DNA from: Candidatus Vesicomyosocius sp. SY067_SCS001
GTDB taxonomy: Bacteria; Pseudomonadota; Gammaproteobacteria; PS1; Pseudothioglobaceae
Assembly: GCF_014706615.1 (NCBI RefSeq)
Contig: NZ_CP054877.1
Span: 806,001 to 870,000 of the forward strand
Length of the DNA stretch: 64,000 nucleotides
Reading direction: 5' to 3'
The notes under the pieces were generated by a model. It did not search any database, was not told the origin of the DNA, and worked only from the letters and a program-made list of their open reading frames with translations. Numbering within the stretch: the stretch's first letter is position 1; each line of letters starts with the position of its first letter. Both the position numbers and the translations under genes were made by a program. This document shows positions 1 to 64,000 of the stretch, piece after piece.

Positions 1-163
1 TAACATCTCAAAAAAGTTATTCAGTACAGGCTTTCATATCAGTGCCATTCGCCCACCAACTGTACCAAAAAACACAACTCGTTTAAGAATAACACTAAAT
101 GCCGACCATACACAAAACCAAATTAAAGAACTTCTTATCCAACTTAAATATGTTATACAGTAA
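1..163 (+). CDS. bioF: 8-amino-7-oxononanoate synthase, C-terminal end (partial)
   Basis: Only the last ~53 residues lie in the window, read in the frame starting at base 2 and ending at a TAA at 161-163. The stretch reads [20 protein letters not shown], which fits the conserved C-terminal part of BioF, the PLP enzyme that condenses pimeloyl-ACP with alanine in biotin synthesis. The following gene, bioH, starts inside this one (14-base overlap), as expected for a bio operon. The catalytic lysine and PLP site are outside the window, so intactness cannot be judged. Confidence 0.85.
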
Positions 164-887
164 CACAGAAGGTTTTGGGGTTGATTTAGTATTACTTCAT
201 GGTTGGGGATTTAATTCAGAAATATTTAATAGTTTATTTTATAATTATAAAAATCAATACCGCATCACACTTATTGATTTACCTGGACATGGTAAAAGTA
301 CTAATATTTATGGTGGACTTAATGAATGGAGTGATGAAATTATCAAAATTTTACCAAGAAATCCTATTCTATTAGGATGGTCTTTAGGTGGATTACTTGC
401 CATTAATATTGCTAGTAAAATAACTGTATCAAGCCTTATTCTTATTGCATCAACGCCAAATTTTATCCAAACAAATAATTGGGAATTTGGCATAGATAAG
501 AATAATTTTAAGCAATTTTCAAATGCTCTACAACTAAATTTATCTAAAGGTTTAAAACGCTTTATTAGTTTGCAAACCAAAAATAAATCAAAACTTAAAG
601 CATTAAATAAAGTTATTGAACAATACTCAACAACAACACAAGCACTTAATCAGGGATTGGAAATATTACTTAACACAAACCTAAATAATAAATTTAAAAA
701 ACTATCTATACCAATAGAAGTAGTACTGGGAAAATATGATACCTTGGTGCCAATTAAAATTAGCCATTGGTACAATCAAAATCACATAAAAACTTGTATC
801 TTAAACACTGGACATTTGCCTTTTCTACATCATGATTTTGTCCTACCATCAACACTTAAAGTTAAGTATAATTCAAGTAATACTTAA
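150..887 (+). CDS. bioH: Pimeloyl-ACP methyl ester carboxylesterase BioH
   Basis: A 245-residue alpha/beta hydrolase that releases pimeloyl-ACP from its methyl ester to feed BioF. Visible family features are the oxyanion motif LLHGWG near residue 16, the nucleophile elbow GWSLGG around residue 77, an acidic residue in GKYDTLVP and the catalytic histidine in NTGHLPF. The open frame extends upstream to an ATG at 99, but similarity to BioH begins at MLYSNTEG, so I chose the ATG at 150, which overlaps the bioF stop and suggests translational coupling. bioC does not follow; purE comes next after 14 bases. Confidence 0.9.
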
Positions 888-901
888 CTTTGGAGAAATT
901 G

Positions 902-1390
902 ATGAGTGTACTAGTGGGTGTTATTATGGGATCAAAATCAGATTGGATAACCATGAAAAACACAGTAACCATACTCAAAGAACTTAATATTCCATACGAG
1001 GTTAAAGTGATTTCTGCACATCGAACACCGGATTTAATGTTCGACTATGCATCAAACGCACTTGAACGTGGGCTTAAAGTGATTATTGCAGGTGCAGGTG
1101 GTGCTGCGCATTTACCAGGCATGGTAGCTAGCAAAACTATTGTTCCAGTATTAGGTGTACCTATTCAATCATGTGCACTTAATGGTCAAGATTCTTTATT
1201 ATCTATTTCTCAAATGCCTGCTGGTATCCCTGTTGGTACATTAGCTATTGGTAAAAATGGTGCTAAAAATGCAGGTATTTTAGCTGCACAAATTATTGGC
1301 AATGAAAACCAAGCTATTAGAAGTATAGTAACTAATTTTAGAGCTAAACAAACTCAGGATATTTTAGACAATCCTAATCCACAAGAATAA
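902..1390 (+). CDS. purE: N5-carboxyaminoimidazole ribonucleotide mutase PurE
   Basis: Class I PurE (162 residues) converts N5-CAIR to CAIR in purine synthesis. Conserved motifs are GSKSDW near the N-terminus, SAHRTPD (the catalytic histidine region) and [11 protein letters not shown]. The frame could start at a TTG at 890, but the ATG at 902 gives the canonical N-terminus [15 protein letters not shown] and is preceded by GGAGAA at a proper spacing. purK follows after three bases, so the two consecutive pathway enzymes are one transcription unit. Confidence 0.95.
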
Positions 1391-1393
1391 CAG

Positions 1394-2482
1394 ATGAAAG
1401 TTGGTATATTAGGCGCAGGCCAATTGGGTAGAATGCTAGCTATTTCTGGCTATCCATTAAATCACCAATTTGGTTTTTCCGGTAAAACTCATGATGAACC
1501 ATCCTCTTTATTAGGGCATATGTTTGCACACGAAGATAATATAAATAATATTAACTCTTTAATAGAGTTTTCTGATGTTATTACTTATGAAAGTGAAAAT
1601 ACTAAAGTTGAAATTGTTAAAAAAATTAATAAAAAAGTCCCTGTTCACCCTAATGAAAAATCCTTATTTATTACACAACATCGTGGTCGAGAAAAAGCTT
1701 TATTCGATCAGCTAAATATTCCTTGTGCACCCTATCAAATAGTAAATTCTGAATCAGATTTAAAAGCAGCGGTTAAAACTATTGGTTTACCAGCAATTTT
1801 AAAAACTGTAACCGATGGTTATGATGGTAAGGGTCAATTCCTCCTCCATAAAGCTAAACAAATTACTAAAGCCTGGGAAAGCATGAATGATGTAGAATCA
1901 ATTCTAGAAGGGGTTATTAATTTTAAACGTGAGCTTTCTTTAATTGCTGTACGTGGCATTGATAATAGCCATAAATACTACCCAATGGTTGAAAATAAAC
2001 ATCATGAAGGCATTTTAAGATTAACCATTGCACCTGCTCAGAATATTAACGAAAAAATTCAAAAAACAGCACAGCATTACATGCAAACTTTACTCGATGA
2101 AATGGATTACATTGGTGTGCTTACTATTGAGTTATTTGAAACTAAAAATGGGTTAATAGTTAATGAAATGGCACCAAGAGTACACAATTCTGGACATTGG
2201 AGTATTGAAGGTACTAACACTTCGCAATTTGAAAATCACATCCGTGCAATCACTGGCATGCCACTTGGTGACACAACACCAACACATCCATTTTGTGCAA
2301 TGATTAATATTATTAGCAAACTTGGAGATATTAATACTGTACTAAAAATGCCAAATACACATTTACATCTATATGATAAACCTGAACGCAAAAATCGAAA
2401 ACTAGGTCATGCCAATATCACCGCTAATTCTCAAGCTAAGCTAAATGAGAGTATTACAAAATTAAAAAACTTTTTACCTTAA
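1394..2482 (+). CDS. purK: N5-carboxyaminoimidazole ribonucleotide synthase PurK
   Basis: A 362-residue ATP-grasp enzyme that carboxylates AIR with bicarbonate and hands N5-CAIR to PurE. It begins with the nucleotide-binding GILGAGQLGRM, has the ATP-grasp lysine/glycine loop VTDGYDGKGQ near residue 140 and the metal/ATP motif NEMAPRVHNSGHW near residue 260. Length and motifs are complete. It ends seven bases from the convergent glutaredoxin-like gene, so there is no room for a conventional terminator between them. Confidence 0.95.
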   Translation: MKVGILGAGQLGRMLAISGYPLNHQFGFSGKTHDEPSSLLGHMFAHEDNINNINSLIEFSDVITYESENTKVEIVKKINKKVPVHPNEKSLFITQHRGREKALFDQLNIPCAPYQIVNSESDLKAAVKTIGLPAILKTVTDGYDGKGQFLLHKAKQITKAWESMNDVESILEGVINFKRELSLIAVRGIDNSHKYYPMVENKHHEGILRLTIAPAQNINEKIQKTAQHYMQTLLDEMDYIGVLTIELFETKNGLIVNEMAPRVHNSGHWSIEGTNTSQFENHIRAITGMPLGDTTPTHPFCAMINIISKLGDINTVLKMPNTHLHLYDKPERKNRKLGHANITANSQAKLNESITKLKNFLP

Positions 2483-2489
2483 TAAAATA

Positions 2490-2864
2490 TTATCCAAAAT
2501 TCTTATTTAAGTAGATACTAATCTCATTAGATTCAAACATCCACTGAACTTCATTGCCATTAGTAATTTTTAAACAGGGTACTTGAACTTTACCAGTTTC
2601 TCGCTGTATTTCATCTCTAAATTTACTGCCAATAGTTTGAGCATTACGCGTAATAATATGTAAATTTAATCGCTTAATTATTCGGCGAGTTTTGATACAA
2701 AATGGACAACCAAAAAACTGATACAACTCAATATTAATTGTTTCTTCATCTACTTTGTGTTGTTGTTCGCTAGTACGTTTAACCTTACTAACTGGAACCA
2801 TCCAACTAATAAAAGCGATAATAGCACCTAAACCATTTCTAAATCCTTTTAATAAAAATCTCAT
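2490..2864 (-). CDS. Glutaredoxin-like thioredoxin-fold protein
   Basis: A 124-residue protein with a hydrophobic N-terminal segment (about residues 10-25, possible membrane anchor), then a thioredoxin fold with the redox motif CPFC near residue 54 and the cis-proline motif VQVPCLK near residue 95. This matches the glutaredoxin / GST-N superfamily. A role in thiol-disulfide exchange, perhaps membrane-tethered, is inferred. It is the last gene of the lpxK-trm112-kdsB-folD operon, with its start overlapping the folD stop by four bases. The substrate is unknown. Confidence 0.75.
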   Translation of the reverse strand: MRFLLKGFRNGLGAIIAFISWMVPVSKVKRTSEQQHKVDEETINIELYQFFGCPFCIKTRRIIKRLNLHIITRNAQTIGSKFRDEIQRETGKVQVPCLKITNGNEVQWMFESNEISIYLNKNFG

Positions 2865-3700
2865 ATTCTTGCCTCATATGCGGTTAATGTATTTTTTAAT
2901 AATGTAGCAATAGTCATTGGTCCAACACCACCTGGCACTGGAGCAATCCAACTAGCAACTTTCCTAACAGATTCAAAATCAACATCTCCAACCAAGCAAC
3001 CATTGTCCAATCGATTAATACCTACATCAATCACAATAGCACCAGGTTTAATCCAATCACTCTGAATCATCTTAGGAATACCAACTGCAACAACAACGAT
3101 ATCTGCTTGCATTAATTTGCAAGATAGATTTTTAGTTTTGCTATTACAGATAGTAACCGTTGCTTTAGCATTTAATAACTCACACGCCATCGGACGACCA
3201 ACAATATTAGATGCACCCACTACTACACAATTTTTACCCACCAAATCTACTCCAATAGATTCAAACATCAACATCACTCCTTTTGGCGTACATGGATGTA
3301 AGAAAGGTTTATTCTGCATTAATTTACCAATATTTTCACTATGAAACCCATCTACATCCTTTTTAGGAGAAATAGCTTCAATTACTAAATTAACATCTAA
3401 ATGCTTTGGTAGTGGCAATTGCACTAAAATACCATCAATTTTATCATCATGATTTAAACGATCAATTTCAAATAATAATTCTTCTTGGGAAATATTATCA
3501 AATCTATTAATTATTTCTAAATAAAAACCAACTTCTTTACAAGCATTCTCTTTATTACGAATATAAACCTCTGAAGCATCATCATCACCAACTAAAATAA
3601 CTGCCAACCCTGGCTTTCTATCAAGCATATCAACCTTTAATTTAATACTTGCTTGTAAATTTTGTGCAATTTTTTTACCATTAATAACATTCATATTCAA
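2861..3700 (-). CDS. folD: Bifunctional methylenetetrahydrofolate dehydrogenase / cyclohydrolase FolD
   Basis: A 279-residue enzyme interconverting 5,10-methylene-, methenyl- and 10-formyl-tetrahydrofolate, supplying one-carbon units for purines and formyl-Met. Diagnostic motifs are VQLPLPKH (~residue 97), PCTPKG (~135), the NADP loop GASNIVGRP (~162) and PVPGGVGPMT near the C-terminus. Length equals the family norm. It overlaps kdsB upstream by four bases (ATGA) and the glutaredoxin-like gene downstream by four bases. The first methionine was kept; MNVINGKK two codons later is equally possible. Confidence 0.95.
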   Translation of the reverse strand: MNMNVINGKKIAQNLQASIKLKVDMLDRKPGLAVILVGDDDASEVYIRNKENACKEVGFYLEIINRFDNISQEELLFEIDRLNHDDKIDGILVQLPLPKHLDVNLVIEAISPKKDVDGFHSENIGKLMQNKPFLHPCTPKGVMLMFESIGVDLVGKNCVVVGASNIVGRPMACELLNAKATVTICNSKTKNLSCKLMQADIVVVAVGIPKMIQSDWIKPGAIVIDVGINRLDNGCLVGDVDFESVRKVASWIAPVPGGVGPMTIATLLKNTLTAYEARI

Positions 3701-4431
3701 CCTAACTCTTTTCTTACCTCATCCAAATCACGTTGTATATCAACACCGTGTCCAACACTAGCACAAGCCGGTGCTACATGAATATCAAACCCTTCGTTAA
3801 GCGCTGTTAACTGTTCTAATTTTTCAACTTTCTCATATGAAGAACTATTCATGGTTAGATATTGTTTAATAACCCCTGCTCTATAAGCATATATACCAAT
3901 ATGCTTATAACAAAATTTTAAATCAAAATCCTTTTCCTCTCTAAAAAAAGGAATAGCAGCACGTGAAAAATATAAAGCCTTTCCAATTTTATTAAAAACT
4001 ACTTTAACACAATTAGGATCAAAATATTGCACCTTGTCCTTAATTTGTTCACACAAAGTTGCTATTTGCATAGGGTTGGTTGCTAAGTTATTAACTACTT
4101 GATCAATCACACTTGGATCTAACATTGGCTCATCACCCTGAACATTAACAATAATTTCATCATCATTAATATCTAACTTTTCCAACACTTGTGCAATCCT
4201 TAATGTACCAGAAGTGAAATGTCCGTCAGTCATACAAGTTATTGCACCAAAATCATTAGCAACTACCTCAATACGTTTATCATCGGTTGCAATAATGACA
4301 CGATTTGCGCCACTATTAACTGCATTTTCATAAGTTAATTGAATCAAAGGCTTTCCATGAACATCTCTAAGTAATTTAGCTGGTAATCTACTTGATGCAT
4401 ACCTAGCAGGGATTATAACAGAAAAATTCAT
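3697..4431 (-). CDS. kdsB: 3-deoxy-manno-octulosonate cytidylyltransferase KdsB
   Basis: A 244-residue nucleotidyltransferase that makes CMP-KDO for the inner core of LPS. Visible motifs are the N-terminal IPARYASSRLP (nucleotide binding), NVQGDEPM (metal/CTP site, ~residue 97) and FSRAAIPF. The start codon shares one base with the stop of the trm112-like gene (TAATG), and the stop overlaps folD. Its presence beside lpxK means a KDO-lipid A is still being made. Confidence 0.95.
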   Translation of the reverse strand: MNFSVIIPARYASSRLPAKLLRDVHGKPLIQLTYENAVNSGANRVIIATDDKRIEVVANDFGAITCMTDGHFTSGTLRIAQVLEKLDINDDEIIVNVQGDEPMLDPSVIDQVVNNLATNPMQIATLCEQIKDKVQYFDPNCVKVVFNKIGKALYFSRAAIPFFREEKDFDLKFCYKHIGIYAYRAGVIKQYLTMNSSSYEKVEKLEQLTALNEGFDIHVAPACASVGHGVDIQRDLDEVRKELG

Positions 4432-4610
4432 TATTTTTTATCACTGCATTTGTCTAATTCACGCGCTTCTTCAGCTAGTAAGATTGGAATACCGTCTTCA
4501 ATTGGATAAGCCAAGCCACTCACTTCACAAATAAGCTCATTTCCCACTTGTTTCAGTGGAGCCTTACTTTTAGGGCATACTAATAATTTTAACAAGGCTT
4601 CATCAATCAT
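4431..4610 (-). CDS. Trm112-family small protein (YcaR-like)
   Basis: A 59-residue ORF beginning [20 protein letters not shown] and ending ELDKCSDKK, with the core [14 protein letters not shown] typical of the bacterial Trm112/YcaR family (UPF0434). This family lies between lpxK and kdsB in many gammaproteobacteria, exactly as here. It overlaps lpxK by four bases (ATGA) and kdsB by one base (TAATG). Eukaryotic Trm112 activates methyltransferases; the role of the bacterial protein is not settled. The small size, operon position and intact frame support a real gene. Confidence 0.9.
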
Positions 4611-5554
4611 AATTTAGCTTCTAGCTCTTTAAAAAAATTATCGCTCAAATTAGCTTCAACTTGAAGATACCACATTTGATTATTTGCGAATTGAATACAT
4701 TTTACACAATCTTTAGCAGTCATAAGAATTGGATAATTATCTTCAAATACTAAATCACTTTGTTGATACACATAATGGTCAGCAAATATGTGTGGTTTTA
4801 AATTAATACCAAGTCTAATTAATGTATCAAAAAAACGTTGAGGATAACCAATACCAGCAACACCATGACAATATTCACCATTGAAATAATCCAATGGTTT
4901 TTCCTCTCCTGTTTTAACATTAACAAAAATTTTTATTATTAGTTTAATGTTAAATTCACCTGCACGAAAACCAGTATTATTTATCACAAAATCAACACTT
5001 TTAAGTCTGTCAATTGATTCTCTTAAAGGCCCTGATGGTAAGAAAAATTCATTACCAAAACGTCGAGTACCATCAATAACAGCAATTTCTATATCTCTAT
5101 CCATTTTGTAATGTTGCAAACCATCATCACTGATGATTAAATTAACTTGACATTCATTGATTAAATCCTCAACCGCCTGTGCTCTGTTCCTATTAATCAT
5201 CACCGGTAAATCTGTTTGCAAAGCGATAAGCAACGGTTCATCACCTGATAAATAAACATTAGTATTTTTACTCACTAACAAACTACCTTTATGGTGCATA
5301 CCACCGTATCCACGTAATACCACGCCAACTTGCTTGCCTTTTTGTTTAAAATACTGTGCCAATAAAATCACAATTGGTGTTTTACCAGTACCTCCAACTG
5401 TAATATTTCCAACTACAATTACAGGACATTTAAATTTTTTAACCTTAAAAAAGTTAACTCGATAAAGCCATTTTCTAAGTACTGATACTAAATAAAACAT
5501 ACCTGATATTGGCAGTAATAAATAATTAATAATACCTCGAGTATTTAAATCCAT
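4607..5554 (-). CDS. lpxK: Tetraacyldisaccharide 4'-kinase LpxK
   Basis: A 315-residue membrane-associated kinase that phosphorylates the 4' position of the lipid A precursor. It has an N-terminal hydrophobic helix (residues ~8-28), a P-loop [12 protein letters not shown] (~50-61), and the family motifs VVLRGYGG and ISDDGLQHY. Length is close to the family norm (~320). It starts the lpxK-trm112-kdsB-folD-grx operon. The flippase gene msbA, often just upstream, is not here: the next ~420 bases hold no recognisable gene. Confidence 0.93.
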
Positions 5555-5980
5555 TAGTATCTAGTACTTATTTTCAATTTGATATTGTTTCTCATTAAAT
5601 TTCAATATCACTAAGATAACTAATAATGATTAAAATCAAGGTAATCGTAATAAATAAATTCAACTTATTATTTACCATTAAAAATTTCATGTTACTAACT
5701 AAGAAACGAGTAGTAACTATAATGGTAACAACTATTATTATATAAACTTTAGAATAAATGTCCATCATGGCACCTAGTTCTAAATAAATAAAAGCAAAAT
5801 ATTTTTAAGTAATACAAATACTCATGTGTAGTAGAATAAACAATTATTACCCAACCATAAATAATCCTACGATATATATCGCTCTGTTGATCAGTTTGAT
5901 GTTTTGTTGTTAGATTAACCATATATACATTTTTATTTAACTATTTATAATAGTGCTAATTATGACAAAATATTACCCTA
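5555..5980. other. AT-rich intergenic region between divergent lpxK and lolC
   Basis: About 425 bases with no recognisable gene. It must hold the promoters of both divergent units; a TATAAT hexamer at 5946-5951, 30 bases before lolC, is a candidate -10 without a clear -35. On the minus strand a 56-codon ORF (5595-5765) would encode two hydrophobic segments (N-terminus MDIYSKVYIIIVVTIIVTTR), possibly a membrane-protein remnant. In related bacteria exbB/exbD or msbA are often found near lpxK, but I cannot align this ORF to them. Most likely eroded DNA. Confidence 0.5.
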
Positions 5981-7216
5981 ATGAGTATCGAATTTATAAT
6001 TTCTAATCAATACTTACGCTCCAATCAAAAAAAGGGTTTTATTTCCTTTATTCCTGGAATTTCTATGGTGGGTTTAATTCTATCTGTCGTCACTTTGATT
6101 ACAGTGTTATCTGTCATGAATGGATTTCACAAAGAACTTAGAGACAGAGTACTAAATACCATTTCTCATTCATATATTACTCAATACAACAACTTAGTTG
6201 ATAATTGGCAAAATTTACAAACTAAAATTAACAAGCATCCTAATGTTATTAGTACCTCACCTTATATTGAAAAATATGCTTTACTAAGTACACATAATGG
6301 TACTCAAGGAATTAATGTACGAGGTATTAGACCTAACTTGGAAATAAAAACTTCTATTCTGTTAGATAAAATTAAGTTTGGTAATGCCAACTTGCTTAAA
6401 TCAGACATTTTAGTTGGTACAGGATTGGCAACACAGCTAGGTTTAACTATTGGGGATAAAATTACACTACTTACACCTAAATTATCTTCTAATATTATAG
6501 GCATTCAGCCAAGGTTTAAACGCTTTACTATTAGCGGGATCTTTGATGCTGGTATTAGCGAATATGATAATAACTTAGCATTTATTAGCTTAGAACAAGC
6601 ACAAAAGTTGTATATTATGGGAGATAAGGTCTCTGGTATTCGACTTAAGGTTGATGATTTATTCAATGCTAAGAAAATCACTAATGAAATTATTACTAAT
6701 TTGCTAGACAGTCGATATTATGGCATTGACTGGACTGAACAAAAAGCCAACTTTATTAAAGCATTGAATCTTGAAAAACAGATGATTAGTATTATAATGT
6801 CGCTTATTATTGCAGTTGCTGCTTTTAATATTGTTTCTATGATAGTAATGGTGGTAACTGATAGAAAAGCCGATATTGCTATTTTAAGAACACTTGGCAT
6901 GACACCTAATCGTATTGTAAAAATATTCCTTTATCAAGGATTAACAATTGGTCTAATTGGTATTACCATTGGTAGTATCTTAGGCGTATTACTCTCTCTT
7001 AATATTGAAATGATTGTTAGTGGTATTGAGTCTATTTTAGGATTCCAGTTCTTTCCAAAAGATGTATTCTATATCAGTCGATTTCCTTCTGAAATACATA
7101 TAATAGATATAGTTAAAGTTATCTTAGGCGGTTTTATTTTAATAACAATTGCCTCTATTTATCCAGCCAAACTAGCAGGAAAAATAGATATTGCCGAGGT
7201 ATTAAATCATGAATAA
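5981..7216 (+). CDS. lolC: Lipoprotein-releasing ABC transporter permease LolC/LolE
   Basis: A 411-residue inner-membrane permease of the LolCDE complex, which extracts outer-membrane lipoproteins for transfer to LolA. It has the family N-terminus (RSNQKKGFISFIPGISMVG), one membrane segment at ~25-50, a large periplasmic domain (~50-265), and three C-terminal segments (~270-295, 315-345, 375-395; FtsX-like domain, with ILRTLGMTPNRI). lolD overlaps its end by eight bases. No second permease (lolE) follows, so a single LolF-like subunit may act as a homodimer unless lolE lies elsewhere. Confidence 0.92.
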   Translation: MSIEFIISNQYLRSNQKKGFISFIPGISMVGLILSVVTLITVLSVMNGFHKELRDRVLNTISHSYITQYNNLVDNWQNLQTKINKHPNVISTSPYIEKYALLSTHNGTQGINVRGIRPNLEIKTSILLDKIKFGNANLLKSDILVGTGLATQLGLTIGDKITLLTPKLSSNIIGIQPRFKRFTISGIFDAGISEYDNNLAFISLEQAQKLYIMGDKVSGIRLKVDDLFNAKKITNEIITNLLDSRYYGIDWTEQKANFIKALNLEKQMISIIMSLIIAVAAFNIVSMIVMVVTDRKADIAILRTLGMTPNRIVKIFLYQGLTIGLIGITIGSILGVLLSLNIEMIVSGIESILGFQFFPKDVFYISRFPSEIHIIDIVKVILGGFILITIASIYPAKLAGKIDIAEVLNHE

Positions 7217-7880
7217 AATTATTGAATGTAACAATATTAGCTATACTTACCTTAATGGCAAACAAAAAATACCAATACTTAATAACCTCAACTTAAACGT
7301 TAAACAAGGTGAGTCAGTTGCAATTTTAGGACAATCAGGTTGTGGTAAATCTACTTTACTTAATCTATTAGGTGGTATTGATAAACCTACTCAAGGAAAA
7401 ATACTTATCAATGGAATTAATCTAAATAAATTAAACGAGAACGATATCACGTTATTACGCGGTAAATATTTAGGATTTGTATACCAATTTCATCATCTGC
7501 TAAATGATTTTAGTATGCTTGATAATGTTGCCATGCCTGAACGAATACAAGGAGTTAATCAACAATCTGCTCAAGCCCATGCTAAAAAATTACTCTCAAA
7601 GATAGGGCTTGAACACCGCCTTAATCACTTACCAAGTGAACTCTCTGGTGGTGAACGCCAACGAGTTGCTATTGCAAGAGCCTTAATTACAAATCCCAGC
7701 TGTATTTTAGCAGATGAGCCTACTGGAAATTTAGATGCTAAAAATACTAATGAAGTACTCAACCTAATGTTGGAACTCAATCATAATCAGAACTGTGCAC
7801 TCATTATAGTAACTCACGATGAAAAAATCGCTATAAAAATGGATAAATCTCTTATTTTAAATCACGGGATATTAACCTAA
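7209..7880 (+). CDS. lolD: Lipoprotein-releasing ABC transporter ATPase LolD
   Basis: A 223-residue ABC ATPase driving lipoprotein release. Walker A is GQSGCGKST (41-49), the signature LSGGERQR is at ~144-151, Walker B ILADEPTGNLD follows, and the H-loop is VTHDEK. The sequence FVYQFHHLLNDFSMLDNVAMP-type region after the Q-loop is characteristic of LolD rather than other ABC proteins. It begins inside the end of lolC (eight-base overlap), so the pair is translationally coupled. Confidence 0.95.
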   Translation: MNKIIECNNISYTYLNGKQKIPILNNLNLNVKQGESVAILGQSGCGKSTLLNLLGGIDKPTQGKILINGINLNKLNENDITLLRGKYLGFVYQFHHLLNDFSMLDNVAMPERIQGVNQQSAQAHAKKLLSKIGLEHRLNHLPSELSGGERQRVAIARALITNPSCILADEPTGNLDAKNTNEVLNLMLELNHNQNCALIIVTHDEKIAIKMDKSLILNHGILT

Positions 7881-8561
7881 ATATCAAACTATTTATGTTT
7901 TTGGCTGTCTATCAGAGTTACAGATGAATAAATTTATTTATTTCTTACCTTGCCTATAAATTGATGAGTATTTTTCAATAATTATTGTATTAATAATAAA
8001 CCATACAGAAAACACTAGAAATACTATAAGTTAAAAACAATAAATACAATATTGAAAAGAATAATTACACTGAATCCTTAACAAAAACAAAATCTATAAG
8101 TAAATAAACATACTTATAATACACATCAATATAAATAATAAGAACATAGATTTAATTATCTTTTCAAATAACAAGATAAATCTTAATCAGGGATTGGCGT
8201 TCAATCTGTATTAACTCCTTGCTAAAGCATTATCTTTTACTATAAATAGTTAAAAATACAGCTACTATCGAAAATAAAATTAGTTCAATAATAAAAATTA
8301 TACGAAAAAGCCAGATCCTATCTAACAATCTTTAAACCAATTATAAAACCAAAACTACTCAGATAGATTTTAGATATTAATACATGTATTCATTGCTATT
8401 TTCATATAAATATAAGAGGCTTTTAGCCAATATAAATAAAGAGGAAATAGTTCTAAACAGTTTTATGAAGTCTAAAAAAATGAATAAAACCGCTTTACAA
8501 TTAAAAATTGTATTTTTTTAAAACAAAGAATGACAAGATATTGCAAAATTATCAACCAAAA
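7881..8561. other. AT-rich gene desert between convergent lolD and panD
   Basis: About 680 bases without a convincing gene on either strand. The stretch around 8180-8230 is somewhat less AT-rich than its surroundings, and on the minus strand carries an AAGGAG-type sequence, but no ORF follows it. A short open stretch begins at an ATG near 8464 (MKSKKMNKTALQLKIVFF, then stop). Many genomes carry lolE or comEC after lolD, so loss of such genes could explain the gap; I see no sequence that proves it. Confidence 0.5.
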
Positions 8562-8945
8562 TTAATATATACTTAAAGTTTTACTCCCCGTACTTATCTT
8601 AGTTAGAATATTTTGATTATTAACATAACATAGCCTAGGTGAATAAGCTTTAAGCTCTTCTTCAGAGTACACAGCATACGCAGCAATAATTAACATATCA
8701 CCTACATTCACTTTACGAGCAGCAGCACCATTAACTGAAATAATACCAGAATTATCCTTACCAAGAATTGTATAAGTTGTAAAACGGTTACCATTATTAA
8801 TATTATATATTTGAATTTGTTCAAATGCACTAATACCTGCTGCATCTAACAACACACCATCAATCTCACAAGAACCTTCATAGTCCAGTTCAACTGCAGT
8901 TGTTGTTACCTTGTGCAATTTAGCACTCAAAAAAATTCTTTTCAT
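8562..8945 (-). CDS. panD: Aspartate 1-decarboxylase PanD
   Basis: A 127-residue pyruvoyl-dependent enzyme making beta-alanine for pantothenate and CoA. The self-cleavage site is visible as Gly-Ser in YEGSCEID (residues 24-25), where Ser25 becomes the pyruvoyl group; the N-terminal Lys9 region (SAKLHKVTTT) and the motif VNGAAARKVNVGD are conserved. It is the last gene of the infA-tRNA-oadGAB-panD run, nine bases after oadB. That neighbourhood is unusual: panB/panC are not nearby. Confidence 0.93.
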   Translation of the reverse strand: MKRIFLSAKLHKVTTTAVELDYEGSCEIDGVLLDAAGISAFEQIQIYNINNGNRFTTYTILGKDNSGIISVNGAAARKVNVGDMLIIAAYAVYSEEELKAYSPRLCYVNNQNILTKISTGSKTLSIY

Positions 8946-8954
8946 AAAAATAAA

Positions 8955-10085
8955 CTAACCTAAAAACTGAATCATAATACCTGCTGCAATTGCTGAACCA
9001 ATCACACCAGCAACATTAGGACCCATTGCATGCATTAATAAAAAATTATGTGGATTAGCTTCTAAACCTACTTTGTTAGAAACACGAGCTGCCATAGGTA
9101 CTGCAGAAACACCAGCAGAACCAATTAAAGGGTTAATTTTATTTTTACTAAACACATTCATACACTTTGCCATTAACACCCCACAAGCTGTACCAATGGC
9201 AAAAGCTACCATACCTAAAAGCAAAATACCTAAAGTATCTAATTGTAAAAACTTTTCTGCCATTAATTTTGAACCTACCGCCAAACCTAAAAAAATAGTC
9301 ACAATATTAATTAAGGCATTTTGCATTGTATCACTCAAACGATTAACCACGTCAGATTCTTTCATTAGATTGCCAAAGGCAAACATACCCAGTAGTGGTG
9401 CTGCATCAGGCAACAATAAAGCCACTAACATTAACAACATAATAGGAAAAATAATCTTTTCAGATTTTGATACTTTACGCAATTGAACCATTTCAATTTG
9501 ACGTTCCTTCTTAGTTGTTAAAGCACGCATAATTGGCGGTTGAATAAGTGGCACTAAAGCCATATAAGAATAAGAAGCAACTGCAATTGCACCTAATAAA
9601 TCAGGTGCAAGTTTTGAAGCAACATAAATACTAGTTGGCCCATCAGCACCGCCAATAATGCCAATAGCAGCAGCATCAGTTAAGCTAAAGTCAAAAATTC
9701 CTAACACTGTTAAACCAATAGCGCCTAACAAGGTAACAAAAATACCAAATTGTGCTGCTGCACCAAGTAGCAATGTTTTAGGGTTAGCCAATAGCGGACC
9801 AAAGTCAGTTAATGCGCCCACACCCATAAAAATAATAAGTGGAAATGCACCAGACTCAATACCAACTACATAGAATATATGCAAAATACCACTACCCTCA
9901 GCAATACCTGCGCCTGGAATATTAGCTAAAATTGAACCAAAACCAATAGGTAATAACAACAATGGTTCAAAATTTTTAATGATTGCTAAATATAAAAGCA
10001 AAATACCAACCAATAGCATCAAACCTTGTCCCCAAAACATTTGATGAAGGCCTGTGTTAATCCAAAGTGTGTTTAATTGTTCCAT
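8955..10085 (-). CDS. oadB: Sodium-pumping oxaloacetate decarboxylase, beta subunit
   Basis: A 376-residue, very hydrophobic membrane protein that decarboxylates carboxybiotin and exports Na+. Conserved elements include [18 protein letters not shown] in the first third, [11 protein letters not shown] near the middle (Na+ site segment with an aspartate) and [15 protein letters not shown] plus [17 protein letters not shown] near the C-terminus. Length is slightly short of some homologues (~400-430) but all signature segments are present. It lies 14 bases after oadA. Methylmalonyl-CoA and glutaconyl-CoA decarboxylase beta subunits are close relatives; the linked oadA argues for oxaloacetate. Confidence 0.93.
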
Positions 10086-10099
10086 ATTAAAATCTAAAA

Positions 10100-11929
10100 T
10101 TATGCGAGTATTAATAGAGTTTGACCTACGTCGACTGTATCACCTTCCTTAATCTCAATATCAGTCACAACACCACTTCTAGCGGCCTTAATTTCAGTTT
10201 CCATTTTCATGGCTTCAAGAATAACCAAAACATCTCCTTGTGCAATTTTTTGATTCACTTCAACTATTATTTTCCAAATAGTCCCTGATAATGGCGCACC
10301 AATAACCTCGCCTTTTGTTGTTGGTGCTATACTAAGTATTTCTTTTTCTACTGGGGTTGATATTTTTGTTTGATCATAAGAGGCTTTCATTGACGTAATA
10401 TCACCCCCCGCTGAAACATCAACAGTATAAGAATTGCCTTTAAACGAAATGGTGTAAGTTTCTTCCTTTTTATTAGATTTTTGACAACTATCAACTACCT
10501 GTGACATTGGCTCAAAAAAATCAGGATTATCTCGATTTTGTAAGAATAAAATACCTACTTGTGGGAATAATGCATAAGTCAATAAATCATCAATCTTTTC
10601 TTTAGCCAAAACAATTCCTTTCTTGGCAACAATTCTATCAAATTCTTTTTCAAGAATCTGCATCTCTGGTGCAATATTATCAGCAGGCCTGCAAGTAATT
10701 GGCTCACCACCATCCAAAACCTTAACTTGTAAAGCTTGATCAACAGGTGCAGGTGTTGCGCCATATTCACCTTTAAGCACCCCAGCAGATTCTTTAGTAA
10801 TTGTTTTATAGCGTTCACCAGTAAGTACATTAAGAACAGATTGTGTTCCTACAATTTGTGAGGTTGGTGTTACCAATGGTATATATCCTAGGTCCTTACG
10901 TACACATGCAATTTCAACTAATACTTCATCCATCTTATCAAGTGCACCTTGCTCACGTAATTGACTTTCCATATTGGTTAACATACCACCTGGCACTTGA
11001 GATAATAAAATTCTTGAATCCACTCCTTTAAGCAAACCTTCAAACTGTGTATATTTACAACGCACTGATCTAAAATAAGCATCAATTTCTTCTAGTTTTT
11101 TTAAATCTAGGCCTGTCTTTCTTGGACTATTTTCTAAAATAGAAACCACAGAATTAGTCGCACTATGACCATAAGTCATACTCATAGAACCAATAGCCGT
11201 ATCAACACGATCAATACCAGCTTCAACAGCCTTAACAATGGTGGCAGTAGATAATCCAGTTGTTGCATGAGCATGTAGTTGAATAGGAATATCAACAACC
11301 ATTTTTAATGCCTTAATCAAATCATAAGCCACATATGGTTGCAATAAACCTGCCATATCTTTAATACAAAGAGAGTGTGTGCCCATATCTTCAATCTCTC
11401 TAGCCATATCTAGCCATGTTTGAATGTTATGTACAGGACTAATTGTATAGGATAACGTACCTTGCGCATGTTGACCAATCTTAACCGTTTGGTCAGTTGC
11501 TGTTTTAAGGTTACGAATATCATTCATTGCATCAAAAATACGGAAAATACTCACGCCATTTTTTGCGCTTTGATCTACAAATTTACGAACCACATCGTCA
11601 CTATAATGACGATAACCTAATAAATTTTGTCCTCTAAGCAACATCTGTTGAGGTGTGTTAGGCATTACTTTTTTAATCTCACGAATTCTATCCCAAGGAT
11701 CTTCTCCTAAATAACGAATACACGAATCAAAAGTTGCCCCACCCCAAGACTCTATTGACCAATAGCCTATTTTATCTAATTTATCTGCAATTGGCAACAT
11801 ATCATCAATACGCATACGTGTTGCAAATAAAGACTGATGCGCATCTCTAAAAACAAGCTCTGTAATTTCCACTTTTTTACCTTGTGAACTATCAGACCTT
11901 TTAGTTAATTTTTTAAAAAAATCTAGCAT
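10100..11929 (-). CDS. oadA: Oxaloacetate decarboxylase, alpha subunit (biotin carrier)
   Basis: A 609-residue carboxyltransferase plus biotin-carrier protein. The TIM-barrel domain starts at [19 protein letters not shown] (~residue 23) and contains the metal/catalytic histidines in QLHAHATTG. The C-terminal biotinyl domain has the lysine motif EAMKMETEI (~570). It transfers CO2 from oxaloacetate to biotin, giving pyruvate. Homologous to pyruvate carboxylase subunit B, but linkage to oadB and oadG makes the sodium pump the better call. The N-terminus carries about 18 extra residues, rich in lysine and serine, before the conserved domain. Confidence 0.94.
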
Positions 11930-11934
11930 GATCC

Positions 11935-12174
11935 TTATGTTCCCCTATGCATTTTTATTGCTTGTTCGATGATAAATTTAGTCTCTTCATCCATATCATC
12001 CTTAAACTCAGAGTTATGATAATCTTGCTTATCATGAATTTTACTTTGAAATTTTTGGATAATCATAGACATTAACTTAGTAATACCAACTAACAAAGTT
12101 AAAAATAAAAATACAAACCCCATACCAAACAAAGTTAAATTAAGCGCTTGAGTTATAAAATCTATTTGTTTCAT
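11935..12174 (-). CDS. oadG: Oxaloacetate decarboxylase, gamma subunit
   Basis: A 79-residue small subunit with one transmembrane helix (about residues 12-35, LTLFGMGFVFLFLTLLVGIT) and a charged cytoplasmic tail rich in Asp, Glu, Lys and His, the pattern of OadG, which assembles the alpha and beta subunits. The frame stays open upstream through the tRNA-Leu gene, but those codons are tRNA sequence, so the ATG at 12174 is the start. There is no obvious Shine-Dalgarno in the 20 bases between the tRNA 3' end and this ATG. Confidence 0.85.
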   Translation of the reverse strand: MKQIDFITQALNLTLFGMGFVFLFLTLLVGITKLMSMIIQKFQSKIHDKQDYHNSEFKDDMDEETKFIIEQAIKMHRGT

Positions 12175-12194
12175 ATTATGATTTTTTATTAATT

Positions 12195-12279
12195 TGGTAC
12201 CGATGGACGGAATCGAACCGTCACCCCCGAAGGAACTGGATTTTGAATCCAGCGCGTCTACCAATTCCACCACATCGGC
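12195..12279 (-). tRNA. trnL: tRNA-Leu (anticodon CAA)
   Basis: An 85-base class II tRNA. The reverse complement starts GCCGATGTGG and ends ATCGGTACCA with CCA encoded. The anticodon arm is CTGGA-TTCAAAA-TCCAG, giving anticodon CAA (codon UUG). It has the leucine-type long variable arm (TTCCTTCGGGGGTGA region), the D-loop GG, and T-loop GGTTCGATTCC. The acceptor stem has a G-U first pair. It lies seven bases after infA and 20 before oadG on the same strand, so it is probably cut from a common transcript. Confidence 0.96.
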
Positions 12280-12286
12280 AATATTT

Positions 12287-12505
12287 TTATTTATGTCTAA
12301 AAGTAATTCTTCCTTTAGTTAAGTCATAAGGCGTCATCTCAACGGTTACTTTATCACCTGGAAGGATTCGAATATAATGCTTGCGAATTTTGCCAGAAAT
12401 ATGTGCCAGAATACAATGACCATTTTCTAACTCAACCATAAAAGTTGTATTAGGTAACTTTTCTTTAACAAAACCTTCTAACTCGATGTAATCACTTTTT
12501 GACAT
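12287..12505 (-). CDS. infA: Translation initiation factor IF-1
   Basis: A 72-residue S1/OB-fold protein that binds the ribosomal A site during initiation. [20 protein letters not shown] and the core [18 protein letters not shown] and [10 protein letters not shown] match IF-1 along its full length. The frame is open seven codons further upstream, but the ATG at 12505 yields the universal N-terminus. It is the first gene of the run leading into tRNA-Leu and oadGAB, and divergent from metF with about 165 bases between them. Confidence 0.96.
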
Positions 12506-12669
12506 AAAATCGCTATAAATTTCCAACTAAAACCAAGTTATTTTACCCGATTGTGAGAGGATAGTTAAAAAAATCATAAGCTAGATATCTAACTTTTATA
12601 GAAATTGAAAATGCTTTAATCTTAACCAAATCAGTTATAATAATAATATTTTTTATTATAAACATATTA

Positions 12670-13491
12670 ATGAAAATCAGTTTTGAGTTTTTTCCACCCA
12701 AAACAGAACAGGGAAAAGAAAAACTAATCCAAGTTAGACAAAGTTTAAGTGTAGTATCGCCTAAATACTTTTCAGCCACTTCTGGTGCTGGTGGTACAAC
12801 ACAAGATACAACCTTAGAAACAGTATTAGATATTCAAAAAAATAATAATATTCCAGCCACACCACATTTATCTTGTATTGGCTTAAAAAAATCTAATATT
12901 ATTGAATTATTAGACAAATACAAAGATATAAATATCAATCATATTATTGCACTAAGGGGAGATATTCCATCTAATATAAGAAATATAGGTGATTTTCATT
13001 ATGCTAATGAATTAGTTGAATTTATTCGATCTAAATATAATGACAACTTTAACATTGAAGTAGCAGCCTACCCTGAAATGCATCCACAAGCAAAAAATAT
13101 AGAAAGTGATTTAACACACTTTGTTAACAAAGTTAAAGCAGGTGCAAATGGAGCAATTACACAATACTTCTATAATGCTGATGCCTATTTTAGATTCCAA
13201 GATGACGTGCAAAAACTAGGGATAAACATTCCAATCACACCAGGAATTATGCCTATTACCAATTATACTAAATTGCTTAATTTTTCTAGTATGTGTGGCG
13301 CACAAATTCCAAAATGGATTTTAGAACGACTTAAATTTTATGAAAATGATCTAGAATCACTTAATGATTTTGGATTTGATGTTGTTGCTAATTTATGCCA
13401 AACACTCAAGAACCAAGGTGTAAATAGCTTCCATTTTTATTCAATGAATCTCGTTGAACCATCTCTTAAATTAGCAAAAAACATAATATAA
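12670..13491 (+). CDS. metF: 5,10-methylenetetrahydrofolate reductase MetF
   Basis: A 273-residue FAD-dependent TIM-barrel enzyme making 5-methyl-THF for methionine synthesis. Conserved signals are the N-terminal FEFFPPKTEQGKEKL, the loop VTYGAGG-equivalent SATSGAGGTTQDTT, LRGDIP (~residue 98), AAYPEMHP (~137) and the C-terminal HFYSMN. It is slightly shorter than the E. coli enzyme (296) but contains all blocks. It is a single-gene unit convergent with the HTH gene (13 bases apart). Confidence 0.93.
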   Translation: MKISFEFFPPKTEQGKEKLIQVRQSLSVVSPKYFSATSGAGGTTQDTTLETVLDIQKNNNIPATPHLSCIGLKKSNIIELLDKYKDININHIIALRGDIPSNIRNIGDFHYANELVEFIRSKYNDNFNIEVAAYPEMHPQAKNIESDLTHFVNKVKAGANGAITQYFYNADAYFRFQDDVQKLGINIPITPGIMPITNYTKLLNFSSMCGAQIPKWILERLKFYENDLESLNDFGFDVVANLCQTLKNQGVNSFHFYSMNLVEPSLKLAKNII

Positions 13492-13503
13492 ATTAATATA
13501 TTC

Positions 13504-13968
13504 TCAATTTAAATTAGATTGTGTCTTAATCCAATATTGAAGTTTATGCAAAGACACTTTATCTTGAGTATGACAACATTTCTCAAATATATTTAAACGA
13601 CTATACAATTCTTCAAGCACCATTGCATAGTGTTCATTTCTTAGCTTTTCTTTATATAGTTTAGATTTAAGTGCAGTAACAATATTGATTAATTTTTCTT
13701 CATTTTCTTGTTTAGTAAAATCATCTACGCCAGCTTTAAACATAGCATCAGACTTTATTTGTTGCATTTTTTGCATGTATTTATCTTGTTCTGAATGTAA
13801 ACTTATCTTAGGGTAAGCTAACCTAATACTATCCGTTGTTACATAGCCCTCGTGAGTTTGTAACTTACCCAAATTAATTTGTGTTTGAATATGAGCACGA
13901 CTTACGCCAAGTTTACGTGCTGCTTGTGAAACGCTTAATTTAATCACACTTTCTCTCCAAAAAACCAT
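13504..13968 (-). CDS. HTH DNA-binding protein of unknown function
   Basis: A 154-residue protein. Residues ~10-50 form a winged helix-turn-helix of MerR/excisionase type (SVSQAARKLGVSRAHIQTQI followed by a GYVTTDSIRLAYP wing). The remainder is highly charged and predicted helical, with a possible coiled coil at ~85-125 (LINIVTALKSKLYKEKLRNE), then a Cys-Cys pair (EKCCHTQD). It follows hemD by 17 bases on the same strand. A regulatory role tied to tetrapyrrole or redox state is only a guess; no ligand domain is recognisable. Confidence 0.65.
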   Translation of the reverse strand: MVFWRESVIKLSVSQAARKLGVSRAHIQTQINLGKLQTHEGYVTTDSIRLAYPKISLHSEQDKYMQKMQQIKSDAMFKAGVDDFTKQENEEKLINIVTALKSKLYKEKLRNEHYAMVLEELYSRLNIFEKCCHTQDKVSLHKLQYWIKTQSNLN

Positions 13969-13985
13969 TAAAGATAGCTGATAAA

Positions 13986-14732
13986 TTAACTACATTTTAC
14001 TGGTTTGTCAAGTGTATTAAGATTCATTAATACTGAAATAATACCATTATTACTGGTATTTGGAGTAACTAATACTTTATCAAACTCAATTGAATTGACA
14101 TAAATTTTGATCCTTTCACTCAAAACGACCAATAAATAGTTTTTCAATTTATCAACATGATTAATTTGATTAACTATTTTTATTAGAGATTTCATATTAT
14201 CTATACTGGTAATACTAATAACACCTTCTCTACTTAACAAGAATTTATCAAGAGATTGACAATGTAAGTGACTAATATCACAGCAAACACGTTCATATAC
14301 CTCAACATATTCAACTTGATTTCCTTGCTTAATCAAACCTTGCTTTAAGGTCTCTCTACCACCCCTACCCCTAAAAATTAAAATTGTTTTACCATTCAAC
14401 TGGGTTACACTATCAAGTTCTAACAGAGCTTCGCTAGAAGCCTTATTTTTAGGAAAATCATTAATAATAATATTATTTTCACTCAACTTTTTAGCAGTAG
14501 CACTACCCACTGCTAAAACCTGCTGATAACTAATCTTCTTCAGAATCTTTAATCCATATTCAACAGCATTAGCACTAATAAAAATAATCACATCATAATG
14601 ATTTTTTTCTGATCTAATATCGATAGGGTGAAGCTTTAAAGTTGGGAAAAAAAGTGGATTATTACCGCTTTTAACCACCATATTTTGTAGTTCTTCTACT
14701 TGTAAAGCTGGTCTAGTCAACATTACATTCAC
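13986..14732 (-). CDS. hemD: Uroporphyrinogen-III synthase HemD
   Basis: A 248-residue two-domain enzyme that cyclises hydroxymethylbilane to uroporphyrinogen III, the branch point for heme and siroheme (needed by DsrAB). HemD is poorly conserved, but the N-terminal MLTRPALQVEELQNMV, FISANAVEYGL, LAVGSATAKKL and the C-terminal ITSIDNMKSL segments are characteristic. hemC is not adjacent. It sits three bases after an unknown gene and before the HTH gene, forming a three-gene leftward unit. Confidence 0.85.
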   Translation of the reverse strand: MNVMLTRPALQVEELQNMVVKSGNNPLFFPTLKLHPIDIRSEKNHYDVIIFISANAVEYGLKILKKISYQQVLAVGSATAKKLSENNIIINDFPKNKASSEALLELDSVTQLNGKTILIFRGRGGRETLKQGLIKQGNQVEYVEVYERVCCDISHLHCQSLDKFLLSREGVISITSIDNMKSLIKIVNQINHVDKLKNYLLVVLSERIKIYVNSIEFDKVLVTPNTSNNGIISVLMNLNTLDKPVKCS

Positions 14733-14735
14733 TGA

Positions 14736-15329
14736 CTAAAACCCTAATATTTCAGCAATAATTCGTATTTTATTCAATGTTTCACTTTCTGCATACTTAC
14801 AAATAAGTACAATTTTAGTATTAACTAACGATACATCTTGTAAAAAATTTCTAATTTGTTTTTCATCCAAAATATTAGAAGTATAAAGAATAGGAAATTG
14901 AGTAAAATAAAAATATTTATTTGTTATTAGCTTGGTATTTAAATCAAACTTAAGTTTTTTATCAGACTGAAAACATAATTTATAATCACTTAATATTTTC
15001 ATTACTTCATTACTTGGTTGTTCATCCAGTTCACAAAATAAATTAAATTGAGATCGATATTGATGGATTGGTTGCAGTAGCAATATAAGCAAAGGTATCT
15101 CTAATAACTGTGTCTGTTCAATATATACAACTAATTCGAACACCTCATCTGACTCTTTCAATTCTATAAATATCTGTTCAAGATCCTCCTTAGTATCAAT
15201 TTTTAAAGATAATGCTTTGAATAAGGTTGAATAATAATCAAACCGCCATTCATTAGGTAAATCATCAGGATAAAAATCGTCAAGCAAATCTAAGTCACTA
15301 CGACCAATTAATAATTCTGTTTTATTCAT
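14736..15329 (-). CDS. Conserved-looking protein, possibly a divergent DUF72 relative
   Basis: A 197-residue acidic protein I do not recognise with confidence. Its start (LLIGRSDLDLLDDFYPDDLP followed by WRFDYYSTLF) resembles the opening of DUF72/YecE proteins, which place a FYP-x-x-LP motif before a TIM barrel, but it is shorter than that family (~240-290) and the usual downstream motifs are not apparent. No signal peptide or membrane segment is visible. It leads the unit that contains hemD and the HTH gene, so expression is probably linked. Function unknown. Confidence 0.55.
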   Translation of the reverse strand: MNKTELLIGRSDLDLLDDFYPDDLPNEWRFDYYSTLFKALSLKIDTKEDLEQIFIELKESDEVFELVVYIEQTQLLEIPLLILLLQPIHQYRSQFNLFCELDEQPSNEVMKILSDYKLCFQSDKKLKFDLNTKLITNKYFYFTQFPILYTSNILDEKQIRNFLQDVSLVNTKIVLICKYAESETLNKIRIIAEILGF

Positions 15330-15390
15330 TTGGTTTTATATGTCTTTATAATAAAATAAAAGTTTTATACAAAGATCTATTTATTAAAAA

Positions 15391-16344
15391 ATGCCAGATA
15401 TTCTACTACCAATTATTGCCTTGTTATCAGGATTTACACTTTTAATTTGGAGTGCGGATAAATTTACTGAAAATGGGGTAAAAATTGCTAATATTTTTAA
15501 AATATCACCCTTTATTATTGGGATAATCATATTAGGATTTGGCACTAGTATACCTGAAATATTAATATCAGCACTTGCCGCTATAAAAGGTAATACAGGA
15601 CTTAGTATTGGCAATGCAGTTGGTTCTAATATTTTTAATATTTCCCTAATATTAGGTATTAGCGCAATTATTTCCCCAATTAACATACAATGGGATATCT
15701 TAAAAAAAGAATGGTTATTTTTAATGATTACTACACTTTGTGCAGGATTTTTGTTATATGATTATCGCCTTGATTTTAAAGATGGTTTGATTTTATCATC
15801 TTTATTAGTTTTATTTTTTGCTTATATCTTTAAACAAGCAAAAAATAAAACACATCATAATTTTGATGAATTTAAACATAATATCAATAAGAATCAAATT
15901 AAAAAAACTCAGATAATTCTAATTATAAGCTTAACGATTTTGGTCTCTAGCGCAGAACTTATAGCCTGGGGTGGTGTAGAAGTAGCTAAAATATTTGGTA
16001 TTTCAGATCTTATTATTGGGCTTAGCATTATAGCTCTAGGAACTAGCTTACCAGAACTAGCGGTATCAATCTCAAGCGTTTTGAAAAAACAATATACAAT
16101 GGTGGTTGGCAATATAATCGGCTCTAACATATTTAACACTATTGCTGTATTAGCTATACCAGGATTAATCCATCCATCAGATGTACCAATTGAAGTTATA
16201 AATAGAGACTATCCACTCATGTTATTATTGACTATTTTATTGTTTGTTATTTCTTACAAGTTTAGCAAAAAACATATTATTAATCGTTTTGGAGGGTTTT
16301 TTCTTGTTGGTATATTTAGTCTTTATATGTATCAATTATTATGA
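15391..16344 (+). CDS. Sodium/calcium exchanger of the CaCA family
   Basis: A 317-residue membrane protein of YrbG type with about ten hydrophobic segments. The two alpha repeats that bind cations are clear: GFGTSIPEILISALA followed by GNAVGSNIFN (~residues 49-90) and IALGTSLPELAVSISS followed by GNIIGSNIFN (~209-250). It would use the Na+ or H+ gradient to export Ca2+. Together with the sodium-pumping OadGAB it suggests Na+ circulation across the membrane. The stop overlaps tsaE by four bases (ATGA). Confidence 0.92.
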   Translation: MPDILLPIIALLSGFTLLIWSADKFTENGVKIANIFKISPFIIGIIILGFGTSIPEILISALAAIKGNTGLSIGNAVGSNIFNISLILGISAIISPINIQWDILKKEWLFLMITTLCAGFLLYDYRLDFKDGLILSSLLVLFFAYIFKQAKNKTHHNFDEFKHNINKNQIKKTQIILIISLTILVSSAELIAWGGVEVAKIFGISDLIIGLSIIALGTSLPELAVSISSVLKKQYTMVVGNIIGSNIFNTIAVLAIPGLIHPSDVPIEVINRDYPLMLLLTILLFVISYKFSKKHIINRFGGFFLVGIFSLYMYQLL

Positions 16345-16796
16345 AATTAACTCTTAACAATGAGTCTGATACTTATCATATTGCACATCAATTAGCTCAG
16401 TGTACTCAGTTAGTTGATAGTTGCATTGTTATTTATTTAGAAGGTGATTTAGGAGTTGGAAAGACTACATTTGCTAGAGGTTTTATCCAGTTCTATGGAT
16501 TTGATCAAGTTAAAAGCCCTACCTATTCTCTTGTAGAAAGCTATATCAATGATAAAATCAATATTCACCACTTTGATTGTTATCGATTAGGCGATGCACA
16601 AGAGTTAGAATATATTGGTATTCGAGAATATTTAGCACCTGGGCATATTCAGTTGATTGAATGGGCAGAATTAGGCAAAGGTATAATTGCGCCAACAGAT
16701 ATGATAATTAAAATAACTGATGATTTAGATAAGCATGAACTACAAATAACAACTCATACACAAGTTGGTAATCAACTACTTGCATGCATCAACTGA
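16341..16796 (+). CDS. tsaE: tRNA threonylcarbamoyladenosine biosynthesis ATPase TsaE
   Basis: A 151-residue P-loop ATPase working with TsaB, TsaD and TsaC to make t6A37 on tRNAs reading ANN codons. The P-loop is GDLGVGKTTF (35-44), followed by SPTYSLVESY (~65) and HFDCYRLGDAQELEYIG and the Walker B-like IQLIEWAE (~105). Length is normal. In many genomes amiB and mutL follow; here the next 390 bases are without a gene. Confidence 0.93.
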   Translation: MKLTLNNESDTYHIAHQLAQCTQLVDSCIVIYLEGDLGVGKTTFARGFIQFYGFDQVKSPTYSLVESYINDKINIHHFDCYRLGDAQELEYIGIREYLAPGHIQLIEWAELGKGIIAPTDMIIKITDDLDKHELQITTHTQVGNQLLACIN

Positions 16797-17186
16797 TAGA
16801 AACTTTTTCCAATAAAATTTATTTATCTTTGTTACAAACAATAGAAACACATTGTTTATTAAACCAGTACCTGAATAAACTAAAACTACAATTGATATTA
16901 AAGATGACTAAAATTTTATAGAATTACCCTAAAAAAATCATGATATCCATAAACAGAAATTAGAATTTTAAGATAAACTGAATAAAAACAACCCTTTACA
17001 TAAAAACAAAAAAAAAGATTCTATTATTTTAATTATGCCATAAACTTCCTCTATGTTAGCTATAACTACATTTATTATTCATCTTTAAGATGAATAATAA
17101 CTTAAAATTCAAAAGAACAAGATTAATATTGCTAACGCAATTTATTATTATAGGTATTTTAAATTATTACAAATAAATCTTATAAG
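16797..17186. other. AT-rich gap between convergent tsaE and dsrR
   Basis: About 390 bases with no gene on either strand. It contains a perfect palindrome at 17072-17100 (separate entry) that could end transcription from both sides. The usual downstream neighbours of tsaE are absent and no recognisable remnant remains. Confidence 0.5.
17072..17100. terminator. Perfect AT-rich palindrome, candidate bidirectional terminator
   Basis: A 14-base inverted repeat around a single central base: left arm TTATTATTCATCTT (17072-17085), right arm AAGATGAATAATAA (17087-17100). It lies 276 bases past the tsaE stop and 87 past the dsrR stop, between two convergent operons. It lacks a T-run on either strand, so intrinsic termination is uncertain; an operator or remnant is possible. 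Confidence 0.4.
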
Positions 17187-17528
17187 CTACTTGTTATTTA
17201 ACTTATCAGGTGCACATTCCTTTTCTGGTGGTTCATAATTTGGATCGTTTGGGTTCATAAATACAAAATGATAATCGCTATTTTTATCTATCTGGTCAAA
17301 ATCCACCACCATACCTTCAAGTAATACTTTTTGATCATAAGCAAAAATATACTCAATACCATTAGATTTAAGGTGGATATCGCTGTCATTACGATCATCA
17401 AAACCCATAAAATATTGAAAACCATCATCAGTTTTATCGACAAAAAAGCGAATCAAAAGTCCTTTATTTTCTGGATTATGAGTTGATAAAATGATTTCAT
17501 CCGACGCCTTTTTTGTAATTATAATCAT
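17187..17528 (-). CDS. dsrR: DsrR, A-type (IscA-like) protein of the dsr cluster
   Basis: A 113-residue protein with the HesB/IscA fold: ITKKASDEI at the start, LLIRFFVD and a region equivalent to the IscA core. As in described DsrR proteins, the three cysteines that bind iron-sulfur in IscA are not present at the usual places; the only cysteine is near the C-terminus (EKECAPDK). DsrR in Allochromatium vinosum is required for normal Dsr protein levels, affecting expression post-transcriptionally. Position directly after dsrN with an ATGA overlap supports the call. No dsrS follows. Confidence 0.85.
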   Translation of the reverse strand: MIIITKKASDEIILSTHNPENKGLLIRFFVDKTDDGFQYFMGFDDRNDSDIHLKSNGIEYIFAYDQKVLLEGMVVDFDQIDKNSDYHFVFMNPNDPNYEPPEKECAPDKLNNK

Positions 17529-18901
17529 AGCTCCTGTTCTTTAACCTTATTTATAAAATCCACAAATTGTATAACCCATTCATTACTCGCTACATTATGC
17601 AAATGTGTGTATGAAGCCAAAAGATTATACTTCATAATACCATCAAACTTATTACTCACACCTACACCACGCAAAACATTAAAAGCATAGCGTGTATTGG
17701 AATTAATATTTTTAAGCTTTGAGTAGTGAAATTCATGTGCATAAATATGCTTAGATACTCCAGACCAACAATGCTCATCGGTTGGTTCTAACTCAACATA
17801 ACCTCTACCAATAGGCTTAGACATCATATAACTATCTGCATCAATTATACCAATCATTGAATAAGTTTCTTTATTATTAGTAATGCTATTGGTTAAATAC
17901 ATTAAACCACCACACTCTACATACGTTGGTAAATTGTGTTCTATTTTAGTTTTAATATCTTCTAATAAGGATTGATTAGCATTTAACGCCTCAAGTTGCA
18001 TTTCTGGAAAACCACCACCGATAAACAACCCATCACATATTGGCAAATTATTATCTTTAAGTGTATCAAAGTATTTTATACTAACGCCTAATGACTCAAA
18101 TTTATCCAAATCATCCTGATAATAAAAATTAAACACAGCATCTTTAGCAATAGCAATAATGATTTTTTCCTTAATTGTATTGACATTTGTATATGTGTTA
18201 ATAATTTTATTATTGGACTTAACGCAATTAAAGTCCAATAATATATTAAGATCAACTTGATCAGTAATAATATTAGCAACTTTTTTGATAAAAATTTGCG
18301 ATTGTGATGTTTCGTTAGCAGGCATTAATCCTAAATGACGCTCATCAATTATTAATGCTTTAGAACGACGTATACAGCCTAACACATGAATATCAGTGTA
18401 ATAATTAATAGCCTGTATCAATTTTGATTCATGACGCTCACTAGCTACTTTATTTAAGATAACACCAGCAATATTTATCTCTTTATCAAATACTTGATAA
18501 CCACTAAGCAGTGGTGCAACACCACGGGTAATACCTGTACTGTCAATCACTAATATCACAGGAGTCATTAATAATTTAGCAAGATCGGCGTTAGCATCAC
18601 CACCAGTAACACTCATACCATCAAACAAACCTTTATTTCCTTCAATAATATCAATATCACTATTTGAACTTTGGTTTTGATACAACTGGATTATTTCATC
18701 ATCAGTCATGTTATAAAAATCTAAATTATAACAAGGGTTTCCACTGGCTTTAGAAAGCCAAATAGGGTCAATATAATCAGGCCCTTTTTTAAAAGTCTGG
18801 ACATTTAAAGATTGTTGTTTAAATGCAGCACATAATCCTAAACTAATAACAGTTTTTCCTGATGATTTATGAGCAGCAGATAAATAAAACGATAAAGACA
18901 T
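17525..18901 (-). CDS. dsrN: DsrN, siroheme amide-forming amidotransferase (CbiA-like)
   Basis: A 458-residue homologue of cobyrinic acid a,c-diamide synthase. The N-terminal ATPase domain has the P-loop AAHKSSGKT (~9-17) and the C-terminal class I glutamine amidotransferase domain has the nucleophile motif YVECGGLMYL (~residue 335). DsrN amidates siroheme to the siroamide cofactor of DsrAB. No cobalamin genes are near; the dsr context decides the call. It is followed by dsrR with a four-base overlap and preceded by dsrP (27-base gap). Confidence 0.92.
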   Translation of the reverse strand: MSLSFYLSAAHKSSGKTVISLGLCAAFKQQSLNVQTFKKGPDYIDPIWLSKASGNPCYNLDFYNMTDDEIIQLYQNQSSNSDIDIIEGNKGLFDGMSVTGGDANADLAKLLMTPVILVIDSTGITRGVAPLLSGYQVFDKEINIAGVILNKVASERHESKLIQAINYYTDIHVLGCIRRSKALIIDERHLGLMPANETSQSQIFIKKVANIITDQVDLNILLDFNCVKSNNKIINTYTNVNTIKEKIIIAIAKDAVFNFYYQDDLDKFESLGVSIKYFDTLKDNNLPICDGLFIGGGFPEMQLEALNANQSLLEDIKTKIEHNLPTYVECGGLMYLTNSITNNKETYSMIGIIDADSYMMSKPIGRGYVELEPTDEHCWSGVSKHIYAHEFHYSKLKNINSNTRYAFNVLRGVGVSNKFDGIMKYNLLASYTHLHNVASNEWVIQFVDFINKVKEQEL

Positions 18902-18928
18902 TAATATCTACTTAATTTTAATATAAAA

Positions 18929-20131
18929 CTATCCTTTATGATATGAATCAGTCAAATCATCTTCCAAACTCTCCGGTAAGAATGCTAAAAATTTAACTAA
19001 AAATGTAACTATAATGATTGCTAAAGCAATACCACCAATACCAAGAAAAATTTCTGGTAATGAAACTAAATATTGAGCAATATCACCATAACCCTCTAAA
19101 ATCTCCTTGCCTGGAAATAACTCCATTGGATAAGCCTGACCCCCAATGATAATAACGTATAATTGGACAAACCCACCAATAATAATTAACACAGAAGACA
19201 AACCTAACATTGAACGATCTCCTTTAGTAAAAGGATGATAAATCAATACCATGGGAACAATACCACCCAAAATAATTTGACCATACCAAAATAATTTTGT
19301 ATAAATACCACCATCAAAAAGAATAAAGTTCTCAATACCAGCATTTTCTGCTAAGTACAAATTACCCAAATGATATACCGCTACAAAATACATAACTGCT
19401 GCAACAAATACACCTAAAAGATTTCTTAAACGATTTACTATAATATTTCCTAAAGGCCTGTTAGTCCACTTATAGCTCGCCATTAAAATCAGTATGAAAG
19501 ATGCCAACCCAAATGAAAAAGACATAATGATAAACATAGGAGCCATAATAACAGCATCATAAGCTTGTCTAGCAACTAAAAATCCAAAAATAGAGCCTGT
19601 TCCTGTAGTTAAAATTAAACGCCAACTAAAAGCAACTAAACCCACTTTATGACTAAACTTATCCATACGACGCTCAAACATCATCCATAAATAAATAGCA
19701 ACTACTACAAAGAAGCCATTATATAAAATAATATTCCAAGCAAAAATTGATTTAAAATTATATTCAGTCATTGCAACAATTAAACGATCTATACGACCTA
19801 AATCAAGAACTAATACCATTAACCCTCCGGCTAATAATGATAACGCAACTAAACCAGATAAACGTGATAATGATTTATATAGCTTTTTATTAAACACAGA
19901 AGAAATTGAAGCCACGTTTAATGCACCACTTGCTGCTATTATCAAGAATAAAGCAAAAACATGTGGTATACCCCATACAATACGATTATTCATACCAGTC
20001 ACAAAATGACCGTAGTGCTCTACATAGTATACACTGCCTAGTGCAGCCAAAATTAAAATCCAAAGTCCTGTAATTAAAGTATAAAAGCCTAGGCTTTTTC
20101 CTTCAATTTGCTCAAAACGAATATTACTCAT
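18929..20131 (-). CDS. dsrP: DsrP, NrfD-like membrane subunit of DsrMKJOP
   Basis: A 400-residue integral membrane protein with about ten hydrophobic helices, of the NrfD/PsrC family that exchanges electrons with the quinone pool. The first helix is near residues 15-37 and charged loops carry LGRIDR and WTNRPLGN. It is expected to pass electrons between quinone and the periplasmic ferredoxin DsrO and cytochrome DsrJ. It follows dsrO by 25 bases. Length agrees with described DsrP proteins (~400). Confidence 0.93.
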   Translation of the reverse strand: MSNIRFEQIEGKSLGFYTLITGLWILILAALGSVYYVEHYGHFVTGMNNRIVWGIPHVFALFLIIAASGALNVASISSVFNKKLYKSLSRLSGLVALSLLAGGLMVLVLDLGRIDRLIVAMTEYNFKSIFAWNIILYNGFFVVVAIYLWMMFERRMDKFSHKVGLVAFSWRLILTTGTGSIFGFLVARQAYDAVIMAPMFIIMSFSFGLASFILILMASYKWTNRPLGNIIVNRLRNLLGVFVAAVMYFVAVYHLGNLYLAENAGIENFILFDGGIYTKLFWYGQIILGGIVPMVLIYHPFTKGDRSMLGLSSVLIIIGGFVQLYVIIIGGQAYPMELFPGKEILEGYGDIAQYLVSLPEIFLGIGGIALAIIIVTFLVKFLAFLPESLEDDLTDSYHKG

Positions 20132-20156
20132 AAAATTCCAAAATTAAATTTATTAT

Positions 20157-20888
20157 TTAAATACCACTATAGCGCACGCCAGTATTTAGATTAAGATCTG
20201 ACCTGATTTGTGAAGATTGAATTATTTTCAGGGTTTGGTTTATTTGGCTTGATTCATCATACAAATTACCAAAAATGACAGCTTCGCTATTAACACTTTC
20301 AACACAAGCAGGTGTTTCGCCTTTGTCAATCTTGTGTACACACATCGTACAAGCTTCAACTGTGCCTTTACCACGAGGCATATGTTCTTTCTGATTGTTT
20401 AATGTTTCATGTACAAATGAACGTGCATCATATGGACAAGCCATCATACAATAACGACAACCAATACATAAATGCTTATCTACCAACACAATCCCATCTT
20501 CACGTTTCATAGAAGCGTTGGTTGGACAAACATCAACACAAGGCGGTTCTTCACAATGCTGACACATAAGTGCAAGATTACTTACTTTATTAGTTGCTTT
20601 ATCTTTAACCTTTAGTTTTTTAATCCAGCCTGGTTTTTGACTAGCTGTTGAGTGTGTTTCAGTACCCCAACCTTGTTCTTGTTGACAAGCATTAACCATG
20701 CCATCAATATCAGTCTCAGTTAACTTATTGGTATCAATCAACAAGCCCCAACGCTTTTTATTGGTAACAGGTATTTCATTAACACTAGCAAATGTGGTAA
20801 GTGTAATACCACTAGCAACTATAGCAACCCCTGTCGTTGTTGCATTCATGATTTTAATAAAATCTCGACGATTTAATGTTTTATTCAT
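20157..20888 (-). CDS. dsrO: DsrO, periplasmic iron-sulfur protein of DsrMKJOP
   Basis: A 243-residue protein with a Tat signal (LNRRDFIKIM, then a hydrophobic stretch to about residue 35), so the folded iron-sulfur protein is exported. Cysteine motifs for four [4Fe-4S] clusters are visible: CQHCEEPPCVDVCP, CIGCRYCMMACP, CTMCVHKI and further cysteines (CVESVN). The frame is open 14 codons further upstream, but the twin-arginine start at 20888 overlaps the dsrJ stop as ATGA and is preceded by GGAAAG. Confidence 0.93.
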   Translation of the reverse strand: MNKTLNRRDFIKIMNATTTGVAIVASGITLTTFASVNEIPVTNKKRWGLLIDTNKLTETDIDGMVNACQQEQGWGTETHSTASQKPGWIKKLKVKDKATNKVSNLALMCQHCEEPPCVDVCPTNASMKREDGIVLVDKHLCIGCRYCMMACPYDARSFVHETLNNQKEHMPRGKGTVEACTMCVHKIDKGETPACVESVNSEAVIFGNLYDESSQINQTLKIIQSSQIRSDLNLNTGVRYSGI

Positions 20889-21268
20889 AATAAACTTTCC
20901 CTTGGAACCGTACGATGACAACTGAAACAATCAAAACTAACACCGACTTTCTTATGACAATCTGAACAAAATTGACCTTTCTTATCAACTGAGTAATATT
21001 GATTGTTTATCTTATTTTTATTAACATGGCACGAAACACAACCTTTTAAAGAATATTCATTTGTTCGTATACCTTTACGCAAGGTTTTATTACGTTTATG
21101 ACGTAATAATTCAGGATGCATTTTTCGAATAATTGAAGGACTTTCATGAAATACTTTACCGGATACTTTAATAGAACTAGCTTGTTCACCAAGATTAGCA
21201 TATTCGTCAATATACGCAAATACACTACTTACCAACAAACTTAAAAAAACAACCAAAAAACGATTCAT
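20885..21268 (-). CDS. dsrJ: DsrJ, triheme cytochrome c of DsrMKJOP
   Basis: A 127-residue protein with a Sec signal peptide or anchor (residues 1-19) and three CxxCH heme sites: Cys77-Cys80-His81, Cys101-Cys104-His105 and Cys114-Cys117-His118. The RHKRNKTLRKGIRTNEYSLK segment before the first heme is characteristic. There are only six cysteines, all in heme motifs. The A. vinosum protein has an additional cysteine reported as a distal ligand of one heme; no such residue exists here. Candidate distal ligands are His41, Met50, His51 and His57. Confidence 0.92.
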   Translation of the reverse strand: MNRFLVVFLSLLVSSVFAYIDEYANLGEQASSIKVSGKVFHESPSIIRKMHPELLRHKRNKTLRKGIRTNEYSLKGCVSCHVNKNKINNQYYSVDKKGQFCSDCHKKVGVSFDCFSCHRTVPRESLL

Positions 21269-21297
21269 AATTTTTATCCAGCTTAGATTAAATCGAA

Positions 21298-23262
21298 TTA
21301 CTCACCAAGACCCATTTGTATATAACCAGTCGGACAAACATCAGCACAAATATGACAACCAATACACTTATTGTAATCAGTATCAACATACCTACCTAAC
21401 GTTGCTTTATCTTTCTTAACTTTAAATACCGCATCTTGAGGACAATACATCACACAGTTATCACATTCAAAACATAATCCACAAGACATACAACGGGATG
21501 CTTCTTTTTGCGCTTCCTTTTCAGTATAGCCAATTAAACGCTCATTAAAATTACCTAATACATTATCAACATCCACTAATTTGTGATTACGTTGATTCTG
21601 TTGTTCATGGTCAAAATGACCTAAGAATAATTCTGTATGTGGAATTATGGAAGCAAATGCCCGATCTTCATAATTATGCACGGCAAAATTAGCGCTATCT
21701 GTTGCAGTTGCAACGTCAGAACCTGACTTATAAGATTTAGGAGCAAGGTCCCATTCTTTTAATTTCTCCATTAAATCAAAATAACTAACGTCGACCTTAG
21801 GCCGAGTATGCTGCTCGGAACCTGAAAGATAATCACCGATACTTTCGGCAACAACTGATGCTTGACCAATAGCAGTTGTCAATAAGTGCGGACGAATCAC
21901 ATCACCACAAACAAAGAAACCTGGCTTATTAGGCACTTGATAATTCTTATCTGCGTCAATAAATCCATGCTTATTAAAGAAAGAAATATCTATACCTTCA
22001 GAATCAACACCTTGACCAATTGCAGAAACAATTAGTTCACACTCAATGTCAAACTCAGAACCTTTAATTGGGGTACTACCATCCTCTTCTAAACGAATCA
22101 TGCGTAATGCAGTTGCACGACCATCTTTTCCTGTAATTACTTCAACAGGTTGTAATTGACCTTGAATTTCAACACCTTCACGAGTTGCATCATCAATTTC
22201 TTCTTGTGCTGCCGGCATATTTACAACAGTAGAACGTGTTGTTAATAATACATCTGCACCTAAGCGCTTAGAGGTATCAACCACATCATGTGTTGTATCA
22301 CTAAAAATAATATGTTCAGGACGATCTTTCTCAGCAGCATTATTAATATTACCCAAACGACGTGCGACTGATACAACATCAATAGATGTATCACCCCCAC
22401 CAATACAAATTACTTTACCTGTAATATGCCTTAAACGACCTTGATTATACGCTTCAAGAAAAGCAATACCAGAAACACAATTTGTTGCTTTACCTCCTGG
22501 TACAGGCAATGTACGACCACTCATAGCACCTATCGCAAATAAAACTGCATCAAACTTTTTCTCTAATTCATCAATAGTAATATCAATACCAACTTTGGTA
22601 TTCATTCTAGTTTCAACACCTGTATTGATAATACGGTCAATCTCATAAGATAACACATCACGGGGCACACGATAATCAGGAATTCCGTACATCATCATTC
22701 CACCTAGTTGATTGTATTTTTCAAATATAGTTACGCTATGACCTTGACGACGTAATTTAAGTGCTGTTGTTAAGCCACCACAACCACCACCAATAATAGC
22801 CACTTTTTTACCCGTGTCTTTAGCATTAATTGTAAATGTATAACCCTCAACTTTTGCATTATCACCAATAAACTGTTCAACCGCATTAATACCAACTGTA
22901 TTCTCAACTTCATTACGATTACAACCATCCTCACAAGGTGCTGGACAAACACGACCCATTATTGATGGAAATGGATTTGAATCTGTAGATCTTTGAAATG
23001 CATACTCTTGCCAAGATAGTTCACCAGAAGGCTTCTCCATACCACGAACAATATCTAACCATCCACGAACATTATGTCCTGAAGGGCACGAACCTTGACA
23101 AGGTGGTGTTTGGGTAACATAAGTAGGACACTTATGAGAAGTATCTTCTTTAAAAATCTTTTGACTCCATGGTACTGTTTTTTGCTCATCACCATCATTC
23201 GTATACAATCTAAATGTATGGTTATCGCTTTTAGTTGGCATACCATACGGATTCTTCTGCAT
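21298..23262 (-). CDS. dsrL: DsrL, iron-sulfur flavoprotein NAD(P)H:acceptor oxidoreductase
   Basis: A 654-residue homologue of the glutamate synthase small subunit with added ferredoxin domain. The N-terminal cluster cysteines are in CPSGHNVRGW and GRVCPAPCEDGCNR; an FAD Rossmann motif (GGGCGGLTTAL, ~155), an NAD(P) motif (GGGDTSIDV, ~290), and a C-terminal pair of [4Fe-4S] motifs (CMSCGLCFECDNC and CIGCHICADVCP) follow. In sulfur oxidisers DsrL takes electrons from DsrAB to NAD(P)+ . It lies between dsrK and dsrJ, its standard place in the oxidative cluster. Confidence 0.95.
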   Translation of the reverse strand: MQKNPYGMPTKSDNHTFRLYTNDGDEQKTVPWSQKIFKEDTSHKCPTYVTQTPPCQGSCPSGHNVRGWLDIVRGMEKPSGELSWQEYAFQRSTDSNPFPSIMGRVCPAPCEDGCNRNEVENTVGINAVEQFIGDNAKVEGYTFTINAKDTGKKVAIIGGGCGGLTTALKLRRQGHSVTIFEKYNQLGGMMMYGIPDYRVPRDVLSYEIDRIINTGVETRMNTKVGIDITIDELEKKFDAVLFAIGAMSGRTLPVPGGKATNCVSGIAFLEAYNQGRLRHITGKVICIGGGDTSIDVVSVARRLGNINNAAEKDRPEHIIFSDTTHDVVDTSKRLGADVLLTTRSTVVNMPAAQEEIDDATREGVEIQGQLQPVEVITGKDGRATALRMIRLEEDGSTPIKGSEFDIECELIVSAIGQGVDSEGIDISFFNKHGFIDADKNYQVPNKPGFFVCGDVIRPHLLTTAIGQASVVAESIGDYLSGSEQHTRPKVDVSYFDLMEKLKEWDLAPKSYKSGSDVATATDSANFAVHNYEDRAFASIIPHTELFLGHFDHEQQNQRNHKLVDVDNVLGNFNERLIGYTEKEAQKEASRCMSCGLCFECDNCVMYCPQDAVFKVKKDKATLGRYVDTDYNKCIGCHICADVCPTGYIQMGLGE

Positions 23263-23317
23263 ATTAAATCTCCTTATATTCGTTTAAAATTATTCTATTT
23301 CTGCCATAATAAAATCA

Positions 23318-24883
23318 TCAGTCAACTTCTGATTTATCCTCCTGAACTTCTATTTTTCGCTTATCCATAATAATCGCCTCACTCACTAATTGATGAACAC
23401 TCACAATCATATATGGATCAAAATCAAATTTAGGAAGCACCTTAGAAAACTGCGACTTACAGATAGCACAAATAGCAGCTAATGTATTCACGCCATTGTC
23501 TTTTTCAACTGTTTTCAGTGCTTGCATTCTTGGCATTGCACCTTTTACACGAATTTCCATTAAATCGTCTGTTAGCAAACCTCCTCCACCACCACAACAA
23601 AAAGTTGACTCTTTAATAGTGCTACGCTCCATATCAACATAATTATTACATACAGATTTAATAACTTCACGTGGCAAAATAAATTGACCACCTAAAATAC
23701 CGCCCATATTGGTTGCGCGTGCAACATTACACGAATCATGGAAAGTAACTGTACGATCATCATTAGCAGACTTATCAAATACTAACTTACCTCTTTGAAT
23801 TAAATCATGAGTATATTCAATAATATGTTGTGGTTGAGGATAACGATGATCTAATTGATCTTGTAATTTTTGACTAAATTCATCAGCAGCACCCACACCT
23901 ACACCCGATAAAGTATTCCAAAAACTATAAGCAACACGCCAAGCATGTCCACACTCACCTACCATAACCCGGGACACTTCTAAATCAAGAGCTGCTTTAC
24001 GTATTCGTAAAGCAGCTTTACGCATAACATCATAAGAACCAATAAACATACCGAAGTTAGCCCCTTCAGAAGCATATGAACTTAACGTCCAACTCACTCC
24101 ATCCTGATGGAATACCTTACCATAACCAATTAACCCATCAATATGAGGTTCAGCAAAAAAATCTGCTGATGGAGTAATTAATAAAATTTCAGCGCCTTTT
24201 TGGTCCAATGGATATTTAACAGCAATTCCTCCTGTCTCTTCTTCAATTTCTTCCTCAAGATCAAGCAATGTATCACGCAAAGCTGGTTCAGGCAAACCTA
24301 AGTTATTACCAATTGTTAAAGCCTTACCTAAGATTTGATTACAGTATTTTTGACCTATACCAACCACATCAAGAACCTCACGAGCTGCCATTGAAATTTC
24401 AGCTGTATCAATACCGTATGGACAGAATACTGAACAACGACGACACTGTGAACATTGATGAAAATAGTTATACCAATCATCCAACATATCATTGTCTAAT
24501 TCCTTAGCACCTACCAACTTAGGGAAATATTTACCTGCAAAAGTAAAATAGCGACGATACACGCTTCTAAACAAATCTTGACGTGCAACCGGCATATTTT
24601 TCGGATCTGAAGAACCTAAAAAGTAATGACACTTATCAGTGCAAGCACCACATTTAACACATGAATCTAAAAATACTTGCACGGAGCGATATTTAGACTT
24701 AATCTCACCTATTTTATCAATAGCAACTTTCTGCCAATTGTCTACTTTTTCACCAGGAAATCCTAATGGATTTTGAAATTCTTGTGCAGATTTAAATGGT
24801 CCTTCACCATCCATAACACCTTCTTTTAACTTAGGAGTTTCAAGATAAGTAGGTAATGCCGGAATGTCAAATTCTTTTACCAT
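23318..24883 (-). CDS. dsrK: DsrK, HdrD-like iron-sulfur subunit of DsrMKJOP
   Basis: A 521-residue cytoplasmic protein related to heterodisulfide reductase HdrD, the likely site where DsrC trisulfide or disulfide is reduced or oxidised. Two [4Fe-4S] motifs are visible (CVKCGACTDKCHY, ~78; CSQCRRCSVFCP, ~150), then CCG-domain cysteines including DSCNVAR and FCCGGGGGLL (~440) for the special catalytic cluster. An ATG at 24892 is possible; the one at 24883 has AAGGA eight bases upstream. Both overlap or abut the dsrM stop. Confidence 0.94.
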   Translation of the reverse strand: MVKEFDIPALPTYLETPKLKEGVMDGEGPFKSAQEFQNPLGFPGEKVDNWQKVAIDKIGEIKSKYRSVQVFLDSCVKCGACTDKCHYFLGSSDPKNMPVARQDLFRSVYRRYFTFAGKYFPKLVGAKELDNDMLDDWYNYFHQCSQCRRCSVFCPYGIDTAEISMAAREVLDVVGIGQKYCNQILGKALTIGNNLGLPEPALRDTLLDLEEEIEEETGGIAVKYPLDQKGAEILLITPSADFFAEPHIDGLIGYGKVFHQDGVSWTLSSYASEGANFGMFIGSYDVMRKAALRIRKAALDLEVSRVMVGECGHAWRVAYSFWNTLSGVGVGAADEFSQKLQDQLDHRYPQPQHIIEYTHDLIQRGKLVFDKSANDDRTVTFHDSCNVARATNMGGILGGQFILPREVIKSVCNNYVDMERSTIKESTFCCGGGGGLLTDDLMEIRVKGAMPRMQALKTVEKDNGVNTLAAICAICKSQFSKVLPKFDFDPYMIVSVHQLVSEAIIMDKRKIEVQEDKSEVD

Positions 24884-24884
24884 A

Positions 24885-25658
24885 CTATTCATCCTTACCT
24901 AAAATTTGTTTTAATCGTATTGCATGTTCTTTTTCTTGTTTAAGTGCCCAAGGTGCAATATGGCGCTTTGAACGAGCATTATCCACCTGATTGAGTGTTG
25001 GACTAAAAAAAATACCTGGCATATGTAATAATTTAGAAATTGGAAAAATTGCCATCAACACAAACACCAAAAAAATATGTATTAAAAAATATACTTCTGT
25101 TGGTAAATTTTTCCAATTAAAACTCACTAGCCCTGAGGCAAATTCCTTTACCATAATAATGTCTGTATGATTACTGGTAAATGTCATAATCATTCCACTT
25201 ATGCCAATAATAAGTAACATAATTAACATTAAATAATCACTCGGAGCTGAAATATAACGGATACGATCAACAAAAATACGACGTAGCATCAATCCAATAA
25301 GACCAATCACCATCACAAAAGCAGCGTATTTAAAAGATTGAGTTAATAAAAAAATATCAGGTAAATCATAAGGCCAAAAATAACGTATATGACGAATTAA
25401 AATCAATAATAAACCAATATGAAATAACCAGCCAAACAACCAAATCCATTTATTTGATCTGAATAAACTTTCAAATAAAACTATTTCACGAATTATACGC
25501 ATAACTACACCTTTTTGTGTTAACGGAGTTGGTGCAATAGGAATTTTAAGAGGAGCTGGAGTTATCCCAAATTGATATATTTTTTTCACCATCCCAATAA
25601 AAAATACAATTAATGAAATATAAAATAAAGCGGTAAAAAAAATGCTTATTACAGACAT
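24885..25658 (-). CDS. dsrM: DsrM, cytochrome b membrane subunit of DsrMKJOP
   Basis: A 257-residue NarI-like protein with five to six hydrophobic helices and histidines suited to bind two b hemes (for example LFHIGLLLILIRHIRYF). It connects the quinone pool to DsrK. The open frame runs 40 codons further upstream, but those codons overlap a hairpin and have poor protein character. The ATG at 25658 follows a GAGAG Shine-Dalgarno-like sequence and gives the expected membrane N-terminus MSVISIFFTALFY. Confidence 0.92.
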   Translation of the reverse strand: MSVISIFFTALFYISLIVFFIGMVKKIYQFGITPAPLKIPIAPTPLTQKGVVMRIIREIVLFESLFRSNKWIWLFGWLFHIGLLLILIRHIRYFWPYDLPDIFLLTQSFKYAAFVMVIGLIGLMLRRIFVDRIRYISAPSDYLMLIMLLIIGISGMIMTFTSNHTDIIMVKEFASGLVSFNWKNLPTEVYFLIHIFLVFVLMAIFPISKLLHMPGIFFSPTLNQVDNARSKRHIAPWALKQEKEHAIRLKQILGKDE

Positions 25659-25688
25659 GTTGCTCTCAAATTCAATGAATAAAATATC

Positions 25689-25718
25689 AAAAAAACATTC
25701 ACAAAAGCAAATGTTTTT
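25689..25718 (-). terminator. Hairpin with T-run between dsrC and dsrM (attenuator-like)
   Basis: Read on the transcribed minus strand, AAAAACATT (25718-25710) pairs with AATGTTTTT (25699-25691) around a ten-base loop, and two more T residues follow, giving a seven-T run. It starts 18 bases after the dsrC stop, inside the only 77-base gap of that part of the operon. The shape is that of a weak Rho-independent terminator; partial read-through would leave dsrC mRNA more abundant than dsrMKLJOPNR mRNA. Confidence 0.5.
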
Positions 25719-25735
25719 ATTACGTTTGTATTGAC

Positions 25736-26059
25736 TTAAATACAACCAGTTGGTTTTGGCAATCCAGCAAAACGACAACCTTGTTTACCAGGGCCATATG
25801 GAAATAAAGAATATAAATACTTAGAGTTACCTTTATCTTTACCCATTCTTTTAGCAATCGCTTTAGTTAATACACGTACTGCAGGTGCAATTTGATACTC
25901 TTCAAAATATTCACGTAAAAAATTAATCACATCCCAATGTTCATTACTTAATAAAACATCATCATCTTTTGCCATTTGTTCAGCAATTTCCTTACTCCAA
26001 TCACCTAGATCTACCAAGAAACCTTCTTCATCTACTTCTGCGCCTAAAATATCAGCCAT
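25736..26059 (-). CDS. dsrC: DsrC, sulfur carrier protein of sulfite reductase
   Basis: A 107-residue protein carrying sulfur between DsrEFH, DsrAB and the membrane complex. The flexible C-terminal arm has both redox cysteines, Cys95 and Cys106 in GKQGCRFAGLPKPTGCI, eleven residues apart, which defines true DsrC rather than TusE. The insertion DKGNSKYLYSLFPYGPGKQ is typical. The frame is open 13 codons further upstream, but MADILGAEVDEEGF at 26059 is the normal start, preceded by AGGAG. Confidence 0.96.
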   Translation of the reverse strand: MADILGAEVDEEGFLVDLGDWSKEIAEQMAKDDDVLLSNEHWDVINFLREYFEEYQIAPAVRVLTKAIAKRMGKDKGNSKYLYSLFPYGPGKQGCRFAGLPKPTGCI

Positions 26060-26088
26060 TTTTTTTACTCCTATATAAAAATTATAAA

Positions 26089-26391
26089 TTAAACCCAAGA
26101 AACCGAAGTTCCATGTTCAACAACCAAATCAACAAAACCTGTATAATCAATTAATTTAATATTATCAATAAGTTTTGAAGAAATTCCTCTCGCCTTAACA
26201 TCACCTTGAAGCGCATAAACTCTACCTTGATTGGCAAGATTGGCAATCATTGATGAATTAATATTTTTTGTCGCAGAAATAACACCATCTTCAATTAATA
26301 AAATGACACTTGTATCATCAATTATATTAATACAGGATTTGAGTGAATTTCGCTCAAAAGATGATTTATTAACAGTATGTAACATATTCAA
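26089..26391 (-). CDS. dsrH: DsrH, subunit of the DsrEFH sulfurtransferase (TusB-like)
   Basis: A 100-residue TusB-family protein beginning MNMLHTVNKSSFERNSLKSC. Cys20 lies in the position of the conserved DsrH cysteine. With DsrE and DsrF it forms a hexamer that passes sulfane sulfur to DsrC. It lies five bases after dsrF and just before dsrC, the standard order. Confidence 0.93.
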   Translation of the reverse strand: MNMLHTVNKSSFERNSLKSCINIIDDTSVILLIEDGVISATKNINSSMIANLANQGRVYALQGDVKARGISSKLIDNIKLIDYTGFVDLVVEHGTSVSWV

Positions 26392-26396
26392 TTCCC

Positions 26397-26801
26397 TTAA
26401 AAACTAAAACATACGTCTTGTTTAGACATAATTTTTGAAATCTCTGCATTAGAAACCACTTTAATACTTGATTTTTCTACCCAATTATCATCCTCATCTT
26501 CATACACTAAAGGCATTAAATCATCTACACTTAGACCTCTTTCTTCTAAAGACTCCGCTGATACATAAAGTTTATTAATTTCATAATCTCCTAAAGCATG
26601 AAAAGTTTTAGAGAAATTCTTCATACCAATACCATTAGTATTTTGACCTTCAATAATTTGATACACACCATCATCAATAAAAGCCAAAGAGACATCTTGA
26701 TCAAACGCTGCAGCAACCAATACAACTTCCAACGACTCAATTGCATATACTGTACCAAATGAAGAACGACGATTTAAATACATAAATTTTTTAATTGCCA
26801 T
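26397..26801 (-). CDS. dsrF: DsrF, subunit of the DsrEFH sulfurtransferase (TusC-like)
   Basis: A 134-residue TusC-family protein (LNRRSSFGTVYAIESLEVVL start; AFDQDVSLAFIDDGVYQI core). It is a structural partner of DsrE in the sulfur relay; its own cysteine is only near the C-terminus (SKQDVCFSF), so it probably does not carry the reactive persulfide. It lies three bases after dsrE. Confidence 0.93.
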   Translation of the reverse strand: MAIKKFMYLNRRSSFGTVYAIESLEVVLVAAAFDQDVSLAFIDDGVYQIIEGQNTNGIGMKNFSKTFHALGDYEINKLYVSAESLEERGLSVDDLMPLVYEDEDDNWVEKSSIKVVSNAEISKIMSKQDVCFSF

Positions 26802-26804
26802 AAA

Positions 26805-27206
26805 TTAGTCTCCAAATACTACTAAACGATCGGACTGAATGCCTGCTTCAATCAACTGACCTAAACCAGAAATACGAAATGCTGGATGAATATTATTACC
26901 ATCAATACCATTTTTGCTCGCTTCGGATTCATCTAACATTCCACGACGAAGCGCTGCTGCTACACATACAACAAGTTCAGGTTCGCTATTAGCGTTCTTA
27001 ATTCCTAACTCAGCCCACTGGTTAACAACATTACGATCGTCTTGTGGAGGTATTGTAAAACGTGATGCATTATTCACACCATCATGATAGAAAAATACAC
27101 GAAAAATTTCATGCCCTTTTTCAATTGCTGCTTTAGCAAATTGATATGCTGTATCAGATGCTTGATGCTGATATGGTCCTTCGTTAATTTGAATAGAAAT
27201 CTTCAT
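26805..27206 (-). CDS. dsrE: DsrE, catalytic subunit of the DsrEFH sulfurtransferase (TusD-like)
   Basis: A 133-residue TusD-family protein. Cys81 in ELVVCVAAALRRGM matches the conserved persulfide-forming cysteine of DsrE. The N-terminal ISIQINEGPYQHQASDTAY is typical. It accepts sulfur from upstream carriers (for example TusA or rhodanese) and delivers it to DsrC. The dsrEFH trio together with DsrC marks the cluster as the oxidative type. It lies 12 bases after dsrB. Confidence 0.94.
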   Translation of the reverse strand: MKISIQINEGPYQHQASDTAYQFAKAAIEKGHEIFRVFFYHDGVNNASRFTIPPQDDRNVVNQWAELGIKNANSEPELVVCVAAALRRGMLDESEASKNGIDGNNIHPAFRISGLGQLIEAGIQSDRLVVFGD

Positions 27207-27218
27207 AATAAAAGCTAT

Positions 27219-28292
27219 TTAAAAACGAATATATGCAGAAGAATTTAACTCATGACGCGCACCCTTCCAATCATTGATATGAAATTTAGTAAACGGCAAA
27301 CCTGTCTTCTCAAAAAATGCTGGCCAACCAATACGGTCAACCCATTCACCCATTCTTTCCCAATCACGAGCATCTTCTTTATAAATAGATAAAATATTTT
27401 TAACCACTGCAGTAACTTCTGGCCATCTTGGTGGATTATTAGGCAAATTAGAAGCAACTAATTTATGAAACGAAGGTTTAGATCTAGCATTTGAGTTCTT
27501 ACCACCAATCCATAATGCAATCTTAGAATATTCAGGATCATTAATTTGCATCGGCGGGCATGGCGGAAAGCATGCACCACAACAGATACATTTCTTCTCA
27601 TCAACTTCCAATGTTGGCTTGCCATTAACCATTGCAGGACGAATCGCAGCAACTGGACAACGTGCTACAACAGTGGGACGCTCACACACGTTAGCCACTA
27701 AATCATGGTTAATTTTAGGTGGTTTAGTATGTTGAACATTAAGAGCAATATCACCTTGACCACCACAATTAATCTGACAACAAGAAGTAGTCATATGTAC
27801 ACGATTAGGCATTTCTTCTCTAGTGAATTCCTCATGCATTTCATCCATGAGTGACTTTACAATACCAGAAGCATCTGTACCTGGAATATCACAATGCAAC
27901 CAACCTTGAGTATGTGAAATCATGGTTACTGATGGACCTGTACCACCTACAGGAAAACCTGATTCAGTTAGTGCTTCAATTAATGACTCAACTTTAGCTT
28001 CATCAGCCACCATATATTCAACATTAGAACGCATAGTAAACCGTACATGTCCATCAGCAAATTCATCAGCAATATCAGCTAATTTTCTAATAGTATACAC
28101 ATCCATTTGACGTGAAGTGCCACAACGAACTGTCCAAATTTCTTCATGATTTTTTGAAGTGTGATGTAATACACCTGGACGAGGACGATCATGATAAACC
28201 CATTGTCCGTAGTTACGACGCATGGTTGGATGCATGTATTGAATAGGATCAGGACAACCTGATTCAATAGGCATTCTTGGTGCTTTAGCCAT
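27219..28292 (-). CDS. dsrB: Reverse dissimilatory sulfite reductase, beta subunit
   Basis: A 357-residue subunit of the siroheme sulfite reductase that here oxidises DsrC-bound sulfur to sulfite. The siroheme/[4Fe-4S] region shows TTSCCQINCGGQGD (~residue 170), and the inserted ferredoxin domain shows CPVAAIRP and CICCGACFPPCPPMQ (~235). TVRCGTSRQMDV and RWPEVTAVV fit the family. It follows dsrA after 75 bases; a short hairpin (28319-28343, arms TTAGGT/ACCTAA) lies in this gap. Intact length. Confidence 0.96.
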   Translation of the reverse strand: MAKAPRMPIESGCPDPIQYMHPTMRRNYGQWVYHDRPRPGVLHHTSKNHEEIWTVRCGTSRQMDVYTIRKLADIADEFADGHVRFTMRSNVEYMVADEAKVESLIEALTESGFPVGGTGPSVTMISHTQGWLHCDIPGTDASGIVKSLMDEMHEEFTREEMPNRVHMTTSCCQINCGGQGDIALNVQHTKPPKINHDLVANVCERPTVVARCPVAAIRPAMVNGKPTLEVDEKKCICCGACFPPCPPMQINDPEYSKIALWIGGKNSNARSKPSFHKLVASNLPNNPPRWPEVTAVVKNILSIYKEDARDWERMGEWVDRIGWPAFFEKTGLPFTKFHINDWKGARHELNSSAYIRF

Positions 28293-28367
28293 TTTATTTC
28301 TCCCAATATATTATAAAATTAGGTAAAATCTACATTCACCTAAAAGTTTGTTATTTAAACTATATGA

Positions 28368-29669
28368 TTATGCACTTACCTCTGCTTTATTTTCAAACCA
28401 CTTAATAGCTTCTTCGTCCCATGTATCCATACGAACATAAGATGAAGTACGTGTAGAATTAACCATATTAGGATCTACGTTAAGGCCAATTCCTTCAAGA
28501 AAATTAACCACACCAATACGCTCAATCATTTCACCAGTTCTTTCATGTTCTAATGCATTTTCAGCAAAGAAATCAATCACTTCACCTGCCAAATTTTCAA
28601 TTTCTTCAAGATTATCTGCTGTATCCATTTTCATAAATGGCACAACTACTGAACCAAATAAATCACCAATTTTAAGCGTACGCTTACCGCCCATAATAAT
28701 CATAACACCTTTATCATCACCAGTTGCTAGAATAGGCTCTACATCACCTTTAGCAATATATTTATGAGTTAAGGGGCTAGTAACATTTAAACAATGCATA
28801 CATTTAACACAATTCTTGTTATCAATTGTAACCGAATCGTCCTCATTAAGAGTCATAGCACTAGTAGGACAACGAGAAATAATATTATCAACAACATAAC
28901 TACGACCTTTATCTGCCACCATAGACTGCCATAAATATTGGTTAACTTTAATATCATCTCTCCAGGTACCAATAACTGCAAAGTCAGCACGTTGAACTGT
29001 ATTCATACAATCATTTGAACAGCCTGACACTTTAAATTTCATCTTATATGGTAGTGCTGGACGATGCATATCATCTAAAAAAGCATTAACTAATGTACGC
29101 AAAACCGCTTGCTCATTAACATTTGACATCTCACAACGTGAAGCACCGACACAAGACATTCCTGTACGTACTGCAGGACCAGCACCACCTAAATCAAAAC
29201 CATAATCATTAAATGTATTAAAAATAGTCTGTGTTGTTTCTTCAGTAGCACCTTGTAACATGATGTCGCCTGATTGACCGTGTAATGCAATTAAACCAGA
29301 ACCTCCATTATCTACAAACATATCACACATATCTCTTAATAAAGTTGATGTGTAGTGCATCCCTGCTGGTGGTTGAACACGCAAGGTATGAAACTCACCT
29401 GCCGCAGGAAACTTATACTCTCCTTTATCATCTTTTAACTCATTAAAACGTGGAATGATACCACCACCATAACCAATAACACCAACTGTACCACCTTTCC
29501 AATAGCCTTTTTTGGTTACATATGAAGTTTCTAGTGTGCCTAATACGTCACGCGCCATCTCAGCACCAGCATGACTATCGCTTGCTAATCTTTTAAGTCC
29601 TGTAACGAATGAAGGCCATGGACCATTTTCCAACTCATCAAGGTTTGGTGTGTTATATAACTCTGCCAT
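28368..29669 (-). CDS. dsrA: Reverse dissimilatory sulfite reductase, alpha subunit
   Basis: A 433-residue catalytic subunit. The siroheme-[4Fe-4S] motif pair is visible as CVGASRCEMS (~residue 170) and VSGCSNDCMNTV (~208), and the ferredoxin domain as CPTSAMTL and CVKCMHCLNV (~285). With DsrB it forms an alpha2-beta2 enzyme in the cytoplasm. Its ATG is preceded by GGAGAG. It is the first gene of the cluster; the 234 bases upstream contain a candidate -10 and a hairpin. Confidence 0.96.
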   Translation of the reverse strand: MAELYNTPNLDELENGPWPSFVTGLKRLASDSHAGAEMARDVLGTLETSYVTKKGYWKGGTVGVIGYGGGIIPRFNELKDDKGEYKFPAAGEFHTLRVQPPAGMHYTSTLLRDMCDMFVDNGGSGLIALHGQSGDIMLQGATEETTQTIFNTFNDYGFDLGGAGPAVRTGMSCVGASRCEMSNVNEQAVLRTLVNAFLDDMHRPALPYKMKFKVSGCSNDCMNTVQRADFAVIGTWRDDIKVNQYLWQSMVADKGRSYVVDNIISRCPTSAMTLNEDDSVTIDNKNCVKCMHCLNVTSPLTHKYIAKGDVEPILATGDDKGVMIIMGGKRTLKIGDLFGSVVVPFMKMDTADNLEEIENLAGEVIDFFAENALEHERTGEMIERIGVVNFLEGIGLNVDPNMVNSTRTSSYVRMDTWDEEAIKWFENKAEVSA

Positions 29670-29735
29670 TTTATCTCTCCAGTATATTAAATAAATCCCT
29701 TGGATGTTCTCACAAGAAGATGTTGAACAAAATAA

Positions 29736-29808
29736 ATTATACTTAAAATAGGGATAATACTAGAGCTGATTAGTGGTACTAACTACTACCCTTAGGAGGT
29801 AGATTAGT
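29736..29808 (-). promoter_or_regulatory. dsr leader: candidate -10 and upstream hairpin
   Basis: On the minus strand a TATAAT (29741-29736) lies about 67 bases before the dsrA start, with no convincing -35. Just upstream is an imperfect hairpin (29808-29778): arms ACTAATCTACC and GGTAGTAGTTAGT around a loop of seven bases. The hairpin could be an operator for a regulator, an RNA element if transcription starts further upstream, or the terminator of gltD. It is the only structured part of the 234-base gltD-dsrA gap. Confidence 0.35.
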
Positions 29809-29903
29809 TTAATCTTTACAGATTACTAGCTATAAATAAAAACTAATAGAATTAGTTAATGACATTGAAAATTATACTAAGGAATAATAATTAAAAAAGT
29901 ATC

Positions 29904-31337
29904 TCATGATAAATATTCATTAACTTTAACAGCAACACCACGACCTTCATTAATAGCCCATACAACTAACGACTGTCCACGACGACAATCTCCAGCAGTA
30001 AAAATACCTTTTTGTGATGTTTTATATTGACCATATTTAGCTTTATAATTACCATGTTCATCAAGCTTAATATTAGCATCATCACTTAAATAATGTTCAG
30101 GAGAAACAAATCCCATTGATAATAAAACTAATTGCGTACTCCAAGTTCTCTCACTACCATTAATTTCCATAAATTCTCCGTTTTGAAAATCCACATTAAC
30201 CGTATTTAAACCAATTACAAAGTCCTGATCATCTTTAATAAATGATTTAGTCATTAAACAGTATTGTCTTGGATCTTTACCAAATATTTCTGTTACTTCA
30301 GTGTGTCCATAATCTACACGATAAATAAGTGGCCATAGCGGCCAAGGATTGTTTGACATACGTTTAGTTGGGGGTTTACTCATTAATTCAAAGTTAACAA
30401 TAGATCTTGCACCTTGACGTAACGCTGTACTAATACAATCAGTACCTGTATCTCCACCACCAATCACAATCACATCCTTATCTTTAGCAGATAAATCTGA
30501 CTCTTCTGCATATCCGTTGTCCAATAAGCTTTTGGTATTTTTAGTTAGATATTCCATTGCCAAGTGCACTCCCTGTGCTTGGCGATTATTCACTAACAAA
30601 TCACGTGCTTTACTCACACCTGTAGTAAGTATAAGTGCATCAAAATCCTGTTGCAATTGTATTGTGGTAATATCCTTACCAACATTGACATTTATTATAA
30701 ATTCAATTCCTGAATTTTGCATTAATTTAACACGGCGATTAACCACATCTTTACTAAGTTTCATATTCGGAATGCCATACATTAACAAACCACCAATACG
30801 ATCATCACGCTCAAATATAGTAACACTATGACCTATTTTATTTAATTCATCTGCTGCTGCCAAACCTGCAGGACCAGAACCAATAATAGCAATTTTCTTA
30901 CCTGTTCTGTACTCAACTATATATGGTTTAATACGATCTTCATCAAAACCTCTATCAATAATAGCTTGCTCAATATTCTTAATCGTGACTGCAGAATTAT
31001 TAATGCCTAATACGCAAGAACCTTCACAAGGTGCAGGACAAACACGACCTGTAAATTCTGGAAAATTATTAGTTTTCAATAAACGTGTTAACGCTTCTTG
31101 CCATTTATTATGATAAATTAAATCATTAAATTCTGGAATGAGATTATCAACTGGACAACCGTTCTCTGACTGGCAAAAAGGCACACCACAATCCATACAT
31201 CTTGCAGCTTGTTCTTGAAAATGAACTACATCACTATAACCTGTAAAAATTTCACCATAATCTTTAATACGTAAATCAACAGAACGATAATCATCAGTTT
31301 TTCGATTAAATTCTTTAAAACCAGTTATCTTTCCCAT
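29904..31337 (-). CDS. gltD: Glutamate synthase small subunit-like oxidoreductase GltD
   Basis: A 477-residue flavoprotein with N-terminal iron-sulfur cysteines (RCMDCGVPFCQSENGCP and GRVCPAPCEGSCV), an FAD motif GSGPAGLAAADEL (~residue 153) and an NADPH motif GGGDTGTD (~293). Size and ending match GltD, which transfers NADPH electrons to the GltB large subunit for glutamate synthesis. gltB is not adjacent. It resembles the first two thirds of DsrL, its downstream neighbour in the dsr cluster, so a dsr-related electron-transfer role cannot be excluded. Confidence 0.88.
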   Translation of the reverse strand: MGKITGFKEFNRKTDDYRSVDLRIKDYGEIFTGYSDVVHFQEQAARCMDCGVPFCQSENGCPVDNLIPEFNDLIYHNKWQEALTRLLKTNNFPEFTGRVCPAPCEGSCVLGINNSAVTIKNIEQAIIDRGFDEDRIKPYIVEYRTGKKIAIIGSGPAGLAAADELNKIGHSVTIFERDDRIGGLLMYGIPNMKLSKDVVNRRVKLMQNSGIEFIINVNVGKDITTIQLQQDFDALILTTGVSKARDLLVNNRQAQGVHLAMEYLTKNTKSLLDNGYAEESDLSAKDKDVIVIGGGDTGTDCISTALRQGARSIVNFELMSKPPTKRMSNNPWPLWPLIYRVDYGHTEVTEIFGKDPRQYCLMTKSFIKDDQDFVIGLNTVNVDFQNGEFMEINGSERTWSTQLVLLSMGFVSPEHYLSDDANIKLDEHGNYKAKYGQYKTSQKGIFTAGDCRRGQSLVVWAINEGRGVAVKVNEYLS

Positions 31338-31441
31338 AAATAAATAAACACTTATAATTTAATGTCAAACATTATGCCATATTTATTAAAAAATTACATC
31401 ATTCAAAAGAATAATAAAATTTTATATATCATATTCTTATC

Positions 31442-31469
31442 TTGTTCACTAAAAAAATAACGGTATAAT
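31442..31469 (+). promoter_or_regulatory. Sigma-70-type promoter of rplS
   Basis: TTGTTC (31442-31447) and TATAAT (31464-31469) are separated by 16 bases. The rplS ATG is 41 bases further on and has AAAGGA at 31495-31500 as Shine-Dalgarno. This is one of the clearer promoters in the window. Confidence 0.6.
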
Positions 31470-31510
31470 TATTTCCTTTTTATAAAAGTTTTTTAAAGGA
31501 ATACTATAAA

Positions 31511-31864
31511 ATGAATTTAATTGACCAAATTGAAAAAGAACAATTAAGATCAGACCTACCTTTATTCGTATCAGGTGATACTATTATTGTACAAGTAAAA
31601 GTACGTGAGGGTGAACGTGAAAGGTTGCAAGCATTTGAAGGCGTGGTTATTGCTAAAAAAAACCGGGGTATTGGCTCAGCATTTACAGTTAGGAAAATTT
31701 CTCATGGTGAGGGTGTTGAAAGAGTTTTTCAAACCCACTCAAAAATGATTGACTCAATTGAAGTAAAGCGTCGTGGAAAAGTTCACCAAGCCAAACTTTA
31801 CTATCTTCGTGGTCTTACTGGTAAAAAAGCTAGGATAAAAGAAAAGCTCCAAATTAGAAAATAA
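31511..31864 (+). CDS. rplS: 50S ribosomal protein L19
   Basis: A 117-residue L19 with the signature [55 protein letters not shown] and [17 protein letters not shown]. It is complete and typical in length. In most gammaproteobacteria it ends an rpsP-rimM-trmD-rplS operon; here it stands alone with its own promoter, with gltD divergent upstream and a gene desert downstream, so the operon has been broken. Confidence 0.97.
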
Positions 31865-32740
31865 GCAAATTTATTTTTATAAAAAATAATCAATAATTTT
31901 AATTATTTCTGTTTTAATAACTATATTTACAAGTTCGCACTTCTTATCAAAAAACTGAAATTTTCCCTAAATAACTCTTAATCTATCCGAGTTATCATAG
32001 GGAAATGGATGAGGTTTTCCCGTATTTATGTTTGATAATAAGACTTATAAAGTACTAATTAAACATATGTATGAAGTCATTTAATACTAAAAAATTTTAG
32101 CAATATTAAGAGAATAATTTGAACTGTTGGGATTATATTCAAAATAAAATACGATAAAGATTATTAGTTACCAATCAGTAATCTAAAGAGACTATAATAA
32201 GATGATGATGTCTTATACATAATACGTATAACAATTAAAACAGCATAAATACATTTTTAGTAATCAAAAACTTATTGATACTAATTTTATAAATAAACAC
32301 CAATAACATCTAAAGGTGATACGAAAATTATTCAAAAGTTATCCAAATATAATCTCATATCATTACCAAATGATGATAAATATTTGTTATGTATATAACA
32401 GTAATTAAAAACTTTAATGAGTTACTTACTGATCCAAATATTCAAAACTAAATTTATTAACGTTATCATAATAATATCACTAAATCATATTTTAACCAAG
32501 ATAGAATTACAAACTAAGACTTATTCGGATGAATCTACATAACATTTGGTATTACGATTAGCATTAATCTTATTTAATCTAGTTACAAGGAATAGAATTA
32601 GAAATAAATAGGTGAGTATCAAGTTTTTAACCCACATTCCAAAAATTATTATAAATACTTTTGAAAGGTATTGTTATATTTAGGATGTGGAAATAAATAT
32701 AACCTACTGTGAATATAGAACTTAATTTCTATTCAGACGT
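31865..32740. other. Gene desert between convergent rplS and greA, with structured elements
   Basis: About 875 bases without a gene. Three complementary tracts lie close together: TTTTCCC (31961-31967), GGGAAA (32000-32005) and TTTCCC (32016-32021). The first pair is reinforced by ATAACTC (31971-31977) with GAGTTAT (31989-31995), so the middle tract could pair with either side. Just after rplS there is an all-AT inverted repeat (31871-31889). The rest is AT-rich without long open frames. A terminator, a small RNA or eroded DNA are all possible. Confidence 0.45.
32710..32735 (-). terminator. Hairpin just after greA
   Basis: On the minus strand TGAATAGAA (32735-32727) pairs with TTCTATATTCA (32720-32710) around a short loop, with a two-base bulge. 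It begins six bases past the greA stop and could end the carA-mlaA-carB-greA transcript. No strong T-run follows. Confidence 0.35.
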
Positions 32741-33220
32741 TTAAATATAATATTCAACACTTAATATTTTATAAATAATATCACCCTTCGGTGCTTTTAC
32801 TATTACCTTGTCACCTTCTTTATTACCCATTAACGCACTGGCAATTGGTGAATGACATGAAATCTTACCTAGGGAAATATCAGCTTCATCCTCACCCACA
32901 ATTTGATACGTAATTTCACTATTATCTGTAAAATTCATTAGAGTAATAGTAGTACCAAAAACACAACGACCATCTTGACTAAGTTTAGTTACATCAATAA
33001 TCTGCATACGAGAAAGCTTTAATTCAATTTCTTTAATTCGACCCTCAACAAAGCTTTGTTCTTCTTTAGCAGCATGATATTCTGCATTTTCTTTAAGATC
33101 TCCATGAGCACGTGATACCCTAATATCTTCGATAATACGAGGACGACTAACATCTTTAAGTTTAAGCAGTGCTGCTTCTAGTGCTTTTGCACCAAAAGCA
33201 GTAACTGGTATACTATTCAT
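32741..33220 (-). CDS. greA: Transcription elongation factor GreA
   Basis: A 159-residue factor that rescues backtracked RNA polymerase by stimulating transcript cleavage. The N-terminal coiled coil carries the acidic tip in SRAHGDLKENAEYHAAKEEQ and the C-terminal FKBP-like domain contains SPIASALMGNKEGD. It follows carB by two bases, the common carB-greA order. Confidence 0.96.
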   Translation of the reverse strand: MNSIPVTAFGAKALEAALLKLKDVSRPRIIEDIRVSRAHGDLKENAEYHAAKEEQSFVEGRIKEIELKLSRMQIIDVTKLSQDGRCVFGTTITLMNFTDNSEITYQIVGEDEADISLGKISCHSPIASALMGNKEGDKVIVKAPKGDIIYKILSVEYYI

Positions 33221-33222
33221 TA

Positions 33223-36200
33223 TTAATATAGTGATTGAAGTTTAGTTATAGTAAATTTATCAATAACCTTTAAACCATCTAACATAGCAAATGCAGCTTC
33301 TACTGTGGTAGTAAACGGTATTTTATGTGTCAATGCTTGGCAACGAATTTCTGCAGCATCTTCCACACCTTGAGTATCTTCAGTTGAGTTAATAATTAAA
33401 TCAACACCATCATTTTTAATCATGTCAATAATATGAGGTGATCCTTCTGATACTTTGTTAATTACTTCGCACTTAAGTCCAGCTTCATTTAGCATGTCTC
33501 TATTACTACGTGTTGAGACCAAGCTAAAACCTTGTGTTAATAATTTTTTACCCAAATTAATCAACTCATTACGGTCAAGTTTACGTAAACTTACAAACAC
33601 CTTACCATTTTCTGGTACACGACTACCTGCTGCTAATTGAGCCTTGTCAAAAGCTGAAGCAAAATCTTTGCCAATACCCATTACTTCACCTGTTGAACGC
33701 ATTTCTGGGCCTAAAATTGGATCTACACCTAAAAACTTATTAAATGGAAATACAGCCTCTTTAACGCTAAAATGTTTAGGGATAATCTCTTTGGTAAAAT
33801 TCTGAGCTTTAAGTGACACACCTGACATCACACGTGCAGCAATATTAGCAAGTGGTACGCCAATCGCTTTAGAAACAAAAGGCACAGTACGTGAGGCACG
33901 TGGATTAACCTCAATAATATAAATTTCACCATTTTGATAAGCTAATTGGGTATTCATCAAACCAACCACGTTTAATTTTTTAGCCATGACAATAACTTGA
34001 GCACGCATTTCATCTAACACCTCATTGGTTAATGAATAAGGGGGTAATGAACAAGCAGAGTCACCTGAATGAATACCAGCTTGTTCAATATGTTGCATAA
34101 TACCACCAATCACCACATTTTCACCATCACAAATCGCATCAATATCAACTTCAATAGCATGATCTAAAAATGAATCTAATAAAATAGGGGAATCATTTGA
34201 AACTTTCACTGCTGTATACATGTAGTGCTCAAGACTATCTTTATCATAAATAATCTTCATTGCTCGACCACCAAGCACATAAGATGGTCTAACCACTAAT
34301 GGAAAACCAATTGCATTGGCAATATCTTGTGCTTGTTCTAATGAACGTGCCGTACCATTTAATGGTTGCTTAAGTTTCAAATCTTGTAACATTTTAGAAA
34401 AACGTTCTCTATCTTCAGCCAAATCAATAGCATCTGGAGTTGTACCAATAATATTTGCACCACTTTTTTCTAATGCTTTAGCCAATTTAAGTGGTGTCTG
34501 ACCGCCATAATGTACAATAATACCATATGGATTTTCAATATTGACAATAGCTAAAACATCCTCTAAAGTTAATGGTTCAAAATATAAACGATCTGAAATA
34601 TCATAATCGGTTGAAACTGTTTCAGGATTACAATTAACCATAATCGTCTCAAATCCATCTTCACGTAATGCTAATGATGCATGCACACAACAATAGTCGA
34701 ACTCAATACCTTGTCCAATACGGTTAGGTCCGCCACCTAAGATCATAATCTTTTTCTTATCAGTCGGGTTAGCTTCACACTCAAACTGATAAGTTGAGTA
34801 TAAATAAGCAGTCTGAGTGTCAAATTCTGCCGCACAACTATCTACTCTCTTAAACACAGATTTAACGTTTAGCGCATGACGACGTTCACGCACTGATGAT
34901 TCGTTACAACAAAATAATTGTGCTAAACGTGCATCAGAAAAACCTTTACGTTTTAAAGAGAACATCTTATCAGCATCAACATCAGTTACATTTATATTGT
35001 TAATTTGTAATTCAGTTGCAACAATATCTTGTATTTGTGCTAAAAACCAAGAGTCAACTTTAGATAAATCAGACACTTCTTTCAAACTCATACCAAATCT
35101 AAAAGCATCAGCCAAATAGAAAATACGCTCACTTCTAGCTGAAATACATTCAGAACGTATCTTGTTACGTGCATCATCAGCATTCAAATCAACAATAGGG
35201 TCTAATCCAACCTTGTCAGTTTCTAATCCTCTTAATGCTTTTTGCAAAGACTCTTGAAATGTTGAACCTATTGCCATTACTTCACCCACAGACTTCATTT
35301 GCGTGGTTAAACGATCATTTGCTCCAGGAAATTTTTCAAAAGCAAATCTTGGTATCTTAGTTACCACATAATCAATACTTGGCTCAAAAGAAGCAGGTGT
35401 TTTACCATTTGTAATATCATTATTAAGCTCATCTAAGGTATAGCCTACAGCTAACTTTGCAGCCACTTTAGCAATAGGAAAGCCTGTTGCTTTTGATGCC
35501 AATGCCGATGAACGAGAAACACGTGGATTCATCTCAATAATAGTTAAACGACCATTTTCTGGATTAAGCGCAAATTGTACATTTGAACCACCTGTATCAA
35601 CACCAATTTCACGAAGTACTGCTAATGAAGCATTACGCATTACTTGGTATTCCTTATCAGTTAGAGTTTGTGCAGGTGCTACAGTAATCGAATCACCTGT
35701 ATGGATACCTATAGGATCAAAATTTTCAATTGAACAAATAATAATACAATTATCTTTTCTGTCACGCACTACTTCTAACTCAAACTCTTTCCATCCAAGA
35801 ATAGATTCTTCAACTAATAATTCGTTTATTGGTGATAAATCCAAGCCACATTCACAAATTTTAACAAATTCATCTTTGTTATAAGCAATACCACCACCTG
35901 AACCACCCATCGTAAATGAAGGACGAATAACTGTTGGAAACCCTACTATTTCTTGTATGATAAATGCTTCTTCCATATTATGAGCAACCGCTGCTTTAGG
36001 CATATCAAGACCAATTTTTAACATTGATTCACGGAATAAATCACGATCCTCAGCCTTGTTAATTGCCTCTTTTTTAGCACCAATCATCTCTACACCATGC
36101 TTATCAAGCACACCATGACGCTCTAAATCTAGTGCACAATTAAGAGCGGTTTGTCCACCCATAGTTGGCAACAAAGCATCTGGTTTTTCTACTTCAATAA

Positions 36201-36429
36201 TCTTTTCAACTATACGCCACTCAATCGGTTCAATATAGGTACTATCTGCCATTTTTGGGTCAGTCATAATAGTAGCTGGATTAGAATTAACTAAAATAAC
36301 ACGATACCCTTCTTCACGCAATGCACTACAAGCTTGCGCACCAGAATAATCAAACTCGCAAGCCTGACCAATAACAATAGGGCCAGCACCTATAATTAAA
36401 ATACTACTAAAATCTTGTCTTTTTGGCAT
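33223..36429 (-). CDS. carB: Carbamoyl-phosphate synthase large subunit
   Basis: A 1068-residue protein with two ATP-grasp halves. The first begins at [20 protein letters not shown] and the second at [20 protein letters not shown] (~residue 560); each half has its NPR-type motifs ([12 protein letters not shown] and [12 protein letters not shown]). The C-terminal MGS-like allosteric domain is present. With CarA it makes carbamoyl phosphate for pyrimidines and arginine. It lies 22 bases after mlaA rather than directly after carA. Confidence 0.97.
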
Positions 36430-36451
36430 TATTATTTTACTTTAAATTAAG

Positions 36452-37138
36452 TCAAAAATCGTCATATTCAATAGGAGGATTACCATCAAAGATGTCAAAT
36501 TGTCTTTTTTGTAAAAAAGAAGAACGTGTTGCAATATAAATATCATCTGAATTTTTCAGTAAATCTATTATTGGTAATAATTTGACTCTAGTATCAATGG
36601 CTCTAGTAAGTAGTAAAGTTGTTCCTTCAGCGGTATTTAACCATTTATTTATATTTACATTTTCGGTAACATTAATATAAGTACCTACTGAATCACGTAT
36701 ACTTGATGGGCCTAGAATTGGCAAAACTATATAAGGGCCACTTGGTATGCCCCATACTGCCATTGTTTGACCAAAATCTTCATCGGTCTTTTCTATCCAA
36801 ATATCACTGGCAACATCAAATAAACCAACTAATCCTATAGTGCTGTTCACTAAAATTCTACTAAATGTGTTTACACTGTCAAACAACTTAAACTGCAAAA
36901 GCTCATTACCTAACGTAGACATATCATCTAAATTAGAAAAAAAATCACTAACTCTATTTTGTGTCGTTTTAGGTATAAATTCTTTATAAACCCTAGCCAT
37001 AGGCTCAAAAATATTTTCATCTAAGGTTTGATTAAACTCAAAAATTACCCTATTGAATCCTTCAAATGGATCAATATTTTCAGCCATGATAATTGAACTA
37101 AATATTAACAACAAAAAACTCATGAATAAATTTTTCAT
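36452..37138 (-). CDS. mlaA: MlaA-family outer-membrane lipid asymmetry protein, without lipobox cysteine
   Basis: A 228-residue MlaA/VacJ protein: [55 protein letters not shown] and [11 protein letters not shown] are diagnostic. MlaA removes misplaced phospholipids from the outer leaflet of the outer membrane. It has a signal peptide (residues 1-19, ending IIMAEN) but contains no cysteine at all, so it cannot be a lipoprotein as in E. coli. It is inserted between carA and carB, overlapping the carA stop by four bases. Confidence 0.9.
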
Positions 37139-38256
37139 TCATTCATTTCCCTAATAAATGTATCAAAAAAACTACTCATGTCATGTGGTCCTGGCGAGGC
37201 TTCAGGGTGTCCTTGGAAACCAAATGCTTTTTTATTAGCAACATGAACACCTTGAATAGAATTGTCAAACAACGAACGATGTGTTACTTCTAAATCATTG
37301 GGTATATTTTCATCTGATACTACAAACCCATGATTTTGAGAAGTTATTATCACTTGTTTAGTATGTAAATTTTGAACAGGGTGATTAGCACCATGATGAC
37401 CAAACTTCATCTTTTGCGTTGTTGCGCCAACTGCTAAGGATAATAATTGATAGCCTAAACAAATACCAAATAATGGTACATCTTTTCCCAATAAAATCTG
37501 AATATTCTTAATAGCATAATCACATGGCTTAGGATCACCTGGTCCATTAGATAAAAACACTCCATCAGGGTTTCTTTCTAATACTTTAGTCGCTGATGTT
37601 TGTGCATTAACAACAGTCAATGCACACCCCTTATCTACCAACATTTTTAAAATAGTTTTCTTTACTCCAAAATCATAAACTACCACTTTAAATTTGGTAT
37701 TTAACTCATTAAATTTAGCATTTCCTAACGAATAAGAACCTTGATCAAATTCATACGATTGAGTAGTTGAAACTACTTTTGCTAAATCTATATTTTTCAT
37801 ACCAACAAATAATTTAGCCTTAGAAATAGCTATTTCTTGGTCAATATCATTACCTGTAATAATACAACCTTTGAGTGATCCTTGTTTACGCAAATGACGC
37901 GTTAACGCACGTGTATCAATATCGCTAATAGCAACAATATTATTACGCTTTAAATAAGCGCCTAAAGATATATCTGCGCGCCAATTACTCGCTATTAAAG
38001 ATAAGTCTCGAATAATCAAACCAGATACATGAATTCTATCAGACTCTTCATCAACTAAATTAATACCTGTATTACCAATATGTGGATAGGTCAGTACGAT
38101 TATCTGTTGTACATATGATGGATCCGTTAAAATTTCTTGATAGCCTGTCATTGAAGTATTAAACACTACTTCACCTAAAGTTATACCATTAACACCAATA
38201 GACTTTCCATAAAAAATTTTCCCATCTTCTAATGCTAATAAAGCAACTTGTAACAC
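37135..38256 (-). CDS. carA: Carbamoyl-phosphate synthase small subunit
   Basis: A 373-residue glutaminase subunit. The N-terminal domain shows [20 protein letters not shown] and the C-terminal class I amidotransferase has FLSNGPGDP, the nucleophile [10 protein letters not shown] (~residue 267) and [11 protein letters not shown]. It supplies ammonia to CarB. It is first in the carA-mlaA-carB-greA operon. Confidence 0.96.
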
Positions 38257-38327
38257 TCAATACTCCAGAATGAAAAACTTCAAAAATTTTACCATACCAC
38301 TCTAACATTCATATACATAAATCAAAG

Positions 38328-38336
38328 TGATATAAT
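38328..38336 (+). promoter_or_regulatory. Extended -10 promoter of the metal-domain/thiS pair
   Basis: TGATATAAT forms an extended -10 (TG-n-TATAAT) 30 bases before the ATG at 38366, with a weak TTCATA 17 bases upstream (38308-38313). It lies in the 109-base gap to the divergent carA. Confidence 0.4.
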
Positions 38337-38365
38337 ATAACTTATAAAAATATATAAAAAATATA

Positions 38366-38635
38366 ATGGAAGTAATTGTTAACAACATTAAATGTAGTGG
38401 ATGTATAAATATCATCACTAAAAAATTAATAGCAACCTTTAACACTAAAGAAGTGAATATTAATATTGAACAAGGTATTGTAAAAATTGACGTAGATGAT
38501 ACTAAAAAATCTGAGGTCGCTCAAGTTTTGCTAAATCTTGGCTATCCTGAAATAAATTCAATACATGGCTTTAATTCTACCAAAGCTAAAGCTAAGTCTT
38601 TTATTTCTTGTACCATCGGCAGAATAAATATATGA
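38366..38635 (+). CDS. Small heavy-metal-associated (HMA) domain protein
   Basis: An 89-residue protein with an HMA fold: beta strand VIVNNIKCSGCINIITKKL with the metal or thiol motif CSGC (residues 11-14), then DVDDTKKSEVAQVLLNLGYP. Such domains bind Cu+ or other soft metals in chaperones and P-type ATPases; here it is free-standing with a C-terminal extension carrying another cysteine (FISCTIG). It overlaps thiS by four bases (ATGA), so the two are co-translated. Whether it carries metal or sulfur is unknown. Confidence 0.75.
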   Translation: MEVIVNNIKCSGCINIITKKLIATFNTKEVNINIEQGIVKIDVDDTKKSEVAQVLLNLGYPEINSIHGFNSTKAKAKSFISCTIGRINI

Positions 38636-38832
38636 CATTCACCATAAATGGCAAACTATTAAAAATGGCTGACGACTTAAAAGCATATGATTTGATTATT
38701 CAACTAGGTTATGAAAATCAACGTATTGCATTAGAAATCAATGAAACCATTATCCCCAAATCTAAACATGCTACATTTGCCCTAAATGAAGGAGATATAA
38801 TCGAGATTATTAAAGCAGTTGGTGGTGGTTAA
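38632..38832 (+). CDS. thiS: Sulfur carrier protein ThiS
   Basis: A 66-residue ubiquitin-like protein ending in the essential Gly-Gly (KAVGGG) that is thiocarboxylated to give the sulfur of the thiamine thiazole. MTFTINGKLLKM, the ALEINETIIPKS and EGDIIEIIKAVGGG segments match ThiS; MoaD is longer and different. The frame is open eight codons upstream, but the ATG at 38632 is the normal start. thiG is not adjacent; about 470 empty bases follow. Confidence 0.88.
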   Translation: MTFTINGKLLKMADDLKAYDLIIQLGYENQRIALEINETIIPKSKHATFALNEGDIIEIIKAVGGG

Positions 38833-39305
38833 AACTTAATGTATAAAACCATCTATAATTCATTATCAAACTAACTATATATACTCAATTATACTAATAT
38901 ATTTTCTATACTTCATTTTCTAACCTAATTCAACCAATACACTAATCGATATTTTCCGATGATTTATTAACATAAAATGTTTTTATATCATACCAATTAT
39001 ATGATATATAATCAATGTATATCCATATATACTTAAACTCATTTTAATAAGTTAATAATTTCAACTGCATAAAACACTTTTTTAAAACTGGCGCTTATCT
39101 TTAATAATTGTAATTAGTTGATTGTTGTAATAACTGATAACTTTTGTTCTTATCTAAAAAAACCATAGGCGTAGAAATAAATACATCATAGATAATCATA
39201 TTATTGCTATTTTTTCTTGTCTTTAACTTGTACATGGGAACCAAAATAACTAAATATCTAATAATTAAAGAAGCAAATATTATAGACTACTCCTCAACTA
39301 ATATT
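38833..39305. other. AT-rich gap between convergent thiS and the PP-loop ATPase gene
   Basis: About 470 bases without a recognisable gene. There is an eight-base inverted repeat (TATATCAT 38984-38991 with ATGATATA 39001-39008) that could be a weak terminator. Loss of thiG or another thi gene could have left this gap, but I see no identifiable remnant. Confidence 0.45.
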
Positions 39306-40352
39306 TTATACCATCCAGTCTTTTTGAATTTCATCAGCTGAGAACGGCTTAATGCTAAGTGTTTGCATAATGTCAACATCTAGTTTAATTTCTACATCTA
39401 CGCTATCGTGACCTCTACCTTGAGAATAGCGTGCTAAAATTTTAGCAGCGATTTGCAAATCTGCTTGATTAGGGTTTCCATCAATCAATGCTAATGGTCC
39501 ATTGCAACTAGTAGGATACAAATTAGCATATTGATTACGATAGCCTTCTAAAAATTTAACTTCTCCTTCTTCACGAGCAATAATCATTTTAAAACGTGGG
39601 TTTGGGCGAATATGTCTGCCAACTTTAAGCATCATTAAATCATCAAGTTGATAATCACGATTACCATGAGATTTCCACATATCCACTAGTTTATCTGAAT
39701 ATTGTTTGTCAGTTAAAAAACAACAACCACCCGCCGGTGTAGCATAACCATCAAACCCATATTCTTTTGCCAAAGACATTTGTGGTTTACGCGTACGCCC
39801 TGAAAAATCCAATAATTTTTTTCTGTCTACCCAATTCTCAATCTCCGCTTTAGTAACTGGCAAATGTTTTGCACACAATGGACGTAATAATAAATCATTA
39901 GCACCAGATTCTAATTGAACAATAGGCATGGTTTCTTTACGCTGTGACATAGGACGTTGACCCACGACTTCACCTGTAATAATAAAGTCAAATTCATATT
40001 CAACCATCCATTCTTTAGCTTTTTTAACCATAAATCCCTTACAATCTAGACATGGATTCATATTTTTACCATAACCATATTTAGGGTTTAATAGCACATC
40101 ACGATATTCTTCAATAACATCAATAATATGTAATTTAATACCTAACTTCTCTGCTACCCATAATGCATTATTACGTTTTACACTGTTTTTCTTTTGTTTA
40201 CGAATGGCATGCGTATGCCCTTCCATACAAAAACCAGTAAAAAAATTAATGCCTTCTACATGAATACCTTGGTCTAATATTATCTTAGTACTTAACAACG
40301 AGTCTAATCCACCTGAAATTAATGATACAGCTTTAATTTGTTTATTTGTCAT
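39306..40352 (-). CDS. PP-loop ATPase of the MnmA/ThiI-like tRNA-thiolation superfamily
   Basis: A 348-residue protein. The N-terminal PP-loop AVSLISGGLDSLLSTK (~residues 8-23) adenylates its substrate. It has cysteine pairs in NPCLDCKGFM (~105) and PAGGCCFLTD (~210), suited to carry a persulfide. The C-terminal part (RHIRPNPRFKMIIAREEGE onwards) resembles the small domain found with MnmA-like proteins of anaerobes and sulfur bacteria. A role in RNA thiolation or sulfur transfer is inferred. It is divergent from a TusE-like gene 341 bases away. Confidence 0.7.
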   Translation of the reverse strand: MTNKQIKAVSLISGGLDSLLSTKIILDQGIHVEGINFFTGFCMEGHTHAIRKQKKNSVKRNNALWVAEKLGIKLHIIDVIEEYRDVLLNPKYGYGKNMNPCLDCKGFMVKKAKEWMVEYEFDFIITGEVVGQRPMSQRKETMPIVQLESGANDLLLRPLCAKHLPVTKAEIENWVDRKKLLDFSGRTRKPQMSLAKEYGFDGYATPAGGCCFLTDKQYSDKLVDMWKSHGNRDYQLDDLMMLKVGRHIRPNPRFKMIIAREEGEVKFLEGYRNQYANLYPTSCNGPLALIDGNPNQADLQIAAKILARYSQGRGHDSVDVEIKLDVDIMQTLSIKPFSADEIQKDWMV

Positions 40353-40693
40353 ACTTATCTTAATAGTATACTAAAAATAGTGTTAGTCGCCTTTTTCTAT
40401 TTAACGTTAAATATTAAAGCCATAATAATTACACGTATCTAAATTATCTCTGACTTAGTCTTAAACAATACTAAATAGTACAAAATTCTTGCACCTAATT
40501 TAACTTATCCTACTACATAATAATTAAAATTATGTAGTAAATGGCAAATAAATTATACCATACAGAATATTGACAATGACTCATCATATATCCTCATTTA
40601 TAACCTTGATAAATATTTTTAAAAAACCAAGTAAAAAATTAAGGTATTAGGTATAATGGGTATATTTGTAATGGACAATACAAGGCAACCAAA
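40353..40693. other. Divergent intergenic region between the PP-loop ATPase and tusE-like genes
   Basis: About 340 bases, presumably with both promoters. A TATAAT (40652-40657) lies 36 bases before the tusE-like ATG; AAGG at 40683-40685 is its likely Shine-Dalgarno. There is no ORF and no strong hairpin. Confidence 0.45.
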
Positions 40694-40984
40694 ATGGAAC
40701 TAAAAAGAACAGGTAATGGCTACTTAGTTGATCCAACTATTTGGACAGAAGATATTATGCATAAAATGGCCAAAGAAGACGAAATAGAATTAACTGGAAG
40801 TATGGTTAATCAAATTCTTACAGCTAGAAAGTATTTTGAGGAAAATTCATCAGTGCCGCCTATTAGAACCTTTGCCAAAGTCGTCGGCATTGATAAAAAA
40901 ATCCTATTTAAAGAATGGTTAACTGGTCCGATGAAACCTATCACTAAATACGGTGGTATGCCACAACCAACAGGTTGTGTTTAA
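40694..40984 (+). CDS. TusE/DsrC-family protein with a single C-terminal cysteine
   Basis: A 96-residue paralogue of DsrC. It has the fold pattern (GYLVDPTIWTEDIMHKMAKE) and the C-terminal arm KYGGMPQPTGCV with the penultimate cysteine Cys95. The second cysteine eleven residues earlier is absent, which is the TusE pattern: a carrier that passes sulfur to a tRNA-thiolating enzyme instead of serving sulfite reductase. The insertion between helices is shorter than in DsrC. Its neighbour is a PP-loop ATPase, a plausible acceptor. It converges on alaS. Confidence 0.85.
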   Translation: MELKRTGNGYLVDPTIWTEDIMHKMAKEDEIELTGSMVNQILTARKYFEENSSVPPIRTFAKVVGIDKKILFKEWLTGPMKPITKYGGMPQPTGCV

Positions 40985-41011
40985 TCCAAAAAAATCTTTA
41001 ACTTAAATAAA

Positions 41012-43609
41012 TCAAATTAATGACTTAACTGAGGCAAGTGCCTTGATTAAACACTCAGGCTTAGTACCTCCACCTTGTGCCATATCTGAACGACCGTCGC
41101 CTTTTCCACCGATTTGTTTTGCTACATGATTAAGAATTTTTCTAGCTTGATACTGCTTAGTTAAGTCTTTTGTAACACCTGTGACTAAAGATACTTTATC
41201 ATTAATTACTACTGCTAATACAATAACGGCTGAACTTAGTTTATCTTTGAGTTTATCAACAATATTACGCAAATCTTTACTAGTTACTCCTTCTACAACA
41301 GTAGAAAGTAATTTAATACCTTTAACTTCTTGTGCCTGTACAATCAAATCATCTCCATGATTATTAGCTATTTTTTTTTGAAAAGTAGCAATTTGCTTTT
41401 CTAATTCTTTTTGCTGTTTAATCAATTGCATCACTTTTCCTACCACTTGTGTATTACTTGACCTAGTAATTTGTGCAATTTTATTCAAACTATTTTGAAT
41501 TTGATTGTCAAATTGATACGCATCATATCCTGTTAATGCTTCAATACGCCTTACGCCAGCAGATACACTGCTTTCTGATATAATCCTAAAAAGTCCAATA
41601 TCACCAAGTTGGTTTACATGGGTACCACCACACAACTCCACTGAAAATTCATTCTTACCCATAGTTAAAACGCGCACAGTATCGCCATATTTTTTTCCAA
41701 ATAGTACCATCGCACCTTTCTTTTTTGCACCTTCAATACTGGTAATATCAGTATATACTTTTGTATTTCCTAAGATCTTACGATTAACTATGCTTTCAAT
41801 TCTTTCCAAGTCTGATTTAACAATTACCTTATCATATGAGAAATCGAAACGCAGTTTTTCACTACTAACCAAAGAACCTTTTTGCATTACCATATTACCC
41901 AAAACAATATGAAGTGCAGCGTGTAATAAATGTGTTGCTGAATGGTTTCTAGCAATACATTTACGAGATTTTTTATCAACATTAGCTTGTACCGCATCAC
42001 TCACTTTTAACACGCCCTTATTTAAAACTCCATGATGCTCAACTGCACCTGATTTTTGCTTATTAGTATGGTCCACTCTAAATTCAACCTGCATATTAGA
42101 TAGTACGCCTTTATCTCCAATCTGACCACCTGATTTAGCATAAAAACTTGACTGAGCTAAAACAACAATTCCATGGTCACCTACTTCAATTTTTTCAACC
42201 AATTCATTATTATTAATAATTGCCTGAATTAAAGAAACATTTTTTAATTGTTTATATCCTAAAAATTCAGTTCTCTCAGCAATATCAACACCTTTTCCCG
42301 ATATTTTAAAATCGCTGGCTTGTCTAGCACGATCTCTTTGTTTGGTCATTTCAACCTCAAAACCTGACATATCAATAGTTAAGTTACGCTCACGAGCAAT
42401 ATCTGATGTTAAATCCACTGGAAAACCATAAGTATCATAAAGTTTAAAGACTATTTTTCCATTAATTTCACTACCTTTAAAATTAGTAATTACTTCTTCT
42501 AAAATACTCATTCCCTGGTCTAAAGTTTTCGAAAAACGCTGTTCTTCACGCTTTAACACTTTTTCAACCTTGGATAATGCTTGTTCTAATTCTGGATAAA
42601 CATCCTTAAATTCTAACGCTAATATAGAAGCCAAACTATAGAAAAATACTTTACCAATACCCATCTTATGTCCATGACGAATACCACGACGAATAATACG
42701 ACGAAGTACATAACCTCTACCCTCATTTGAAGGAATTACACCATCAACAATCATAAAAGCAGAAGAACGAATATGATCAGTAATCACACGAACTGAAGCA
42801 TTATTATCTTTAATATTATTGAATTTAGGGGTTAAATTCACAACAGCCTTGACAAGATTTTGAAAACCATCTGTATCATAATTATTATTTTTATGCTGCA
42901 ATACAGCCACTAAACGCTCCAGACCCATACCTGTATCTACACAAGGTACGGCTAATGGTTTTAAATAACCATCTTCTTGTTTATCAAATTGTGTAAATAC
43001 TAAATTCCAAATTTCAATATACCTATCGCCATCTTCATTAGCATGTCCTGGTGGACCACCAGCAATATGCTCACCATGATCATAAAAAATCTCACTTGAT
43101 GGACCACACGGTCCTGTATCACCCATTTGCCAAAAATTATCTTTAGCGCCACAACGAGAGATACGATTCTTGGGAAAGCCAATTTCATTAACCCAAATAT
43201 CTTCTGCTTCATTATCCTGATCAAATACACTCACCCAAAGATTTTTCTTAGGCAAATTTAACTCTTTTGTCAAAAATTCCCAGGCATAATGAATAGCTTC
43301 ACGTTTAAAATAATCACCAAAACTAAAATTACCCAGCATTTCGAAAAAAGTATGGTGTCGTGCTGTGTAACCAACATTTTCAAGATCATTATGCTTACCA
43401 CCAGCGCGCGCGCAACGCTGAACCGATACAGCGCGAGTATATGGACGCTTCTCTATGCCACTAAACACATCTTTAAACGGCACCATACCTGCATTAACGA
43501 ATAATAAAGTTTTGTCATTATGAGGAATAAGCGATGCACTAGACTCAATTATATGACCTTTTGATTCAAAATAATCTAAAAATTTTTGTCTAATTTGTGC
43601 AGTTTTCAT
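41012..43609 (-). CDS. alaS: Alanyl-tRNA synthetase
   Basis: An 865-residue synthetase with catalytic domain (FLDYFESKGHIIESSASLIP, PYTRAVSVQRCARAGGKHND), editing domain zinc motifs ARNHSATHLLH (~residue 555) and CGGTH (~660), and C-terminal C-Ala domain with GGGTKPE near the end. All are intact and the length is normal. It stands 48 bases after the yciO region on the same strand. Confidence 0.97.
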   Translation of the reverse strand: MKTAQIRQKFLDYFESKGHIIESSASLIPHNDKTLLFVNAGMVPFKDVFSGIEKRPYTRAVSVQRCARAGGKHNDLENVGYTARHHTFFEMLGNFSFGDYFKREAIHYAWEFLTKELNLPKKNLWVSVFDQDNEAEDIWVNEIGFPKNRISRCGAKDNFWQMGDTGPCGPSSEIFYDHGEHIAGGPPGHANEDGDRYIEIWNLVFTQFDKQEDGYLKPLAVPCVDTGMGLERLVAVLQHKNNNYDTDGFQNLVKAVVNLTPKFNNIKDNNASVRVITDHIRSSAFMIVDGVIPSNEGRGYVLRRIIRRGIRHGHKMGIGKVFFYSLASILALEFKDVYPELEQALSKVEKVLKREEQRFSKTLDQGMSILEEVITNFKGSEINGKIVFKLYDTYGFPVDLTSDIARERNLTIDMSGFEVEMTKQRDRARQASDFKISGKGVDIAERTEFLGYKQLKNVSLIQAIINNNELVEKIEVGDHGIVVLAQSSFYAKSGGQIGDKGVLSNMQVEFRVDHTNKQKSGAVEHHGVLNKGVLKVSDAVQANVDKKSRKCIARNHSATHLLHAALHIVLGNMVMQKGSLVSSEKLRFDFSYDKVIVKSDLERIESIVNRKILGNTKVYTDITSIEGAKKKGAMVLFGKKYGDTVRVLTMGKNEFSVELCGGTHVNQLGDIGLFRIISESSVSAGVRRIEALTGYDAYQFDNQIQNSLNKIAQITRSSNTQVVGKVMQLIKQQKELEKQIATFQKKIANNHGDDLIVQAQEVKGIKLLSTVVEGVTSKDLRNIVDKLKDKLSSAVIVLAVVINDKVSLVTGVTKDLTKQYQARKILNHVAKQIGGKGDGRSDMAQGGGTKPECLIKALASVKSLI

Positions 43610-43657
43610 TTTGCTAAAAATGCTTAATAAAAACTACATATTATACGCCGTAAGTGC

Positions 43658-44274
43658 CTATACAATAAGGGAAATGTCTCCTGCGCCTTGGCGAATAATA
43701 TTAATACTAGACAAAGATAAATCAATCACAGTGGTAGGTTCTAGCGGACAATAGCCACCATCAATAATCACATCTACACGCTTTTCTAATACATCATACA
43801 TATCATCAATATCAAAGAATTCACAATTTTTAATGATTAATGATGCGTTTATTATTGGCTCGTTTAATACATCTAATAAAGCTTGAACCACGCCATGATT
43901 AGATACTCTAAGACCAATGGTTTTTTTCTTAGCATGTAACAATCGGTTAGGCACATAACGTGTGCCTTGTAAAATAAATGTGTACGCACCTGGAAGGATT
44001 CTCTTAAGTAATCTAAAAGAAATATTATTTAGCTTAGTATATTCACCAATATGTGCTAAATCACGCATCATTAAGGTAAAGTAGTGCTGTTTTGAAAGAT
44101 TACAAATACAACGAATACGTTCTAATCCATTTTTGTTACCCAATGTTGTTCCCAGTGCATAACCAGAATCTGTAGGATAAACAATAACAACACCACAATG
44201 TAACTCAGCAGCAACTTTTGTTCAAGTAAACGTGTTTGAGGGTTTTTTGGGTGAATTTCTAATAATTTTACCAT
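43658..44274 (-). pseudogene. yciO: YciO/YrdC-family protein gene with one frameshift
   Basis: The start (ATG at 44274; MVKLLEIHPKNPQTRLLEQ) and the rest (GVVIVYPTDSGYALGTTLGN onward to ISLIV) match E. coli YciO but are in different frames. The break lies in the run of four A on the minus strand at 44219-44216. Restoring one base or removing two gives about 205 residues, the YciO length. Everything downstream, including TTVIDLS and the C-terminus, is intact. The gene overlaps the PHP phosphatase gene by seven bases, as in an operon. YciO is related to TsaC but its function is unclear. Confidence 0.85.
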
Positions 44275-45098
44275 GTCCAATTTTTCCATATTGCTTGCTC
44301 ATAATTAGGTAAATCTTGTAAACAACCAATTTGTACTCTTTGGTTTGGCCAGCCGTGATAATCAGAACCACTTGACTCTAATAAACCTAACTCACTTGAC
44401 CAGTGACTAACAAGTATAATTTCATCGAGACTACTCATGGCCGTTACCACCTCAATCCCAGTACAACCATTAATAGCTAAATCACTCGCCATGCGTTTAA
44501 TTTGAGTATGTGTTATTCTATAACGTAAAGGATGTGCTAACACGGCTACGCCACCTGCGCTACGTATCCATCCAATTACCTCATCAAATTGTGCCCACTT
44601 AACGCTTACACCACCTGGATTATTACCCGTTAAAAAATTCCTAAATACTGATCTCATATTTTTACAAATACCCTCTTGAATTAGCATTTGAGCAAAATGT
44701 GTACGAGTAATTATCCCTGTTTTAGTAAGATCTTTTGTTTTTTTCATAGCATCAATAATGCCAACTCCTTCCAAACTACGTGCTATTTTTTCACTACGAA
44801 CCTCTCGAAGCTGTTGATGCTTTTTAAGCCCAATCTGTAATATTTTATTATTTGGATTAATATTCAACCCAAGAATATGTATCGTCATGTTATTCCATAT
44901 AGCTGATATTTCAGTACCAAACACAAATTTTAAATTTAATTTATTCGCCTCAAAACTAGCCTCATCAAGTCCATCAATCGTATCATGGTCTGTTAATGCA
45001 AACATGTCACAGTTTTGTTTATTAGCTAAACGAACTACTTCAGTAGGTGATAAAATCCCATCTGAATAATACGAATGATTGTGCAAGTCGATAACCAT
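44268..45098 (-). CDS. PHP-domain phosphatase/nuclease (RNase AM / YciV type)
   Basis: A 276-residue PHP enzyme with the metal motifs DLHNHSYYSDG (residues ~4-14), ALTDHDTIDGL (~34-44), a mid-sequence ITRTHFAQ and VLAHPLRY, and a C-terminal SGSDYHG. The YciV group hydrolyses 3',5'-bisphosphate nucleotides and trims 5' ends of RNAs. In E. coli it is next to yciO, as here. It diverges from glmS with 77 bases between. Confidence 0.88.
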   Translation of the reverse strand: MVIDLHNHSYYSDGILSPTEVVRLANKQNCDMFALTDHDTIDGLDEASFEANKLNLKFVFGTEISAIWNNMTIHILGLNINPNNKILQIGLKKHQQLREVRSEKIARSLEGVGIIDAMKKTKDLTKTGIITRTHFAQMLIQEGICKNMRSVFRNFLTGNNPGGVSVKWAQFDEVIGWIRSAGGVAVLAHPLRYRITHTQIKRMASDLAINGCTGIEVVTAMSSLDEIILVSHWSSELGLLESSGSDYHGWPNQRVQIGCLQDLPNYEQAIWKNWTW

Positions 45099-45175
45099 AA
45101 GTTGTTTATTATAATCTATCTGTTTTACAAGCGTAATTAGCTATAATCTCAATATAATTACTTAATACAAACACT

Positions 45176-47023
45176 ATGTGCGGAATCGTTGGAGGCATCT
45201 GTAAATACAATATCACCCCAATTTTACTTAATGGATTAAAGCGCTTAGAGTATCGTGGATATGATTCAGCAGGTATTGTAGTCTTGTCAAATAGTAACAA
45301 ATTGAGTCGTGTACGCGCAGTAGGAAAAGTGATTAACCTTGAAACTAACATTCAAAAACAAAATTCAAAAATACAAGGTAATGTTGGTATTGCACATACT
45401 CGTTGGGCAACTCATGGCGAACCATCAACGCAAAATGCGCACCCCCATATTTGTTTTAATACTGTTAGTGTGGTACATAATGGCATTATCGAAAACTTTC
45501 TTAAACTCAAGAAAGAACAAAAAGCACAAGGGTATGCTTTTACTTCAGATACTGATACTGAGGTAATTGTTCACGGTATCCATCAAGCCTTGAAAACATC
45601 AAAAAATTTACTTCAAGCCACTCAAAAGTCTATTAAAACTTTTGAAGGAGCTTATGGTTTAGGGGTAATATCACCATCATATCCAGGACATATAGTTGTT
45701 GCTAGGAGTGGTTCTCCACTCATCATAGGTATTAGCGATGAAGGTAATTTCATTACTTCAGATCAAGTAGCTTTACTAGGTATTACTAAAAAATTTATTT
45801 TTTTAGAAGAAGGAGATATCGCCGATATTACGCTTAATTCAATTACTATTTATAACCAAGACGATGAACAAGTTAATAGAGCTATCAAAATTTCAAATCT
45901 TAACAGTAAACAAATTGACCTAGGTGATTATAAACATTACATGCAAAAAGAGATTTTTGAACAACCTCAAGCAATTCGTGACACACTAGAATCACGAATT
46001 ACCAAAGATACTGTGTTACTTTCTGCCTTTGGTCATCATGCTGAAACTATTTTCACAAATATAAAACACATTCAAATTATTGCTTGTGGTACTAGTTATA
46101 ACGCAGGATTAGTAGCCAAATACTGGCTCGAAGACATTGCAAAAATTCCAACCAATATTGAAGTGGCTAGTGAGTATCGCTATCGTAATCCAATTGTACT
46201 TAACAACACCTTATTAGTTACAATTTCTCAAAGTGGAGAAACTACTGATACATTAGAGGCACTAAAATCTGTTAAACAGCATAACAATAATATTCACACA
46301 TTAACCATTTGCAATTGCGCAGAATCTTTCTTAACACGAGAATCTGAACTTACCTTATTAACCCATGCTGGGCCTGAGATTAGTGTAGCATCTACCAAAG
46401 CTTTCACTACACAATTGGTATCTTTAGCATTATTATCAGTCGCCATTGGAAAATGCCATAAACAAGTGGATAAAAAACAGGAAACTGCTATTGTGGATGG
46501 TTTAAATCGTTTACCAGGTTTGATAAAAAAAACACTTGAACAAGAAGGTCAAATTATTGAACTTGCACAATCTTTTAAAAATAAATTTAATGCCATTTTT
46601 TTAGGAAGAGGAACAATGCATGCTATTGCTATGGAAGGCGCTCTCAAACTTAAAGAAATTAGCTATATTCATTCAGAAGCTTTTCCAGCAGGTGAGCTTA
46701 AACATGGGCCTATCGCTCTCATTGATCAAGACACACCAGTTATTGCAATTGCACCTAATGATCAGTTATTAGACAAACTAAAATCAAACCTACAAGAGGT
46801 TAAATCTCGTGGTTCACAAATGATTGTTTTTGAAGATGAAATGTCCAATGTAACTCCAATGCAAAATATGACTGTCATGTCAATCACACATAATCTTGGT
46901 AGAATTACAGCACCCATTATTTTTACCATTCCCTTGCAATTACTAAGTTATCACGTTGCATTAATCAAAGGTACTAATGTTGACAAACCTCGCAACTTAG
47001 CTAAATCAGTAACTGTAGAATAA
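45176..47023 (+). CDS. glmS: Glutamine-fructose-6-phosphate aminotransferase GlmS
   Basis: A 615-residue enzyme making glucosamine-6-phosphate for peptidoglycan and lipid A. Cys2 after the initiator (MCGIVGG) is the glutaminase nucleophile; the N-terminal Ntn domain continues with TRWATHGEPS. Two SIS domains follow (ISQSGETTDTLEAL ~residue 355; GRGTMHAIAMEGALKLKEIS ~485), ending in the usual NLAKSVTVE. It starts the glmS-pgi-galU operon. Confidence 0.97.
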   Translation: MCGIVGGICKYNITPILLNGLKRLEYRGYDSAGIVVLSNSNKLSRVRAVGKVINLETNIQKQNSKIQGNVGIAHTRWATHGEPSTQNAHPHICFNTVSVVHNGIIENFLKLKKEQKAQGYAFTSDTDTEVIVHGIHQALKTSKNLLQATQKSIKTFEGAYGLGVISPSYPGHIVVARSGSPLIIGISDEGNFITSDQVALLGITKKFIFLEEGDIADITLNSITIYNQDDEQVNRAIKISNLNSKQIDLGDYKHYMQKEIFEQPQAIRDTLESRITKDTVLLSAFGHHAETIFTNIKHIQIIACGTSYNAGLVAKYWLEDIAKIPTNIEVASEYRYRNPIVLNNTLLVTISQSGETTDTLEALKSVKQHNNNIHTLTICNCAESFLTRESELTLLTHAGPEISVASTKAFTTQLVSLALLSVAIGKCHKQVDKKQETAIVDGLNRLPGLIKKTLEQEGQIIELAQSFKNKFNAIFLGRGTMHAIAMEGALKLKEISYIHSEAFPAGELKHGPIALIDQDTPVIAIAPNDQLLDKLKSNLQEVKSRGSQMIVFEDEMSNVTPMQNMTVMSITHNLGRITAPIIFTIPLQLLSYHVALIKGTNVDKPRNLAKSVTVE

Positions 47024-47032
47024 GGAAATATT

Positions 47033-48271
47033 ATGATTAACATACTAGGCTTTGATGCTGATTTTGATCCATCTCTTTTAAATCGAATTGTTAATGAGAA
47101 AAAAAAGATTGGTTATTACAACTTACCTAATCAAGATACCACTTATATTAATCATTACTTAAAACAATTAAACGAGAGACAAAATTTAAATAGTATTAGT
47201 GATGTTGTTGTTATTGGTATTGGTGGATCAAGTTTAGGCGCTAAAGCAGTTTACCATTTTATCAGACCCATTAGACAATTAAAGCGGAATTTACATTTTA
47301 TGGACAGTACAGACCCTATTACTATTGCCAATATTTGTAATAGTCTAAACATCGGTTCAACACATTTTATTGTTATCTCTAAATCAGGATCGACTATTGA
47401 AACAATTGCGATCTATAAACATATTCTTGCAATAACAAAAACCATTCAACTTTCACACTTTCCATTTACATTTATCACAGGTAAGAGCTCACTACTAGCA
47501 AAACATGCTCGAAAAGTTAACGGTTTAGTTATTAATATCCAACAAAATATTGGCGGTAGATTTTCACTATTAAGTAGTGCAGGTATCATCCCATTAGCAT
47601 TAACAGGTACAAAAATTGATTGCCTGCTAAAAGGTGCTGCAAAAATTAAAGATAGTTTTTTTAATCAAGGCTATATGCAAAATTTATTGCTAAAAAAGGC
47701 AACCTTTTATGCTAACAATGCTTCAAACTACAATATTAATGCTCTGTTCTCTTATACTGATTCTCTTAAATATTTTAATGATTGGTATGCACAATTATGG
47801 GGAGAAAGTTTAGGTAAAAAACAAAAAAATTCAGTCTTTCATGTTGGATTAACGCCTATTGGACTAACTGGACCTAAAGACCAACACTCATTTTTACAAT
47901 TATTATACGAAGGAATACGAGATAAAAGTGTCACATTTATTAAACTTAAAACCTTTGAAAATAACCAAAAAATACCTAATATTACCTTGGAAAAATTAGA
48001 AACATTTAACCTAATTAATCAAGTTAAATTTTCGACTTTAATTAATATGCAAGCTGACGCTATTATAGAATCTTTAAAAAAACACACAAGAATCCCTCTT
48101 GATGAAATTACCTTGCAAAAACAAGATGAATTTAGTATCGGTCAACTTATTTATTACTATGAGTTACTTACATCACTTGTTGGAAACTTGCTCAATATTA
48201 ATACTTATAATCAACCAGGTGTAGAATTTGGAAAAAATATTCTCATTAAAAAATTACAACAACAATTATGA
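47033..48271 (+). CDS. pgi: Glucose-6-phosphate isomerase (short form)
   Basis: A 412-residue SIS-domain isomerase. Family signatures are VVIGIGGSSLGAKA (~residue 60), VISKSGSTIET (~115), GRFSLLSSAG (~175), GPKDQHSFLQLLYEG (~285) and the C-terminal GVEFGKNI. It is shorter than the E. coli enzyme (549) and close to the compact forms of other bacteria. It links fructose-6-P to glucose-6-P between glmS (nine bases upstream) and galU (four-base overlap). Confidence 0.93.
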   Translation: MINILGFDADFDPSLLNRIVNEKKKIGYYNLPNQDTTYINHYLKQLNERQNLNSISDVVVIGIGGSSLGAKAVYHFIRPIRQLKRNLHFMDSTDPITIANICNSLNIGSTHFIVISKSGSTIETIAIYKHILAITKTIQLSHFPFTFITGKSSLLAKHARKVNGLVINIQQNIGGRFSLLSSAGIIPLALTGTKIDCLLKGAAKIKDSFFNQGYMQNLLLKKATFYANNASNYNINALFSYTDSLKYFNDWYAQLWGESLGKKQKNSVFHVGLTPIGLTGPKDQHSFLQLLYEGIRDKSVTFIKLKTFENNQKIPNITLEKLETFNLINQVKFSTLINMQADAIIESLKKHTRIPLDEITLQKQDEFSIGQLIYYYELLTSLVGNLLNINTYNQPGVEFGKNILIKKLQQQL

Positions 48272-49101
48272 TTAAAAAATGTCTTTTCCCTGCAGCAGGA
48301 TTAGGTACTAGATTTTTACCAGCCACAAAAGCAGTGCCCAAAGAAATGCTGCCTATTTTAACTAAACCGTTATTACAATACGCTGTAGAAGAGGCACTTA
48401 GCGCGAATATAACCAATATGGCCATAGTAACTAATAAAAATAAGCGAGCTATCGAAGACCATTTCGATCAAGCTTTGGAATTAGAGTTGCAAATTAATGG
48501 AACGCAGAAAGAGGAACTTCTAAAAGAAATCAATACCATTTGCAACTATGCTACATTCACTTATGTCAGACAAAAGCAAATGTTAGGATTAGGATATGCA
48601 ATTCTTACTGGTAAACCACTAATTGGTAATGAGCCTTTTGCTGTTCATCTAGTCGATGACTTATGCATATCAGAAAAAGGCAATAGCCTACTATATCAAA
48701 TGATTAAAATATACAACAAATATCAATGTTCGATAGTAGCTATCGAAGAAGTACCTATGAATCAAATTCATAAATATGGTGTAATTGTTGGTGACTTGAT
48801 TAATAATACTAATGATACGTATCGAATTACTAATATGATTGAAAAACCAACACCAAAGAATGCACCAACTAACATGGCTATTATAGGTCGTTATATCTTA
48901 ACACCAGATATTTTTAATATCCTTAAAGAAACTAAACCAGACAAGGATGGTGAAATTCAAATTACCGATGCACTACTTACCCAATCAAAACAAGGTCACG
49001 TTATTGCCTATAAATTTAAAGGAAAACGTTTTGACTGTGGCGGCATTCAGGGCTACGTTAAAGCAACAAACTATTTTGCTAAACAACAAGGAATCATGTA
49101 A
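48268..49101 (+). CDS. galU: UTP-glucose-1-phosphate uridylyltransferase GalU
   Basis: A 277-residue enzyme making UDP-glucose for surface glycans. Motifs are the nucleotide loop PAAGLGTRFLPATKAVPKEM, HLVDDLC for metal binding, MIEKPTP and DGEIQITDAL, with GKRFDCGGIQGY near the end. It overlaps pgi by four bases and is followed by a short hairpin and then a long empty stretch leading to a glycosyltransferase. Confidence 0.95.
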   Translation: MIKKCLFPAAGLGTRFLPATKAVPKEMLPILTKPLLQYAVEEALSANITNMAIVTNKNKRAIEDHFDQALELELQINGTQKEELLKEINTICNYATFTYVRQKQMLGLGYAILTGKPLIGNEPFAVHLVDDLCISEKGNSLLYQMIKIYNKYQCSIVAIEEVPMNQIHKYGVIVGDLINNTNDTYRITNMIEKPTPKNAPTNMAIIGRYILTPDIFNILKETKPDKDGEIQITDALLTQSKQGHVIAYKFKGKRFDCGGIQGYVKATNYFAKQQGIM

Positions 49102-50260
49102 AAATTTGACGTATTCTTAGAATAGACAATGCTTATATTCTATATATTTCACCTTAATCCACTCAACAATAAATTATTAATATTCCACTATAACTTAAAG
49201 CCTGACAAAGGTTATATAAATAAATAAGCCCAATTTATTTTAATCATAGTTAGTGATAACAAGCTCTATTATTATCTAATAATCGCTTTAACTTATTTTA
49301 AGGAAAAATATCTTATTAAACTTTTATTTATTAAATGACTAACATCCAACTCATTAATAATTATTCAAGAAAGCTTACCTCCTAAGTAAAAGCTTAATAA
49401 TAACGAACTTTTTCGTTCAATTCTAAAAGATACTAATAATATCCGTAATATATTCTATTGTTTCAAACTAAACTTGTATATTAAAGTTATAGATTTTATC
49501 AGTCTACATTTATTATTGTACGTATGATAAATTGACCGAATTAAATAAATATTATTTTACAATTCAATAACCTCAATAATTTTATTACTTTTTAGTCTTA
49601 TTCAAACTAATAACAATAGAGAATTCAAGTATATTCATAATAATTAGTTTTATACGCCAAATATAATAACTATATAGGTTAAACACTGACATGAGTATCA
49701 ATTTGATTTTCAATCAAAAAATTTTCCTAAAATGATATTATCATTTCAATCTTTAATGCCAACATTATAAATATATTAACCATGACCCATATCATAATAA
49801 GAACATTATCATTACTCTTCATCAATTGGCATATATTTATCTAAACAAATAAAATCAGGGTCCATGGTTATACTATCAACCACTTTACTAACTGATTTAA
49901 TATTCTTAAATGAATAAATAAATAATTCATCAACAAATATGTTTACTTAAAATATAAAATATATCACGATTCTAAAAATAGTTATTTTAATGCTAAATAT
50001 GATTATCTAATTTAGCTTTAAAAGCTTTCCACAAATTTTACAACTTGATACACACTATTATCCTAAAGAGCGCAATGCTAAGTATTACCACTTGATGCTT
50101 TTTACAGCTAAAAGCATAGTATTATAAATAATAATACACAATTAGTTACAACTATCATAGTAATAATTAATAGCTCTTAGCAATATACCATATATAAGTC
50201 TTTATTGATATAAAATATTATGCTAATAATTTAGCATTATAAAAAAATAATTAGATAAAA
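49102..50260. other. Gene desert after galU with possible coding remnants
   Basis: About 1.16 kb without an intact gene. On the minus strand, 49946-49812 is open for about 45 codons and ends ...CLDKYMPIDEE then stop, with normal-looking amino-acid usage. On the plus strand 50011-50127 is open for 38 codons (including DTHYYPKERNAKYYHLMLF) to a stop. Neither has a credible start, so they may be ends of decayed genes of unknown identity. A six-base hairpin (AACGAA/TTCGTT, 49402-49417) also occurs. Confidence 0.45.
49118..49142 (+). terminator. Candidate terminator after galU
   Basis: TAGAATA (49118-49124) and TATTCTA (49136-49142) form a seven-base AT stem with an 11-base loop, followed by TATATTTC. 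It lies 17 bases after the galU stop. Stability would be low. Confidence 0.35.
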
Positions 50261-50989
50261 ATGAATAAAGTTAATATTATATGCATAAAATGGGGTGATA
50301 AGTTCCCCGTTAAATACGTTAATAGACTCTTTGGTATGGTATCTCGTCATCTTTCTATACCATTTCGGTTTGTATGTTTCACTGAAAATAATACAGGTAT
50401 ACGAAGCGAAGTAGAAATACAGGATTTACCAGAATTAGATTTACCACTTGGATTACTAGAAAGAGGTTGGAGAAAATTAACTATATTTAAAAACAACTTT
50501 GGCAACTTATCTGGTTCTACTTTATTTCTAGATTTAGACATAGTAGTGGTGGGAAATTTAGATGAATTTTTCACTTTTCCTGGTGATTTCCTAATTGCCC
50601 ATGATAAGAAAAAACCAAAAAAAATAGAAGGTAATTCATCAATATTTAGATTTGAAATTGGAAAATACTCAAAAATTTTAAGTTATTTTGAAAAAAATTT
50701 TGAACTAGTAAAAAGTGAAGTTCGTCATGAACAAGCATACTTATCACGAGAACTACACAAACAAGATAAGTTAAAATATTGGCCAGATGAGTGGGTGCCA
50801 AGCTTTAAATATCGTTGTTGCCCTTCTTGGATAAAATCTTGGTTTCAAGCACCATTTATACCTAAAAATGCTAAAGTTATTTTATTCCATGGATTGCCTA
50901 ATCCACCTGAGGCAATTATTGGATGCAGTAAAAAATGGTATCGACACATCCAGCCATCACCTTGGATTGAGAAATACTGGAGAGTTTAA
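50261..50989 (+). CDS. Putative glycosyltransferase (DxD type)
   Basis: A 242-residue protein starting NKVNIICIKWGDKFPVKYVN with a central LFLDLDIVVVGNLDEFF, an acidic DxD motif (near residue 89) of the sort used to bind nucleotide-sugar and metal in GT8-like families. A C-terminal KVILFHGLPNPPEA segment with histidine fits a GT-A catalytic domain. No membrane segment is seen. It stands alone, between two gene-poor stretches in the surface-glycan region; the sugar and acceptor are unknown. Confidence 0.75.
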   Translation: MNKVNIICIKWGDKFPVKYVNRLFGMVSRHLSIPFRFVCFTENNTGIRSEVEIQDLPELDLPLGLLERGWRKLTIFKNNFGNLSGSTLFLDLDIVVVGNLDEFFTFPGDFLIAHDKKKPKKIEGNSSIFRFEIGKYSKILSYFEKNFELVKSEVRHEQAYLSRELHKQDKLKYWPDEWVPSFKYRCCPSWIKSWFQAPFIPKNAKVILFHGLPNPPEAIIGCSKKWYRHIQPSPWIEKYWRV

Positions 50990-51460
50990 TAAATACTAAA
51001 GAAGTCCTATTTATATTATCACATTAAATAAAAACCTCTAATATATTGACTTATACGAATAAACAATTATCTAAATTAGAAACCACATTTATACAAATGA
51101 AGATAATAGATAATCATTAAATTCAACCTAAAAAGTTACAGTCTTACCAACAACAATTAAAATACTCACGAATTTATTATATATTTCTCTATATAAAAAA
51201 ATTGACTGTATTCTTAATTTGTATAACACTTGGAAAATAGTATCAAACCATAATGTACAATATATGTATTGTATTAGAAAATAATATTAAAATATATAGC
51301 AATATATAGAAATATAATTAAAACTATATGTATAAATTTAGAAAAAATATTGTGATTGAAATGTTTGAAAGATAGATATGATAAAAAAAAAGGAAAGGTA
51401 TTAATAATGTCATATTTATTCATTATCAAATATCGGTACTAGACAATATCGAATCAATCT
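50990..51460. other. AT-rich gap inside the glycan region
   Basis: About 470 bases without a recognisable gene or strong structure. It separates the first glycosyltransferase from the next three-gene unit. It presumably holds the promoter of that unit, but no clear -35/-10 pair is seen. Confidence 0.45.
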
Positions 51461-51619
51461 ATGAAAAATTCTCTACTCAAACCTTTTCTAAATAGAAAAC
51501 AAATATTTTTGCTTCATAATATACAAACTTGGGAGCTGAATCAAGACTATATCTCTTACCAAAATTTTGGAGTAGGTGGTTCTCAACAATCTCACTCAAA
51601 AAATAATAATGGGGCGTAG
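51461..51619 (+). CDS. Small ORF overlapping the start of the following gene
   Basis: A 52-codon ORF (ATG at 51461, TAG at 51617-51619). The product begins MKNSLLKPFLNRKQIFLLHN and ends in a glycine, serine and asparagine-rich tail. It overlaps the ATG of the next gene (51609) by 11 bases, a coupling arrangement. Alternatively it is the C-terminal remnant of a lost gene. No homology recognised. Confidence 0.3.
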   Translation: MKNSLLKPFLNRKQIFLLHNIQTWELNQDYISYQNFGVGGSQQSHSKNNNGA

Positions 51620-52349
51620 AGATAAAAACAAATTCGAGAAATGGTTTTCATTAACTCGTCATCAAAGACGACGTGGTGCAAAATATTTATCCAAACATAT
51701 TAATGTTGACTTCAAACACCAAAAAAAACAATTTATTGTCGATAATGGAATAATATATACTTATGGTAGTCCTAAGAATATTGAAGAACATTTTAATGCT
51801 TTAAAAAATGAATTCTCTGGACAAAGTAAACTTTGTCACACTCATGCAAAACTTATTGTCCTAATTAGAAGGGAATTTGAAACAAAAAAACATTTTACTA
51901 TTTTTGAAAATCTTTGGCATGAAGAAACAAAATTCTTACTCAAAAACTTAAACACACGTTGGCTACTTTCTGCAATTAATACTTTTACAGACTGCTCTAA
52001 TAATGATGCAATTATAGGTTTATCTGTAGCATGCTCATGTTTATTAATCACTATCGAAATACAAGAAAGTGAACGTTTCATTATTAATTCGCAAAATAAT
52101 AAAGACGATAAAGAAAAAACTGATAGACTAAATAATGAGGAAAGAATAATGCTTTTTGATGGTATTTCAACGTTTAAATTTGGCACTTCTGACACAATTA
52201 GAAATATGCGATGGCGAATTGATAAAGCAGCAAAAATAAATGTTGCAGGCAAGATACTATTAGAGGTATTTAAACGATTGCAAAAATTTGATACTATTTA
52301 TAAACGTGCAAAAAATAGACACACTCGTGATAAAACTGGATGGTGGTAA
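51609..52349 (+). CDS. Hypothetical protein in the glycan operon
   Basis: A 246-residue basic protein I do not recognise. It starts MGRRDKNKFEKWFSLTRHQR, ends RHTRDKTGWW, and has a moderately hydrophobic stretch at ~140-165 (AIIGLSVACSCLLITIEI) followed by a charged region (NNKDDKEKTDR). The open frame begins at a GTG at 51576, but the ATG at 51609 is preferred. Its stop directly adjoins the ATG of the GT25 gene, so it belongs to the same unit; a role in LPS or glycan assembly is an inference from position only. Confidence 0.6.
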   Translation: MGRRDKNKFEKWFSLTRHQRRRGAKYLSKHINVDFKHQKKQFIVDNGIIYTYGSPKNIEEHFNALKNEFSGQSKLCHTHAKLIVLIRREFETKKHFTIFENLWHEETKFLLKNLNTRWLLSAINTFTDCSNNDAIIGLSVACSCLLITIEIQESERFIINSQNNKDDKEKTDRLNNEERIMLFDGISTFKFGTSDTIRNMRWRIDKAAKINVAGKILLEVFKRLQKFDTIYKRAKNRHTRDKTGWW

Positions 52350-53129
52350 ATGGATATCTTTGTTATTAATCTATCAAGTGCTATTAAACGCCGTCAATTT
52401 CAAGAACAACAATTATCTAAATTAAAACTAGATTATCAAATAATCAATGCCACCACTATAGACGATATTAATAATAAGACCTATCAACAGCACTATTATG
52501 ACTGGCAGAGACCAATGCAAAAAACTGAAGTAGCTTGTTATTTTTCACATCAAACACTATGGTCAAAAATTGTTAAAAAAAATAGAATGGCTTTAATTTT
52601 AGAAGATGATATTTTACTGTCAAAATATACCCCTGACATACTAGCAAAATTAGAAAAGTACACCAATTTCGATATGGTTAATTTAGAAGTTTTTAATAGA
52701 AAAAAATATTTAGCAAAAAAATCTCAGCCAATCGGTAATCATCAATTATTTTACTTATATCAAGATAAAGCAGGAGCTGCAGCCTATATATTATACCCAA
52801 ATGGTGCAAAAAAATTATTACAGCAGAAGCAAAAAAATGGCATTGCCCTAGCAGATGCACATTTACATAACTGTCTAGACTTGCAATCTTATCAAATAGA
52901 ACCAGCTTGTGCAGTACAACTAATGTTTTGCAAAAAATACAATATTAAACAATACAATACAGCAATTAGTCAATCATTCATAAGGTATGAAAATAATAAT
53001 AAAAACCACGTCTTTATTTTTAAAATAAAGAGAATAACTGTACAAGTAAAATTAGGGCTACGTCAATTAAGCTTCATCTTTAAAGCAAAAAAACGTTATA
53101 TTAAATTAAATAATAAAGATTTTAAATAA
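52350..53129 (+). CDS. Glycosyltransferase family 25 protein (LPS type)
   Basis: A 259-residue GT25 enzyme. The family opening DIFVINLSSAIKRRQFQEQQ, the motif ACYFSHQTLWSKIVKK (~residue 62) and the DxD-like LILEDDILLS (~80) are clear, as is the later AAAYILYPNGAKKLL (~145). GT25 enzymes typically add galactose to lipooligosaccharide. A basic C-terminal tail (residues ~215-259) may bind membrane. It is directly adjacent to the hypothetical gene upstream and 12 bases before the GT4 gene. Confidence 0.85.
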   Translation: MDIFVINLSSAIKRRQFQEQQLSKLKLDYQIINATTIDDINNKTYQQHYYDWQRPMQKTEVACYFSHQTLWSKIVKKNRMALILEDDILLSKYTPDILAKLEKYTNFDMVNLEVFNRKKYLAKKSQPIGNHQLFYLYQDKAGAAAYILYPNGAKKLLQQKQKNGIALADAHLHNCLDLQSYQIEPACAVQLMFCKKYNIKQYNTAISQSFIRYENNNKNHVFIFKIKRITVQVKLGLRQLSFIFKAKKRYIKLNNKDFK

Positions 53130-53141
53130 GACTTACTTTTA

Positions 53142-54176
53142 ATGAAGAAAAATGTAGCTATTGTTATACCAACTTTACAAGGAAATGGAGCGGAAAGGAT
53201 GGTATTGACTTTAGCAGAAGGCTTTATTCAGCAGGGATATACTGTCAATATTGTATTAACACTCAAAAGGTCAATTGAACTTAAATCAAACAGCCAATTA
53301 AAAATACATTATTTTAAAAAATATTATCGCTGGATACCAAAAATTATTAGAGGTATATTTTTAGCGCCAATCTTAGATAAGTTTATCGTTAATAGGTGTG
53401 ACAACCCAAATCTTGTTCTATCTAATTTACTTCCATCTGACAGAATGCTATGTTATAGTAAGCTTAATACTTATTTAATTATTCATAACATGATAAGCAA
53501 ACAAAATAATAATTTTGCTGAAGTGAGAAATATATATACTAAAAAACCAGTTATTTGCGTTTCCCAAGGTGTCAAAACTGACTTTGACCGATTCTTTAAT
53601 AGTCGATTTCCATCATATTGTGTATATAACCCTATTGATGTTGATTTTATCAATCAGGAATCTATTGAATTTAAACCAAAATATCATGATTATTTAGTTC
53701 ATGTAGGTAAATTTAAAAAGCAAAAAAGACATGATATTTTAATTAAAGCTTATCACCAAAGTGGTATAGAAAATCCACTTATCCTGATAGGAAAAGGTCA
53801 TTTAAAAGAAAAATACAAGAAATTAGTTAATAACTTAGATTTAAATGAAAAAGTAATTTTTGCTGGATTTCAACCTAATCCTTATCCATTTATCAAATAT
53901 GCTAGGTTAATGGTGTTATCATCAGATTTTGAGGGATTTGGCATGGTTATAACAGAAGCATTAGCATTAAAAACACCGGTAATAAGTACAGACTGTCCAT
54001 CAGGACCATCAGAAATATTACCTAGAGATAATCTTGTACCAGTCAACGATATTGAAAAATTAGCTCAATTAATACAACAAGCCAACAATAACCCATTAAT
54101 ATTTTCACACCCATTAAACGAAAAATTCCACCTTGATTCTACTACTAAAAAATATATTGATATAATTAATGGTTAA
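53142..54176 (+). CDS. Glycosyltransferase family 4 (GT-B fold)
   Basis: A 344-residue GT-B enzyme. The N-terminal domain begins VAIVIPTLQGNGAERMVLTL; the C-terminal nucleotide-sugar site has VGKFKKQKRHDILIKA (~residue 187), LILIGKGHLKEKY and the acidic pair SSDFEGFGMVITEALAL (~260), which is the EX7E-type motif. It likely adds a hexose to LPS core or a surface glycan. It is the last gene of the unit and is followed by one kb without genes. Confidence 0.88.
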   Translation: MKKNVAIVIPTLQGNGAERMVLTLAEGFIQQGYTVNIVLTLKRSIELKSNSQLKIHYFKKYYRWIPKIIRGIFLAPILDKFIVNRCDNPNLVLSNLLPSDRMLCYSKLNTYLIIHNMISKQNNNFAEVRNIYTKKPVICVSQGVKTDFDRFFNSRFPSYCVYNPIDVDFINQESIEFKPKYHDYLVHVGKFKKQKRHDILIKAYHQSGIENPLILIGKGHLKEKYKKLVNNLDLNEKVIFAGFQPNPYPFIKYARLMVLSSDFEGFGMVITEALALKTPVISTDCPSGPSEILPRDNLVPVNDIEKLAQLIQQANNNPLIFSHPLNEKFHLDSTTKKYIDIING

Positions 54177-55182
54177 TAGATTTTTTTACAATAAGACAGA
54201 AGATTTAAAAATACACATCTAAAAGATGCAAAAAACACAAAATTAATATTATCACTCTACACACCTAAAATTAAAACCTCCTGTTTTTAATAAACTTAAT
54301 TCCGTATAACATATATTTCAAATAACATATCATTATTATTAACGTTTCCAAGACTTTGTAATAATATAAATAAGATACCAAAAACACGACTAATAAAACT
54401 CTATACTATCAAATATACATTTATTCTAAATAATAGCTTCTACTGAAATAAAACTATTATTTTATAACCATTGGGAAAGATATGGACAAAAAAATATAAA
54501 AAGTTTTTAATAAAATATTAAAGTTAATATAACTTAATATTATATATTCTGTTACCTATCCATAATGATTATCAAAACTTATTCATTGGTCTATTCTTTA
54601 CTACCAATAGTTCTTCCTTATAAATTTAACAGAAAATCTATTGGTCAAATTATAACAAGTCAATAAAAGTGATACACAAATTGGTATCAACACTAAGATA
54701 AGAATTTTATTCTGTTATTGTTAACTAGATATTTAACACTCTCAAGATAAACAATACACTTAATATAATGATATAAGACTCATCAAGGTTAATATAAAGT
54801 TGTATCTATTCCTATAAATGATTAAGATTATAAAAATATCCCTATAAATAATCCAATCTATTTTACTATATCTTAATATAAAATTATGCTAAAAAGATAG
54901 GATAATTAAAACTCTTTACGAGAAACTATGATAGGCAAAATAACAAAACTAAAATCAATCATACAGAGTTGTTAGAATAATTTAAATTACTTAAATAAAT
55001 TATCTTTACCTAAAAAACAAAATAAATACCTATTACAAGTCAATAATAATAAAATCCTTTAATATCTTAAAGGTTAGATATTTTAATTCTAAATAAAAGT
55101 AGTATATTAACAATATTCGCATAAATAATTGATAATCTAATAAGATAAATTTTGTATTTATATTGATAAAAATTTAATACTT
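54177..55182. other. Gene desert before glnS
   Basis: About one kb with no open frame of note. A small hairpin CATCT-AAA-AGATG lies just past the GT4 stop (near 54216). The sequence ATCCCTATAAATAAT-type occurs twice near 54810-54850 with differences. The glnS promoter must lie at its right end, but no clear hexamers are seen. Likely eroded glycan genes. Confidence 0.45.
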
Positions 55183-56844
55183 ATGAATAAAAATAACACT
55201 TACACAAACTTTATTAGAAACCAAATTGATATTGATTTAGAACAAAAATTGCATACTTCTATTCAAACACGTTTTCCACCTGAACCTAATGGTTATTTAC
55301 ATATTGGACATGCTAAATCAATTTTCCTGAATTTTGGTTTAGCAAAAGATTATAAAGGACGGTGTAACTTGCGATTCGATGATACCAATCCAACCAAAGA
55401 AGATATTAAATTTATAAATGCTATCAAAGAAGATATTAAATGGCTGGGATTTTCATGGGATGGTAATATTAAGTATAGTTCTCATTATTTTAAACAGTTT
55501 TATGAATATGCTACTGAGCTTATTAATAAAGATTTAGCTTATGTTTGCTTTTTAGATTTAGATGAAATTCGTATTTATAGAGGTACCTTAAAAAAGGTTG
55601 GAAAAGATAGTCCCTATAGAAATACATCAATTGCAAAAAATCTAGAATTACTTGCACAAATGAAAGCAGGTAAATTTTTAGAAGGTGAATGTGTATTACG
55701 AGGCAAAATTGATATGAAAAGCTCATTTATGTGTATGCGTGATCCAACCCTATACCGTATTCGCTTTGACAAACATCACCAAACTAAAAATCAATGGCAT
55801 ATTTACCCTATGTATGATTTTGCACATTGCATTAGTGATGCAATTGAAGGAGTGACTCACTCTTTATGTACATTAGAATTCCAAGATAATCGTCGCTTAT
55901 ATGATTGGATACTAGAAAACTTAGATGATTTTAATAAGCCTAATCGCCCACATCAATATGAATTTTCACGGCTAAATTTAGAATACATGGTTATGTCAAA
56001 ACGTAAATTACAACTTTTAGTAGAAAATAAACTAGTATCTGGCTGGGATGATCCACGCATGCCAACTATTTCAGGCCTTCGTCGTCGTGGTTATACTAAA
56101 GTTGCAATTCGTGAGTTCATAAATAGAGTTGGTATTTCTAAAATTAATAATATTACAGATATAAAAATTTTAGAAATTGCTGTACGTAATAACCTTAATA
56201 TTGTAGCACCTCGTACCATGGGTGTCATTGATCCAATACGTGTTATTATTGAAAATTATCCTGAAGGAAAACTTGAAATCCTACAAGCACCTACTCACCC
56301 TCAAAATAAGACAATGGGAAAACGTAATATATTCTTTTCTCGTGAGTTATACATTGATAGAGCAGACTTTAAAGAAACAATTCCCAATAAAAAGTTTAGA
56401 CGACTAGCAATCAATAAAGAAGTACGTCTACGATCTGCTTATGTCATAAATGCTACTACTTTTGATACTGATTTTAACGGCAACATTACCACTGTATACG
56501 CAACATACGATCCTGATACGTTAGGAAAAAACCCTAAAGATGGTCGTAAAATTAAAGGAGTAATTCATTTTGTTGAAGCCACTAAGGCACTTAAAGCAGA
56601 ATTTAGACTATATGATCGATTATTCATACTTAAAAACCTTGGAAAAAATAATAACTTTGAACAATTACTTAACACACAGTCACTAATCATCACTTATGGC
56701 ATGGTAGAACCTAATATGGCTAATAGTAAGCCTGAAATCGCTTATCAATTTGAACGCGAAGGATATTTTTGTAGAGATAATCAATCAAACAATAAACTAA
56801 TATTTAATAAAACAATTAGTCTACATGATACTTGTAAAGATTAA
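55183..56844 (+). CDS. glnS: Glutaminyl-tRNA synthetase
   Basis: A 553-residue class I synthetase. The HIGH motif is in [17 protein letters not shown] (~residues 31-47) and the KMSKS counterpart is VMSKRKL (~270). The C-terminal beta-barrel anticodon-binding domain is complete. Presence of GlnRS, rather than only the amidation route, is a gammaproteobacterial trait. It stands alone. Confidence 0.96.
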
Positions 56845-57367
56845 TACCTTATACTAAAAACAAAACAATTTAATTAAAGGTTTACAATAAATAATTTTGA
56901 TAAATATCTTACTACCTTTTAAGAGTTTTAGGATTGAACTAATATAACTATAAATATCTAACTAAATTTTCTATACACCACATAAACTTACATAAATATA
57001 CACTGATAATGTATAAAAATTTAATAAAAATAACAACTAATTTGTTACTCTTTGTCAAAAAATATCTATAATTTATAGCAATAAAGATAAGTATTTATCA
57101 ATATAATATCTGCTAATACTACTTATCCAAGCTTTTAAAATAAATTAGTTCTTACCATTTAGTACAGTTAAAAATAAATCAAATAAAATTCCAACTATAG
57201 ACGATTTACGGTATTTTATTTTAAAATTTGGTAATAGATTAAACAACATTCAAGATAATCATAGACACTAAAATTAAAAACTGAATATGAAACTTTTACA
57301 AACCTACAAAATAAAACATTTCCACTAATATTGGTAATAACAAGAACAAATAATAAAATTAATCAAA
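56845..57367. other. AT-rich gap between convergent glnS and surE
   Basis: About 520 bases without a recognisable gene and without a strong terminator-like hairpin on either strand. Nothing else supported. Confidence 0.45.
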
Positions 57368-58117
57368 TCAAGTTGTAATTATTTGATTTAGCCATGTTGA
57401 TACAGTATTAATCTCGTTATATTTAGTTAAATCAGTTTGTAAAGGTGTGATTGACACGTAACAATTAGTAATGGCATGAAAATCTGTCCCTACGCCATTA
57501 TCAGCTTCTTTACCATTCTTACCGATCCAATAAAGTGATGAGTCATTTTTATCGATAATACTTTGCTCTGACATATGACGCTTTCCTAAACGCGTTGTTT
57601 TAAATCCTTTAATATCACTAAAAATAACATCTGGAACATTAATATTCAGTACAGTATCGTATGATAAATGAGTATGAGATATCTGATTAATTAATTGTCT
57701 GATTACAATACCTGCTGTCTTAAAATGCCGACCCTTCCAACTTGCTAATGATATCGATACTGATGGTAAACCTAAAAATCGTCCTTCTATCGCACCAGCA
57801 ACAGTACCTGAATAAATCACATCATCACCCAGATTAGCACCGAAGTTAATACCTGTCACTACTAAATCAATTTCTTCATTTAGGAAGCCACACAGAGCTA
57901 AATGTACACAATCACTTGGTGTTGCATCAATACAATAAACATTATTTGATATTTTAATTGGCCTCAAAGGCTTATCAAGTGTAAGAGAACTACTACTAGC
58001 TGATTTATTTTCACTAGGTGCAACGATAATAACTTCATGTTCTTGTGCTAAAGATTGATAAAGTTCTATAATACCTTGAGCTTGATAACCATCATCATTA
58101 CTAACTAAAATCTTCAT
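57368..58117 (-). CDS. surE: 5'/3'-nucleotidase SurE
   Basis: A 249-residue metal-dependent nucleotidase. Motifs are MKILVSNDDGYQAQGI (metal aspartates, residues 8-9), APSENKSASSSSLT (~35), ATPSDCVHLAL, VVTGINFGANLGDDVIYSGTVA (~85-105), of which the NxGxNxGxDxxYSGTV core is complete. It acts on nucleoside monophosphates. In many genomes pcm and nlpD follow; here clpA precedes it by 21 bases. Confidence 0.95.
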   Translation of the reverse strand: MKILVSNDDGYQAQGIIELYQSLAQEHEVIIVAPSENKSASSSSLTLDKPLRPIKISNNVYCIDATPSDCVHLALCGFLNEEIDLVVTGINFGANLGDDVIYSGTVAGAIEGRFLGLPSVSISLASWKGRHFKTAGIVIRQLINQISHTHLSYDTVLNINVPDVIFSDIKGFKTTRLGKRHMSEQSIIDKNDSSLYWIGKNGKEADNGVGTDFHAITNCYVSITPLQTDLTKYNEINTVSTWLNQIITT

Positions 58118-58138
58118 CTTTAATTAGTAATATATGTA

Positions 58139-60361
58139 TCACGACTGTATCGCAAGGATAATTCTATCTTTTTTAACGTCAACCTTTACCAATCCTCCAT
58201 TAGTTAATTTACCAAACAATAATTCATCTGCTAATGGCTTACGAATTTCTTGTTCAACCAAACGTGCCATAGGCCGTGCACCCATCTTAGCATCATAACC
58301 ATGTTTTGCAAACCATGCTCTAGCAATATCAGACACAGTTAAAGAAACCTGTTTATTTTCTAATGCTTTCTTTAGTTCAAATAAAAACTTATTCACTACA
58401 TAAACAATAGTTTGTTCGTTAAGAGTATTAAAATAAATAACTTCTGATAAACGGTTTCTAAATTCTGGTGTGAATAATTTTTTCAATTCAGTTTCATAAT
58501 CTAATGAGCGGTCTTGTTCACTAAAACCTATTGATGTACGCTGAATACTTTGTACACCAGCATTTGATGTCATCACCAAAATTACATTTCTAAAATCAAC
58601 CTCTCGACCGCTAGCGTCGGTCATCTTACTATTATCCATAACTTGTAGTAGTAGATTAAAAATATCTGCATGAGCTTTTTCAATCTCATCAAGTAATAAC
58701 ACCGCATACGGGTTAGCATTAACCACTTCAGTTAATAGACCACCTTTATCATAACCTACATAACCTGGTGGTGATCCAATGAATTTAGAAACTGAGTGAC
58801 GTTCTCCATATTCGCTCATATCAAAACGTAACAACTTAATTCCCATAATTCGAGCTAATTGCTTGCAAATTTCTGTTTTACCAACACCAGTTGGTCCTGC
58901 AAAAAGAAAAGATCCGATTGGTTTATCAACTTGTGCCAAACCCGAACGTGACAACTTAATAGCCGTAGACAAACTACCCAATGCACGATCTTGTCCAAAC
59001 ACACCCAATTTAAGCTCTGATTCTAGATTTTTTAATAAATGTTTATCATCATTGGTAACTTTATTAGATGGGATACGTGCTAATTTAGAAATAATATTTT
59101 CAATATCGCCCACACCAATATTAATCTTACGTTTTGATTTGGGCTGAATTTGTTGATAAGCACCAACTTCATCAATTACATCAATTGCCTTATCTGGCAA
59201 GCAACGATTATTTATATAACGATGAGACAATTCAACAGCAGATCTTAACGCTGCCTCTGAATATTTAACTTTATGATAATTTTGGTAGTATTTTTTAAGA
59301 CCTTGTAGAATTTTAATAGTATCTGCTACAGAAGGCTCATCAATATCAATTTTTTGAAAACGACGTGATAATGCATGATCTTTCTCAAATACTTTTCGGT
59401 ATTCTTCATAAGTAGTTGAACCCATACACCTAAGTGTACCATCAGCCAATGCAGGCTTTAACAAATTAGAAGCATCTAATGACCCACCAGAAACACTACC
59501 TGCGCCAATTAAAGTATGAATTTCATCAATAAACAAAACAGCTTTCGGTATTTTTTCTAAATCGGTTAATACTGCTTTAAGGCGTTTTTCAAAATCACCT
59601 CGATATTTTGTACCTGCAATAAGCACACCAATATCTAGTGAATAAATACTAACTTTCTTTAAAATATCTGGCACTTTCCCTTCAACAATCTTCAATGCAA
59701 TACCTTGTGCAATAGCTGTTTTACCAACACCAGAAAGACCTACAAATAATAGGTTATTTTTACGACGTCTAGACAATACTTGTACTGTACGAATAATTTC
59801 CTCTTCTCTACCAAGAAGAGGATCTATTTGTCCAGACTTAGCTTTTTCACATAGATTTGTTGTATAAGTTTCCAATGAGGATTGTTTGATTTTTTCCTTA
59901 TCTAATTCCACTCTTGGATCACTTGTAATAGATTCTGTAGTCCTATTTAAAATATCCTCCATGGCATCTAAACGTGAAATATTATTAAGTTTTAGCAAAT
60001 AAACCGAATGAGAGTCCTTTTCAGAAAAAATACTCACAAGTATGTTCATTGCATATACCGTATTTTTTTGCGCAGATTGTGCTTGGTAAATACTACGTTG
60101 TAAAACACGCTGGAAACCTACTGTTAGTACAATATCAACATTAGAATCAAGCGCAATAAGTGGTGTATGTAAATCAATATAACCTTCTAATTCATCACGG
60201 AATTCATCAACATCAACCCGTTTATTATTTAATAAAGTAACCATCTCATCAATATTAAGTAGCGCTAAAAGTAAATGCTCAACCGTCACAAATTCCAAAC
60301 GATTATTACGAGCTTGTGTCATAACATAATTAATTTCTTGTTGTAATCCTGTTTCAATCAT
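58139..60361 (-). CDS. clpA: ATP-dependent Clp protease ATP-binding subunit ClpA
   Basis: A 740-residue AAA+ unfoldase with N-terminal double Clp-N repeat (FVTVEHLLLALLN) and two ATPase modules: Walker A GLSGVGKTAIAQG (~residue 205) with LFIDEIHTLIGAG, and GPTGVGKTEICKQ (~485) with LLLDEIEKAH. The frame is open 11 codons further, but the ATG at 60361 (MIETGLQQEIN) matches ClpA and has GGAG upstream. The adaptor gene clpS, normally just upstream, is absent. Confidence 0.95.
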   Translation of the reverse strand: MIETGLQQEINYVMTQARNNRLEFVTVEHLLLALLNIDEMVTLLNNKRVDVDEFRDELEGYIDLHTPLIALDSNVDIVLTVGFQRVLQRSIYQAQSAQKNTVYAMNILVSIFSEKDSHSVYLLKLNNISRLDAMEDILNRTTESITSDPRVELDKEKIKQSSLETYTTNLCEKAKSGQIDPLLGREEEIIRTVQVLSRRRKNNLLFVGLSGVGKTAIAQGIALKIVEGKVPDILKKVSIYSLDIGVLIAGTKYRGDFEKRLKAVLTDLEKIPKAVLFIDEIHTLIGAGSVSGGSLDASNLLKPALADGTLRCMGSTTYEEYRKVFEKDHALSRRFQKIDIDEPSVADTIKILQGLKKYYQNYHKVKYSEAALRSAVELSHRYINNRCLPDKAIDVIDEVGAYQQIQPKSKRKINIGVGDIENIISKLARIPSNKVTNDDKHLLKNLESELKLGVFGQDRALGSLSTAIKLSRSGLAQVDKPIGSFLFAGPTGVGKTEICKQLARIMGIKLLRFDMSEYGERHSVSKFIGSPPGYVGYDKGGLLTEVVNANPYAVLLLDEIEKAHADIFNLLLQVMDNSKMTDASGREVDFRNVILVMTSNAGVQSIQRTSIGFSEQDRSLDYETELKKLFTPEFRNRLSEVIYFNTLNEQTIVYVVNKFLFELKKALENKQVSLTVSDIARAWFAKHGYDAKMGARPMARLVEQEIRKPLADELLFGKLTNGGLVKVDVKKDRIILAIQS

Positions 60362-60437
60362 GGTTTTATTATATCTCCAATTCATATAATACACACATTA
60401 ATAACTGTTAATTTTTTGCGTATAAATTCTATCGCCT

Positions 60438-60478
60438 GTGATATTTTGATCCGTGCAATATCAAATAATAAATATCAC
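60438..60478 (-). other. Hairpin upstream of clpA
   Basis: GTGATATTTTGAT (60438-60450) pairs with ATCAA (60460-60464) and AATATCAC (60471-60478), a 13-pair stem with a six-base bulge and nine-base loop. It lies about 77 bases before the clpA start and about 100 after the lptG stop, so it could be a terminator of lptG or a 5'-leader structure of clpA. No T-run follows. Confidence 0.4.
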
Positions 60479-60578
60479 AAATTACATGGTAATATACTCA
60501 TCATTATGGCTACAATATTTGGAATTTATTGGGGTGTTTTTATTCTGATTGTAAAGGTTATAATAATGCCTTACTATA

Positions 60579-61661
60579 CTAATTAGCTGATTTTCTCTTT
60601 AACAACACCAATACAATAACCAATATCATTAGTGTCGGGATTGAGGCGCTTAAAAAATGATTATAATTAAACGTAAGTGACAATACACCGATGATACGTG
60701 AAGTTAACTCAAAAAATAAACTCATCATTAGACCTAAAAAAATTTTTTTACCAAGTGACGCATCACGAAGTGAACCAAAAACAAATAGCATTGAAAATAA
60801 TATCATCGCAACCAAAGTAACAGGTCTCATAAAACGTTTATATATTTCTATTTCAACAATATCAGCTACAAGATTATTATTTGTCAAAAAACTAATTTGC
60901 TTATAAAGATGCCAAGTAGAGAGTTTTCGAGAATCTTTCTTGAGATTTTTTATAAGTTTTTGATTAAATGATATTGGAACACTGTATTTCTTAAAATTAT
61001 TTTGAGAAAACGTTGTCAATTCTCCATTCTTACTTAATTGGTAATGAACGGATTTGCTAAGTTCTAAATTATTCCCATTAAAAGTTGCATTATCAGAATA
61101 TATAATAGAATCCAATACGCCTGGTGCACGTAATTTAATAAAAGTAATATCTTGAAATGATTTATCATCAAAGTCTTTCTTAAAATGAATAAAAAATCCA
61201 TTGTCTTTCAGCCAAAACTCTTGTTGATTTCTGCATATTATCTTCTGTTCTAATGCTTTAGAACGCAAACACTCTGCATATTCAGTGGTTATTGGTGCAA
61301 CCAATTCACCTATAAGGATAATAATTGCAATAAACATTAACGCAACCCAAACAACAATATTTGAAATTTGCATAATTGATACACCAGAACTTCTAATAAT
61401 AACCAACTGAGAAGTAGATGCTAAATTAGTCAACGCCAAAAGTGATCCTAATAAAATAATAACTGATGAATGCGAATACACAACCGCAGGAATATTCAAA
61501 ATCACATATTTTGTTGCTTCAAATACGGTGTAATTATATTGTCCTATAAATTTAACTTCCTCAAGAAAATTAAAAAATGCATAAATACTTATCCAAACTA
61601 ACATTACAATTAATGTATAAAAAGCCATAGTTTTAACAATATAAATGGTTAAGATTTTCAT
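60579..61661 (-). CDS. lptG: LPS export ABC transporter permease LptG
   Basis: A 360-residue permease of the LptB2FG complex that extracts LPS from the inner membrane. It has N-terminal helices (~residues 8-35, 55-80, 95-120), a beta-jellyroll periplasmic domain (~125-275), and three C-terminal helices. [16 protein letters not shown] and [20 protein letters not shown] are typical. The frame runs 18 codons upstream, but the ATG at 61661 ([12 protein letters not shown]) fits LptG better. lptF, usually just before it, is not here; guaA is divergent with 43 bases between. Confidence 0.88.
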
Positions 61662-61704
61662 TAAAATAGTCTTCTTAATAATAGAATTATTTAACTTTGA
61701 TATC

Positions 61705-63270
61705 ATGATGAACAATCTTCACCTTAATAAAATTCTTATTCTTGATTTTGGTTCTCAATATACTCAACTTATTGCCCGTCGTGTACGTGATATTGGCGTT
61801 TATTGTGAATTATCTCGCTATGATATAAATAGTGACTTTATTAAAAAGTTCAATCCTAAAGGTATAATTCTTTCAGGTGGTCCTGACATAGTAACATTTA
61901 ACAATGCTGCTAGAGCACCAAGTATTATATTTGATCTCAACATACCAATACTAGGTATTTGTTATGGTATGCAAACTATGGCGATACAACTTGGCGGACA
62001 TGCTACTTCAGCTAATAAACATGAATACGGTTTTGCCAAAGTTCGTTCTTGCAACTACTCGCCACTACTAAATGGTATTAATGATGGAAGTAACGATTTA
62101 TTAGATGTGTGGATGAGTCACGGAATTGAGGTAAAACAATTACCAGATGGGTTTAAACTAATTGCTTCTACAGATAGCTGTAATATAGCAGGGTTTGCCG
62201 ATATAAATAAACATTATTATGGCTTACAATTTCATCCAGAAGTTACTCATACTAAACAAGGAAAACACATATTAGAGCGTTTTGTCAGTGACATTTGTCA
62301 ATGTAAAAAAAATTGGACAACAGATAATATCATCACTAAATTAGTGAATGATCTTAAAAAACAGATTGGTAATGCCAATGTTTTATTAGGTTTATCTGGT
62401 GGTGTAGATTCCTTAGTAGTTGCTGTACTTTTACAACAAGCAGTAGACAAACAACTTACTTGTGTATTTGTTGATAATGGTCTTTTACGTCTCAATGAAG
62501 GCAATAAGATAATGCAAAGTTTTGCACAAAATATGAGCGTAAAAGTTATACGTGTCAACGCTCAGAAAAAATTCTACAATGCACTATCAAATGAAGATAA
62601 ACCTGAGGCAAAACGAAAAATTATTGGTCATGCGTTTATTGAAGTATTTGAAGAAGAAGCTAAAAAACTTAATAACATTCAATTTTTAGCCCAAGGCACA
62701 ATTTACCCAGATGTTATTGAATCAGCAGGCACAAAATCAAACAAAACCAAAGTTATTAAATCACATCATAATGTAGGTGGATTGCCAGACAGTTTACAGT
62801 TAACATTAGTAGAACCTATTAAAGAATTATTCAAAGATGAAGTACGAAAAATTGGTGCTATACTTGGTATTCCAACGCATATGCTTTATTGTCATCCATT
62901 CCCAGGACCTGGATTAAGCATACGTATTTTAGGACAAGTAAAACAAGAATATGCAGATATTTTAAGACAAGCTGATACTATTTTCATAGACGAATTATAT
63001 AAAAATAATTTATACAACACAGTTAACCAAGCCTTTGCTGTATTCCTACCTATTAAATCAGTTGGCGTTACTGGAGATACAAGACGATATGACTATGTTA
63101 TTGCACTACGTGCTGTTGAAACAATTGACTTTATGACAGCTCGTTGGGCAAGACTACCTTATGATTTTCTAGATTTAGTATCCAATAGGATTATGAATGA
63201 AATTCCACGCATTTCACGTGTAGTCTATGATGTTTCTAGTAAACCACCAGCAACTATTGAATGGGAATAA
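61705..63270 (+). CDS. guaA: GMP synthase (glutamine-hydrolysing)
   Basis: A 521-residue two-domain enzyme. The class I glutaminase has [15 protein letters not shown] at the start, the nucleophile GICYGMQTM (~residue 90) and FHPEVTHT (~178). The synthetase has the PP-loop [16 protein letters not shown] (~232) and the dimerisation domain ending KPPATIEWE. The frame is open 20 codons upstream; the ATG at 61705 or 61708 is the true start. guaB is not adjacent. tadA overlaps its end by ten bases. Confidence 0.96.
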
Positions 63271-63725
63271 CCACAGTAGATTGGATGACACTTGCTATTG
63301 AACAAGCAAAACAAGCACAACAAATAGGTGAAGTACCTGTTGGTGCAATCTTAGTACAAAATAATCAATTAATTGGAGAGGCACATAACCAAACAATTTT
63401 AAACAATGATCCAACTGCACATGCAGAAATACAATTATTGCGTATTGCAGGTAAAAAATTAAATAATTATCGATTATCTGGCACAACATTATATGTTACT
63501 TTAGAGCCTTGCACTATGTGTCTAGGTGCGATAGTTCATGCACGTATATCATATATTGTATTCGGTGCTTATGACAAAAAATCAGGTGCTTGTGGATCGT
63601 GTATAGATTTACTGAATAATCGATGTTTTAACCATTTAATTAGCATTAAAAGCGGTATTTTAGCTGACCAATGCAAAAATCTATTACAAAACTTTTTTAA
63701 AAATAAACGAATAAATAATCAATAA
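63261..63725 (+). CDS. tadA: tRNA-specific adenosine deaminase TadA
   Basis: A 154-residue deaminase making inosine at position 34 of tRNA-Arg(ACG). The zinc motifs are HAEIQLLR (~residue 53) and [14 protein letters not shown] (~83). The start overlaps guaA by ten bases; no better start is visible. It ends 14 bases from the convergent fabG. Confidence 0.93.
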
Positions 63726-63739
63726 AAATAACTTAAGTC

Positions 63740-64000
63740 TTAGACTGTATACATCCCACCATTAACATGTAATGTCTGTGCTGTAATGTATGAAGCACCG
63801 TCACCTGCTAAAAATAATACTACATTAGCAACTTCATAAACTGTACCTAAACGATTCATTGGAATTTGTTGAGATACAGCTACTATTTGCTCTTCAGATA
63901 ATGTATTAATCATATCTGTTTGAATAAAACCAGGAGCAATCGAATTAATTGTAATATTACGAGAACCCACTTCACGGGCCAATGATTTGGTAAACCCTAT
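63740..64000 (-). CDS. fabG: 3-oxoacyl-ACP reductase FabG, C-terminal part (partial)
   Basis: Only the last 86 codons are in the window; the gene continues past base 64000. The frame reads IGFTKSLAREVGSRNITINS, then IAPGFIQTDM and the C-terminal GASYITAQTLHVNGGMYTV, which is FabG of the short-chain dehydrogenase family. It reduces beta-ketoacyl-ACP in fatty-acid synthesis. The NADPH site and catalytic Ser-Tyr are outside the window. Confidence 0.9.
   Translation of the reverse strand: MGFTKSLAREVGSRNITINSIAPGFIQTDMINTLSEEQIVAVSQQIPMNRLGTVYEVANVVLFLAGDGASYITAQTLHVNGGMYTV

Follow-up and report, generated by a model that had tools for sequence, protein, structure and literature searches.

The triheme cytochrome DsrJ of Allochromatium vinosum is described as carrying hemes with bis-His, His/Met and His/Cys ligation, which fits the set of residues conserved in those DsrJ proteins that have a cysteine outside their heme-binding motifs (Cys-type DsrJ, see below). 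What DsrJ does within the DsrMKJOP complex is not settled, and sulfur chemistry has been proposed to take place at its Cys-ligated heme. A His/Cys c-heme has been described for the A. vinosum protein (PMC9562282; PMC8833165), with several ligation states of the DsrJ heme (PMC9562282). In the C. jejuni enzyme TsdA, an engineered Cys-to-His variant (C138H) acquired a bis-His heme with an Em of about -100 mV, in the wild-type range, and was inactive in both directions (PMC6879331).

Here we examine the dsr locus in a window of 64,000 nucleotides from Candidatus Vesicomyosocius sp. SY067_SCS001 (contig NZ_CP054877.1, positions 806,001 to 870,000). We consider it likely that the DsrJ encoded there is a working member of DsrMKJOP and that His41 has taken over from Cys as the distal ligand of one heme c.

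A DsrJ without the distal cysteine in a complete dsr operon

The window contains a complete run of genes, dsrA-B-E-F-H-C-M-K-L-J-O-P-N-R, in which internal stops are absent (Table 1). The reading frame of dsrJ is intact and the gene lies directly upstream of dsrO; among the 208 DsrJ loci compared below, DsrO is encoded next in 204. Translation of the minus strand bore out the preliminary description of this DNA, according to which all six cysteines of DsrJ belong to the three CxxCH motifs, and residues 36-60 include His41, Met50, His51 and His57 and no Cys. The N-terminus looks, by eye, like a signal peptide, and the protein is the small exported polypeptide with three CxxCH heme c motifs by which DsrJ is recognized. 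It lacks the conserved Cys that would serve as distal ligand of a His/Cys heme, as well as the Cys thiolate on heme c that characterizes a type-4 heme-thiolate centre (PMC9562282). Since this Cys is common to DsrJ proteins but is not the feature that names them, we retain the name and class the protein as a ligand-swapped variant of DsrJ.

Table 1. Location of dsr genes and of relevant DsrJ and DsrO residues in the window.
Feature	Position	Strand	Description
dsrP	18929..20131	minus	NrfD-like membrane subunit; gene order
dsrO	20157..20888	minus	ferredoxin-type subunit with 243 residues counted from ATG; overlaps dsrJ by 4 nt; has 12 Cys in place of 16, for three [4Fe-4S]
DsrO Val199	20292..20294	minus	takes the position of Cys 4 in motif IV; the lost cluster had this as its fourth ligand
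DsrO Leu56, Ile61, Met64	20697..20723	minus	replace motif I Cys 1-3
dsrJ	20885..21268	minus	127 aa, triheme c-type cytochrome subunit of DsrMKJOP; NCBIfam DsrJ match; between dsrL and dsrO
Third CxxCH heme c motif of DsrJ	20915..20929	minus	residues 114-118
Second CxxCH heme c motif of DsrJ	20954..20968	minus	residues 101-105
First CxxCH heme c motif of DsrJ	21026..21040	minus	residues 77-81
His57 of DsrJ	21098..21100	minus	conserved without exception in both His-type clades and in 127/150 Cys-type proteins; may be the third distal ligand
His51 of DsrJ	21116..21118	minus	present in all 208 DsrJ, the sole His outside CxxCH of which this is true; may be a distal heme ligand
Ile47 of DsrJ	21128..21130	minus	position of Met in 141/150 Cys-type proteins, where that Met is a candidate ligand
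His41 (CAT) of DsrJ	21146..21148	minus	putative replacement ligand where an otherwise invariant Cys stands
dsrL	21298..23262	minus	gene order
dsrK	23318..24892	minus	gene order
dsrM	24885..25778	minus	gene order; 5' end uncertain

The window DsrJ scored 39.8 bits against the NCBIfam model NF038038, whose cut-off is 100 bits. This cut-off was passed by no genome of the window's family and one Cys-type DsrJ scored 66.9, so it seems to fit sulfate reducers only.

The cysteine column is otherwise invariant

We compared 208 DsrJ sequences from approximately 200 genomes, covering the window's family, its class, its phylum and one further family; duplicates and one sequence broken by N were left out, and the full sequences came from Pseudomonadota. 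Residues were numbered from a conserved Arg (Arg48 in the window), which is followed by a His three residues on. Among Cys-type proteins, one alignment column was Cys in 150 of 150 sequences, from 75 families and 107 genera, and was found at -8 in nearly all of them; its position suggests that it corresponds to Cys46 of A. vinosum. The objection that the Cys column might vary in most DsrJ proteins therefore fails. Within the window's family, the Cys was absent from all 45 full-length DsrJ, 44 of which contain a His at -7 or -8. In most members this is at -7, as for His41, one residue off the position of the Cys. His is otherwise rare in this stretch (around 1% of residues), and none of the 150 Cys-type proteins has it at -7 or -8. 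Chance and sequencing error are both ruled out, with the Cys lacking in all relatives from the family and present in all 150 Cys-type relatives.

The swap is not absolute in the window's family, because one member (L109) has Arg at the ligand place; it also carries His at -15 and Cys at both -19 and -24, and its sequence comes from a MAG that is 86% complete (G060). This protein possibly represents a third ligand arrangement, or else the MAG is poor.

Outside the CxxCH motifs, Cys(-8) and His(+3) are invariant in the 150 Cys-type sequences and Met(-1) is nearly so (141, or 94%). Both groups of His-type proteins, in the window's family and in a second family described below (f216), share instead three invariant or near-invariant His at -7/-8 (44/45 in the window's family), +3 and +9. 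Met(-1) is missing from all 45 proteins of the window's family and from nine of the 13 in the f216 His clade. Additionally, Met is entirely absent beyond the ligand place in two members of the window's genus, which makes a His/Met heme impossible within that part of the protein. Tabulating Met(-1) and His(+9) as mutually replacing ligands was uninformative. The sulfate-reducer model NF038038 penalizes loss of the Cys by 4.6-6.1 bits, of His(+3) by 4.7 and of Met(-1) by 3.9, and does not penalize that of His(+9); replacing the Cys is thus as costly as replacing the universal His.

His41 as a probable heme ligand

AlphaFold2 models, built without heme, contained a long helix carrying His(+3), at residues 44-65 in the window DsrJ and 24-44 in a Cys-type DsrJ (mean pLDDT 78 and 86). 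His41 stands three residues before this helix and Cys20 four, suggesting that His41 and the Cys occupy the same place. Foldseek searches with both models returned no match, and PDB searches by sequence with DsrJ, DsrK or DsrP found no structure of a Dsr complex.

Because three His are invariant or nearly so in both His clades and Met(-1) is mostly gone, we infer that His41 binds the heme iron and that the former His/Cys heme is now bis-His. Less surely, and with His51 and His57 as further ligands, all three hemes of DsrJ may be bis-His. This agrees with the earlier proposal that a heme left without its Cys would need another ligand, given that the Cys is truly absent from a column that is otherwise invariant.

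Alternatively, the former Cys heme could lack a strong distal ligand, being high-spin or five-coordinate, or could take Met50, Lys38 or a residue of a different subunit as its ligand, with His41 conserved for some other reason. We regard this as unlikely. The one-residue offset of the His in most members would agree with it, as would the presence of Lys38 in 41 of the 45 family proteins and of Met50 in 43, and the Arg of L109; however, f216 independently has His in the exact Cys column, the two members without Met50 have no other Met left there, and the residues flanking His41 vary among family members while His41 stays.

A probably separate swap in a second family

The replacement of Cys by His has a counterpart in f216, which belongs to the same phylum as the window's family and to another class, and is probably Rhodobacteraceae, judging from its many genera. 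His occupies exactly the Cys column in 13 of its 14 DsrJ (L217 and L238-L249), in a sequence context unlike that of the window's family; in L217, dsrJ lies within a dsrL-J-O operon. The fourteenth member (L237) keeps the Cys and branches beside the His-type members. In a phylogeny of DsrO, for which DsrJ was not used, both His groups were clades nested among Cys types, requiring two changes, and an AU test on 42 rows rejected a single His clade (p-AU 0.0255). Two independent Cys-to-His swaps, each taking two base changes (TGY to CAY), are therefore favoured, the rejection of a single origin being moderate.

As the swap would have arisen separately in two families, a natural test of the necessity of the Cys has in effect already been run. 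That it arose twice, and that the operon was not lost, could also mean that the Cys never functioned as a ligand, is conserved for structural reasons and can be replaced without redox consequence, a view to which the several ligation states of the DsrJ heme (PMC9562282) lend some weight. We nevertheless consider this very improbable: the Cys is invariant in 150 sequences, a His/Cys c-heme is described for A. vinosum DsrJ, and both replacements are another heme-ligating residue.

dsrJ is retained under purifying selection

The dsrJ gene is subject to purifying selection, with a median dN/dS of 0.16 across 12 genomes of the window's genus. Every complete copy found in the window's family is intact, and, fragmentary MAGs excepted, dsrJ accompanies an intact dsrA everywhere. 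A pseudogene was also rejected as an explanation.

The host genome of the window is only 1.03 Mb and its DsrO has lost a cluster too (see below), as would be expected if selection were relaxed and DsrJ were decaying in reduced symbiont genomes, with the loss of the Cys as a symptom. This explanation is already contradicted and hardly credible: the whole family shows the trait, even where genomes reach 2.4-2.8 Mb, dN/dS is low (~0.16) and all three CxxCH motifs are invariant, whereas the 1.0-1.1 Mb genomes of families f132 and f37 keep the Cys. Genome reduction was thus rejected as the cause, because the Cys persists in small genomes elsewhere and is missing from large genomes of the window's family.

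Ruthia magnifica was said in 2008 to lack dsrJ (PMC2642828). We found intact dsrJ in all 12 genomes searched from genus g1, including L033 and L034, and in two MAGs named as Ca. Ruthia; the gene, being short, may therefore have been overlooked at that time. Unlike its sister genera, genus g5 of the same family yielded neither a dsrJ match nor a dsrA above the cut-off in any of its 29 genomes (G005-G033). A scan of viral contigs and a plasmid search yielded no DsrJ.

The partner DsrO lacks the cysteines of one iron-sulfur cluster

DsrO is clearly related to PsrB. The window protein retains the last Cys of motif I and the first three of motif IV, and its lost cysteines (Table 1) match a single cluster, which we take to be FS1 of NarH-type ferredoxins. 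FS1 is the cluster near the catalytic subunit (PMC5123574, PMC8387239) and can be removed from NarH with the other clusters unaffected. The same four cysteines are missing from all 44 readable DsrO of the window's family. Three or four of them are also lost in f69, f91 and L200, all with the DsrJ Cys kept, and the f216 His clade has a DsrO with all 16. Thus, in f69, DsrJ keeps its Cys while DsrO is without the same cluster; in three of its members (L175, L185 and L187), DsrJ N-termini contain LVGC-like lipobox sequences, and DsrJ may be a lipoprotein there.

In a tree built without the lost-Cys columns, the sister of the window's family was f93 (support 92/90). Because f93 has both the DsrJ Cys and a full DsrO, the DsrJ swap and the DsrO cluster loss both map to the branch at the base of the window's family. 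It is conceivable, although we hold it doubtful, that the periplasmic arm of DsrMKJOP was rebuilt there as a unit, with DsrJ as a triheme wire of bis-His hemes only, free of cysteine chemistry and of action on sulfur compounds, DsrO without the facing cluster, and electron entry or exit at DsrO unlike that of every described DsrMKJOP.

Proposed function and significance

We propose that electrons would pass through the window DsrJ without cysteine-based sulfur chemistry, DsrJ most likely being a plain electron-transfer cytochrome, and that the electron path between DsrJ and DsrO would have been rebuilt on one ancestral branch. By analogy with TsdA, electron transfer would survive the swap and thiolate chemistry would be lost. 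The preliminary description had predicted a changed redox potential of the heme, which is less certain than the need for another ligand; loss of cysteine chemistry appears the better-supported prediction, because the TsdA heme kept its range of potential upon Cys-to-His replacement and the enzyme lost activity. The same genome contains soxA, and thiosulfate handling therefore need not involve DsrJ.

Two lineages with His for Cys, and with the gene under selection, suggest that their reverse-Dsr sulfur oxidation can do without chemistry at a Cys-ligated heme, and the role of the Cys is thus directly testable by residue swaps both ways. The window's family, which was taken to be Thioglobaceae and would comprise SUP05-type bacteria and mussel and clam symbionts, appears ecologically important. 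An earlier mention of the swap, or of DsrJ together with Cys46, was not found in the literature searched, a body that lay apart from the 2010 paper on A. vinosum DsrJ.

Comparison with known systems

The window DsrJ resembles that of A. vinosum and other Cys-type proteins in its length, signal peptide, three CxxCH motifs, His(+3) and placement between dsrL and dsrO. It differs from them in having His for the invariant Cys and, in its family, Ile or Gln for Met(-1), and in being paired with a DsrO that has four Cys fewer (12, against 16). With the His-type DsrJ of f216 it shares the His for Cys and the invariant His(+3) and His(+9); unlike in the window, the f216 His stands exactly in the Cys column and is followed by P/A-E-G-N, its DsrO has 16 Cys, and it occupies a separate branch of the DsrO tree. 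TsdA and SoxA, with a 'type-4' heme-thiolate, exemplify the His/Cys c-heme that Cys-type DsrJ is proposed to carry, and TsdA C138H the bis-His state predicted here. However, they are unrelated diheme enzymes, and the TsdA variant is man-made and inactive, whereas that of the window DsrJ is natural and has been retained.
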